Assembly (NCBI GenBank): GCA_028288585.1
Contig: JAQBNL010000066.1
Span: 1-38,006, forward strand
Length of the DNA: 38,006 nt
Direction: 5' to 3'
DNA from: Chitinophagaceae bacterium
Lineage (GTDB): Bacteria > Bacteroidota > Bacteroidia > Chitinophagales > Chitinophagaceae
Made by a program: the position numbers and the translations under genes
In this document: in pieces, positions 1-38,006 of the stretch
How positions within the stretch are numbered: the first letter of the stretch is position 1
Layout: every line of letters begins with the position of its first letter
Notes under the pieces: generated by a model
What the model was told of the DNA's origin: nothing
Seen by the model: the letters and a program-made list of their open reading frames with translations, nothing else
Databases searched by the model: none

Positions 1-188
1 ATAAGACAGATATTATTATAACACACCGCATATTTTCTTTATTAAATTTTGATAAAATAATTTTATTAAAAGACGGGGCCATTGCAGAGCAGGGAACCCA
101 TAGTGAACTAATAAGCAAAAATGGTTATTATGCTGAAATGTATGCCCACCAGCAAAAAAGAGAAAAGAAACTTGCGGAAGAATTATAG
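1..188 (+). CDS. ABC transporter ATP-binding/permease protein, C-terminal end (partial)
   Basis: This is the last 61 codons of a gene that begins left of the window and stops with TAG at 186-188. The frame reads a Thr-His-Arg H-loop followed by the usual tail of an ABC nucleotide-binding domain: DKIILLKDGAIAEQGTHSEL and then KNGYYAEMY. That tail is typical of exporter-type half transporters of the MsbA/multidrug family, in which the membrane domain lies N-terminal to the ATPase. Substrate cannot be inferred from this fragment. A lysine/glutamate-rich end (KREKKLAEEL) follows the domain. No terminator is visible before the next promoter at 204-233. Confidence 0.85.
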   Translation, partial: KTDIIITHRIFSLLNFDKIILLKDGAIAEQGTHSELISKNGYYAEMYAHQQKREKKLAEEL

Positions 189-203
189 TAGTTTCCTAAA
201 AAT

Positions 204-233
204 TTTGCTATTACAAAAACAAATTTATCTTTG
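204..233 (+). promoter_or_regulatory. Bacteroidota-type promoter for the DUF3276 gene
   Basis: TTTG at 204-207, an 18-bp spacer, then TATCTTTG at 226-233 match the Bacteroidota -33/-7 consensus (TTTG / TAnnTTTG). Transcription would start near 240, about 30 bases before the GTG start. Confidence 0.7.
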
Positions 234-268
234 CTACACATAAAATTTAACCTTAAAAAATTTAAACA

Positions 269-754
269 GTGGCGTACGAGAATAATGATAAAAAACTGGA
301 AAGTGTTTACAGCGCCAGAATCAGGGCAGGTAAACGCAGAACTTATTTCTTTGATGTAAGAGCTACACGGGGTAACGATTACTATTTAACTATTACTGAA
401 AGCCGTAAAAGATTTAATGAAGACGGATACGACAGGCATAAAATATTTTTATATAAAGAGGATTTTAATAAGTTTTTAAAGGGTCTTACAGAGTCTATTG
501 ATTATGTAAAAACCGACCTTATGCCCGATTTTGATTTTGATGCATTTAATCATGACACTCCATACGATGGAGGTGAAAATAATGAAGGTTCGCAAAATAT
601 TCCTACAGAAAATGAAAATATTGCTTCAGAGAATAATATTCCTTCTGAAGAATCTGACGAGAAACAAAGTGATACTTCTGCCACTGGAATTGCACCTGCG
701 GCTACACCTGAAATTGATGTAAAGCCCAATGACGAGGAAGTAGATAAGTGGTGA
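269..754 (+). CDS. DUF3276 family PUR-like nucleic-acid-binding protein
   Basis: A 161-residue protein whose first 95 residues (YSARIRAGKRRTYFFDVRAT, then YYLTITESRKRF and the KIFLYKEDFNKF segment) match the DUF3276/PUR-alpha-like family found throughout Bacteroidota. The family has a PUR fold that binds single-stranded DNA or RNA; the cellular role is unclear. The C-terminal 65 residues are acidic, Ser/Glu/Asn-rich and probably disordered. The start is GTG at 269 (GTG GCG TAC); no in-frame ATG precedes the conserved domain, and the promoter at 204-233 supports this start. It is a single-gene unit, closed by a strong terminator at 778-805. Confidence 0.85.
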   Translation: MAYENNDKKLESVYSARIRAGKRRTYFFDVRATRGNDYYLTITESRKRFNEDGYDRHKIFLYKEDFNKFLKGLTESIDYVKTDLMPDFDFDAFNHDTPYDGGENNEGSQNIPTENENIASENNIPSEESDEKQSDTSATGIAPAATPEIDVKPNDEEVDKW

Positions 755-777
755 TCCAAACCAGAACCAATTGCTTA

Positions 778-805
778 AATCCTCTCAATTGAGAGGATTT
801 TTTAT
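778..805 (+). terminator. Rho-independent terminator after the DUF3276 gene
   Basis: A perfect 22-bp palindrome (arms AATCCTCTC and GAGAGGATT around AATT) is followed by a run of T on the plus strand. It sits between two convergent genes; the minus-strand side lacks a T run, so it mainly serves the plus strand. Confidence 0.85.
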
Positions 806-2430
806 TGTCGTAGTGTTTTAAAAGTATTGATCAATCCATTTGTAGATGAATCATGTGAAGTGATCTCTGCATCGTTCTCTAATTCAGGTAGTATATTTTT
901 TGCAAGTTGTTTACCCAGTTCAACTCCCCATTGATCAAAGCTGTAAATATTCCAGATAACACCCTGTACAAAGATCTTATGTTCATACATGGCGATCAGT
1001 TCACCCAAAGTAAAAGGAGTAATTTCTTTTATGAGAAAAGAATTGGTTGGTCTGTTGCCTTCAAAAGTTTTGTAAGGTATCAGTTTGGCAGGAACATTTT
1101 CTGCAGCAAGTTCTTCTTTTGTTTTTCCATTCATCAAAGCTTCAGTTTGCGCAAAAAAGTTGGATAATAAAATTTTGTGATGAACGCCAAGAGGGTTATG
1201 TGTAATTACCGGTGCAATAAAATCACATGGAATTAATTGTGTTCCCTGGTGTATCAGCTGATAAAATGCATGCTGCCCGTTGGTGCCGGGTTCACCCCAT
1301 ATTACAGGACCGGTTGAATAAGTTACTTTTTTGCCATTTCTGTCAACAAACTTGCCATTGCTTTCCATATTTCCCTGCTGAAAATAAGCAGCGAACCTGT
1401 GCATATATTGATCGTAGGGAAGTATAGCTTCTGTTTTAGCACCAAAAAAATTCAGGTACCAAATGCTTATCAATCCCATTAAAACAGGAATATTTTTTTC
1501 AAAAGAACCTTGCTGAAAATGCTTATCTGTTTCATGTGCGCCCTTTAATAGATCTTCAAAATTGTTATATCCTATTGTTAATGCAATGGATAAGCCAATG
1601 GCACTCCATAAACTATACCTGCCACCAACCCAATCCCAAAATACAAACATATTCTCTTCAGCAATACCAAATTTTTTTACATCTTCTGTATTAGTGCTTA
1701 GCGCAACAAAATGTTTGGCAACAAATTTTTCATCAATTGCTTCTTTTAAAAACCATTCCCTTGCAGTAAAGGCATTGGTCATGGTTTCCTGTGTAGTAAA
1801 TGTTTTGGAAGCGATTAGGAAAATTGTTTCTCCAGGAGTAATCTTCTTTAGCACTTCTGCAATGTGGCTTCCATCTATATTGCTCACAAAATATGGCTGT
1901 ATTCCCTCTACCCAATAAGGCTTTAATGCTTCTGTAACCATCACAGGCCCAAGGTCACTTCCGCCAATACCGATATTTACAATGTATTTTATTTTTTTAC
2001 CTGTATAGCCTTTCCAATTGCCATCATGCACATTCTTACAAAATGCTCTCATTTGTTGCTGCACCTTTTGTACTTCAGGCATTACATCTTTTCCATCAAG
2101 CAAAACAGCTTTGCCTGAAAAATTCCTTAATGCAGTGTGCAGTACAGCACGATTTTCTGTTTGATTTATTTTTTCTGCATTGAACATCGCTTCAATAGCT
2201 GCAGGCAATTCACATTCTTCAGCTAATTGTAGTAAGAGCTGTAATGTTTTATCTGTAATTATATTTTTTGAATAGTCCAGGATAATATCCGGCACTGCCA
2301 ACGAATATTTTTTAAACCTGTCCTCTTCTTCTCTAAATAAATCTTTAAGATGGATATGCTTCATCTCTGCGTAATGCTCTTGTAAAAGCTGCCAGGCGTG
2401 TGTTGTTGTAGGATTTATTGTTGGTAACAT
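802..2430 (-). CDS. pgi: Glucose-6-phosphate isomerase
   Basis: A 542-residue cytoplasmic enzyme that interconverts glucose-6-phosphate and fructose-6-phosphate in glycolysis and gluconeogenesis. Recognisable motifs are GIGGSDLG (about 154-161), the phosphate loop SKTFTTQET (208-216), QGNMESNGK with the catalytic-base Glu356, GEPGTNGQH with His387, and the C-terminal [12 protein letters not shown] signature with its active-site Lys. Length fits the long (E. coli-like) PGI family. It starts with ATG at 2430, 10 bases after the stop of the upstream threonine aldolase gene on the same strand, so the two are probably co-transcribed. Confidence 0.97.
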
Positions 2431-2440
2431 TTTTTTTAGT

Positions 2441-3457
2441 TTATAAACTATCTATGGCTTGTAAAGTTTCCTTAACCATTTGCTCAGTAATATCTAAATG
2501 AAATACCATTCTTATTTGTGTAGGAGAGATAGGTATTACTTTTATACCAAACTGTAAAAGTTCTTCTGCTAAAGATCTTGCTGTATATGTTTCATCACGC
2601 ACTTCAAATATGATAATATTCGTTTCTACTGGCAGCATTTTGCCAATAAATTCTTTTTTCAATAATGCTTCAGCCACTTGTTTTGCATGCCTGTGATCTA
2701 TTTCCAGTCTTTCAATATTATGTTCCAATGCATATATTCCTGCTGCTGCCATAAAACCTGCCTGTCTCATTCCGCCACCAAATACTTTTCTTATTCTTCT
2801 AGCCTGTTTTATAAAATCTTTTTTTCCGAGAAGTACACTACCAATGGGTGTTCCCAATCCTTTGCTTAAACAAATGGAAATACTGTCAAAGATTTCACCG
2901 TATTGTTTAGGAGTTTGGCCACAGCTAACAAGAGCATTAAATAATCTTGCCCCATCTAAATGAAGCTTCAAATTATTTAAAAGGCAAACTTCCTTAATCT
3001 TTTGAATTTCAGGAAATTCATAGCAACTTCCGCCACCTCTGTTAGCTGTATTTTCCAGGCTAACGAGGCTGGTTCTTGGTTTATGAACATCATCAGGATT
3101 AACAGCGCTTAAAACCTGTTCAGCAGTTATTCTTCCCCTGTCGCCATCTATAGCTTTAACCTGTGAACCTGAGTTAAATGCGATACCCCCGCCTTCATAA
3201 ATATAAACATGACTTACTTTATCACAAATAACTTCATCCCCGGGCTGGGTATGGCATTTTATGGCAATTTGGTTGGTCATTGTGCCAGTGGGGCAAAAAA
3301 GAGCGGCTTCCATTCCGAACATTTCTGTAGATAACGCTTCTAATTCGTTTACGCTTGGGTCTTCGCCAAAAACATCATCACCTACTTCTGCATTAAACAT
3401 TGCCTGCAGCATTCCAGGTGAAGGTTTGGTAAAAGTGTCTGATCTATAATCTATCAT
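2441..3457 (-). CDS. ltaE: Low-specificity L-threonine aldolase (PLP-dependent)
   Basis: A 338-residue fold-type I PLP enzyme that cleaves L-threonine or L-allo-threonine to glycine and acetaldehyde. Visible family features: the N-terminal [14 protein letters not shown] with GDDVFGEDP, the PTGTMTNQ phosphate-binding loop (56-63), His83 stacking over PLP (VSHVYIYE), Asp168 and Arg171 in [11 protein letters not shown], and the PLP lysine Lys199 in [12 protein letters not shown]. Length is normal. It lies just upstream of pgi on the minus strand and probably starts the same transcript. The symbol follows the E. coli enzyme and is a family-level assignment. Confidence 0.93.
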
Positions 3458-3565
3458 TAGCTGAACGTGGAATTAATGAGATGACTGGGATTTCTATGAT
3501 TAAAAGTTTTGCGAATGTAAAGAATCACACTAATTTAATTCCTATTAATCATTTAAATCTTATAA

Positions 3566-3587
3566 ACCAGCCTGCCGGCAGGCTGGT
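3566..3587. repeat. Perfect 22-bp GC-rich palindrome
   Basis: Arms ACCAGCCTGCC and GGCAGGCTGGT meet with no loop. It lies in the 332-bp AT-rich gap between the divergent threonine aldolase and rpoD genes, has no T run, and stands out in base composition. Perfect palindromes of this kind are dispersed repeats in several Bacteroidota genomes. No gene is evident in the rest of the gap. Confidence 0.8.
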
Positions 3588-3677
3588 CATTTATCAGACA
3601 ATACCCATTCATCAAATAAAAATCAGGTTTTGGGGAGTTATTTACCCAAAACGCTATGAAATGCGGATTTTGCATTG

Positions 3678-3685
3678 TAAATTTG
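3678..3685 (+). promoter_or_regulatory. Possible -7 element upstream of rpoD
   Basis: TAAATTTG matches TAnnTTTG exactly, 104 bp before the rpoD start. I see no convincing TTTG -33 element at the right distance, so this is tentative. Confidence 0.35.
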
Positions 3686-3789
3686 TGTAATGATTCTCAA
3701 GATTTGGCTTCCTTAACTAATCTTTTGCAACATTTCCCCAACTATTCTGTCTTATAAAAGCGTTCTTTAATTATTAATTATATATACAC

Positions 3790-4647
3790 ATGAGGCAACT
3801 TAAAATTGCTACACAGATCACCAATCGGGACTCACAAGCGGTTGAAAAGTATCTGCAGGAAATTTCTAAAATTGGAATGATCACTCCGGAAGAGGAAACT
3901 ATTTTAGCACAGAAAATTAAAATGGGCGACCAGAGAGCTTTAGAGCGTCTCACAACAGCCAACCTACGTTTCGTAGTTTCAGTTGCAAAACAGTACCAAC
4001 ACCAGGGGTTATCATTAAGTGATTTGATCAACGAGGGCAACCTCGGCTTAATTAAAGCGGCACAACGCTTTGATGAAACAAAAGGTTTCAAATTTATCTC
4101 TTACGCAGTGTGGTGGATTCGCCAATCTATACTACAGGCGTTGGCAGAGCAGGGCCGATTAGTCCGCTTGCCACAAAACAAAATTGGCACTTATAACAAA
4201 GCGAACAAAGCTTACATGGCTTTTGAACAGGAACATGAAAGAGAACCTTCTACTGAAGAGTTATCTGAAATTCTTGAGATGAGCGAAACTGAGATCAACA
4301 ACATTTTTCAAAGTAACACCCGTCATACTTCATTGGATGCACCTGTGCATGAAGCTGAAGATGTGGCAATGGGAGACTTGTTAAAGGGAGCCGGTGAAAC
4401 TGATGAAGATGTAATGCACGATTCATTAAAAAATGAAATTCGCCGTGTATTAAAATCTCTTAGTCCACGTGAAGCTGAAATTGTAAATGCTTATTTCGGG
4501 TTGGATGGTGAAAATGGAACAACCATTGAGCAAATTGGTCAGAAATATGATCTTACCAAAGAGCGTATCCGCCAGATTAAAGAAAGGGCTATCAAACGTT
4601 TACAAAAAGCAAGATACAGCAGCGCTTTAAAAGCGTATTTAGGATAA
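3790..4647 (+). CDS. rpoD: Primary RNA polymerase sigma factor (RpoD/SigA, Bacteroidota type)
   Basis: This 285-residue sigma-70 factor directs core RNA polymerase to housekeeping promoters. Region 1.2 (DSQAVEKYLQEISKIGMITPEEE), region 2 (RLTTANLRFVVSVAKQYQ, LIQ-like DLINEGNLGLIKAAQRFD and FKFISYAVWWIRQSI), region 3 and the region 4 helix-turn-helix (TTIEQIGQKYDLTKERIRQIKERAIKRL) are all complete. Region 1.1 and the large non-conserved insert of proteobacterial RpoD are absent, as is normal in Bacteroidota, whose sigma factor reads TTTG/TAnnTTTG promoters. It is monocistronic, with its own terminator at 4673-4700. Confidence 0.96.
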   Translation: MRQLKIATQITNRDSQAVEKYLQEISKIGMITPEEETILAQKIKMGDQRALERLTTANLRFVVSVAKQYQHQGLSLSDLINEGNLGLIKAAQRFDETKGFKFISYAVWWIRQSILQALAEQGRLVRLPQNKIGTYNKANKAYMAFEQEHEREPSTEELSEILEMSETEINNIFQSNTRHTSLDAPVHEAEDVAMGDLLKGAGETDEDVMHDSLKNEIRRVLKSLSPREAEIVNAYFGLDGENGTTIEQIGQKYDLTKERIRQIKERAIKRLQKARYSSALKAYLG

Positions 4648-4672
4648 ATTCTTTCAAACAATCTTAAACCAG

Positions 4673-4700
4673 GCCCTTCAATCTTTGAAGGGCTTTTTTA
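4673..4700 (+). terminator. Rho-independent terminator after rpoD
   Basis: Stem GCCCTTCA / TGAAGGGC with loop ATCTT, followed at once by TTTTTTA. Confidence 0.92.
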
Positions 4701-4756
4701 TATTCCTGAATTTTTAAACCTCTGAGGACGGCTGAAACTTCTTAAACCTCTTAGCG

Positions 4757-4764
4757 TATATTTG
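4757..4764 (+). promoter_or_regulatory. Possible -7 element for trxB
   Basis: TATATTTG lies 14 bp before the trxB ATG and matches TAnnTTTG exactly. The -33 position is poor, and the leader would be very short. Confidence 0.45.
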
Positions 4765-4778
4765 AATTTTAAATTAAT

Positions 4779-5726
4779 ATGGAAAGTAATAACGTAAATG
4801 AACATGTACATTGTTTAATTATAGGTTCAGGGCCTGCAGGATATACGGCGGCCATTTATGCAGCAAGGGCTAATCTGAAACCTGTTTTATACCAGGGAAT
4901 ACAGCCGGGAGGCCAGCTTACCATTACAACAGATGTTGAAAATTATCCCGGTTATCCGGATGGTATACAGGGACCGGATATGATGGTGAATTTTGAGAAG
5001 CAGGCAGCAAGAATGGGCGCAGATATCCGATATGGATTGGCAACCGACGTAGATTTTTCGGCTCCGCCTTTTAAAGTACAAATTGATGAAGAAAAATGGA
5101 TAGAGGCTGATACTGTTATTTTAAGTACCGGCGCCAGCGCAAAATGGCTGGGAATTGAAAGTGAGCAAAGACTAAATGGATATGGCGTTAGTGCCTGTGC
5201 GGTTTGCGATGGGTTCTTTTTTAAAGGAAAGGAAGTGGCCATAGTAGGTGCAGGTGATACTGCGGCAGAAGAGGCCGTTTATCTAAGTAAAATTTGCAGC
5301 GTTGTGCATATGCTTGTAAGAAAGGGGGAGATGAGAGCCAGCAAAGTGATGCAGGAAAGAGTACAGAAAACTTCTAACATAAAAATTTACTGGAATAGTG
5401 AATTGGATGAAGTGTTGGGTGAACATAAAGTTGATTCAATAAGAATAAACAATAATGTTACAGAAGAAAAAACTGTTATCCCGGTAAGTGCTTTTTTTGT
5501 GGCAATAGGGCATACACCAAATTCGCAAATATTTAAGGGTTGGCTTGATATGGATGAAAGCGGCTACATAAAAACCATTCCGGGAACATCTAAAACAAAT
5601 ATTGAAGGTATTTTTGCGGCAGGTGATCTCCAGGATAAAATATACAGGCAGGCAGTAACCGCCGCAGGCTCAGGCTGTATGGCAGCATTAGATGCTGAAA
5701 GATATTTAAGCGCAAAAGGGTTATGA
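4779..5726 (+). CDS. trxB: Thioredoxin-disulfide reductase
   Basis: A 315-residue FAD/NADPH enzyme that reduces thioredoxin in the cytoplasm. The FAD-binding GSGPAG (16-21), the QPGGQLTITTDVENYPG stretch, the redox pair Cys140/Cys143 in CAVCDG, the NADPH-binding GAGDTA (157-162) and the C-terminal FAAGD motif are present, matching the low-molecular-weight TrxB family in length and order. It overlaps folB by 4 bp (ATGA at 5723), which suggests translational coupling, although the two functions are not linked biochemically. Confidence 0.96.
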   Translation: MESNNVNEHVHCLIIGSGPAGYTAAIYAARANLKPVLYQGIQPGGQLTITTDVENYPGYPDGIQGPDMMVNFEKQAARMGADIRYGLATDVDFSAPPFKVQIDEEKWIEADTVILSTGASAKWLGIESEQRLNGYGVSACAVCDGFFFKGKEVAIVGAGDTAAEEAVYLSKICSVVHMLVRKGEMRASKVMQERVQKTSNIKIYWNSELDEVLGEHKVDSIRINNNVTEEKTVIPVSAFFVAIGHTPNSQIFKGWLDMDESGYIKTIPGTSKTNIEGIFAAGDLQDKIYRQAVTAAGSGCMAALDAERYLSAKGL

Positions 5727-6076
5727 TCACAATTCATTTACACAATCTTAAATTTTATTCTTTTCATGGCGTACATGAAGAGGAAAAACTTTTGGGTAAT
5801 GAATACGAAGTGAATGCCGATGTTCAGTTTCATGAAGAGCATGCGGAAATCCATTCATTATCCCAAACAATAAATTATGCAGAGGTGTATGAAATAATAA
5901 ACAAGAGAATGCATATTCCTGCTTCTCTTTTGGAAACAGTTGTAATGGATATTGGGAATGCTATCCATGAAAAATATGATTACGTAAGGTATATTAACAT
6001 CTCACTCAAAAAACTTCATCCGCCCATTGAAGGAATTGAAGGCGCTGTTGGAGTAAGCTGGCATAAAGAGTTTTAG
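5723..6076 (+). CDS. folB: Dihydroneopterin aldolase
   Basis: A 117-residue protein of the FolB family, which converts 7,8-dihydroneopterin to 6-hydroxymethyl-dihydropterin and glycolaldehyde in folate synthesis. It shows the family opening (ITIHLHNLKFYSFHGVHEEE), the conserved Tyr in QTINYAEVYEII, the active-site LLETVV Glu and the C-terminal KKLHPPIEGIEGAVGV. Length is typical, and the enzyme forms an octamer of such small subunits. The ATG at 5723 overlaps the trxB stop. No clear terminator follows; the M1 peptidase promoter begins 45 bp downstream. Confidence 0.93.
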   Translation: MITIHLHNLKFYSFHGVHEEEKLLGNEYEVNADVQFHEEHAEIHSLSQTINYAEVYEIINKRMHIPASLLETVVMDIGNAIHEKYDYVRYINISLKKLHPPIEGIEGAVGVSWHKEF

Positions 6077-6098
6077 ATAATATTTAGTATAAATGGTA

Positions 6099-6128
6099 TT
6101 TCTCCCCATAAGTGATGTTCTAAATTTG
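6099..6128 (+). promoter_or_regulatory. Probable promoter for the M1 peptidase gene
   Basis: TAAATTTG at 6121-6128 matches the -7 consensus. TTTC at 6099-6102, 18 bp upstream, is one base away from the -33 TTTG. It lies 22 bp before the ATG. Confidence 0.5.
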
Positions 6129-6149
6129 CATTCTTAATAATTCAATCAA

Positions 6150-8105
6150 ATGAAAAAAGTTTCCTCTTTCCTGTTATTTCTTTTTATTTCTTTTATTTCA
6201 ATTGCTCAATCAAATTCAAAATATGATCCCCATGTTTTATTCTCCCCGCTTTTTTATTCATCTTGTGTAAATGAATACAGATCAGCAAATGGAGAACCGG
6301 GCCCAAAGTATTGGCAGAACAGGGCCAACTATCAGATAAAAGCTTTTCTGGATGATGTAAAAAATGAAATAACAGGAAGTGTTACGGTAACATATACTAA
6401 CAACAGTCCTCATGGGCTGGAATTTTTATGGCTTCAGTTAGATCAGAATTTGTATGACCTCACTTCACGCGGACATTCAAAACTTCCTGCAATTGTAATA
6501 AGCCGTTATGGAGATATAAATACAACCTTTAACGGGGGATATAAAATAAGCGCTGTAAAAATGCTTACAGGAACACAGGGAAAAATAACTGAATCGAATA
6601 TTACACCAATTATTACCGATACCAGGATGCAGCTCATATTGCCAAAGCAGGTTGCTGCAAATGGCGGGACAATAAAATTTAAAATTGAGTACTCATATTT
6701 AATTCCGGAAAAAGGTTCTGACAGAACCGGGATTTTGCCTGCAAAAAACGGAAATATTTATGCAATCGCTCAGTGGTATCCCCGCATGTGTGTTTTTGAT
6801 GATATACAGGGCTGGAATACTTTGCCATATTTAGGAGGAGGTGAGTTTTATCTTGAGTATGGAGATTTTGATTTTACAGTTAATGTTCCCGCTGATCATA
6901 TTGTAGTGGCGTCCGGCGACTTACAAAACCCTGATGAAGTTTTAACCGCTGAACAATTAAGAAGGTATAATAATGCAAAGCAAAGTGATAAAACAATTGT
7001 TATAAGAAGCGCCGAAGAAGTTACTGATTCATCATCAAGACCGCAAAAAGGAAGGTTAACATGGCATTTTAAAATCAACAATGCAAGAGATGTTGCATGG
7101 GCTTCATCAAAAGCATTTATCTGGGATGCAGCAAAGATAAATTTACCCGGTGGAAGAAAGGCGCTGGCAATGAGTGTATATCCTGTTGAATCAAATGGGG
7201 AAGATAGATGGAGCAGATCAACCGAATATACAAAGGGCTCCCTTGAAAACTATTCCAAGCGCTGGATGCCGTATCCATATAATACTGCTGTTAATGTTGC
7301 CAGCAGTATCAATGGTATGGAGTATCCCGGAATTGTTTTTTGTAACTCACGAGATAAAGGTGAGGCGCTTTTTGGTGTAACTGATCACGAATTTGGTCAT
7401 ACGTGGTTTCCTATGATTGTAGGAAGTAATGAAAGAAAATATGGCTGGATGGATGAAGGCTTCAATACGTTTATAAATTATTATTCTGCAGAAGATTTTA
7501 ATAATGGTGAGTATAGAAAAGTTGATCCTTATGATAAGGCTTATGAAAAGTTTAGTGAAGGCACAGAAGCTGTTATGATAATGCCTGATGCTTTAAAGGA
7601 AAGTAATATTGGCACTGCATTGTATTATAAGCCTGCCTATGCTTTGCAGTTATTGAGAAATGAAATTATTGGACCGCAGAGATTTGACTATGCATTTAAG
7701 ACCTATATAAAAAAATGGGCTTTTAAACACCCATCGCCTTTTGATTTTTTTAGAACAATAGAAAATGCAGCAGGGGAGGACCTTGGCTGGTTTTGGAAGG
7801 CAATGTTTTTGGAAAACTATAAATTAGATCAGCGGGTTAATGAGCCTGTATATGTTAGCAACGATCCGGCGAGAGGTGCTTTAATTGTTATAGATAATCT
7901 GCAGCAGATGGCCATGCCCATTTATCTTGCATATGAAACAGGAAGCGGTAAAAAACAAACTGTAAAAATACCGGTAGAGGTTTGGCAAAACAATACCAGT
8001 TGGGTAGTAAAATTAAATACAACTGAAAGATTAAAATCAGTTACAATAGACCCCGACAGGATTTTCCCTGATGTGAATTATGAGAATAATAAATGGAGGG
8101 AGTAG
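6150..8105 (+). CDS. Secreted M1 family zinc aminopeptidase
   Basis: A 651-residue exported metallopeptidase. Residues 1-20 ([20 protein letters not shown]) are a Sec signal peptide. An N-terminal beta-sandwich domain precedes the catalytic domain, which carries HEFGH (His413, Glu414, His417) and, 18 residues on, the third zinc ligand Glu436 in [10 protein letters not shown]; this is canonical M1 spacing. The exopeptidase GAMEN motif appears as NGMEYPG, the form usual in Bacteroidota M1 enzymes. It probably trims peptides in the periplasm or outside the cell; the exact substrate is unknown. A single-gene unit with its own promoter. Confidence 0.9.
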
Positions 8106-8121
8106 GTGCCTGATCCGGGAT

Positions 8122-8197
8122 TTATGGGATGTGTGGAATTAAGATGCGATTTTATTTATTTATCAGTTCATAAATAATTCATATTCTTATCCCATAA
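8122..8197. repeat. Long-range inverted repeat between convergent genes
   Basis: TTATGGGAT at 8122-8130 and ATCCCATAA at 8189-8197 are perfect complements, enclosing a second AT-rich hairpin (TTATTTAT / ATAAATAA). It lies between the M1 peptidase and MATE genes and could act as a weak bidirectional terminator; there is no strong T run. Confidence 0.35.
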
Positions 8198-8215
8198 CCT
8201 TTTTAATTCTAAAAA

Positions 8216-9574
8216 TCATCGTTCAGACAATTTTTGTTTCCACCTGCCGCTTTTAATATACCAAAAGGCAATAGCAAATATGGCCATCCAGTAAATAAGT
8301 TCATTTGCCCAGGCCCATTCAAGTGATAATTTAAACTTGATCATTACCAGGTAAATATAAATGAGGTAACAAATAATGGCTATCAATTCTATCAGCAAAT
8401 TCATTTTTGTTTTGCCTGTACCGGTAACAGCATTAAGCCAGATCACGGCAATGCTCATCATCAGCATACCTAAAGAAACAATTCTTATTACAGGAACTGC
8501 ATCATGAATAAATGCCGCATCCTGCCCAAACCATTTTAAAAAATGCTGCGGAAATAAATTTAAAATACCAAGCATAATAAATGCTGCGGAAATATTAAGA
8601 ACCATTATTTTTTTTATAAGCATTATCACTTTGCTTTGTAATCCCTGGCCGATAAGATTGCTTACCATTGTATTGGTAGTGCTGGCAAATGCCCACATAA
8701 AAATGCCTACAAATCCAAATACATTACGCATCGTATTGGATATTGCCTTTGCTCTTTCGCCATAGCTTTCCAATAGGATAAAAAATATCAGCCATGTAGT
8801 TAAGCTTATGGCAAATTGGCCAACCAGCGGAGCTGATATTTTTAAAATAGACTTACTGGTTGTTTTGTGATAAGAGAAATCAGAAAACAAATTAAATTTC
8901 TTTTTTAATCCCTGTTTAAAGATTACAATATATACAATTGACATTCCTGTAAACTCAGCAATCACAGAGGCAACAGCAGCGCCGTTAAAACCTAATTGGG
9001 GAAATGAAAGTGCACCATATATTAAAACATAATCAAAGAAGATATTTATTAATGCTTCGCCTATCATACCTATCATCATGTATTTGCTGTTAAGCGTAGC
9101 TATTAAAAATGAATTTCCGCATTGAAATAAATATAAGAAGGGTAGTCCCCATACCCTGATCCTTAAGAACTCCATTTCCATTTGAAAATTTTCAGCCTTT
9201 ATAAATGGCTTTAAACAAAGAGGTGCAATAAACCAGGCAAGCAGCATACCTGCCAAAGCAAACTGCAAAGCAATACGAATTCCCTGTGCAAACACTTTAC
9301 TTATAGCAACTGTATTGCCTTCGCCGCCATGACGTGATATTAAAACCTGCAAAGCATTGCTAAGGCCATTACCACTTATCATCAGTATCAAATAAAATAC
9401 ACCCACAGTGCCTGCATTACCAAGCTCTCTTTCTCCCAGTCCCCCTAAAAAAACATTATTGGTAATAAAATTTATATTGGGAATGATAAGCGCAACAGAA
9501 ATTGGCAATGCTATTTTTAATATTTGCCGGTTGGTAATCTTTACCTGTAAACTTTTATCTATAGCTATACTCAT
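8216..9574 (-). CDS. MATE family multi-antimicrobial extrusion protein
   Basis: A 452-residue polytopic inner-membrane transporter with about twelve hydrophobic segments, starting with ILKIALPISVALIIPNINFI and including FNGAAVASVIAEFTGM in the first half. This is the MATE fold, which exports drugs or metabolites using a Na+ or H+ gradient; the substrate is not predictable. I place the start at ATG 9574. A longer frame to 9655 exists, but the -7 box TATGTTTG lies at 9584-9591 and the extra 27 residues are unlike the family. It is divergent from the DUF3822 gene. Confidence 0.85.
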   Translation of the reverse strand: MSIAIDKSLQVKITNRQILKIALPISVALIIPNINFITNNVFLGGLGERELGNAGTVGVFYLILMISGNGLSNALQVLISRHGGEGNTVAISKVFAQGIRIALQFALAGMLLAWFIAPLCLKPFIKAENFQMEMEFLRIRVWGLPFLYLFQCGNSFLIATLNSKYMMIGMIGEALINIFFDYVLIYGALSFPQLGFNGAAVASVIAEFTGMSIVYIVIFKQGLKKKFNLFSDFSYHKTTSKSILKISAPLVGQFAISLTTWLIFFILLESYGERAKAISNTMRNVFGFVGIFMWAFASTTNTMVSNLIGQGLQSKVIMLIKKIMVLNISAAFIMLGILNLFPQHFLKWFGQDAAFIHDAVPVIRIVSLGMLMMSIAVIWLNAVTGTGKTKMNLLIELIAIICYLIYIYLVMIKFKLSLEWAWANELIYWMAIFAIAFWYIKSGRWKQKLSER

Positions 9575-9583
9575 AAAAGGCTG

Positions 9584-9591
9584 CAAACATA
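9584..9591 (-). promoter_or_regulatory. -7 promoter element for the MATE gene
   Basis: On the minus strand this reads TATGTTTG, an exact TAnnTTTG match ending 10 bp before the ATG at 9574. The -33 element is weak. It implies a very short leader and argues against the longer start at 9655. Confidence 0.5.
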
Positions 9592-9672
9592 AACAGATAA
9601 ACGAATTAACTGATAAACTTTTAAACAATAGATAAACGGTTGTAAATTGCCGCACATAAATTATTTTTCATT

Positions 9673-10485
9673 TTGAAGCCTGTTTTTGAAATAATACCCG
9701 AAGCAATTTTTTTTCAGCAAACAAATCTTATCTGCGAAATAAGTTTGGATGGATTTTCCTATATTTTTGAAAATGATATTGATAAAAAATTTAATGGCTT
9801 GTCAGTATTCCATTTTGATGATGTAGATATTCCCGGGCAGTTAAAAACAATTTTTAATGAACAGCCCCTGCTGCATAAAAAGTTTAAAAAAGTTTTTGTG
9901 TCGTATTCAGGTGAAGAAAGTGCTTTGCTTCCTGAAGAATTGCATCAGGCCGGTAAAAACGAGCTGGTGCTTAACACACTGTATGGAGATCTGCACAGTG
10001 GCGCAATAGCAACTGATCTTATTGCAGATAAAAAAATATACAATGTGTATAGAATGCCTGCAGCTATTCACCAGGCAATGGTTGCACAATTTCCTTTGGC
10101 GGCCTTTAGTCATCACTATTCGTTGCTGATAAAACAGCATTTTACAGCTGGCGATCTTTTTAAAGTAATTTTTTACAGCGATACATTTATTGCAGTATTG
10201 ATAAGTGCAGGCGAATTACAGCTTGTTCATACCTATCCATACAAGTCGGGTGCGGATGTTGTATATCACCTGCTGAATATTGGCCGGCAATTTAAAATCA
10301 CCCATGTGCCGTTGCGTATAGGAGGGATGGTAGAAATTGATTCTGACCTTTATAAAGAGCTTAGCCATTATTTTAAAAATATAAGTTTTGATGAGCTGCC
10401 AGCTGAATATGAATTTGCAGAGAGCCTGAAAGAATTACCACCACACTATTTTAGTCATTTGTTTTCCCTTGCATTATGCGTATAA
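9673..10485 (+). CDS. DUF3822 family protein
   Basis: A 270-residue cytoplasmic protein of the Bacteroidota-specific DUF3822 family, which resembles an actin/ASKHA-type ATPase fold without clear catalytic motifs; function unknown. I base the family call on overall pattern (SIAYNGFSYIF-like start, KKVFVSYSG, TLYGDLHSGAIATDLIADKK, a VYHLLNIGRQF helix) and on the neighbour rsmD, with which this family is usually paired. The start is TTG at 9673: the frame is open only from 9646 and has no ATG before residue 130. It overlaps rsmD by 10 bp, so the two are co-translated. Confidence 0.75.
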   Translation: MKPVFEIIPEAIFFQQTNLICEISLDGFSYIFENDIDKKFNGLSVFHFDDVDIPGQLKTIFNEQPLLHKKFKKVFVSYSGEESALLPEELHQAGKNELVLNTLYGDLHSGAIATDLIADKKIYNVYRMPAAIHQAMVAQFPLAAFSHHYSLLIKQHFTAGDLFKVIFYSDTFIAVLISAGELQLVHTYPYKSGADVVYHLLNIGRQFKITHVPLRIGGMVEIDSDLYKELSHYFKNISFDELPAEYEFAESLKELPPHYFSHLFSLALCV

Positions 10486-11015
10486 TAAGCGGCATACATG
10501 GCGGAAGAAAGATATCACCCCCGGCCAAAATGCCGCATACACGTCCTACTACTGATATAGCCAAAGAGGGCCTGTTCAATATCATTGAAAATAATCTTAC
10601 TATTTCATCACTGAAAACACTTGATATTTTCGGCGGTACAGGCAGTATCAGTTATGAGCTGGCATCAAGAGGGGCAGATGATCTTACCATTGTTGAAAAA
10701 GACCCGGTGATGTATGAATTTATAAAAAAGAATGCTGCATCATTAGGCCTTGAAAATTTTAAAGTGATTAAGATGGATGTTTTTAAATTTCTGCAGCAAT
10801 GCACAGAAACATTCGATCTTATTTTTGCAGGTCCTCCGTATGCACTCTCAACTATTGATGACCTTCCGAAAATTATTTTTGAAAGAAAACTCTTACAGCA
10901 AAATGGATGGTTTATCCTGGAGCATACACCTGCCAATAATTACAAAACCTTTCCACAGTATAAAACACAGCGAAACTATGGCACTACTGTTTTTTCTATC
11001 TTTATAAACAATTAA
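10476..11015 (+). CDS. rsmD: 16S rRNA (guanine(966)-N(2))-methyltransferase RsmD
   Basis: A 179-residue SAM-dependent methyltransferase that modifies G966 of 16S rRNA. The family start MRIISGIHGGRKI, the HTRPTTDIAKEGLFNII motif, SAM motif I (LDIFGGTGSIS, 49-59), the acidic VEKD and KMDVFKFL are in place. One oddity: catalytic motif IV, normally (D/N)PPY, reads GPPY at 119-122 because codon 119 is GGT rather than GAT. See findings. It overlaps the DUF3822 gene by 10 bp and is followed 9 bp later by the folate gene. Confidence 0.9.
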   Translation: MRIISGIHGGRKISPPAKMPHTRPTTDIAKEGLFNIIENNLTISSLKTLDIFGGTGSISYELASRGADDLTIVEKDPVMYEFIKKNAASLGLENFKVIKMDVFKFLQQCTETFDLIFAGPPYALSTIDDLPKIIFERKLLQQNGWFILEHTPANNYKTFPQYKTQRNYGTTVFSIFINN

Positions 11016-11024
11016 ATAATTTTT

Positions 11025-11588
11025 GTGACGAAGGCAGCACTTAGGAAAATGTATAAGGAAAAAAGACACCTGGTTTCATGGAAAAACAAAGAGCGTTTTA
11101 CTGACCTGGTGCTTATTAATTTTCAAAAACTTGATCTGCCTTTTATTAATTGTGTGCATACTTATCTTGCGATGGAAGATGAAATAGAGACTGAAAACAT
11201 TACCAGGTATCTTACATTTAAAAACCCGGGACTAAAAATAGTGGTGCCTAAAATAAATTTGGATGCAGGAGAGATGCGGCATTATATTTTTAATGATGAT
11301 ATTGAAATGGCTCCCAATTCATTTGGAATAATTGAACCGGTTAAGGGAGAAAAAGTAAATCCCGCTGAAATTGATCTGGTGCTTACTCCTTTATTGGCGT
11401 TTGATAAATCGGGTTATCGGGTGGGTTATGGTAAAGGATTTTATGATAAATTTTTTCAGCAATGTAACAGTAATGTGATACGGGTTGGACTAAGTTTTTT
11501 TGAGCCCGAAGAAATAATTGATGATATCAATCCTTATGATATCCCTTTACATTATTGTATTACGCCAAATTCAGTTTATACATTTTAA
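11025..11588 (+). CDS. 5-formyltetrahydrofolate cyclo-ligase
   Basis: A 187-residue enzyme that uses ATP to convert 5-formyl-THF to 5,10-methenyl-THF, returning stored folate to the one-carbon pool. The family signature is visible at 134-143 (GYGKGFYDKF), preceded by DLVLTPLLAFDKSGYRVG, with the N-terminal basic ALRKMYKEKR that contacts ATP. The start is GTG at 11025 (GTG ACG AAG GCA); the next in-frame Met is within the conserved N-terminus. It follows rsmD by 9 bp and precedes the GNAT gene by 8 bp, so it is inside an operon. Confidence 0.92.
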   Translation: MTKAALRKMYKEKRHLVSWKNKERFTDLVLINFQKLDLPFINCVHTYLAMEDEIETENITRYLTFKNPGLKIVVPKINLDAGEMRHYIFNDDIEMAPNSFGIIEPVKGEKVNPAEIDLVLTPLLAFDKSGYRVGYGKGFYDKFFQQCNSNVIRVGLSFFEPEEIIDDINPYDIPLHYCITPNSVYTF

Positions 11589-11596
11589 TAGTAACC

Positions 11597-11893
11597 ATGC
11601 ATATAAAACAAGAAACGATAGATAAAACCGGGCGTTTTTATGTTGAGGATAATGAGTGCACAATAGCCGAAATGGATTATCAACTCCCGGATAAAAATAC
11701 ATTACTCATCGTTCATACAGAAGTTAACGAAAGCCTTGGTGGGAAAGGGGTTGGAAAGCAATTGGTTGCTGCGGCTGTTGATTATGCAAGGGAAAATTCT
11801 CTTGTTATTAAGGCAACCTGTCCCTTTGCAAAAAAAGTATTGGACATTACCCCCGAATTTGCAGATGTTTATAATGCTGAAAAAAATAATTAA
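11597..11893 (+). CDS. Small GNAT-like N-acetyltransferase (YjdJ/COG2388 type)
   Basis: A 98-residue single-domain protein with the acetyl-CoA loop ESLGGKGVGKQLVAAAVDYA (45-64) and the family's CPFAKK segment with Cys75. It matches the short human GTLF3/YjdJ-type GNAT group, whose substrates are largely unknown. I choose ATG 11597; a frame extending to TTG 11555 would overlap the previous gene and adds a non-family sequence. Its TAA shares one base with the lpxK ATG (11891-11895), so translation is coupled. Confidence 0.85.
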   Translation: MHIKQETIDKTGRFYVEDNECTIAEMDYQLPDKNTLLIVHTEVNESLGGKGVGKQLVAAAVDYARENSLVIKATCPFAKKVLDITPEFADVYNAEKNN

Positions 11894-12951
11894 TGCTAAA
11901 GAGTTTCAGATTTGTTTTATTTCCCCTGTCAATTTTATATGGCTTTATTATCTGGGTACGGAATAAGCTGTACGATAAAAATTTTTTCAGATCTGTATCG
12001 TTTAATTTCCCCATCATTTGTGTTGGTAATCTTTCCGTAGGAGGCACGGGTAAAACGCCTATGGTTGAGTACCTGGTAAGGCTTTTAAAAGATGAATATA
12101 AAGTTGCCACCATGAGCAGGGGCTATAAGAGAAAAACGAAAGGCTTCGCTATTGCAAATGAAAATACAACGGCTTTGGATATTGGAGATGAACCCATGCA
12201 GTTCTACAAAAAATTTCCTGACATAACGGTATCCGTTGCTGAAGAAAGATTAGTGTCGATACCGCAGTTGCTGCACGACAGGCCGGATACAAGAGTGATT
12301 ATACTGGATGATGCATTCCAGCACAGGCAGGTTAAAGCAGGGCTGAATATTTTACTTACAGAATTCAGGGACCTGTTTACAAGGGATTTTATTTTACCGG
12401 CAGGTAATTTAAGGGATCTGAAAACAAGTTATAAAAGAGCGGATATAATTATTGTAACCAAATGCAAATCCCATCTTACTGAAGAGGAAAAGAATAAAAT
12501 AATTGATGAGATAAAGCCATTGGCTCATCAAAGAGTATTTTTTACAAAAATTGAATATGGAAGCCCGTATCATCTATTTAATAAGCAGGAGAAATTTTTA
12601 TCGCCTGATACCAATATCTTACTGGTATGCGGCATAGCCAATCCAAAGCCGATAAAAGAAGTTTTAAATACCTATGCAGCCACTTATGATATGATGCGTT
12701 TCAGGGACCATCATATATTTAGTATTGGTGACCTGAAAGATATTAAGGAAGAATTTGAAAAGATGGATACGGAAAATAAAATAATTCTTACCACGGAAAA
12801 AGATGGGGTTCGCCTGGCTAAATTTGAGAATGAATTAAAAGATCTGCCGGTATATGTTTTTCCTATCAGGCATAAAATATTATTTGGCGGAGAAGACCAG
12901 TTGAATACACTCGTTACTGGGTTTGTTAAGCAGTATCCATTACAAACTTAG
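11893..12951 (+). CDS. lpxK: Tetraacyldisaccharide 4'-kinase (lipid A synthesis)
   Basis: A 352-residue membrane-associated kinase that adds the 4'-phosphate to the lipid A precursor at the inner membrane. An N-terminal hydrophobic helix (FRFVLFPLSILYGFIIWV) precedes the P-loop LSVGGTGKTP (47-56). The GDEPMQF motif, the catalytic-region IILDDAFQHR and the late TTEKDGVRL are typical of LpxK. Its presence implies an outer membrane with lipid A. It is the last gene of the DUF3822-rsmD-cyclo-ligase-GNAT-lpxK run; a structured terminator-like element follows at 13051-13085. Confidence 0.95.
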   Translation: MLKSFRFVLFPLSILYGFIIWVRNKLYDKNFFRSVSFNFPIICVGNLSVGGTGKTPMVEYLVRLLKDEYKVATMSRGYKRKTKGFAIANENTTALDIGDEPMQFYKKFPDITVSVAEERLVSIPQLLHDRPDTRVIILDDAFQHRQVKAGLNILLTEFRDLFTRDFILPAGNLRDLKTSYKRADIIIVTKCKSHLTEEEKNKIIDEIKPLAHQRVFFTKIEYGSPYHLFNKQEKFLSPDTNILLVCGIANPKPIKEVLNTYAATYDMMRFRDHHIFSIGDLKDIKEEFEKMDTENKIILTTEKDGVRLAKFENELKDLPVYVFPIRHKILFGGEDQLNTLVTGFVKQYPLQT

Positions 12952-12989
12952 GCACAATAAATTTTTGAAATAATTTTCTATCTTTAATG

Positions 12990-13085
12990 TATTCATAGAC
13001 TTTAAGCTAATGAAGAAATTCATAGTGCTTAGACCTATGATGAAGAATGGAACCGTTTAGCGTGAAAACGTTGAGCGGTTTTTTT
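12990..13085 (+). ncRNA. Two-hairpin structured segment downstream of lpxK (3' UTR or small RNA)
   Basis: Hairpin 1 (13003-13031) pairs TAAGC with GCTTA and, inside an asymmetric loop, ATGAA with TTCAT around a GAAA tetraloop. Hairpin 2 (13051-13080) pairs about 13 positions, with three G-T wobbles, around a second GAAA tetraloop. It ends in a T-rich tract, so it can act as a terminator. Two GNRA-capped stems in a row suggest a retained RNA structure. No ORF fits here. The remaining gap, 13086-13165, shows nothing but a short ACTGC/GCAGT hairpin. Confidence 0.4.
13051..13085 (+). terminator. Terminator hairpin for the lpxK transcript
   Basis: Outer stem AACCG / CGGTT, inner stem closing on a GAAA loop, then seven T with more T-rich sequence. 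It is 100 bp after the lpxK stop and is the first strong terminator there. Confidence 0.7.
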
Positions 13086-13165
13086 ATTTTATAAAATTGT
13101 TTATAATGACTAACCCACTGCGATAGCAGTAATAAACAGAAAAATGAGAAAAGCCTATAATTAAT

Positions 13166-13284
13166 GTTATGTTAAGTACTGCCCACATTGCTTTCCTTCC
13201 CTTTGAGTAATACCTTTTATTTTTCTTTTCCCTTGCCACGAGCGAACGTTATTATGTAGAAGATTATGGAGTAGATTAGCGGGA
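13166..13284 (+). repeat. Fold-back repeat, partial copy 1 (right-hand part only)
   Basis: These 119 bp match 14976-15093 at roughly 85-90% by eye, starting at GTTATGTTAAGTACT and ending at AGATTAGCGGGA. It includes the right-hand 18-mer AATACCTTTTATTTTTCT (13209-13226). The left half with the big inverted repeat is absent: the sequence left of GTTATGTT is unrelated to the other copies. That makes GTTATGTT a real boundary. Confidence 0.85.
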
Positions 13285-13379
13285 AGCTTTTCTCAAAGTA
13301 TTTACTTGCTGTAATAATTGAAATCATGGTTCTTGTAATTGCAGTATTTATTATAACTAAATACCGGAAACCAAAATAG
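13284..13379 (+). pseudogene. Possible broken 31-codon membrane peptide gene following repeat copy 1
   Basis: The frame AAG CTT TTC ... TAG has no internal stop and would encode xLFSKYLLAVIIEIMVLVIA and then VFIITKYRKPK, a single hydrophobic helix with a basic end. Its first codon, AAG at 13284, lies at exactly the position where repeat copy 2 supplies the ATG of the 169-aa gene at 15093, so one base change (ATG to AAG) would have removed the start. An internal ATG at 13326 leaves only 17 residues. The evidence is position and composition alone; it may be chance. Confidence 0.3.
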
Positions 13380-13566
13380 ACTTGCAGGCATAAAATTGTA
13401 GATAAGCTTAGAAGCTAAAATAATTAGCCTAAAATATCGTAAGTTAATTAGTATGATTTAGCAATACTTAGTAAAACCCTTACAATTCATTTAAAATTAA
13501 TTGAAAAAATAATTTATCGAAATTATCCGATTTTATATAATTGTCATTTTTAACAAATTATCTTCC
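13380..13566. other. AT-rich stretch without recognisable gene
   Basis: Strongly AT-rich DNA with several short runs of TTAGTA/AATTA type. No ORF of useful length on either strand and no strong hairpin. A -7-like TATATTTG follows at 13567-13574 on the plus strand, but without a proper -33. Confidence 0.5.
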
Positions 13567-13603
13567 TATATTTGCTAACAGAAAACAGTTCTTTAAGTAT
13601 GTA

Positions 13604-13638
13604 ATTAAAAATCCCCTGAGGTGAAGACCAAAGGGGAT
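13604..13638 (-). terminator. Minus-strand intrinsic terminator
   Basis: Stem ATCCCCT (13611-13617) / AGGGGAT (13632-13638). On the minus strand the stem runs into TTTTAATT; on the plus strand it is followed by GGAAAA, so it works leftwards. A minus-strand -7 box lies 36 bp to the right (13674-13681). Confidence 0.6.
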
Positions 13639-13681
13639 GGAAAATTTATAAATTTTTTTGTTACTTGACGGTACAAAGATA
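13604..13681 (-). ncRNA. Candidate minus-strand small RNA of about 65 nt
   Basis: On the minus strand TATCTTTG (13674-13681) is an exact -7 match. Transcription from about 13667 would run through an AT-rich self-complementary stretch (AAAATTTATAAATTTT) and end at the terminator 13604-13638. No start codon with a usable frame occurs inside. A -33 TTTG is not evident, so this is a prediction from the promoter-terminator pair only. Confidence 0.3.
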
Positions 13682-13809
13682 CTACTATTTCTCGTAGTCA
13701 CGATACATTTTCCATAATTATAATGAGTTGGTTATTGCCGTTAGCGTTAGCTAAATCAAAGATTGAGTTCGATAGGCAAATTGTGTGTTCGAATCACCTT
13801 GAACTCGCT

Positions 13810-13944
13810 ATGGCAGTACCATATAAAAAACCTTGCACACGCTGTTACGATGGTGTAATCTTTACTCCTTACATTACTGTAAGAGGAAAGAGGATCAACC
13901 ACCCTACATCCGTGTTCAAGTTTCCGTGTCCGTCCTGCTCTTAA
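13810..13944 (+). CDS. Small two-CxxC (zinc-ribbon-like) protein, 44 aa
   Basis: The frame MAVPYKKPCTRCYDGVIFTP and then ITVRGKRINH...FPCPSCS has two Cys pairs, CTRC near the start and CPSC at the very end, separated by about 27 residues with alternating hydrophobic/basic positions. This is the spacing of a minimal zinc ribbon. The frame stays open to 13723, but the upstream 29 residues look unlike coding sequence, and ATG 13810 abuts the Cys domain. The stop lies inside a hairpin that is followed by TTTT. Function unknown; possibly nucleic-acid binding by fold. I do not recognise a named family. Confidence 0.5.
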   Translation: MAVPYKKPCTRCYDGVIFTPYITVRGKRINHPTSVFKFPCPSCS

Positions 13945-13959
13945 AGAGGACACGGTTTT
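13924..13959 (+). terminator. Hairpin with T run at the end of the 44-aa gene
   Basis: CCGTGTCC (13924-13931) pairs with GGACACGG (13948-13955), followed by TTTT. It overlaps the last codons and stop of the small gene. A hairpin with the same arms occurs at 35536-35573. Confidence 0.6.
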
Positions 13960-13992
13960 CCGCAATGTCTAATCTAAAATTTGGGTTAGGCT

Positions 13993-14034
13993 AAGACCAT
14001 TCTTTGAGTAGCAGCTCGGGAGTGGTCTTTTTTT
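13993..14034 (+). terminator. Second plus-strand terminator
   Basis: AAGACCATTC (13993-14002) pairs with GAGTGGTCTT (14020-14029; one T-G wobble) and is followed by TTTTTTT. It gives a second stop 60 bp after the first. Confidence 0.75.
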
Positions 14035-14058
14035 ATTTGGGATGCAAATATAAACAAT

Positions 14059-14094
14059 AATAGTAAATATTTTAGTATTTATAGAATATTTACT
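14059..14094. repeat. AT-rich inverted repeat
   Basis: TAGTAAATATT and AATATTTACTA are perfect 11-bp complements with a 13-bp loop. No T run; role unknown. Confidence 0.5.
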
Positions 14095-14123
14095 AAATAA
14101 ATTTAGCAATAATAATGCTAATT

Positions 14124-14156
14124 AAAATAAAAACCCCGGAAACGCAATTTCCAGGG
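14124..14156 (-). terminator. Minus-strand intrinsic terminator
   Basis: Arms CCCCGGAAA (14134-14142) and TTTCCAGGG (14148-14156). The mismatched pair is C-A on the plus strand but a T-G wobble on the minus strand, and only the minus strand has the T run (TTTTTATTTT). It therefore terminates leftward transcripts, such as one from the -7 box at 14388-14395. Confidence 0.65.
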
Positions 14157-14217
14157 AGTGTGAAAAGCCACACACTTTAAATGTTGGCTCATCGTAAACC
14201 TATAAAATGTTTCAACC

Positions 14218-14334
14218 ATGGGTAAAACCCGATCATTTTACAGGAGTGCAGTTACCGGACGGATAGTTAAACCATCCTACGGAAGAACCCAACCAAACAC
14301 CACAGTCCGTGAGACTGTGAAGAAAGGCAGATAA
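14218..14334 (+). CDS. Small basic protein of the RSAVTGR...TTVRET type, 38 aa
   Basis: ATG 14218 opens MGKTRSFYRSAVTGRIVKPS, continuing YGRTQPNTTVRETVKKGR before TAA at 14332-14334. The pattern Y-R-S-A-x-[ST]-G-R-[FI]-V ... [NR]P-x-TTV-x-E is a short family I recall from many bacteria, often annotated only as hypothetical or, misleadingly, as multidrug transporter. It has no membrane segment and a strongly basic composition, so RNA or DNA contact is possible but unproven. A strong terminator follows 18 bp later. The opposite strand carries its own promoter and terminator around it. Confidence 0.6.
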   Translation: MGKTRSFYRSAVTGRIVKPSYGRTQPNTTVRETVKKGR

Positions 14335-14351
14335 AAGCTGCTTTTTCAAAT

Positions 14352-14381
14352 ACCCCCGCCTTACGGCGGGGGTTCTTTTTT
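14352..14381 (+). terminator. Strong terminator after the 38-aa gene
   Basis: ACCCCCGCC / GGCGGGGGT with loop TTAC, followed by TCTTTTTT. It is the most stable short hairpin in the island. Confidence 0.9.
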
Positions 14382-14387
14382 GGACAG

Positions 14388-14418
14388 CAAAGATATATAA
14401 GAAGTTTAAGAAAACAAT
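14388..14418 (-). promoter_or_regulatory. Minus-strand promoter candidate
   Basis: On the minus strand TATCTTTG (14388-14395) is an exact -7 element, with ATTG (14415-14418) 19 bp upstream as an approximate -33. It points left across the 38-aa gene towards the minus-strand terminator at 14124-14156. Confidence 0.45.
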
Positions 14419-14424
14419 TTGCTC

Positions 14425-14655
14425 ATGCCCTACTATCGCATAACACTTCAAATAAATAGAAAGAAAAAAACTATTGGCATCCGCCAATTAAGTAATTCAG
14501 ATATTGATTACGCTTGGCGTTATTATGAAAAGAAAGCGCATGAAAAATATAGTCCTTCGGACATAATATTTTTTGAAGTAGTAATGCTTAGTAAACTAAG
14601 CCAAGATGTGAAAGGCTTTTTGACTAAAGCAAAAAGGCCTTTGATTAATGAGTAG
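14425..14655 (+). CDS. Hypothetical 76-aa protein in the repeat island
   Basis: ATG 14425 begins MPYYRITLQINRKKKTIGIR, followed by SDIDYAWRYYEKKAHEKYSP and a helical end FLTKAKRPLINE. The pattern (strand-rich start with alternating hydrophobic residues, then Asp-Ile-Asp and two helices) looks like a compact alpha/beta domain; there is no signal or membrane segment. A frame extends 2 codons to TTG 14419, but the ATG is the better start. It ends 27 bp before fold-back repeat copy 2, so gene plus repeat resemble one cassette. I do not recognise the family. Confidence 0.6.
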   Translation: MPYYRITLQINRKKKTIGIRQLSNSDIDYAWRYYEKKAHEKYSPSDIIFFEVVMLSKLSQDVKGFLTKAKRPLINE

Positions 14656-14682
14656 GTGTTGTTTTTTCAAAACAATAAAAAG

Positions 14683-15092
14683 GATGCTCCGCAGCTAAAG
14701 AAAAATAAAAGGTATTGCCCGGCTAAAACCTCTGCTACCCTTCAGCTACGGAAAATCGTAGTAAAAAAACTTACGATTTCCCTCCGGCCACAAGACCAGT
14801 TACTTAAACATAACATTGTCTTATCGTCTCCCTTATTGGCAAATTTTTCTAATCAGTTTTTTCAAAACAAGAACTATGGCTGTTATGATTTTTTTCGCTG
14901 AATACTGTTGTTAAATAACAACGAAAAAAATCATAACAGCCATAAGGCAATTTGCCATTCCTCCGATAAGAAACCGTTATGTTAAGTACTCCCACATTGC
15001 TTTCCCTCCCTCTGAGTAATACCTTTTATTTTTCTCGTCCCTTGCCACGAGCGAACGTTACCGGAGCGGAGATTATGGAGTAGATTAGCGGG
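14683..15092 (+). repeat. Fold-back repeat, copy 2 (most complete)
   Basis: About 410 bp. 14683-14995 matches copy 3 (15687-16001) and 14976-15092 matches copy 1. An 18-bp perfect inverted pair, AGAAAAATAAAAGGTATT (14699-14716) and AATACCTTTTATTTTTCT (15018-15035), brackets the unit. Inside, 14798-14990 folds on itself through nested arms: AACATAAC/GTTATGTT, CTTATCG/CGATAAG, TGGCAAATT/AATTTGCCA, a perfect 23-bp pair (14875-14897 with 14922-14944), and GTTGTT/AACAAC. A separate hairpin lies at about 14749-14782. The right end runs straight into the ATG of the gene at 15093. Confidence 0.9.
14875..14944. repeat. Perfect 23-bp inverted repeat in copy 2
   Basis: Arms 14875-14897 and 14922-14944 (starting TATGGCTGTTATGATT and ending in the complement) match without a mismatch. 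The 24-bp loop carries a further GTTGTT / AACAAC stem. Copy 3 has the identical 70-bp structure. Confidence 0.97.
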
Positions 15093-15602
15093 ATGTTTAA
15101 AAGCAAAACTGAAAGGGCTATTGAAGATTTAAAACTTCAAAGGAATAAAGCTAAAGTGGATGGCTTTGATTTTGATTCGTGGAAAATACAAACAGCCACA
15201 TACATTGGTCATTACTTAGGTAAAGATTCTGAACAATATATGTCTATAACAAAGCCATCAAGTAGAATTTATCACTTAGATAGAAAGGAGGAAGAGAAAA
15301 AATATTTCGATAGTCAAGAGGCTACGTTTATTACCAATTTAATAAACTCCAGTATTGAGGTTATTAAAGTAAAAGGTCTTTATAAGCACCCTAAAAAAAG
15401 AAGTATATCAGGAATTAGTGAAGGTTGGTTAATTTTTTGGGCTGGCATATTAATAGGTTTAATGTATGCCATATTTCAAATTGGTTATTGGTATGGAGAA
15501 CATAGCGACAGGTCATCTACTTCCACGCTTGAAACCAATAATAAAACCGAAAAAACCACATACAAAGCCGACGATAGCACACATCAAAAAAAGATGAAAT
15601 AA
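15093..15602 (+). CDS. Single-pass membrane protein of unknown function, 169 aa
   Basis: The start ATG at 15093 shares its first base with the last base of repeat copy 2. Residues 1-105 are a charged, soluble domain with a WKIQTATYIGHYLGKDSEQY stretch (30-49) and ATFITNLINSSIEVIKV; 111-133 (GWLIFWAGILIGLMYAIFQI) is one membrane helix; the tail is Thr/Lys-rich and probably disordered. The W...L-G-x-D-S-E-Q-Y pattern recalls N-terminal domains of some proteins in defence islands, but I cannot name a family. Purine-rich GGAG motifs at 15063-15066 and 15077-15080 in the repeat may help ribosome binding. No terminator before repeat copy 3. Confidence 0.7.
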   Translation: MFKSKTERAIEDLKLQRNKAKVDGFDFDSWKIQTATYIGHYLGKDSEQYMSITKPSSRIYHLDRKEEEKKYFDSQEATFITNLINSSIEVIKVKGLYKHPKKRSISGISEGWLIFWAGILIGLMYAIFQIGYWYGEHSDRSSTSTLETNNKTEKTTYKADDSTHQKKMK

Positions 15603-15686
15603 CAATTTTCATTGTAGAAGGACGTTTTTATAATAACAGCTTTGTGAATAATTCTTTGTTAGAAAAATGCTTTGCATTTTGAAAAT

Positions 15687-16001
15687 GATGCTCCGCAGCT
15701 AAAGAAAAATAAAAAGAATTGCCACCGCTAAAACCTCTGCTCCCCTTCAGCTACGGAAAATCGTAGTAAAAAAACTTACGATTTCCCTCCGGCCACAAGA
15801 CCCGTTACTTAAACATAACATTGTCTTATCGTCTCCCTTATTGGCAAATTTTATTTAGTGCTTTTTCAAAGCAAAGAACTATGGCTGTTATGATTTTTTT
15901 CGCTGAATACTGTTGTTAAATAACAACGAAAAAAATCATAACAGCCATAAGGCAATTTGCCATTCCGCCGATAAGAAATTCTTATTTTAAGTACTCCCAC
16001 A
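15687..16001 (+). repeat. Fold-back repeat, copy 3
   Basis: 315 bp matching 14683-14995 of copy 2, about 90% by eye, with the central inverted repeat fully conserved. Differences concentrate in the loops between arms (for example 15850-15870) and at the right edge: GTTATGTTAAGT of the other copies reads CTTATTTTAAGT here. The sequence beyond CCCACA differs completely from copies 1 and 2. Confidence 0.9.
15880..15949. repeat. Perfect 23-bp inverted repeat in copy 3
   Basis: Arms 15880-15902 and 15927-15949 with the same 24-bp loop as in copy 2. All 70 bases are identical to 14875-14944, although flanking loops have diverged. Confidence 0.97.
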
Positions 16002-16190
16002 GGGCATTTGAGTAGAAAATAAAAGCGAGCGCCACTTCCCTTCAGTTACTGGATATTATAGGTGCTATTTCAGTTAAAAAATATTTTTAACTCCATAGTA
16101 AAATTACTGTATTATAATAGTATATTTACGTTTTCCAATACGTTACTGCTTAAGCCTCCCCTTAGTGAATTTTTTTATAACCTAAACCTT

Positions 16191-16418
16191 ATGGGAATGC
16201 AATTGTCATTAACTGATAAAATGAAGGAGCTTTTAAAGGAATGTTACCAAAGAGAATTAGATGAAAAAGAACCTTGTAATCCTGCAACGCATGAATTTGT
16301 AAGTGAATTGCTGGTTATGGGTTTAGCTACTCTTAAACCTTACACTTATAAAAACGGCGAAAGAAAAGCTGCCTACTTTTTAACCGATAAAGGAAGAAAA
16401 GCTATTAAAGGAAAGTAG
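16191..16418 (+). CDS. Small winged-helix-like protein, 75 aa
   Basis: ATG 16191 begins MGMQLSLTDKMKELLKECYQ and ends YFLTDKGRKAIKGK. The order helix - helix (THEFVSELLVMGLATLKPY) - beta wing (KNGERKAAYFLTDKG) - Arg/Lys helix is that of a compact winged helix, as in MarR-like or phage-type regulators; the LTDKGRKAI ending is characteristic. A GTG at 16062 would extend it by 43 residues of poor coding quality; Met44 fits the domain start. It sits 190 bp after repeat copy 3. DNA binding is an inference. Confidence 0.6.
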   Translation: MGMQLSLTDKMKELLKECYQRELDEKEPCNPATHEFVSELLVMGLATLKPYTYKNGERKAAYFLTDKGRKAIKGK

Positions 16419-16475
16419 TTATATATTTTCAAAATTTCGCTGTATTCTTTGTAGCGCTGGGTTGATGTTAGCAGA

Positions 16476-16501
16476 ATAAAAAAGCCTCTTGTTAAGAGGC
16501 T
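16476..16501 (-). terminator. Minus-strand terminator
   Basis: AGCCTCTT / AAGAGGCT with loop GTT; the T run (TTTTTTATT) lies on the minus strand. It could also weakly end the plus-strand 75-aa gene, 65 bp upstream. Confidence 0.65.
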
Positions 16502-16701
16502 GTTTCATTAGGTGCTTACGGTTAGCAATTAGTTAGGGATGGGTTGTTTTCTTAGGAGGAATTTTTCCCAGGATTATTTGGATATTTTCTGAAGCAAAGA
16601 TCGTTGGATATGGTATTGTGATTTATAGAGGATAAAAGAATTATGGATAGTAATTATTCTATAGGAGAAAAGCCTTTATATTTTTTACAATCTCCCCCAT
16701 T
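16502..16701. other. Gap between two minus-strand terminators
   Basis: About 200 bp with no ORF above 30 codons that I trust on either strand. Because the terminator at 16476-16501 faces left, a short leftward transcript could come from here, but I see no promoter match or conserved frame. Confidence 0.4.
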
Positions 16702-16730
16702 AAAAAAAAGCCCCTATTGTATAGAGGCTT
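16702..16730 (-). terminator. Minus-strand terminator
   Basis: AAGCCCCTA (16708-16716) / TAGAGGCTT (16722-16730). The odd pair is C-A on plus but a T-G wobble on minus, and a run of eight T follows on the minus strand. It probably ends the transcript of the 33-aa ORF at 16930-17031. Confidence 0.7.
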
Positions 16731-16929
16731 AGAGGTAATAGATGCCTGTTCATAACGCAAGCAAATAAAAAACGTAAGTGATTAAATTTTTATTATGTGG
16801 GATGAGAAATATTTTTGAGAGGAACAGCTTTACCTGGTCATACTTTTATGAACACATGAATATTAATAGCGGGTCTCCCGCACAGGCTTATTTACAAATG
16901 TTGATTTAATACTATAAAAAACATTCCGT

Positions 16930-17031
16930 TTACCCGGCAATAAATAATCCTCCAATACATCCCACTGTTAAGATCATTACTATCCATAACATAATTGAAA
17001 GACTGTTCTCGGTAGATCTATCCTGGTACAT
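16930..17031 (-). CDS. Candidate 33-aa single-pass membrane peptide
   Basis: On the minus strand ATG 17031 opens MYQDRSTENSLSIMLWIVMI followed by LTVGCIGGLFIAG and TAA. Ten polar residues precede a 20-residue hydrophobic helix with small-residue motifs (GCIGG), the layout of small inner-membrane proteins such as respiratory-complex accessory subunits. I cannot match it to any of these. It begins 51 bp after the T run of the TPR-gene terminator and has its own terminator at 16702-16730. CATTTTTG at 17054-17061 (minus) is one base from a -7 box. Support is composition and context only. Confidence 0.4.
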   Translation of the reverse strand: MYQDRSTENSLSIMLWIVMILTVGCIGGLFIAG

Positions 17032-17082
17032 ATAGCGTTTTATAAACCTTTTACAAAAATGCTACCAATAAATTGGTATAAT

Positions 17083-17108
17083 AAAAAACCCGGGATATTA
17101 TCCCGGGT
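17083..17108 (-). terminator. Terminator of the gyrA-TPR transcript
   Basis: ACCCGGGAT / ATCCCGGGT with a 3-base loop; on the minus strand it runs into TTTTTTATTAT, 22 bp after the TPR stop codon. Confidence 0.9.
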
Positions 17109-17129
17109 TTCTCTTTTAATCTTAAAAGT

Positions 17130-18428
17130 TTAATTTATAAACTTAGCATCGGCCGAATCGTATTTGGCCTGGTATATCTTTACTTTATCGGCCTGGTTCA
17201 GGCTTGTATATATTCTCTGCATCAGGTCAACAATAGATTTATATTTTGATTTATCAGATTTTTTATTGCTGGCCTCAATAGTGGATAAAGCTTTTTCAGC
17301 ATAAGGGATGGCTTTATTTAGAATGTCTTTTGCCTGTGCATTAAGATCGGCTTTCTTTTTTATATCCTCCGGCTTGGTACTCCTGATAGCGTTAGCCATA
17401 TCTTTTACATCAATGCCGGCATTATAATAATATTGACCCAGCAGCCAGTTTGTATTTATATCGTTAGGTTTTATAGTTAATACCTTTTGCAATTCAATGC
17501 CAATAGTTTTTAAAAGCGCTTCTTTATTATTAATCTTAGTTCCGGCATCACTGTTATAAACATAAATGAAACCTTCATTGGCATAATTAAAATGGTATTG
17601 AACGCTGTCGGGATAGTTGGCAATTATTTCATCATATTGTTTAAATAATGCATCGTAATCTTTTTTATCCCTGTAATAGTCCAGCATTACAGCATCATAA
17701 TAATCATCTTTAGGGAAGAATTTTTTACCAAGAGATGTATACTTTAAAAAATTTGCGTCGTCTTTAGCATCTTTATAATAATAGCTAAGCCACTGATAAG
17801 GTAATTGGTAACTTAATTTATCATTAGCCGTACCGGAAATATTTGCATCGGCTAATTTCCTTAACCAAATAGCAGCCTCTTCTTTTTTACCGGCATTTAT
17901 AGCCGATTTTCCTATAGTTAAAACCAACTGAGTATCCAGTTCTGATAGGGCCCATTTTTTTGAATAAATATACCGGCCTACCATATCAGAATTTTTAAAT
18001 TCTGTGAGTGCGATATCAAAATCAGCTTTATTTCCGCTGGCGGCGGCATTATTAAAAGCGGCAGCACCTGCATCATAATATCCTCCATACAAATCAAATA
18101 TTGGCTTGTACTGGTCCTGGATAAGTACAAGATATACTTTGCCGCTTTTATCATTATCTACTGCTTTTTTAAAAGCATCAAAGGCCTGTTCCCTTGCATC
18201 AGGAATTGAAGTTTTAAATTGAGGGTCTGCAGCAAAGGCTGCGTACACTTTACTTTTATAATATAATGCCATGGGATCAGCAGGATTCTTTGAAATAGCT
18301 GCATCCACTTCTGCTTTTGCTTTGTCGTATTGCTTTTTATCAAGATACTCCTTTACTTTTTTTGCATCCTGTGCAAATAATGCTGATAGCATAATAAAGA
18401 ATGTACCGGTTAAAAGTATTTTTTTCAT
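17130..18428 (-). CDS. Exported tetratricopeptide-repeat protein
   Basis: A 432-residue protein with a signal peptide (MKKILLTGTFFIMLSALFAQ) and TPR-like helical pairs: YLDKKQYDKAKAEVDAAISK with NPADPMALYYKSKVYAAFA at the start, and more pairs to the end (LKADLNAQ-like, AIPYAEKALSTIEA). Lys/Asp/Ala/Tyr-rich, as is usual for periplasmic TPR scaffolds of Bacteroidota. I use ATG 18428; the frame extends to 18488, but that would overlap gyrA and bury the signal peptide. It lies 37 bp behind gyrA and shares its terminator. Partner unknown. Confidence 0.8.
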   Translation of the reverse strand: MKKILLTGTFFIMLSALFAQDAKKVKEYLDKKQYDKAKAEVDAAISKNPADPMALYYKSKVYAAFAADPQFKTSIPDAREQAFDAFKKAVDNDKSGKVYLVLIQDQYKPIFDLYGGYYDAGAAAFNNAAASGNKADFDIALTEFKNSDMVGRYIYSKKWALSELDTQLVLTIGKSAINAGKKEEAAIWLRKLADANISGTANDKLSYQLPYQWLSYYYKDAKDDANFLKYTSLGKKFFPKDDYYDAVMLDYYRDKKDYDALFKQYDEIIANYPDSVQYHFNYANEGFIYVYNSDAGTKINNKEALLKTIGIELQKVLTIKPNDINTNWLLGQYYYNAGIDVKDMANAIRSTKPEDIKKKADLNAQAKDILNKAIPYAEKALSTIEASNKKSDKSKYKSIVDLMQRIYTSLNQADKVKIYQAKYDSADAKFIN

Positions 18429-18465
18429 GCTGATTGGTTTTATAATTATTAATCGTTGTGTGTAC

Positions 18466-21102
18466 TTATTTCTCTTTTGATGTATCATCGGTTAAATCTT
18501 CATCCAGACTATCGGACTTATCTATAGATGTATCTTCAGCAATATTAGTTGTATCTGTTCCTTCTGAAATAGCCTCGATTGCATCACCTGTAATAGCATT
18601 TGTTAATTCCTCATCAGCTTCGTGTTCGTTAAGCTTTGTAATAGCTGCTATTTCATCCCCATCATCCAGCTTTATTAATTTAACTCCCTGTGTTGCCCTG
18701 CCCGCCTCTCTTATATCTGCTATAGATGTTCTTATAGTTACGCCTGATTTGCATGTTATCATCAGGTCTTCCTTTTCAGTAACATCTAAAATTCCAATAA
18801 GCGGACCTGTTTTATCAGTAACATTTATTGTTTTAACACCTTTGCCTCCACGGTTTGTAACACGGTATTCATCAACTGCTGTTCTTTTGCCAAAACCTTT
18901 TCCGCTAACAACCAGTACAGATGTTGAAGGGTCATTTTTATCAACACATATCATTCCCACCACTTCATCATTTTTTTCATCTACCTCAATTCCGCCAACT
19001 CCAATTGCACCACGCCCGGTTGGCCTTACTTTAGATTCAGGAAAGTGAATAGCACGGCCGCTTTTAACTGCCATCATAATTTCCTTATTGCCATCCGTTA
19101 AGCAGGCATGTATCAGTTGATCGCCTTCATTAATTGTGATAGCATTTATTCCTGTTTGCCTTGGTCTTGAAAAATCTGCCACCTTGGTTTTTTTGATGAT
19201 ACCATTTTTGGTACACAAAATAATAAAATGATTGTTTATGTATTCTTCGTCCTGCAGATTTTTTATATCTATAATAGCCCTCACTTTATCGTCAGGCGGT
19301 ATCTGCATCAGGTTTTGTATAGCCCTTCCTTTGCTTTGCTTATCCCCTTCTGTAATTTCGTAAACCTTAAGCCAGAAACACCTTCCCTTCTCTGTAAAAA
19401 ATAATAAGGTATGATGTGTAGAGGCTACAAAAAGATGCTCTATAAAATCCTCGTTCCTTGTGCTGCTGCCTCTTGCTCCTCTTCCACCCCTGCGCTGTTT
19501 GCGATACTCTGTAGCTGAAGTACGTTTTATATAACCAAGGTGAGAAATAGTTACAACCACATCTTCTTCCTCTATAAGATCTTCCATTCTTATTTCATCA
19601 TCTAAATAAACAATCTCTGTTTTTCTTGCATCGCCAAATTTTTGTTTTACTTCCGCCAGCTCATCTTTAATTATCTGGTAGCGTAAACTTTCAGTTGCTA
19701 AAATTTCTTCCAGGCGTGCTATCAGGGCCATAACTTCTGCATGCTCTTCTCTTATCTTATCAATCTCCATTCCTGTTAACCTTTGCAAACGAAGCTCCAG
19801 CACAGCTTTTGCCTGTATATCACTCATGGCAAAATTTGTCATCAATCCTTCTTTTGCAATATCCGGGGTAGATGAATTTCTTATTAAGGCGATAACCGCA
19901 TCAAGATTGTCAAGCGCAATAATATAACCTTCTAATATGTGCGCTCTTTCTTTTGCTTTTCTTAATTCAAATTCTGTTCTTCTTCTTACTACTTCGTGGC
20001 GGAACTCAATAAATTCTTTTATAAGATCTTTTACATTCAGCACTTTTGGCCTGCCATTAATCAGCGCAACATTATTGGTTCCAAAAGAAGTTTGCAGATC
20101 AGTATGCTTGTACAGGTGATTTATTACAACCTGCGCAACTACATCTTTTTTAAGATCAACAACTATCCTTGTTCCTTCTTTATTATTACTTTCATTATTT
20201 ACATCGGATACACCTTCAATAATTTTATCACCAACCAAATGCCCTATCTTTTCGGTAAGCATATCCCGGTTAACCTGGTAAGGCACTTCTGTAATAACAA
20301 TCTTTTCCCGGCCTGTTTTTGTGGTTTCAATATTCACCCTTCCGCGAAGCACTACCCTTCCCCTTCCAAAATGCAAACCTGCTCTTACGCCTTCATAACC
20401 AAAAATAATTCCGCCTGTAGGGAAATCAGGCGCCTTAACTATTTTTATTAACTCTTCTATTGTAATTTCCTTATTATCAATGTATGCAAAACATGCATCA
20501 ATTACTTCACTTAGGTTATGTGGAAGCATATTGGTAGCCATACCAACGGCAATTCCGCTGGAGCCGTTTACCAATAATTGAGGGATACGTGTTGGTAATA
20601 CCGTCGGTTCTTTAGTGGTATCATCATAATTAAATTGAAAGTCTATCGTGTCTTTTTCAATATCTTCCAGCATGCTTTCAGCAAAACGCTGTAAACGAAC
20701 TTCGGTATAACGCATAGCTGCCGGGCTGTCACCATCCTGGCTTCCGAAGTTACCCTGCCCATCAATCAGCATATACCGCATACTCCAGTCCTGCGCCATC
20801 CTTACCATGGTATCATAAATAGCAGTATCACCATGCGGATGGTATTTACCCATCACATCACCCACAATACGGGCAGACTTTTTATAAGGCTTGCCGAAGG
20901 TATTGCCCATTTCATGCATGCCAAATAAAATGCGGCGATGCACCGGTTTTAATCCGTCTCTTACATCGGGCAAAGCCCTGCCCACAATCACGCTCATTGA
21001 ATAATCAATGTAGGATGATTTCATCTGCTCTTCAATATTTACAGGGATAATTCTGCCTCTTGGAATGCCGTCGGTTGGTAATTGATTGTCTGTTGTTTCC
21101 AT
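18466..21102 (-). CDS. gyrA: DNA gyrase subunit A
   Basis: An 878-residue type IIA topoisomerase subunit that cuts and rejoins DNA during negative supercoiling. The catalytic Tyr132 lies in [10 protein letters not shown]; the quinolone-determining region reads [10 protein letters not shown], with Thr93 and Asp97 at the positions of E. coli Ser83 and Asp87. The GyrA box QRRGGRG (536-542) in the C-terminal beta-pinwheel marks it as gyrase rather than topoisomerase IV. The last 55 residues are acidic (Asp/Glu/Thr-rich), a tail known to tune gyrase activity. A TATATTTG -7 box sits at 21119-21126 (minus). Confidence 0.98.
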
Positions 21103-21118
21103 ATTATTTTTACTGCCA

Positions 21119-21126
21119 CAAATATA
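21119..21126 (-). promoter_or_regulatory. -7 promoter element for gyrA
   Basis: TATATTTG on the minus strand, 16 bp before the gyrA ATG. No clear TTTG -33. Confidence 0.5.
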
Positions 21127-21218
21127 CTTTATTCACATCGGTTTTCCCTCTTTTCAGCATCTCTTAATCCTCAAATTTTACATAATTTTTTAGGGCATTT
21201 TACCAGGGTAATTTCTTC

Positions 21219-21250
21219 TTTGTAATAAGTCTGGCTTACTTTTAATTTTG
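21219..21250 (+). promoter_or_regulatory. Promoter for the saccharopine-dehydrogenase-like gene
   Basis: TTTG at 21219-21222, a 20-bp spacer, then TAATTTTG at 21243-21250: both Bacteroidota elements at accepted spacing, 38 bp before the ATG. Confidence 0.65.
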
Positions 21251-21288
21251 TTTGTAAAAATCCGTCTTCGTTTTAGAAATTGTTTTAA

Positions 21289-22626
21289 ATGAAAAAAATT
21301 TTGTTGTTTGGTGCAGGTAAATCTGCCACCTGTTTGATAGAATACCTGGTGAAGGAATTAAAGAAAAATGATTGGCATTTATTGGTGTGTGATGCTGATA
21401 TTGATATAGCCAAATTAAAGGTTGGAAATGCAGAAAATGCAGAAGCTGTTTCAATAAATGTGGAAGATGAAATGGAAAGAAAGAAGCTGGTGCAATCTGC
21501 GGATATTATTATTTCAATGCTTCCTCCTGCCCTGCATTTTTTAATTGCAAAAGATTGTGTTGAATTTAGTAAGAACCTGCTCACCGCTTCTTATGTAGAT
21601 GAAAATATAAGGTCGCTTGAAAAAGAGATCGCAGATAAAAAATTATTGTTCTTATGTGAGATGGGACTGGATCCCGGGATTGATCACATGAGCGCCATGA
21701 AACTTATCAATTCAATTAAAGATCGGGGAGGTAATATTAATTCCTTTATTTCTCACTGCGGTGGCCTGGTAGCTCCTGAAAGCGATAACAATCCATGGCA
21801 TTATAAAATAACATGGAATCCCCGGAACATTGTACTGGCAGGGAAGGACGGCGCCGAGTATATTAAAGAAAACCAGGCTATTAATATTCCATACAAATCT
21901 GTTTTTAGAAGCTGCCCGCCAATTTATGCAATAGAAAACTATCCATTATGCTGGTATCCAAACCGCGATTCATTGCATTATATTGATCTTTATGGATTGC
22001 AGGGAATTGCTACATTTATCAGAACCACTTTGCGGCATCCTGCTTTTTGCCGGGGCTGGAACAAGTTTGTAAATATGCGGCTAACGGCAACAGATGATTT
22101 TGAAACGATTAAAGATTGCAAAACATTTGCAGATTGGCTTACAGTAAAAACATCTCCCTATTTTACAAACAAGGACTGGAATAATTATTTACAAATTTAT
22201 TTAACTGACCCCTTTCGAAATGAGTTCGACAGGCAAATGGTTTTCCTGGGTTTACGAAGGAAGGAACCGTTGCCTCAAAATTTTACCTGCTCTGCAGATA
22301 TTTTACAATATGTTTTGGAAAGCAAATTAGCAATGGCTGCTGATGATAAGGATATGATAGTGATGTTGCATGAATTGGAATATGAAATAGGAAATAAGAA
22401 GTATGAAGCAAGAAGTTCTTTAATTGTAAAAGGTGATGATAGTTTAAAAACTGCTATGGCAAAGACTGTTGGATTGCCGCTGGGAATTGCAACCAAATTA
22501 ATTTTGCAGGATAAAATAAAATTAACAGGATTACATATTCCGGTTGCCCCCGAAATTTATGAGCCTGTGTTGAAAGAATTAGAAGAAAATGGAATAAAAT
22601 TTAAGGAAGAAATATTAAGCCAATAA
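21289..22626 (+). CDS. Saccharopine dehydrogenase family oxidoreductase
   Basis: A 445-residue NAD(P)-dependent enzyme. The N-terminal Rossmann fold starts KKILLFGAGKSATCLIEYLV (2-21), with VCDADIDIAKL downstream; IISMLPPALHFLIAKDCVEF and CEMGLDPGIDHMSAMKLI are typical of the saccharopine-reductase/LYS9 C-terminal domain family. In eukaryotes this enzyme acts in lysine metabolism via saccharopine; Bacteroidota homologues are usually single-domain and likely work in lysine degradation, though the partner lysine-ketoglutarate reductase is not in view. Its 3' end overlaps the convergent sirtuin gene by 12 bp. Confidence 0.85.
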   Translation: MKKILLFGAGKSATCLIEYLVKELKKNDWHLLVCDADIDIAKLKVGNAENAEAVSINVEDEMERKKLVQSADIIISMLPPALHFLIAKDCVEFSKNLLTASYVDENIRSLEKEIADKKLLFLCEMGLDPGIDHMSAMKLINSIKDRGGNINSFISHCGGLVAPESDNNPWHYKITWNPRNIVLAGKDGAEYIKENQAINIPYKSVFRSCPPIYAIENYPLCWYPNRDSLHYIDLYGLQGIATFIRTTLRHPAFCRGWNKFVNMRLTATDDFETIKDCKTFADWLTVKTSPYFTNKDWNNYLQIYLTDPFRNEFDRQMVFLGLRRKEPLPQNFTCSADILQYVLESKLAMAADDKDMIVMLHELEYEIGNKKYEARSSLIVKGDDSLKTAMAKTVGLPLGIATKLILQDKIKLTGLHIPVAPEIYEPVLKELEENGIKFKEEILSQ

Positions 22627-23298
22627 AATTTTCTTTAATTCTTCCACTCCTTCTGTTGCAGGTTTCTCAATAAAGAAAAAATTAGCTGGCGCAGATGAGT
22701 ATGGTATTTTTTTATCAATGATATATTTTGGTACATGATACGGCACGTAATCAACAAGGCCAGCTGCAGGATACACCTGTAATGAACTGCCTACCAAAAC
22801 AAAAATATCAGCCTGCGACATCACCTTCATCGCTTCAGTAATTTTTGGCACAGGTTCTTCAAACCAAACAATGTACGGACGAAGCTGGCTTCCATCTTCT
22901 GCCATATCTCCGTGATTAATATCATCTCTTATCTCATAAATTTTATTTTCATCCTTCTCCCCTCTCATTTTAAATATTTCTCCATGCAGGTGAATAACAT
23001 TTGTTGAGCCGCCTCTTTCATGCAGGTCATCTATATTTTGTGTAACAATAGTAACATCAAAATTTTTTTCCAGTTCCGCAAGTCCTGTGTGTGCTGCATT
23101 TGGAGAAGCTCCTGCAACATCTTTCCTTCTCATGTTATAAAAATCCAGAACGAGTTCGGGGTTTCTTCTAAATGCACCCGGCGTTGCAACATCCTGAACA
23201 TTATATCCCATCCATAATCCATCACTATCACGAAAAGTTTTTAAACCACTTTCTGCGCTTATACCTGCGCCGGTTAAAACAACAAGATGTTTTTTCAT
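22615..23298 (-). CDS. cobB: Sir2-family NAD-dependent protein deacylase
   Basis: A 227-residue class III sirtuin. GAGISAESGLKTFRDSDGLW (10-29) is the NAD-binding loop, TQNIDDLHERGG the second NAD motif, and His105 in LHGEIFK the catalytic base. Tyr54 and Arg57 (FYNMRR) correspond to the Tyr/Arg pair that lets SIRT5 and CobB bind succinyl- or malonyl-lysine. The four zinc cysteines of classical sirtuins are missing: the segment after His105 (KMRGEKDENKIYEIRDD) has none. It follows the EVE gene by 12 bp on the minus strand, so they may be co-transcribed. Confidence 0.92.
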   Translation of the reverse strand: MKKHLVVLTGAGISAESGLKTFRDSDGLWMGYNVQDVATPGAFRRNPELVLDFYNMRRKDVAGASPNAAHTGLAELEKNFDVTIVTQNIDDLHERGGSTNVIHLHGEIFKMRGEKDENKIYEIRDDINHGDMAEDGSQLRPYIVWFEEPVPKITEAMKVMSQADIFVLVGSSLQVYPAAGLVDYVPYHVPKYIIDKKIPYSSAPANFFFIEKPATEGVEELKKILLA

Positions 23299-23310
23299 TG
23301 TAAGAAATAA

Positions 23311-23721
23311 TTATTTTTCTCCCGCCAGTTCCATAATTATTTTCCATTCTTTTTCTGTAACGGGCTGAACAGATAATCTTCCTAAACGCACCAGCGCCAT
23401 TTCCTGCAAACGCTTATCTGTCTTTATTTGTGAGAGAGTCGCAGGATGCTTTAGTTTCTTTACGGGCTTAATATCAACGGCAACCCAATTGGTATCCTCT
23501 GTTGTGGGGTCCTGGTAAAATTCTTTTGAGACCTTTGCAATACCAACAATTTCCATTCCTTCATTGCTGTGATAAAATAAAACTTCATCACCTTTTTTCA
23601 TTGCTTTTAAATGAATTCTTGCTGCATAATTTCTTACACCACTCCAAACGGTTTGTTTCTCTTTTACCAATTCATCCCAACCATAAACATTGGGTTCTGA
23701 TTTTACTAACCAATAAGACAT
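23311..23721 (-). CDS. EVE domain protein (THYN1-like)
   Basis: A 136-residue single EVE domain of the PUA-like superfamily. Its start (MSYWLVKSEPNVYGWDEL), the WSGVRNYAARIHLKAMKKGD stretch, VLFYHSN and the C-terminal LVRLGRLSVQPV are diagnostic. EVE domains bind modified bases in DNA or RNA; the standalone bacterial form has no assigned substrate. It lies 12 bp upstream of the sirtuin gene. Upstream, 23734-23850 holds short TACGATGT-type repeats. Confidence 0.92.
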   Translation of the reverse strand: MSYWLVKSEPNVYGWDELVKEKQTVWSGVRNYAARIHLKAMKKGDEVLFYHSNEGMEIVGIAKVSKEFYQDPTTEDTNWVAVDIKPVKKLKHPATLSQIKTDKRLQEMALVRLGRLSVQPVTEKEWKIIMELAGEK

Positions 23722-23733
23722 AACGTGTGATTT

Positions 23734-23850
23734 ACGATGTTAGGTGTACGATGTTAATATACTTTTTAAAATGAAAATATAAATCTAAGAAAAGAATTTG
23801 TTGATGATTGGTTTACGTCGCACATCTTACTTCATACCTCGTACATCTTA
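23734..23850. repeat. Short dispersed ACGATGTTA / TACATCTTA repeats
   Basis: ACGATGTTA occurs twice (23734-23742, 23748-23756); then, in roughly opposite orientation, CACATCTTA (23821-23829) and TACATCTTA (23842-23850), the last overlapping the end of the lutA-like gene's downstream region. Such simple inverted sets are common between Bacteroidota genes; this one separates lutA from the EVE gene. Confidence 0.5.
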
Positions 23851-24573
23851 TTACTCCCATCCGCTCGCCAGCACATCTGCAAGATGCATTGTCTTTATCG
23901 GTAACCCCTTTCCTTTAATATACCCGTCAATATGCAACAGGCAACTTGAATCAGTAGAAATTATATATTCAGCGCCGGTCGCCAAAGCATGATTTACTTT
24001 TTGGTCTGCCATTGCAACTGATATTGCATCAAACTTTACGGCAAAGGTTCCTCCAAAGCCGCAGCAGGTTTCGTTATCAACCATCTCAACTAGTTCAAGC
24101 CCTTTCACATTTTTCAAAAGTTTCCGGGGACCTTCTTTTATTTTGCATTCTCTCAGCGCTGCACAACTGTCATGATAAGTTGCCTTTGCATTAAGCATAG
24201 CACCGTAGTTAGTAATCTTTAAAACGTCAGTTAAAAAAGCGCTGAATTCAAATATCCTGTTGCCGAGTTCTTTTACTTTATTATGAGATGAAGAGTTCTC
24301 GAATAATTTGCCGTAATAATTTTTTACAAATCCAACGCATGATGCACTGGGAGCAACAATGTAATCAGGGCCATCAAAATCTTTTATAAATTTTGAAGCA
24401 ACATCTCTTGCTTCATCCCAAAAGCCTGCATTAAAAGCCGGTTGGCCACAACAGGTTTGTTTGGGATTATACTCAACTTCGCAGGTAGCTTTTTCCAACA
24501 CCTTCACCATGTTAAATGCAGTTTCAGGATATAACTGGTCAATAAAACAGGGTATGAATAATTGCACTTTCAT
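23851..24573 (-). CDS. lutA: LutA-like (Fe-S)-binding CCG-domain protein
   Basis: A 240-residue protein with two CCG domains: Cys9 in IPCFIDQLYP, CCGQPAFNAG in the first domain, and CHDSCAALRE-like HDSCAALRE plus TCCGFGGTFAVK in the second. This is LutA/YkgE, a subunit of the LutABC L-lactate dehydrogenase that feeds electrons to the respiratory chain; the cysteines bind an unusual 4Fe-4S cluster. LutB and LutC normally follow, but here the next gene downstream is EVE. The ATG overlaps the stop of the lipoprotein gene by 4 bp (ATGA). Confidence 0.88.
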   Translation of the reverse strand: MKVQLFIPCFIDQLYPETAFNMVKVLEKATCEVEYNPKQTCCGQPAFNAGFWDEARDVASKFIKDFDGPDYIVAPSASCVGFVKNYYGKLFENSSSHNKVKELGNRIFEFSAFLTDVLKITNYGAMLNAKATYHDSCAALRECKIKEGPRKLLKNVKGLELVEMVDNETCCGFGGTFAVKFDAISVAMADQKVNHALATGAEYIISTDSSCLLHIDGYIKGKGLPIKTMHLADVLASGWE

Positions 24574-24992
24574 TTTAACGTCTTCAAATGTTTTTCATAT
24601 TCTTTAACGGATAACTTTTTATCACTTGCAGGTTCATAAACTTTTATCTCCATTGTTGTTGGATTAACATAAAGTTGAAAGCCTGTTACAAATCTATCTT
24701 CACGGTTTAGTCCTGCCTGAACATAAATTAGTGAATCATTTTTTAGTGCGTCCATTATAAAAGCTATCCCATGATTATGATTTGTCGATGAATCAATATA
24801 TCTATTACTTTCTTTGATAAACGATAATTTAATCAAAGTGTCAGCAATTTTCTTTTGCAGAGATGTATCAACTGGTTCATAGAGCTTTGAATCGAGACTG
24901 TCTTTTACCGGCGGTATTAAAGTTATAGTTTTTTGATTTTCACTATTGCATGAAAGAATGAATATCAATCCTCCGGTTAAAATTTTTCTCAT
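24570..24992 (-). CDS. Small putative lipoprotein, 140 aa
   Basis: MRKILTGGLIFILSCNSENQ is a type II signal peptide with the lipobox L-S-C (Cys15), so the mature protein should be lipid-anchored. The rest is soluble and begins in a linker (TLIPPVKDSLDSKLYEPVD), followed by a helix and a likely beta domain (YVQAGLNREDRFVTGFQLYV, then TTMEIKVYEPA). I do not recognise a family. It lies directly behind ribH (adjacent bases) and overlaps lutA by 4 bp, so it is expressed with them, though no functional link is obvious. Confidence 0.8.
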   Translation of the reverse strand: MRKILTGGLIFILSCNSENQKTITLIPPVKDSLDSKLYEPVDTSLQKKIADTLIKLSFIKESNRYIDSSTNHNHGIAFIMDALKNDSLIYVQAGLNREDRFVTGFQLYVNPTTMEIKVYEPASDKKLSVKEYEKHLKTLK

Positions 24993-25487
24993 TTACTTCT
25001 TATAAAAACTCTTTTGCAATGCTATCATCTTTAACGCAGTAATAGCAGCCTCTTCTCCTTTATTACCATGTGCACCTCCTACTCTATCCTGTGCCTGTTC
25101 ATCATTATCTACTGTAAGCACACCAAAAATGGTTGGCACCGGTAACAATAAATTCAACTGAACTACTCCATCTGTTATTGCTTTGCATACATAATCAAAG
25201 TGAGGTGTATCGCCGCGAAGAACGCAGCCCAATGCGATAAAAACATGCGGCTTTTCCATCTGTGCATTGTCCCAAAAACTTTTTATGGCAAAAGGAATTT
25301 CAAATGCGCCTGGCACTGTTAGTACTTTATAATTGGTCATTTCATATTGAGCAAGAATTTGTAAACAGCCTTCTTCCAGTTTATCAACAATAGCCGCATT
25401 CCATTCGGTACGAACAATAATAATACAGGCATCCTTTTGTAGAATGCCTGTGTTTATATTAAATAAATTAGCGTCAGTTATTGCCAT
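24993..25487 (-). CDS. ribH: 6,7-dimethyl-8-ribityllumazine synthase
   Basis: A 164-residue subunit of the lumazine synthase capsid or pentamer, which makes the riboflavin precursor from ArP and dihydroxybutanone phosphate. The motifs VRTEWNAAIVDKL, PGAFEIPFAIK (59-69), ALGCVLRGDTPHFDYVCKAI with catalytic His96, and the phosphate loop GVLTVDNDEQAQDRVGG are intact. ATG at 25487. It lies between the TPR anchor (59-bp gap) and the lipoprotein gene (no gap) on the minus strand. Confidence 0.96.
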   Translation of the reverse strand: MAITDANLFNINTGILQKDACIIIVRTEWNAAIVDKLEEGCLQILAQYEMTNYKVLTVPGAFEIPFAIKSFWDNAQMEKPHVFIALGCVLRGDTPHFDYVCKAITDGVVQLNLLLPVPTIFGVLTVDNDEQAQDRVGGAHGNKGEEAAITALKMIALQKSFYKK

Positions 25488-25546
25488 CGCATACTCATTG
25501 ATTATTTTATTAAAAGCAATTGCCAGACGGAGACCGTTAAGGCAAT

Positions 25547-26266
25547 TTACTCACCTACTTCTCCGAGGCGTGCAAGATACCTATCAATATTTGCCGCTTT
25601 ATCAGACAGAGGATAATCTTTTTTTAATTTTTTATACAGGTCTATTGCTTCCTGTTTCTTGCCCATTGTTTCTGCAAACAATCCGGCCCTGAATAAAAAT
25701 TCTGAAGAAGTAAATTCATCTTTTTCATTTACGCCGGCAGCCTTTTTATAATAATCCAATGCATCTGTATTTTTCTTTAATTCGGCAGATGCATCGCCAA
25801 TCATGCCATACGCCCTGCTTTGTATCTGCGTAGCATCGGTACTAAAATCTTTTAATTGTTTTATTGCTTTATCAAACTGTTTTAAATGCAGGTAGCTGGC
25901 GCCGGCATAAAAATGACAAAGATTTGAGGCAGCTGTACCATCATATTTACTGATGAACTTTAGCGCTCCTGAATTTGCTCCATCGCCGTTAAGAACCCTG
26001 TTGGCAAGCGCTGTTTTTAATGAATCTGCCTGGGCATTACTGAAATCACTAAAATATCTTTGTACCACAAATACAGCATCATTTGCTTTTTCTTCTTTAG
26101 GAAGTTTTACCATGTATTTATATACGAGCCATCCGCCTGCAATTAAAATAATTGCTGTGCTGATATAAATGATAGGCTTGCTGTTCTTAGCCCAAAAGCC
26201 TCTTGCCCGGGTAACCACATCAACCTCTTGTTTGTGTGCCTTTTCGTGCACTGTTTTTTCTGCCAT
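25547..26266 (-). CDS. Membrane-anchored tetratricopeptide-repeat protein (YfgM-like)
   Basis: A 239-residue protein: charged cytoplasmic N-terminus, one transmembrane helix at about 31-50 (KPIIYISTAIILIAGGWLVY), then a periplasmic domain with TPR-like pairs (NLCHFYAGASYLHLKQFDKA; AYGMIGDASAELKKNTDALD; LFRAGLFAETMGKKQEAIDL). This is the architecture of YfgM, which helps periplasmic chaperones at the Sec translocon in proteobacteria; in Bacteroidota the role is less clear. It is 14 bp behind pdhA on the same strand. Confidence 0.85.
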   Translation of the reverse strand: MAEKTVHEKAHKQEVDVVTRARGFWAKNSKPIIYISTAIILIAGGWLVYKYMVKLPKEEKANDAVFVVQRYFSDFSNAQADSLKTALANRVLNGDGANSGALKFISKYDGTAASNLCHFYAGASYLHLKQFDKAIKQLKDFSTDATQIQSRAYGMIGDASAELKKNTDALDYYKKAAGVNEKDEFTSSEFLFRAGLFAETMGKKQEAIDLYKKLKKDYPLSDKAANIDRYLARLGEVGE

Positions 26267-26280
26267 TATTATTTATTGAG

Positions 26281-27273
26281 TTAGTCTTTTATAAAAGGAT
26301 AATCTTCCTGCGCATATACATCTTTATACACTTCACCATCATCCGGCCATGGGCTTTCTTCAGCGAATTTTACTGATTCTTCTACCTGTGCCTTTACTCT
26401 TTCATTTATTGCTTCTATGTCCTTATCAGTCACTTTATATTCTTCTTTTAATTTGCGCAAAGTGGTTTCAATGGGGTCTTGTAATTTGTATTCTTCCATC
26501 TCTTCTTTTGAGCGGTACTTTGCGGGGTCGCTCATACTATGCCCTTTATAGCGATATGTTTTAACTTCCAATAATGTTGGTCCGCCATTTTCTCTTGCTC
26601 TCTTTACTGCTCTTGCAACAGCATCATGAACATCTTCGGGAACCATACCATTCACTTTATCTCCCGGCATTTCATATGCATCGGCCAGTTTATAAATATC
26701 AAGCACATTCGATGTCCGGGCTACAGATGTTCCCATTGCATAATTATTATTCTCGCAAATAAAAATTACAGGAAGCTTCCAAAGCATTGCCATGTTGAAC
26801 ACTTCATGCAACATGCCCTGCCTGGCGGCGCCATCACCAAAGAAACACAGTGATACATTTTGTGTGCCTTTATATCTTTCAGCAAATGCCAGCCCTGCTC
26901 CCGTTCCTATCTGTGCTCCCACTATACCGTGGCCGCCAAAAAATCTTTCCTTTACACCAAAGAAGTGCATACTGCCGCCTTTACCTTTACTGCAGCCCGT
27001 TGCCTTGCCATATAATTCGGCCATACAGCTTTTTGCGCTAACCCCTTTGGCAATTGCCAGGGCATGGTCGCGATAAGCTGTAATAAAAGTGTCATCCGGT
27101 GTAGTTGCGGTCATACAGCCTGCTGCAATGGCCTCCTGCCCGATATATAAATGACAAAAGCCGCGGATTTTTTGCATACCGTACAATTGGCCTGCTTTTT
27201 CTTCAAAGCGGCGCATAAGCAGCATTAATTCGTACCAGTATAAATAAGTTTCTTTAGAAAACTTTGTTGCCAA
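26281..27273 (-). CDS. pdhA: Pyruvate dehydrogenase E1 component, alpha subunit
   Basis: A 330-residue thiamine-diphosphate enzyme subunit; with the beta subunit it decarboxylates pyruvate to feed acetyl groups to the E2 core. The ThDP motif GDGAARQG (146-153) to ENNNYAM (174-180), the GGHGIVGAQIGTGAG region and the RYKGHSMSDPAKYRSKEE loop are intact and match the alpha2beta2 E1 type. The beta subunit gene is not adjacent. The start is TTG at 27273 (TTG GCA ACA AAG), since the next ATG is 16 codons inside the domain; a TATCTTTG box lies at 27293-27300. Confidence 0.94.
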   Translation of the reverse strand: MATKFSKETYLYWYELMLLMRRFEEKAGQLYGMQKIRGFCHLYIGQEAIAAGCMTATTPDDTFITAYRDHALAIAKGVSAKSCMAELYGKATGCSKGKGGSMHFFGVKERFFGGHGIVGAQIGTGAGLAFAERYKGTQNVSLCFFGDGAARQGMLHEVFNMAMLWKLPVIFICENNNYAMGTSVARTSNVLDIYKLADAYEMPGDKVNGMVPEDVHDAVARAVKRARENGGPTLLEVKTYRYKGHSMSDPAKYRSKEEMEEYKLQDPIETTLRKLKEEYKVTDKDIEAINERVKAQVEESVKFAEESPWPDDGEVYKDVYAQEDYPFIKD

Positions 27274-27292
27274 GGGTAATTAATTTAGGCCG

Positions 27293-27300
27293 CAAAGATA
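27293..27300 (-). promoter_or_regulatory. -7 promoter element for pdhA
   Basis: TATCTTTG on the minus strand, 19 bp before the TTG start; exact TAnnTTTG match. The -33 is unclear. Confidence 0.5.
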
Positions 27301-27382
27301 AGGGGGAAAAAGGATTTTTGAACGGTGATTTTTGAATTGCTATTTTGGGTTTATATCAGGATTTTTCAGGCCAAAAGTACAG

Positions 27383-27408
27383 ATTCACCATTCACAATTC
27401 ACCATTCA
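27383..27408. repeat. Tandem ATTCACCATTCA repeat upstream of recF
   Basis: ATTCACCATTCA occurs at 27383-27394 and 27397-27408 (14-bp period), with related TTCACC units to 27428. A simple intergenic repeat, just before the recF start. Confidence 0.6.
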
Positions 27409-27433
27409 TAACTTCACCTTATCTTGCAATTTC

Positions 27434-28537
27434 ATGCTTCACCTTAATAAGATAATCCTTACTCAATTTAAAAATTATCCATCTGCTTCTTTCGAATTTA
27501 AAGAAAGAGTTACCGGTATTTGTGGATTTAATGGCAAAGGAAAAACCAACCTGCTGGATGCTATCTATTATTTATGTTTTACCAGGAGTTACTTTTCAAA
27601 GTCGGACCTGTTGAATATGCAGTTCAATGCTGATGGATTCAGACTGGAAGGAAACCTTACGCAAACGCTTACAAAGAATAATTCTAAGGAAGATTTTAAT
27701 GTGGTATCCATCTTTAGAGGCGCAGGCAAAAAAGAAGTTTTGGTGAATGATGTTGCGTATGAAAAATTCTCATCACACATTGGCAAGTTTCCCTGTGTGA
27801 TGGTGGCGCCTGATGATATTGAAATGATAACAGGCGGCAGTGAGCAGCGGAGAAGATTTATTGATACTGTACTCAGCCAAATGGATGCAGGCTATCTTCA
27901 ACAGCTAATTATTTACAATAAAATTTTACTGCAGCGCAACAGCCTCTTAAAAAGTTTTGGTGAACAAAAGAACAGGGATATACAATTGCTGCAGGTGCTG
28001 GACTCCCAATTGGTACAGCCGGGAAAAGAAATTTATAAAAAGAGAAAACAATTTTTAGAAAAACTAATTCCTCTTGCCAAAGATTTTTATTTACAGATAG
28101 CAGATAATAATGAAGTGATAGACCTGAATTATGAGAGCCAGCTAAATGAAAATACATTTGAAGAACTGTTAGACAGATGCAGGGAAAGAGATATGATGTC
28201 GCAACGCAGTAATGCAGGTATTCATAAAGATGACCTTGGCTCGCAGTTGAATGGCAAACCCTTTAAAGCTGTAGCCTCGCAGGGACAAAAGAAAAGTATG
28301 CTGTTTGCTTTAAAGCTGGCAGAGTTTGAAATGCTGAAAGAAAATAAGGGATTTGCTCCTCTTCTTTTACTGGATGATGTTTTTGAAAAGCTGGATGACC
28401 TGCGGATGCAGAATTTACTGCAATGGGTTTGCGTGAATAATGAGAGCCAGGTTTTTATTACTGATACCCATTTGGACAGGCTGCAAACTTCTCTGAATAA
28501 TTTCGGGTTTACTGCGCAGATAATTGAATTGAATTAA
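27434..28537 (+). CDS. recF: DNA replication and repair protein RecF
   Basis: A 367-residue SMC-like ATPase that loads RecA at gaps through RecFOR. Walker A is GFNGKGKTNL (31-40), preceded by LTQFKNYPSASFEF; the ABC signature region and Walker B (LLLLDDVFEKLDDLR) are near the end, along with ITDTHLDRL. I start at ATG 27434, where the RecF N-terminus (MLHLNKIILTQFKNY) begins; an upstream in-frame extension to 27332 reads through repeat DNA. It is divergent from pdhA and precedes the DciA-like gene, a common pairing in bacteria. Confidence 0.94.
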   Translation: MLHLNKIILTQFKNYPSASFEFKERVTGICGFNGKGKTNLLDAIYYLCFTRSYFSKSDLLNMQFNADGFRLEGNLTQTLTKNNSKEDFNVVSIFRGAGKKEVLVNDVAYEKFSSHIGKFPCVMVAPDDIEMITGGSEQRRRFIDTVLSQMDAGYLQQLIIYNKILLQRNSLLKSFGEQKNRDIQLLQVLDSQLVQPGKEIYKKRKQFLEKLIPLAKDFYLQIADNNEVIDLNYESQLNENTFEELLDRCRERDMMSQRSNAGIHKDDLGSQLNGKPFKAVASQGQKKSMLFALKLAEFEMLKENKGFAPLLLLDDVFEKLDDLRMQNLLQWVCVNNESQVFITDTHLDRLQTSLNNFGFTAQIIELN

Positions 28538-28540
28538 TTT

Positions 28541-28609
28541 TATGTGGACTATGTGCTTATGTGTCTATGTGTTTAACAAATTACCACATAGCCACAATAG
28601 AAACATAGG
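28541..28609. repeat. CTATGTG inverted repeat cluster between recF and the DciA-like gene
   Basis: CTATGTG units occur at 28549-28555 and 28565-28571 with a related TTATGTG between them, followed by the complement CACATAG and two further CATAG/ATAG units to 28609. Such accCACATAGaaaCATAG clusters are a common repeat in Bacteroidota intergenic DNA. It could fold into a long hairpin in the recF mRNA. Confidence 0.6.
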
Positions 28610-28643
28610 TATCTTCCAGAATATCTTGAATTAATTTAATTAT

Positions 28644-28925
28644 ATGAGTGAATTATCCCTGGCCGAAGCCATGAAAGAATTTTTAAAAAAGAGCCGGCTG
28701 AAAGGTGGCATACAGGCATTGCAGATACAGGATGCATGGGAAAAAATAATGGGAAAGACAATTGCAAAATACACTGATAAAATTGAGATAATTGGCTCAA
28801 CACTGTTCATCTCCAGCACAGTGGCACAACTAAAAAATGAATTGCTTTATCAAAAGCCAAAAATTATTGAAAGGGTAAATGAGGCGCTGGGTGAAAGAGT
28901 GATTACTGAAGTGGTGATAAAATAA
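28644..28925 (+). CDS. DciA-like DUF721 protein
   Basis: A 93-residue protein of the DUF721/DciA family: LAEAMKEFLKKSRLKGGIQA, then DAWEKIMGKTIAKYTDKIEI and LFISSTVAQLKNELLYQKPK. DciA is the ancestral loader/partner of the replicative helicase DnaB in bacteria lacking DnaC. Bacteroidota versions are short like this one, consisting only of the KH-like domain. Neighbouring recF supports a role in DNA replication. Start ATG 28644; no clear terminator follows. Confidence 0.88.
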   Translation: MSELSLAEAMKEFLKKSRLKGGIQALQIQDAWEKIMGKTIAKYTDKIEIIGSTLFISSTVAQLKNELLYQKPKIIERVNEALGERVITEVVIK

Positions 28926-29024
28926 ACGTTCAGCTTTCAGCTTAATTAAATTTATATTACCAAAACAATGCTTCCTTTTGCATAAATTATTATTATTAGA
29001 GTTGCTATTTACTGCCTTTTTAAT

Positions 29025-29054
29025 TTTGACTTTAAAATAAAGAGAGTATATTTG
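29025..29054 (+). promoter_or_regulatory. Promoter for the secreted 346-aa protein
   Basis: TTTG at 29025-29028, an 18-bp spacer, TATATTTG at 29047-29054: both elements match. Expected start near 29061 gives a leader of about 90 bases. Confidence 0.7.
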
Positions 29055-29149
29055 TTATACTAAATTAATACAAACCAATATCCCCGGTTTTATTAATCCA
29101 TTTTCCTTCAAGAAGCCTCCGCCCCTCTTATTTAACTTAATTAACTACC

Positions 29150-30190
29150 ATGAGGAGAATTCTACGAATTTTAATTCTTTTAAATTTTTTTGCTCTAAGC
29201 AGTCATTCTCAATCAATTACTATTAATGAATTGATTAAGCTTTCCAATTTGTCTTCCAAGGAGATAGTTCCCTATTTAACAAAGAAAGGTTTCATGCTTA
29301 AAGAAAGTACATCAGACAGCATGGAAACCAGGGCCATTTTTACCGAAAAATTTAAGTTCAGAAAGAAAAGTACTGAGCCTGCAAGATGTATCAATATATA
29401 TTTTAAGGGTGATGCCAAATGTTTAACCTTACAGACGCCTGCATTAAACGAATATGAGGAAGGCAAACAAAAGTTAATTAAAGCCGGTTTTTTTTACGAT
29501 ACTTTAAAGGATATTACTAAAGAGCGATCCATTCTTTTTCAAAAAGCAAATGTAACTGTACAGGCAACGGCTGAAATGCAGGACGACAGCAGTATGCAAT
29601 ATAGTTTTCATTTAAAAGAGAAAGCAGTTCCTTCTTCGTTAAGGTATGCTGAAGAACTTTTGCAGTTTGATTCCCACGCATTTCTTGTTAGTTATTTTGG
29701 TGAGCAAAATGTAAAAAAGGATATGTACTATCTTACTGAAAAAGAATTAAAAAGATGTTCTGTTTTATTCAGTGGTACTCCACACCAGGCGGTTTTTGTT
29801 TGGGACGATGACATCTATCTTAATAAGCTTTTATATATTCTCGTAACCAACAAGCTGCCTACAAAAGGTGCCGCAGAGAGCAATCCACTTGCAGGTAACA
29901 ATGAATGGCAATTGAAAAACGGGATTTATCCCGGTATGGCATTAAAAGAACTTTTAAAGATCAATGAAACCGATTTTGATATCTATGGCAATAAATCGGA
30001 GATGGCATTTTTAATAAAGCCAAATGAATATGGGAAAATTAATTTTAAGAAAATTGCTGTAATGTTATCCTGCCACGAGTGTTTTGATAATAAAATATTT
30101 AATCAAAATACAGTAAGTGCACTGGAGGTTGCTAAAGCAAATCTTTCAATGCGTGTTTTTGATGTTGCTCTTTATCCACCAGACAGATAA
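29150..30190 (+). CDS. Secreted protein of unknown function, 346 aa
   Basis: MRRILRILILLNFFALSSHS is a signal peptide; the rest is a soluble, mixed alpha/beta protein. A first module (about 22-165) may be a duplicated domain (the Ser-Met-Glu-Thr-Arg and KKGFMLKESTSDSMETRAIF region recurs loosely as KLIKAGFFYDTLKD). The late NGIYPGMALKELLKINETDF is a motif I recall from Bacteroidota exported proteins of unknown role, where it resembles short repeats in which a ligand is bound. Two Cys (CHECF) near the end could form a disulfide. Single-gene unit with its own promoter. Confidence 0.75.
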   Translation: MRRILRILILLNFFALSSHSQSITINELIKLSNLSSKEIVPYLTKKGFMLKESTSDSMETRAIFTEKFKFRKKSTEPARCINIYFKGDAKCLTLQTPALNEYEEGKQKLIKAGFFYDTLKDITKERSILFQKANVTVQATAEMQDDSSMQYSFHLKEKAVPSSLRYAEELLQFDSHAFLVSYFGEQNVKKDMYYLTEKELKRCSVLFSGTPHQAVFVWDDDIYLNKLLYILVTNKLPTKGAAESNPLAGNNEWQLKNGIYPGMALKELLKINETDFDIYGNKSEMAFLIKPNEYGKINFKKIAVMLSCHECFDNKIFNQNTVSALEVAKANLSMRVFDVALYPPDR

Positions 30191-30273
30191 GACCAACAGG
30201 TTGGCTACAATTATTTACTTTTCATTTCAGCATTCATTACCCTGCCTTAGGAATGAAATTTAATTTCGTTCTT

Positions 30274-31365
30274 TCACTTTTTTAAATAAATCGTTTTACC
30301 TGTTTTAGCTGACTCTGTAGCAGCTGATAAAATTTCCACAACAATTGCATTTACCGGAAAAGAAGACAAGTCGTTGCCAGGATTAATTTTGCCATTGAGT
30401 ACGGCAGCCAGGTAAGAAAATATATTCGACCGCTCATGCGGCAGGGGAGATAAATCAATCCATGTTTCTTTTCCGGGCCGCTCGCCGGCAGTATATTTCA
30501 TCTTATTTTCTTTATTGGCAACTAATATCCCATTAGTTGCATACACATCTGTTTCTTTAATATCATATGGCCAGTTCCACGAAGCCTGTATGATGGCCTG
30601 GCACGTTGGATAAGTAAGAATGATACTTGCCTCATCTTCTACCTTAGGATATACCTTTGGTTTAAAATGTTGCGTAACGGCGGTAACAGATACTGGTTTT
30701 TGTGCATCCATCAACCACGTCATTATATCTGCACCGTAACAACCAAAATCAATTAACGCACCGCCACCATTTTTAACAGGGTCAGTCAGCCAGTCTGTAA
30801 ATTCTTTACTGCATCCAATTTCTACAGGCCCCATATGTCCATCCATAAAAACAACTTTATGAATTGTACCTAAACTTTTTTCTTTTTTTACCAGGTCCCA
30901 AACCTTGGCATGTGAAGGATACCAGGTAGTTTCATAATTGGTTAAAAGATGAATATTGTATTTTTTTACCAATGCCTGCATTTGATTTAAATGGTCATTA
31001 TTTACGGCCAATGGTTTTTCAACAATCACATGTATTCCTTTAGGTGCACAAATTTTTACTACTTCCAGGTGTTCATAAATTGAATTAAAAGCACAGACTG
31101 CATCGGGTTTGGTTTTTTTAATTAATTCATCCAGGCTTTTAAACCAAAGCGATTCGGGTAAGTTGTTTTGTTTTAATAACCGCATGGCCAGCTCACGGTT
31201 AGGCTCTGCAAATCCTACTATTTCTACTTCATCCTGTTTACCCATATAATTAAATACCTGGTTGATATGATTGTGCGTCATACCGGCAATACCTACACGG
31301 ATGGGTTTGCCCTGCGTTACAAAAGACACAATAGACAATAGACTAAAAAGTAAAATATCTCTCAT
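30274..31365 (-). CDS. Exported Gfo/Idh/MocA-family oxidoreductase
   Basis: A 363-residue NAD(P)-dependent sugar-type oxidoreductase with an N-terminal signal sequence (MRDILLFSLLSIVSFVTQGK). The Rossmann start reads RVGIAGMTHNHINQVFNYMG, where the usual GxGxxG is GMTHNH; the EKPLAV motif (Lys117) and the GGGALIDFGCYGADIMTWLM active-site segment with a Tyr/Asp pair are present. Such exported family members act on sugars or sugar acids in the periplasm of Bacteroidota. The neighbour downstream on the strand is unrelated in sequence. Substrate unknown. Confidence 0.85.
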   Translation of the reverse strand: MRDILLFSLLSIVSFVTQGKPIRVGIAGMTHNHINQVFNYMGKQDEVEIVGFAEPNRELAMRLLKQNNLPESLWFKSLDELIKKTKPDAVCAFNSIYEHLEVVKICAPKGIHVIVEKPLAVNNDHLNQMQALVKKYNIHLLTNYETTWYPSHAKVWDLVKKEKSLGTIHKVVFMDGHMGPVEIGCSKEFTDWLTDPVKNGGGALIDFGCYGADIMTWLMDAQKPVSVTAVTQHFKPKVYPKVEDEASIILTYPTCQAIIQASWNWPYDIKETDVYATNGILVANKENKMKYTAGERPGKETWIDLSPLPHERSNIFSYLAAVLNGKINPGNDLSSFPVNAIVVEILSAATESAKTGKTIYLKK

Positions 31366-31554
31366 ATTTTTTTTTGAATTTAAAAGACGAAGGTGATAAA
31401 GTAATTCTGAATTTAAAATTTAAAATTATGATTTGTTTGAATTATTCTTTTTTGCGGCATTCATTTATATATTTTTTCGGATAGATATTTCTGCAAAGCA
31501 TTATTTTAATTAGATGTTACTATAAAATTAACGAATGTGTTTTTCGGCATAAAA

Positions 31555-31911
31555 CTATTTTCTCAAATAATTATCTGAGCCATCTATCCAATCCTGTCTT
31601 GGTGGTGCAAAGATGTCTGTCTCTATTACCTTACCTATCATTAAAGCTTTGTGCCTGCGATTGCCCGGGATTACAATCGTTTCACCCGGCAATAAGTCAA
31701 GAGGATCATTTTCATTATCATCAAACCAAAAACGAAGTACGCCTTCAAACACTTCGGTGATCTGTTCATTTTCATGTGAATGCCATGGCACGGTAAACCC
31801 ATCTTCAAATTCCATTTTGGCGATCATTATTTTTTCTCCATGAATGAATTGTCTTTTCATTTTCGGATTCACTTGTTCTACAGTTACCTTATTCCAGTTT
31901 ATTTTTTCCAT
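31555..31911 (-). CDS. Small cupin-domain protein
   Basis: A 118-residue single cupin. Motif 1 is G-x5-H44-x-H46-x2-E49 in GFTVPWHSHENEQITEVFEG; motif 2 is G76-x5-P82-x-G-x3-H87 in GETIVIPGNRRHKAL. These three His and one Glu are metal ligands. Such small cupins can be dioxygenases, isomerases or ligand-binding proteins; nothing here decides. It is not coupled to its neighbours (189 bp and 73 bp gaps). Confidence 0.88.
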   Translation of the reverse strand: MEKINWNKVTVEQVNPKMKRQFIHGEKIMIAKMEFEDGFTVPWHSHENEQITEVFEGVLRFWFDDNENDPLDLLPGETIVIPGNRRHKALMIGKVIETDIFAPPRQDWIDGSDNYLRK

Positions 31912-31984
31912 GACTTTTATTTTGAGTGCTGTAAATTAAGGAAAAGTGTTTGTGAATAATTGTAATGTCTTGTCCTGTTTTGCA

Positions 31985-33190
31985 TCACAATTTTTTTAAT
32001 AGTGTCTGAATGGTTTTAAGCCCCATCTCATTTGTAGTCCTGTAAATAATTACTCCATTTTTATCAATAACCATATAAGTAGGGAAAACAGAAACTTTAA
32101 GTTTTCTTACCACAGTATTATTTTCTGCAAAAGGTGATGGCTGCAGGATTGTAATATTATTTGAGAGGGAAGGATACCTCTTATAAAAAGTTTCCAACTT
32201 TTTATAATTCACATTTTCTTCATAAGCAATATTTATGCAGTCTAACTTGTCTTTATATGTTTCTACCAGTGCATTGAATACGGGAAGTTCAGCAACACAA
32301 GGGCCACACCATGTTCCCCAAAAATGGAGCAAAGTAAATTTGTGTTTGGGAAATTTAAGATTGTATGATTTATTCCTGTTTAAGAAAAAAGTATCAGTTA
32401 TACAAACAGAATCGCCGATGTTGTAACCACATTTACCTTCATGAGACACCTGGTAAAAATAAGCAGTTGTTCCAAGAGGTGCTATCGAATCTAAGATAAA
32501 GTTGTGGTGAAAGAAACTAAAACTGTCTTGAAAAGTAAATCTTTCTTCAGGATTTTCCTGTGCATCGTAATCACCAGTATATAAAATTGTTGAATTCTTA
32601 TTCCATCCATTATACATTGATATATTTAAGAGGTAAATGTCTTTCACGGCCAACCCAACTTTTAGCTCTGCAAGTTTATAATTTGGCCACGGAGTTAATG
32701 CCATTTGCCATTGTTGCTCATCCGCGTTTCCCCATTTCATTTTATCGGAAAAAGGGAATAGCTTTATTTTCTTTGCATAAATTTTATTCCCAGCCGCCAA
32801 TGAAAAAGAAAAACCATTTTGAATTTCATCTTTTGTAAGAATGGAATCATCTGAAAAATTCTTATTAAAATTTTTATCCACTTTTACTTTATAGTTACTT
32901 TTATTACCTGTTACTAAAAAATAAATTTTCAAATTTTCCTTTTCAAGCTCCGGAAAGAATTTTTTTAATGGATATTCTTTTACTTTATAATTTTTCATTT
33001 TGCCTGGAAGGCCTTTGAAATTATTGTAATTGTCCCGGCAATTAATTGCAAAATCTATTGTCATTGGAAGTTTACTATTACTATCCAAATAAGTATCATT
33101 AAGCGGGATTGAAATTTTTTCTACAGTTTGTCCGTTAAGATTGGATATAAATCCATAAAATAGAAACAGGAAATGCAGGATATTTTTCAT
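31985..33190 (-). CDS. TlpA-like thioredoxin-fold protein, exported
   Basis: A 401-residue protein: signal peptide (MKNILHFLFLFYGFISNLNG), a long N-terminal part of beta type, then a thioredoxin domain with the active pair in FWGTWCGPCVAELPVF (Cys at about 295 and 298 of this start) and a cis-Pro in SVFPTYMVIDKNG. This two-part layout (unknown N-domain + TlpA/ResA-like domain) is typical of Bacteroidota periplasmic or lipid-exposed thiol-disulfide oxidoreductases. I start at ATG 33190; the frame begins two codons earlier with a TTG. The N-domain has no name I can supply. Confidence 0.82.
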   Translation of the reverse strand: MKNILHFLFLFYGFISNLNGQTVEKISIPLNDTYLDSNSKLPMTIDFAINCRDNYNNFKGLPGKMKNYKVKEYPLKKFFPELEKENLKIYFLVTGNKSNYKVKVDKNFNKNFSDDSILTKDEIQNGFSFSLAAGNKIYAKKIKLFPFSDKMKWGNADEQQWQMALTPWPNYKLAELKVGLAVKDIYLLNISMYNGWNKNSTILYTGDYDAQENPEERFTFQDSFSFFHHNFILDSIAPLGTTAYFYQVSHEGKCGYNIGDSVCITDTFFLNRNKSYNLKFPKHKFTLLHFWGTWCGPCVAELPVFNALVETYKDKLDCINIAYEENVNYKKLETFYKRYPSLSNNITILQPSPFAENNTVVRKLKVSVFPTYMVIDKNGVIIYRTTNEMGLKTIQTLLKKL

Positions 33191-33252
33191 AATCAAAACT
33201 TTGATTGTAACTCTGTTCGTTAATAGCCATCGCTTTAGCCATCTTACATCCT

Positions 33253-33313
33253 GGTTCGTCTCTCACGAACTATTCAACTAATAAAAATAATAAAGGTTCG
33301 TGAGACACGAACC
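33253..33313. repeat. Paired palindromes GGTTCGT...ACGAAC, dispersed repeat
   Basis: 33253-33270 and 33296-33313 are inverse complements with one mismatch, and each arm is itself near-palindromic (right arm GGTTCGTG / CACGAACC). Sited 60-120 bp upstream of the TlpA-like gene. A shortened relative (GGCTCATGAGACAGAACC) lies at 36333-36350. Confidence 0.7.
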
Positions 33314-33321
33314 ATGGAATT

Positions 33322-33359
33322 AGCAGTACTTTTATTTTTTAAAAGATACCAAGGATAGC
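33322..33359. repeat. AGCAGTACTTTTATTTTTT ... GGATAGC motif, copy 1
   Basis: The 19-mer at 33322-33340 followed 12 bp later by GGATAGC (33353-33359) recurs at 37729-37765. In both places a hairpin stands just before it. Confidence 0.75.
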
Positions 33360-33375
33360 AGGTGTGATTCCATAA

Positions 33376-34251
33376 TTACTCTAAGCGATATTCATTTTTA
33401 ATTAATGCAATTAATTTTTCGGCGCTTTTTTCAATATTCTGGTAGCCTTCTTTATCCTGAGATGTTGTAATTTTTTGATCAGATAAAAAATTTAGAAACT
33501 CATTCAGGTATGTTTTATTTATACGAACTTTTACTGTGTCAACAATATTTCTATCTACTCTAAACATTGGTTGTAGCCTATAATAAGAAAGTAATTCATT
33601 TGCATTTACTATTTTATGAACAAGGTCTTTACCTTTTTCCTGCAGTGTAATATATCCTTCCCGCCAAAACTCAGCTCTTTGCCAAAGCAGATCATAGGCG
33701 GCAATAGAATCTGCTATGTGATTTTTGCGGATCAGGCGTAAGCCGCCAGCGTTTTTCAACTGATCAATAGTAGTACTGTTTCTACGGTAATGCCTGTCCC
33801 ATAGACTTCTACGCATAAATCGCAGCACCGATCCCGGTACTATATCTGTATTTGGATTTGTTTGAAAATAAAGAAATACAGAATCAATCGCTTTCATTCT
33901 ACCATCCTTTCTGGGGAAACCTTCATTCAGGTTAGCTGTATCATTTTTAAGGTCGTAAACGAAAGACTTCATGTATTGGCTCTCACGTTCATGTTCTACA
34001 ATATTTTCTCTTACGTTCTCTGCTACAAAACCTAAAAACACTGCAAGAAATAACATAAAGAATTCCAGCAGGTATTCTGTCCATTTCTTTTTATGTGTTA
34101 CGTGATGTGGATGTTTGTGTACTTCCATATTTTCAGTTTGTTGAATTGGGGTAATAGTTTCGGTTTCTTCAGCCGGGATAATTTCGTTTGAAGGTTCCGG
34201 CTGATCGTTTGTGTTGCTATCTAAAGGTTCTTTGGATGGATCGTCGGCCAT
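33376..34251 (-). CDS. Single-pass membrane protein of a tandem paralogue pair (291 aa)
   Basis: Residues 1-55 are polar and disordered (Asp/Pro/Thr/Glu-rich, then VHKHPHHVTHKKK); 58-79 is one transmembrane helix inside EYLLEFFMLFLAVFLGFVAE; the following 210 residues are helical (DQLKNAGGLRLIRKNHIADS; AAYDLLWQRAEFWREG). The family occurs widely in Chitinophagaceae-type genomes and I know no function for it. The first 90 residues are nearly identical to the paralogue at 34533-35438, while the rest differs strongly. Upstream DNA is also shared with the paralogue. Confidence 0.8.
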   Translation of the reverse strand: MADDPSKEPLDSNTNDQPEPSNEIIPAEETETITPIQQTENMEVHKHPHHVTHKKKWTEYLLEFFMLFLAVFLGFVAENVRENIVEHERESQYMKSFVYDLKNDTANLNEGFPRKDGRMKAIDSVFLYFQTNPNTDIVPGSVLRFMRRSLWDRHYRRNSTTIDQLKNAGGLRLIRKNHIADSIAAYDLLWQRAEFWREGYITLQEKGKDLVHKIVNANELLSYYRLQPMFRVDRNIVDTVKVRINKTYLNEFLNFLSDQKITTSQDKEGYQNIEKSAEKLIALIKNEYRLE

Positions 34252-34328
34252 GTATTGTTAGTTTGGTAAATTATTGGAGTGTTGTTCAATGGCAGGGGCG
34301 CAAATTACAAAATCTTTTTGTGCAGGAT
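34252..34328. repeat. Shared upstream segment, copy 1
   Basis: About 75 bp directly before the 291-aa gene closely match 35439-35508 before its paralogue, including ACAAAATCTTTTTGTG. The match continues into the coding region, so the duplicated unit begins in the leader or promoter. Confidence 0.75.
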
Positions 34329-34356
34329 AGCGATGTAGATAAACCATACATGTTTT

Positions 34357-34380
34357 GCCGTTGGTCAAAGACCAGACGGC
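34357..34380. repeat. Compact GC-rich hairpin between the paralogues
   Basis: GCCGT / ACGGC and TGGTC / GACCA around AAA, with one bulged G. No T run. Nothing else recognisable in 34329-34446. Confidence 0.5.
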
Positions 34381-34446
34381 GGCTCTCACGGGTTGTTGCT
34401 GTGACGTTACTTCGGTTGGAGGAACACCCGCAGTGGCTAAATAATT

Positions 34447-34530
34447 TTATTTTTTAAAATAGCTATAGAAGAAAGCCGCAGCAAACCCTGCTATCATATA
34501 AATTATAAGTTTGACTATCCTGGCCTTCAT
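34447..34530 (-). CDS. 27-aa membrane peptide coupled to the 301-aa paralogue
   Basis: On the minus strand ATG 34530 begins MKARIVKLIIYMIAGFAAAF, ending FYSYFKK before TAA. A basic N-terminus, a 17-residue hydrophobic core with a small-residue stretch (AGFAAA) and a basic C-terminus is what a real small membrane protein looks like. It starts only 2 bp after the TAG of the 301-aa membrane protein gene (TAG CT ATG), so it is very likely translated from the same mRNA. No homologue known to me. Confidence 0.55.
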   Translation of the reverse strand: MKARIVKLIIYMIAGFAAAFFYSYFKK

Positions 34531-34532
34531 AG

Positions 34533-35438
34533 CTATTTAATATGGTATTCCTTTCGGAGTATTTGTAATAATTGATGATTGATGGTGGCATATTTGCCGT
34601 AGTACTGCTGTCTTGTGCCTCTTAACATCAGCAGGTAATACGATGCGATATTCCCGGCCTCCTGTCTGCTGAATTTATCAACATTTACTATTTTACCGGC
34701 ATACGATGTTTGTTCGCTTTGGTTAAGGGCATTTAATAAAGTTAATTTGCCATGTTGGGTTATGGTTTCATACCATGCAAAATCATAATACTTTAATGTA
34801 AAAGGCCGAAGGTAAAATTCCACGTAACTATATTCCTTCTCATTTCTCGATCTCAGGTTTGCTATGGCCACACTAAACTCACCGATCCTTGCCTGCAGTT
34901 CACTGCTTTTAAAATAACGAAGTTCTCCGGAGTTTCGCAGTTGATTTAAAATACCATCATTAGGGTCAAAGAGCAATTGAACTGTTTGAATAAAGGACCA
35001 TGTAAAGGCAGGGTAAAAAGATGGGGAGAGTGTTGTTAAACTGCTATCCCTTACATAACTTATAAAGTATGCGCATTGTTTTTCCTTTACATTTCTTGAA
35101 GATAATTTTTGCTGAACACTGATCGAGTCAGCATAAATTTCATTGTATAAGTTTTTTGCCAGTTCAGTTGCTCTTTGCTGTTCTACCTGGTGTTCTCTGA
35201 TATTCTCTGCAACAAAACCAAGAAACACGGCAAGGAAAAGCATAAAAAATTCCAACAGATATTCTCCCCATTTCTTTTTATGAGCTACGTGGTGTGGATG
35301 TTTGTGTACTTCCATATTTTCAGTTTGTTGAATTGGCTTAATGGTTTCTGTGTCTTCAACCGGGATAATTTCGTTTGAAGGATCCGGTTGATCGGTTGCG
35401 TTGCTATCTAAAGATGGTTGGTCTTGATCGTCGGCCAT
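34533..35438 (-). CDS. Single-pass membrane protein of a tandem paralogue pair (301 aa)
   Basis: Same architecture as the 291-aa gene: polar N-terminus, transmembrane helix at 58-79, then a 220-residue helical domain of its own (NLYNEIYADSISVQQKLSSR; QLRNSGELRYFKSSELQARI). Residues 35-80 match the paralogue almost completely; beyond about residue 90 only scattered positions, such as QL[KR]N[AS]G.LR, are kept. It is followed after 2 bp by the 27-aa membrane ORF. The shared upstream segment lies at 35439-35508. Confidence 0.8.
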   Translation of the reverse strand: MADDQDQPSLDSNATDQPDPSNEIIPVEDTETIKPIQQTENMEVHKHPHHVAHKKKWGEYLLEFFMLFLAVFLGFVAENIREHQVEQQRATELAKNLYNEIYADSISVQQKLSSRNVKEKQCAYFISYVRDSSLTTLSPSFYPAFTWSFIQTVQLLFDPNDGILNQLRNSGELRYFKSSELQARIGEFSVAIANLRSRNEKEYSYVEFYLRPFTLKYYDFAWYETITQHGKLTLLNALNQSEQTSYAGKIVNVDKFSRQEAGNIASYYLLMLRGTRQQYYGKYATINHQLLQILRKEYHIK

Positions 35439-35508
35439 GTATTGTTAGTTTGGTAAATTATTTTATTCTTCAATGGCAGGCGGCGCAAATTACAAAATCT
35501 TTTTGTGG
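35439..35508. repeat. Shared upstream segment, copy 2
   Basis: Counterpart of 34252-34328, with small indels after TTTGGTAAATTATT. Confidence 0.75.
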
Positions 35509-35533
35509 GAAGGATGGTGATGATGATTGTAGC

Positions 35534-35574
35534 GCCGTGTCCTGCTTTGCTGCAAGCCGGAGTAGGGACACGGC
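35534..35574. repeat. GCCGTGTCC hairpin
   Basis: GCCGTGTCC (35534-35542) pairs with GGACACGGC (35566-35574). The CCGTGTCC/GGACACGG arms recur at 13924-13955. It stands between the outer-membrane-like gene and the membrane paralogue. Confidence 0.6.
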
Positions 35575-35594
35575 TGGGAAAGAAGTTACAGTTA

Positions 35595-36194
35595 TTATTT
35601 TTGATTCTTAAATATAATACCAACATAACATCCTCCCGTGTTTTGTGAACCATCATAATTAGGTTCCATAAAAGGAGTTATATGCAGCCATATTTTATCG
35701 TTAAGCTTAAATTGATTTTGTAACTGGAAACTAAATCCAAGGTTATTTACATTGTATTCATTTGTATAGATACCATCAAAACTATTCAGAATGAAATATT
35801 GTTGATTACGAAGTCCAATTGTCCAGGCCCGTTGAGGTAGCCTATTATGAGGTAAGCTCATTTCGCCTCTCCAGTGATAAAACCTGTAGTTGATACCAAT
35901 ATTCGGTTTAAAGATGTATTTCTTTTTTTTGATCACTTCATACGATAAAGTCTGATGAAATTCCAAAATAGAAATTTTAAGGGTTGCTCCCACAAAATCA
36001 TTATAATAATAAAGGTACTTATAGCCTATCTGCGGCTTGGTGTATAACCTGTTTTTAATTTTATAATCATATGCAAACTGAAGGGCCGGGCCATCGGAAA
36101 GATGTTTTTCAGTGGCATAGCCTGTTGTTATTTCTAATTGAGCAAATGCATTCGAAATAAAAAAATAAAAAAATAAGGTGATTAAAGTTTTCAT
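35595..36194 (-). CDS. Outer-membrane beta-barrel-like protein, 199 aa
   Basis: A signal peptide (MKTLITLFFYFFISNAFAQ) is followed by about eight strands with alternating Tyr/Phe and polar residues (PALQFAYDYKIKNRLYTKPQ; YKYLYYYNDFVGATLKIS; NLGFSFQLQNQFKLND) and ends GGCYVGIIFKNQK, a plausible final strand though not with the canonical C-terminal Phe. This fits a small outer-membrane barrel of unknown role. I start at ATG 36194; a further 8 codons to 36218 would spoil the signal peptide. Confidence 0.7.
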   Translation of the reverse strand: MKTLITLFFYFFISNAFAQLEITTGYATEKHLSDGPALQFAYDYKIKNRLYTKPQIGYKYLYYYNDFVGATLKISILEFHQTLSYEVIKKKKYIFKPNIGINYRFYHWRGEMSLPHNRLPQRAWTIGLRNQQYFILNSFDGIYTNEYNVNNLGFSFQLQNQFKLNDKIWLHITPFMEPNYDGSQNTGGCYVGIIFKNQK

Positions 36195-36332
36195 TGTTAG
36201 CCTCGATTTTATATACAAGATAACGGGATTGAGTCATGCAACGCCGCTAACAATGTTAAAGATCAGGCCATGTTTTAAATTTTGTTCCGCTGTGTATCAT
36301 TTGAATAGCTAACTTATTCTAAAAAAGGTAAA

Positions 36333-36357
36333 GGCTCATGAGACAGAACCAAGGATA
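36333..36357. repeat. Degenerate GGTTCGTGAGACACGAACC-type repeat
   Basis: GGCTCATGAGACAGAACC followed by AAGGATA resembles 33295-33313 with two base changes and a deletion. The rest of 36195-36475 shows no gene. Confidence 0.4.
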
Positions 36358-36475
36358 AAGAGAAAAGGCTAAGTTATTTCAGCTGATATTCTTTTTGGAT
36401 AATTAATAGAAAAACTTTTTCCTCTTCATTAACCACCTTTAAGCGACTGATGAGACCTGAGATAGGGCTTCCGAT

Positions 36476-37561
36476 CTAGTTAAGTTTTTTTGCTGTATTA
36501 ACTCTACCCTCACCTCTCATTGTAATTCCTGTCACTTTGCCTTTATCGTCTTTATTAAATTCGGTTGTTCCGGGTATTCCGGTTACATAAAATTTTTCAT
36601 TGGTTTCTGCATGCAGCATTGCTCTTCCGTTAGGGAAGTTGACATAAATTAAATTGCCTGTACGGGTAACAAATATGCCAAATTCATAATGACCAACATA
36701 TTGATCCAGCAGGGCGGCGTTTACCTTAATATCCGGTCTGCTGAATACAAACTGTAATCCCCGGCCCACTGCATAAGCATATTGCGTAGCATGCCCCATT
36801 TTTTCTACTACCAGGCTTTCTAATTTCAACCCTTTATAGTTACTTGTTTTTAATTGGATAATAAATTTTTCAAAGAGACTGACAGTGGTAATTGACTCTT
36901 CATATTCACTTGAGCTGATAAATAATTTTTTATTTAATTCATGATGTTTTTCTGCAAATGTTTTTTCATAATTAAAAAATATGCCATCACCAAATTCCAG
37001 TGAAGGGCAGCTAACAATGTAACTGTTGAATAGTGTGGGTTCATGAAAAAGTGCATACAATGCAAAAGCGCCGCCGGATGATTGTCCCTGTAATACATTA
37101 TTTTTTTTATCGCTGCGGTAAGCAGAATCTACAAATCCCATTATCTCATTCTGTAAAAGTTTCAAAAACTTTGAAGCACCGCCAGTTGAATCTTGTGTAC
37201 TCGCCGGAAAAAAATCCCTGGTTCTGTTAGCATGATAATTATCCGGCCATCCTATGCCAACAACTATCATTTCAGGGAGATATCCTTCATAAAGCATGCT
37301 TTCCCTCATTTCTATTATTGTTGGAAAAAACCATTGCCCGTCCAGTACGTACAGCACGGGATATCTTTTGTTGCTACTGTCTTTGTAAGATGCAGGCAGT
37401 TCAATGTATATTTCATAATCCTGGTTATTGATGCCTGATCTAAATTTTATAAGCTGTGTGCCCTTTAGCTCAACGGGTGGATAGTGTGCAGCATTTTTAA
37501 TTTGTGCAAATGATGTGCTTGTAATTATTACCGCAATACATAAAACGAAAACCTTTTTCAT
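36476..37561 (-). CDS. Exported alpha/beta-hydrolase, esterase of the Fes/IroE type
   Basis: A 361-residue serine hydrolase with a signal peptide (MKKVFVLCIAVIITSTSFAQ). The nucleophile elbow is G-Q-S161-S-G-G (QGQSSGGAFALYALF), preceded by YPVLYVLDGQWFFPTIIEMR (67-86) and IVVGIGWPDNYHANRTRDFFP. The catalytic His is probably in VEKMGHATQYAYAVGRG. This is the esterase D/enterobactin esterase-like family, whose members cleave siderophore or carbohydrate esters. A C-terminal module (GHYEFGIFVTRTGNLIYVNF...) of about 80 residues is an added beta domain. Substrate unknown. Confidence 0.85.
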   Translation of the reverse strand: MKKVFVLCIAVIITSTSFAQIKNAAHYPPVELKGTQLIKFRSGINNQDYEIYIELPASYKDSSNKRYPVLYVLDGQWFFPTIIEMRESMLYEGYLPEMIVVGIGWPDNYHANRTRDFFPASTQDSTGGASKFLKLLQNEIMGFVDSAYRSDKKNNVLQGQSSGGAFALYALFHEPTLFNSYIVSCPSLEFGDGIFFNYEKTFAEKHHELNKKLFISSSEYEESITTVSLFEKFIIQLKTSNYKGLKLESLVVEKMGHATQYAYAVGRGLQFVFSRPDIKVNAALLDQYVGHYEFGIFVTRTGNLIYVNFPNGRAMLHAETNEKFYVTGIPGTTEFNKDDKGKVTGITMRGEGRVNTAKKLN

Positions 37562-37705
37562 GAATACTATTTAAGTTGATAAAGAAAAGATCAAAATGAG
37601 ATTTTTACAGTGAATGTATGTTTAATATTTCTGCCAACACATAAATACATGTACTCTTATGAGTTGGTAATCCCAGGACTTCTTTTAGTTAATTATAGTT
37701 CATAA

Positions 37706-37765
37706 GTCCGTAGTTACAAACTACGGACAGCAGTACTTTTATTTTTTGAACATACTATGGATAGC
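37706..37765. repeat. Hairpin plus AGCAGTACTTTTATTTTTT ... GGATAGC motif, copy 2
   Basis: GTCCGTAGTT/AACTACGGAC (37706-37728) is a perfect 10-bp stem with a 3-base loop. The 19-mer (37729-37747) follows at once, and GGATAGC (37759-37765) 11 bp later. The stem arms differ in sequence from those at 33253-33313 although the flank is conserved. Confidence 0.8.
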
Positions 37766-37781
37766 GTGGGAATGCTTTTAA

Positions 37782-38006
37782 TTACCTGCCTCTCTTTATT
37801 TTAATTGTTCTTAACAATTCCAAAGAATTTCTAATGAAATACTTATTGATAGAATCCATCTTCCTAGTCAACAGCTCATATCTAAATTCAATTTCATTTC
37901 CTTCTATGGATGTTGTGGCAAATACCTTTTTAGAATATTGAGATTTAGTAGTATCATAAATGTCGGTTACAAATATGAAATAGTCCCTGTCATAGATTTT
38001 TTCGAC
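37782..38006 (-). CDS. C-terminal end of an unknown protein (partial, runs off the window)
   Basis: The minus-strand frame from 38006 is open for 74 codons and stops at TAA (37784-37782): VEKIYDRDYFIFVTDIYDTT, then SIEGNEIEFRYELLTRKMDS and the basic end LLRTIKIKRGR. Alternating hydrophobic/polar residues suggest beta strands followed by a helix. The start lies outside the window. No family recognised. Confidence 0.6.
   Translation of the reverse strand, partial: VEKIYDRDYFIFVTDIYDTTKSQYSKKVFATTSIEGNEIEFRYELLTRKMDSINKYFIRNSLELLRTIKIKRGR

What the first reader, a model, noticed from the sequence alone, without database searches (positions are those of the whole stretch)
13166..16001. Family of large fold-back repeats around small genes
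Three copies in 2.8 kb: a right-hand part only (13166-13284), a full copy (14683-15092) and a third (15687-16001). The full copy is bracketed by a perfect 18-bp inverted pair and its interior folds through five nested arm pairs, one of 23 bp without mismatch. The central 70 bp are identical between copies 2 and 3 while the loops between arms differ. That is the pattern expected if the folded structure, as DNA or RNA, is under selection or was copied recently. No transposase, integrase or reverse transcriptase is in view, so the element would be non-autonomous or a structured RNA.
Basis: seen in the sequence. Interest (0 to 1): 0.75.

Follow-up and report, generated by a model that had tools for sequence, protein, structure and literature searches.

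The report
Gene cassettes stacked at chromosome's dif
The fold-back repeats are recombination sites of tiny one- or two-gene mobile elements that pile up at the dif site where a bacterium separates its duplicated chromosomes; they seem to carry no enzyme of their own and appear to enter as folded single-stranded DNA through the host's XerC/XerD recombinases, somewhat as gene cassettes do in an integron.

Summary
The repeats are real but do not look like a structured RNA. Window 13150-13177 is the host dif site (pattern in 287 of 394 family genomes). The "copies" are ends of mobile elements stacked behind it: A 13167-14976, B 14977-15981, decayed C 15982-~16604. Each intact one ends in two inverted half-dif sequences that can fold one strand into a dif mimic with an unpaired centre. 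A two-part pattern for this fold finds 25 stretches in a collection of 84,980 species genomes, all titled Bacteroidota or its subgroups. In 23 site clusters the arms covary (137 of 207 pairs; shuffles mean 68, maximum 96); the left centre matches the host dif centre in its four bases next to the XerD arm in 11 of 16 (shuffled 4.1, P 5e-5). Eight element pairs with similar sites have unrelated cargo. A sister genome shows the empty site. No integron integrase over cut-off in 98 genomes. Best reading: non-autonomous cassettes that integrate as folded ssDNA through host XerCD, like CTXphi but with homology on the XerD side. Strand, catalysis, ssDNA source and mobility are inferred, untested.

The parts
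13150..13177 (+). Host dif site, also attL of the array: XerC arm AAAGCCTATAA, centre TTAATG, XerD arm TTATGTTAAGT
   Evidence: Pattern match 13154-13177; same motif in 287 of 394 family genomes
13167..14976 (+). Element A (1810 bp), nearest to dif
   Evidence: Bounded by the XerD arms at 13167 and 14977
14977..15981 (+). Element B (1005 bp)
   Evidence: Bounded by the XerD arms at 14977 and 15982
15982..16604 (+). Element C, decayed; right limit estimated
   Evidence: Starts with an XerD arm and R-like sequence; homology to the empty dif locus of G003 resumes at 16704 = dif+100; no right site recognised in 16001-17100
14802..14987 (+). Folded recombination site of A: left half ACTTAAACATAA / CATTGT / CTTATCG (14802-14826), right half CGATAAG / AAACCG / TTATGTTAAGT (14964-14987)
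   Evidence: covariation
15807..15992 (+). Folded recombination site of B; XerD arm has one mismatch (TTATTTTAAGT)
14875..14944 (.). Terminal hairpin of A's site (23-bp perfect run)
15880..15949 (.). Terminal hairpin of B's site
14750..14781 (.). Second hairpin of A, loop ...AAACTTAC; function not shown
15755..15786 (.). Second hairpin of B
13209..13228 (+). R arm of A's outer stem; pairs perfectly with 14697-14716
   Evidence: I5; cognate pairing test
14697..14716 (+). L arm of A's outer stem (also pairs with B's R arm 15018-15035)
   Evidence: I5, I7
15018..15035 (+). R arm of B's outer stem; pairs 89% with 15703-15720
   Evidence: I9
13178..13284 (+). R module of A (left end after the XerD arm)
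14988..15092 (+). R module of B
13723..13944 (+). ORF of A, 73 aa, no Pfam family
14419..14655 (+). ORF of A, 78 aa, no family found
15093..15602 (+). ORF of B, 169 aa, hydrophobic segment about residues 111-134 (by eye); homologue inside the dif element of G279
16191..16418 (+). ORF of C, 75 aa (start codon chosen by eye), no family found

Best explanation
The window holds a small array of three (A, B, decayed C) non-autonomous cassettes in the host dif site. Each intact one is: R end - one or two small genes - L end - folded attachment site. Shown by sequence: location at dif, tandem structure, an exact empty site for one relative, and selection on the fold (arms, outer stem, terminal hairpin). 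Inferred: one strand of a circular element folds so that two inverted half-dif sequences make a dif mimic with an unpaired centre. Host XerC/XerD pair it with dif. A single strand exchange beside the XerD arm, helped by up to four complementary centre bases on that side, joins element and dif, and replication fixes it. The junctions (attL with the canonical centre, attR with the element's centre) fit an XerD-side exchange with the strand complementary to the + strand shown. The left junction stays a canonical dif, so later elements can insert there while older ones are pushed away and decay.
For: dif: 287 of 394 family genomes, 21 of 59 in a first sample. These were found without using dif, yet dif lies upstream in 19 of the 25. 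Empty site: G101 has a 935-bp insert directly behind dif; in sister G352 the same flank follows dif at offset 0, 80.6% over 253 bp. Arms: 137 of 207 pairs, shuffle mean 68, max 96; perfect terminal stems of 15-33 bp in 22 of 23 clusters, mononucleotide shuffles at most 9. Left centre equals host dif centre in four bases next to the XerD arm in 16 of 22 (shuffled 6.55, 0 of 20,000), thinned 11 of 16 (P 5e-5). Own R and L pair better than swapped ones: -21.8 versus -14.3 kcal/mol, 22 elements, 0 of 20,000 permutations. No shared cargo beyond 17-21 bp in 8 of 8 pairs of elements with site identity of 75% or more (DNA comparison only). XerD over its cut-off in the host.
Against: No free or single-stranded form was seen, and no helper. 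6 of the 25 collection loci and the viral contig show no dif in view; most are near contig ends, but L179, L196 and G219 have 1.5 kb or more upstream without it. Centre match fails in 6 of 22: G263, G336, G404, L190 (S. salmoneum), L195, L201. The signal comes from positions 2 and 4; position 3 is invariant, 1 nearly so, 5 matches in 0 of 22, 6 is as shuffled. The G in the window's dif centre may come from the element (without the window 15 of 21). attL loci were recognised by a dif consensus that includes the centre, so altered ones could be missed. XerC candidate is under its cut-off (303.1 versus 335.15 bits). No clear left partner at the right sites of G218 (+630) and G032. L179's terminal stem is 7 bp. 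R and L: in 4 of 22 the neighbouring chromosomal sequence pairs with L better than the element's own R. Not all on one side: with the strict pattern 20 sites lie on the XerD side of dif and 0 on the XerC side, but a relaxed search finds an inverted half-site 141-170 bp on the XerC side that pairs with dif itself in 5 genomes (G043, G218, G293, G306, weakly G055), and one weak same-strand hit there in L178. G043 also has the L motif about 1.4 kb out on that side.
Confidence: 0.8

Rival explanations
1. Satellites of a single-stranded DNA phage or plasmid: the elements replicate by rolling circle with a helper's initiator (second hairpin as nick site), move as ssDNA, and integrate at dif as CTXphi does; the array is a residue of integrations, not a cassette platform. 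This shares the integration step with the best explanation.
For: Small size (630-1810 bp), a second hairpin seen by eye in about 19 of 22 elements, not tested against shuffles, own R-L pairing that implies selection on the element as a unit, one cargo in a phage membrane 'moron' family, phrog_3996, E 2.9e-27, one site on a viral-collection contig.
Against: No initiator or capsid gene recognised; the longest ORF among the three longest printed per bounded element is 257 aa, though a small initiator is not excluded since only 10 proteins were scanned per library. Microvirus capsid PF02305: 0 of 234 genomes over cut-off, 1 weak match at 18.8 bits. Only 1 viral contig has the site. Filamentous-phage genes were not searched for.
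Confidence: 0.4
2. Ordinary double-strand Xer recombination between dif and the dif-like right site; the inverted partner and hairpins serve something else.
For: The right site alone resembles dif; dsDNA IMEX of this kind are known (VGJphi; PMC4246890 passages).
Against: The left centre, which a dsDNA reaction would not use, fits the host centre (16 of 22), while the right centre equals it at 13, 6, 14, 4, 19 and 3 of 22 over its six positions (no shuffle run for the right); arms covary.
Confidence: 0.1
3. A large structured RNA that was duplicated.
For: Strong predicted folds on both strands.
Against: No Rfam family at gathering score; the fold contains XerC/XerD half-sites with centres fitted to the host dif; insertion at dif with an empty site in a sister genome.
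Confidence: 0.03
4. Dead remnants of a formerly mobile family with no current activity.
For: C is decayed; 13 of 22 elements are followed by another R-like start, but a second site was recognised after the first in two loci by the relaxed test (W, L199) and in L179 by the strict pattern.
Against: Sites next to dif are intact and often fitted to the present host centre; cargo differs between similar sites.
Confidence: 0.12

Closest known systems
CTXphi attP(+) and CTXphi-type IMEX
   Same: Host XerCD, target dif, two inverted dif-like halves that can fold on one strand with an unpaired centre, canonical dif kept so that elements stack
   Different: In CTXphi the deciding centre homology is next to the XerC arm and XerC does the exchange (PMC4246890 passages); here the matching bases lie next to the XerD arm. 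Elements are 0.6-1.8 kb with no recognised phage replication or structural gene, and the arms enclose a 15-33 bp perfect hairpin in 22 of 23 clusters
Integron gene cassettes (attC / attI)
   Same: Small gene units in a row, a folded single-strand site at one end of each, similar sites with unrelated cargo (integron features recalled)
   Different: 0 of 98 genomes have an integron integrase over cut-off, although 96 have weaker tyrosine-recombinase matches, as do all 14 control genomes; dif takes the place of attI; excision not shown; growth at one end only is not strict
dif / pdif modules of Acinetobacter
   Same: Gene modules bounded by Xer sites, sometimes in rows
   Different: Described as flanked by alternating C/D and D/C sites and as not using the main dif (PMC12907356 passages); here bounded units have direct XerD arms at the main dif and a folded site
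Temperate microviruses of Bacteroidetes (BMV)
   Same: Bacteroidota, no integrase, dif-like sites, an extra inverted dif-like copy near an end in BMV4-6 (PMC3091885 passages)
   Different: BMV1 is 6.3 kb; they carry capsid and Rep genes. No PF02305 over cut-off in 234 family genomes

Membership tests
CTXphi-type IMEX | Integrated at the host dif | tested here: met
   dif upstream in 19 of 25 collection loci; empty site
CTXphi-type IMEX | Two inverted dif-like halves folding on one strand, unpaired centre | tested here: met
   XerD-arm pairing in the predicted fold of 5 of 8 sites; covariation
CTXphi-type IMEX | Homology to the dif centre on the XerC side | tested here: not met
   Matches lie next to the XerD arm; position 5 matches in 0 of 22, position 6 as shuffled
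CTXphi-type IMEX | Single strand exchange by XerC on ssDNA | not testable with these tools
   Junction centres suggest the XerD side (inference)
CTXphi-type IMEX | Filamentous phage or satellite genes | tested here: inconclusive
   None recognised among ORFs printed or the 10 proteins scanned; no genome search for filamentous-phage genes
Integron cassette | Integron integrase in the host | tested here: not met
   TIGR02249 over cut-off in 0 of 98 genomes including the host
Integron cassette | Folded site at one end of a small gene unit, in tandem | tested here: met
Integron cassette | Excision and reinsertion of cassettes | not testable with these tools
   No reads or experiment
dif/pdif module | Bounded by two inverted Xer sites (C/D and D/C) | tested here: not met
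   Bounded units read have direct XerD arms
Temperate microvirus (BMV) | Major capsid protein gene | tested here: not met
   No PF02305 over cut-off in 234 genomes, the host included
Rfam structured RNA | Match to a covariance model at gathering score | tested here: not met
   26 matches up to E 1 in 12900-16700, all below gathering

The most novel reading that the evidence does not exclude
An integron without an integrase: a gene-cassette platform of Chitinophagales in which dif serves as attI, the housekeeping XerC/XerD pair serves as the integrase, and a folded single-strand site with XerD-side homology serves as attC, collecting and exchanging small genes (many with a hydrophobic segment) at the terminus. 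It could be a living counterpart of the step by which integrons arose from Xer recombination. (Lowered from 0.35 to 0.30 after one search showed fold-backs on the other side of dif in five genomes.)
Probability: 0.3. Interest if true: 0.93.

Novelty: new variant of a known kind. Interest (0 to 1): 0.82.

Why it matters
It points to a second use of folded single-stranded DNA by the dimer-resolution machinery, outside Vibrio phages, with reversed centre polarity and very small units. Two questions become testable: whether XerD can start single-strand integration, and whether a cassette-like system can run on housekeeping recombinases alone. It also marks dif as a place of gene acquisition in Chitinophagaceae.

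Tried and rejected
DNA similarity search with the full copy in 196 genomes gave no real homologue. Rfam gave only sub-threshold hits. A narrow inverted-arm pattern over genome contigs and a dif-like pattern over viral contigs found nothing. The L motif ATGCTCCGCAGCTAA was found in 5 of 394 genomes. tblastn of the 169-aa cargo against phage records: no match. PADLOC matches to cargo are weak (L194's protein E 0.00023, L190's 0.00082, B's protein 0.0022), so no defence function is claimed. Microvirus helper not found; filamentous-phage genes were not searched. Structure prediction was not run. An XerC-type exchange of the + strand was set aside because it would leave the element's centre in attL. 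No covariance model was built; pairing was counted by script. One relaxed hit on the XerC side in L073 (-614) did not recur under the different cut-offs (where that locus's dif, at 2 mismatches, was outside the set) and was not followed. Only 10 proteins were scanned in each.
Full report
What was checked. The repeats exist at the stated places and the fold is well beyond shuffled sequence on both strands. No other copy is found in the host genome; of 196 genomes, the host included, only two others matched, over 27-30 bp.

The dif site. Position 13150-13177 reads as XerC arm (11) - centre (6) - XerD arm (11); this naming follows the recalled E. coli order. The core pattern matches one place in each of 21 of 59 sampled genomes and occurs in 287 of 394 family genomes, 256 of 331 good-quality ones, at one place in all but three of those (G268, G322, G337, as I read the table). 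Supporting but weaker: genes are mostly + from 3.8 to 13 kb and mostly - from 17 kb on, and GC skew is mostly positive before and mostly negative after, with exceptions on both sides. An ORF that I recognise by eye as gyrA (18466-21102) aligns downstream of dif in many of the family loci compared (that output was cut).

Array anatomy. XerD arms recur in direct orientation at 13167, 14977 and, with one mismatch, 15982. Homology with the empty dif locus of G003 resumes at window 16704 = dif+100, so C ends near 16604. Other bounded units: G043 1308 bp, G218 630, G336 1346, G404 981, G279 1027, G032 674, and 676-1432 bp in the other loci (22 bounded elements with the window's two).

The folded site. 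About 155-180 bp before the right XerD arm lies an inverted partner, consensus TAACATAA-TATWGA-GTTATA, so that one strand can fold into XerD arm, unpaired 6-nt centre, XerC arm and long terminal hairpin. In 8 right sites folded alone, 5 show the XerD-arm pairing; in G043 it is visible by eye; in G218 (+630) and G032 it is not clear. The two-part pattern occurs in 14 of 394 family genomes (14 sites; four also read on the other strand; reversed control 1 hit), in 25 stretches of the 84,980-species collection, all titled Bacteroidota or subgroups, and on one viral-collection contig. The search did not use dif, yet dif lies upstream in 19 of 25.

Selection on the fold. I kept 30 distinct sites; matches whose left centre did not begin with T or C, or began with AA, were dropped as opposite-strand readings. 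Beyond the positions fixed by the pattern the XerC-side arms pair at 28 and 29 of 30 at the next two positions (shuffled about 13), then a conserved mismatch follows (3 of 30), then 22, 15, 26, 22, 19 and 22 of 30. Thinned to 23 clusters, 137 of 207 pairs hold, mean 68 and maximum 96 in 2000 shuffles, with several base-pair types at one position. Outside the XerD arm there is no excess pairing worth noting. The terminal hairpin has a perfect stem of 15-33 bp in 22 of 23 clusters (7 in L179; shuffles at most 9). An element's own R and L pair at -21.8 kcal/mol on average against -14.3 for swapped ends, 22 elements, 0 of 20,000 permutations; the own R ranks best for 11 of 22 and tenth or worse for 4; it beats the sequence that actually follows in the chromosome in 18 of 22.

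Match to the host. dif (at most 1 mismatch, within 2.6 kb) was in view for 22 of the 30. The four left-centre bases next to the XerD arm equal the host's dif centre (bottom strand) in 16 of 22, shuffled mean 6.55, 0 of 20,000; by position 21, 21, 22, 17, 0, 15 against 19.2, 14.8, 22.0, 10.3, 0.0, 15.0 expected. Thinned: 11 of 16, mean 4.11, P 5e-5. The six failures are G263, G336, G404, L190, L195 and L201. The window's match includes a G that may come from the element; without it 15 of 21. In CTXphi the deciding homology lies next to the XerC arm and XerC does the exchange (PMC4246890, passages).

Empty site and sides. G101 has a 935-bp insert directly behind dif; in G352 of the same genus the right flank follows dif at once (80.6% over 253 bp from offset 0). 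With the strict pattern, in the window and loci L177-L202, 20 sites lie on the XerD side in the same orientation as dif and none elsewhere; 7 of those 27 sources had no dif in view. A relaxed search of the dif loci at hand gave 27 same-orientation hits on the XerD side (26 hits in the opposite reading there, mostly the same sites), 1 weak same-orientation hit on the XerC side (L178), and 6 opposite-orientation hits on the XerC side from 5 genomes (G043 twice, G218, G293, G306, weak G055), 141-170 bp from dif, each using dif itself as the left half; less sequence was scanned there (173 versus 481 kb). G043 has a further L motif and left-half-like sequence about 1.4-1.5 kb out on that side. So elements may also enter in the other orientation, with dif becoming part of their site; I have not resolved this. 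After the first site 13 of 22 show another R-like start (the test's wording misses the window's own R), with a second site recognised in W and L199 and two strict sites in L179, which fits decay with distance from dif. In 72 dif loci with at least 1.5 kb downstream, partly chosen by hand, 5 had a folded site and 10 an R-like start.

Cargo. In 8 of 8 element pairs with site identity of 75% or more no cargo similarity beyond 17-21 bp was found (DNA only; the pairs come from 8 elements). Genes lie on either strand; many proteins have one or two hydrophobic segments, judged by eye. B's protein has homologues in 3 other genomes of 195: inside the dif element of G279, about 200 bp from dif on the XerC side in G087, and about 216 kb from dif in G288. 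L191's cargo is in phrog_3996, a phage membrane 'moron' family, E 2.9e-27; L194's has a MarR-type winged helix, E 8.2e-8. Defence models match only weakly. What the cargo does is unknown; a membrane-associated accessory role such as exclusion of phages is my guess, at low confidence.

Mechanism. The bounded loci read keep a canonical centre at the left junction and an element centre (AAACTT, TAACTT, TAATCT and similar) at the right; left junctions were recognised by a consensus that includes the centre. With the order XerC arm - centre - XerD arm this fits one exchange next to the XerD arm using the strand complementary to the + strand shown. It is inference from end products. The host has an XerD over its cut-off and an XerC candidate under it (303.1 versus 335.15 bits). 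How the strand becomes single and how elements leave is not shown. The second hairpin, seen by eye in about 19 of 22 elements, could be a replication signal; untested.

Known relatives. CTXphi-type IMEX share fold and target but not the centre polarity. Integron cassettes share the anatomy, but no integron integrase passes its cut-off in 98 genomes. Acinetobacter dif modules have alternating inverted flanks (PMC12907356, passages). Bacteroidetes microviruses use dif-like sites (PMC3091885, passages); no capsid over cut-off in 234 family genomes. PMC5357621 and PMC3025954 were seen as passages only. Paper searches, seen as capped listings with abstract starts, showed no description of such elements; that library holds open-licence papers only.

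Noticed in passing
L099 (G043:C122) 7506-9050; L100, L142, L145: On the XerC side of dif an inverted half-site 141-155 bp away can pair with dif itself; G043 has a further L motif about 1.4 kb out. Possibly elements inserted in the other orientation.
   Followed up: partly
L206 (G087:C20:54041-54418): A homologue of B's cargo protein lies about 200 bp from dif on its XerC side.
   Followed up: partly
L202, IMGVR_UViG_3300015171_000006, 7650-10577: A viral-collection contig carries a folded site and, about 2.8 kb further, a second copy of its L end; upstream genes not analysed.
   Followed up: no
G015:C117, G118:C11, G221:C291, G440:C98: Several draft contigs end within about 200 bp of dif, as if repeats at dif break assemblies.
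   Followed up: no
window 14311-14395: Hairpin followed by T run and a sub-threshold Rfam match (BSnc120, 29.5 bits against 114) inside element A; probably a terminator.
   Followed up: no
window 13285-14400: Element A has a long stretch with few ORFs of 70 aa or more and several small hairpins.
   Followed up: no
sites of 17 of 23 clusters: GATTTTT or its complement AAAAATC occurs in the site, usually in the terminal hairpin; it might bind a host protein.
   Followed up: partly
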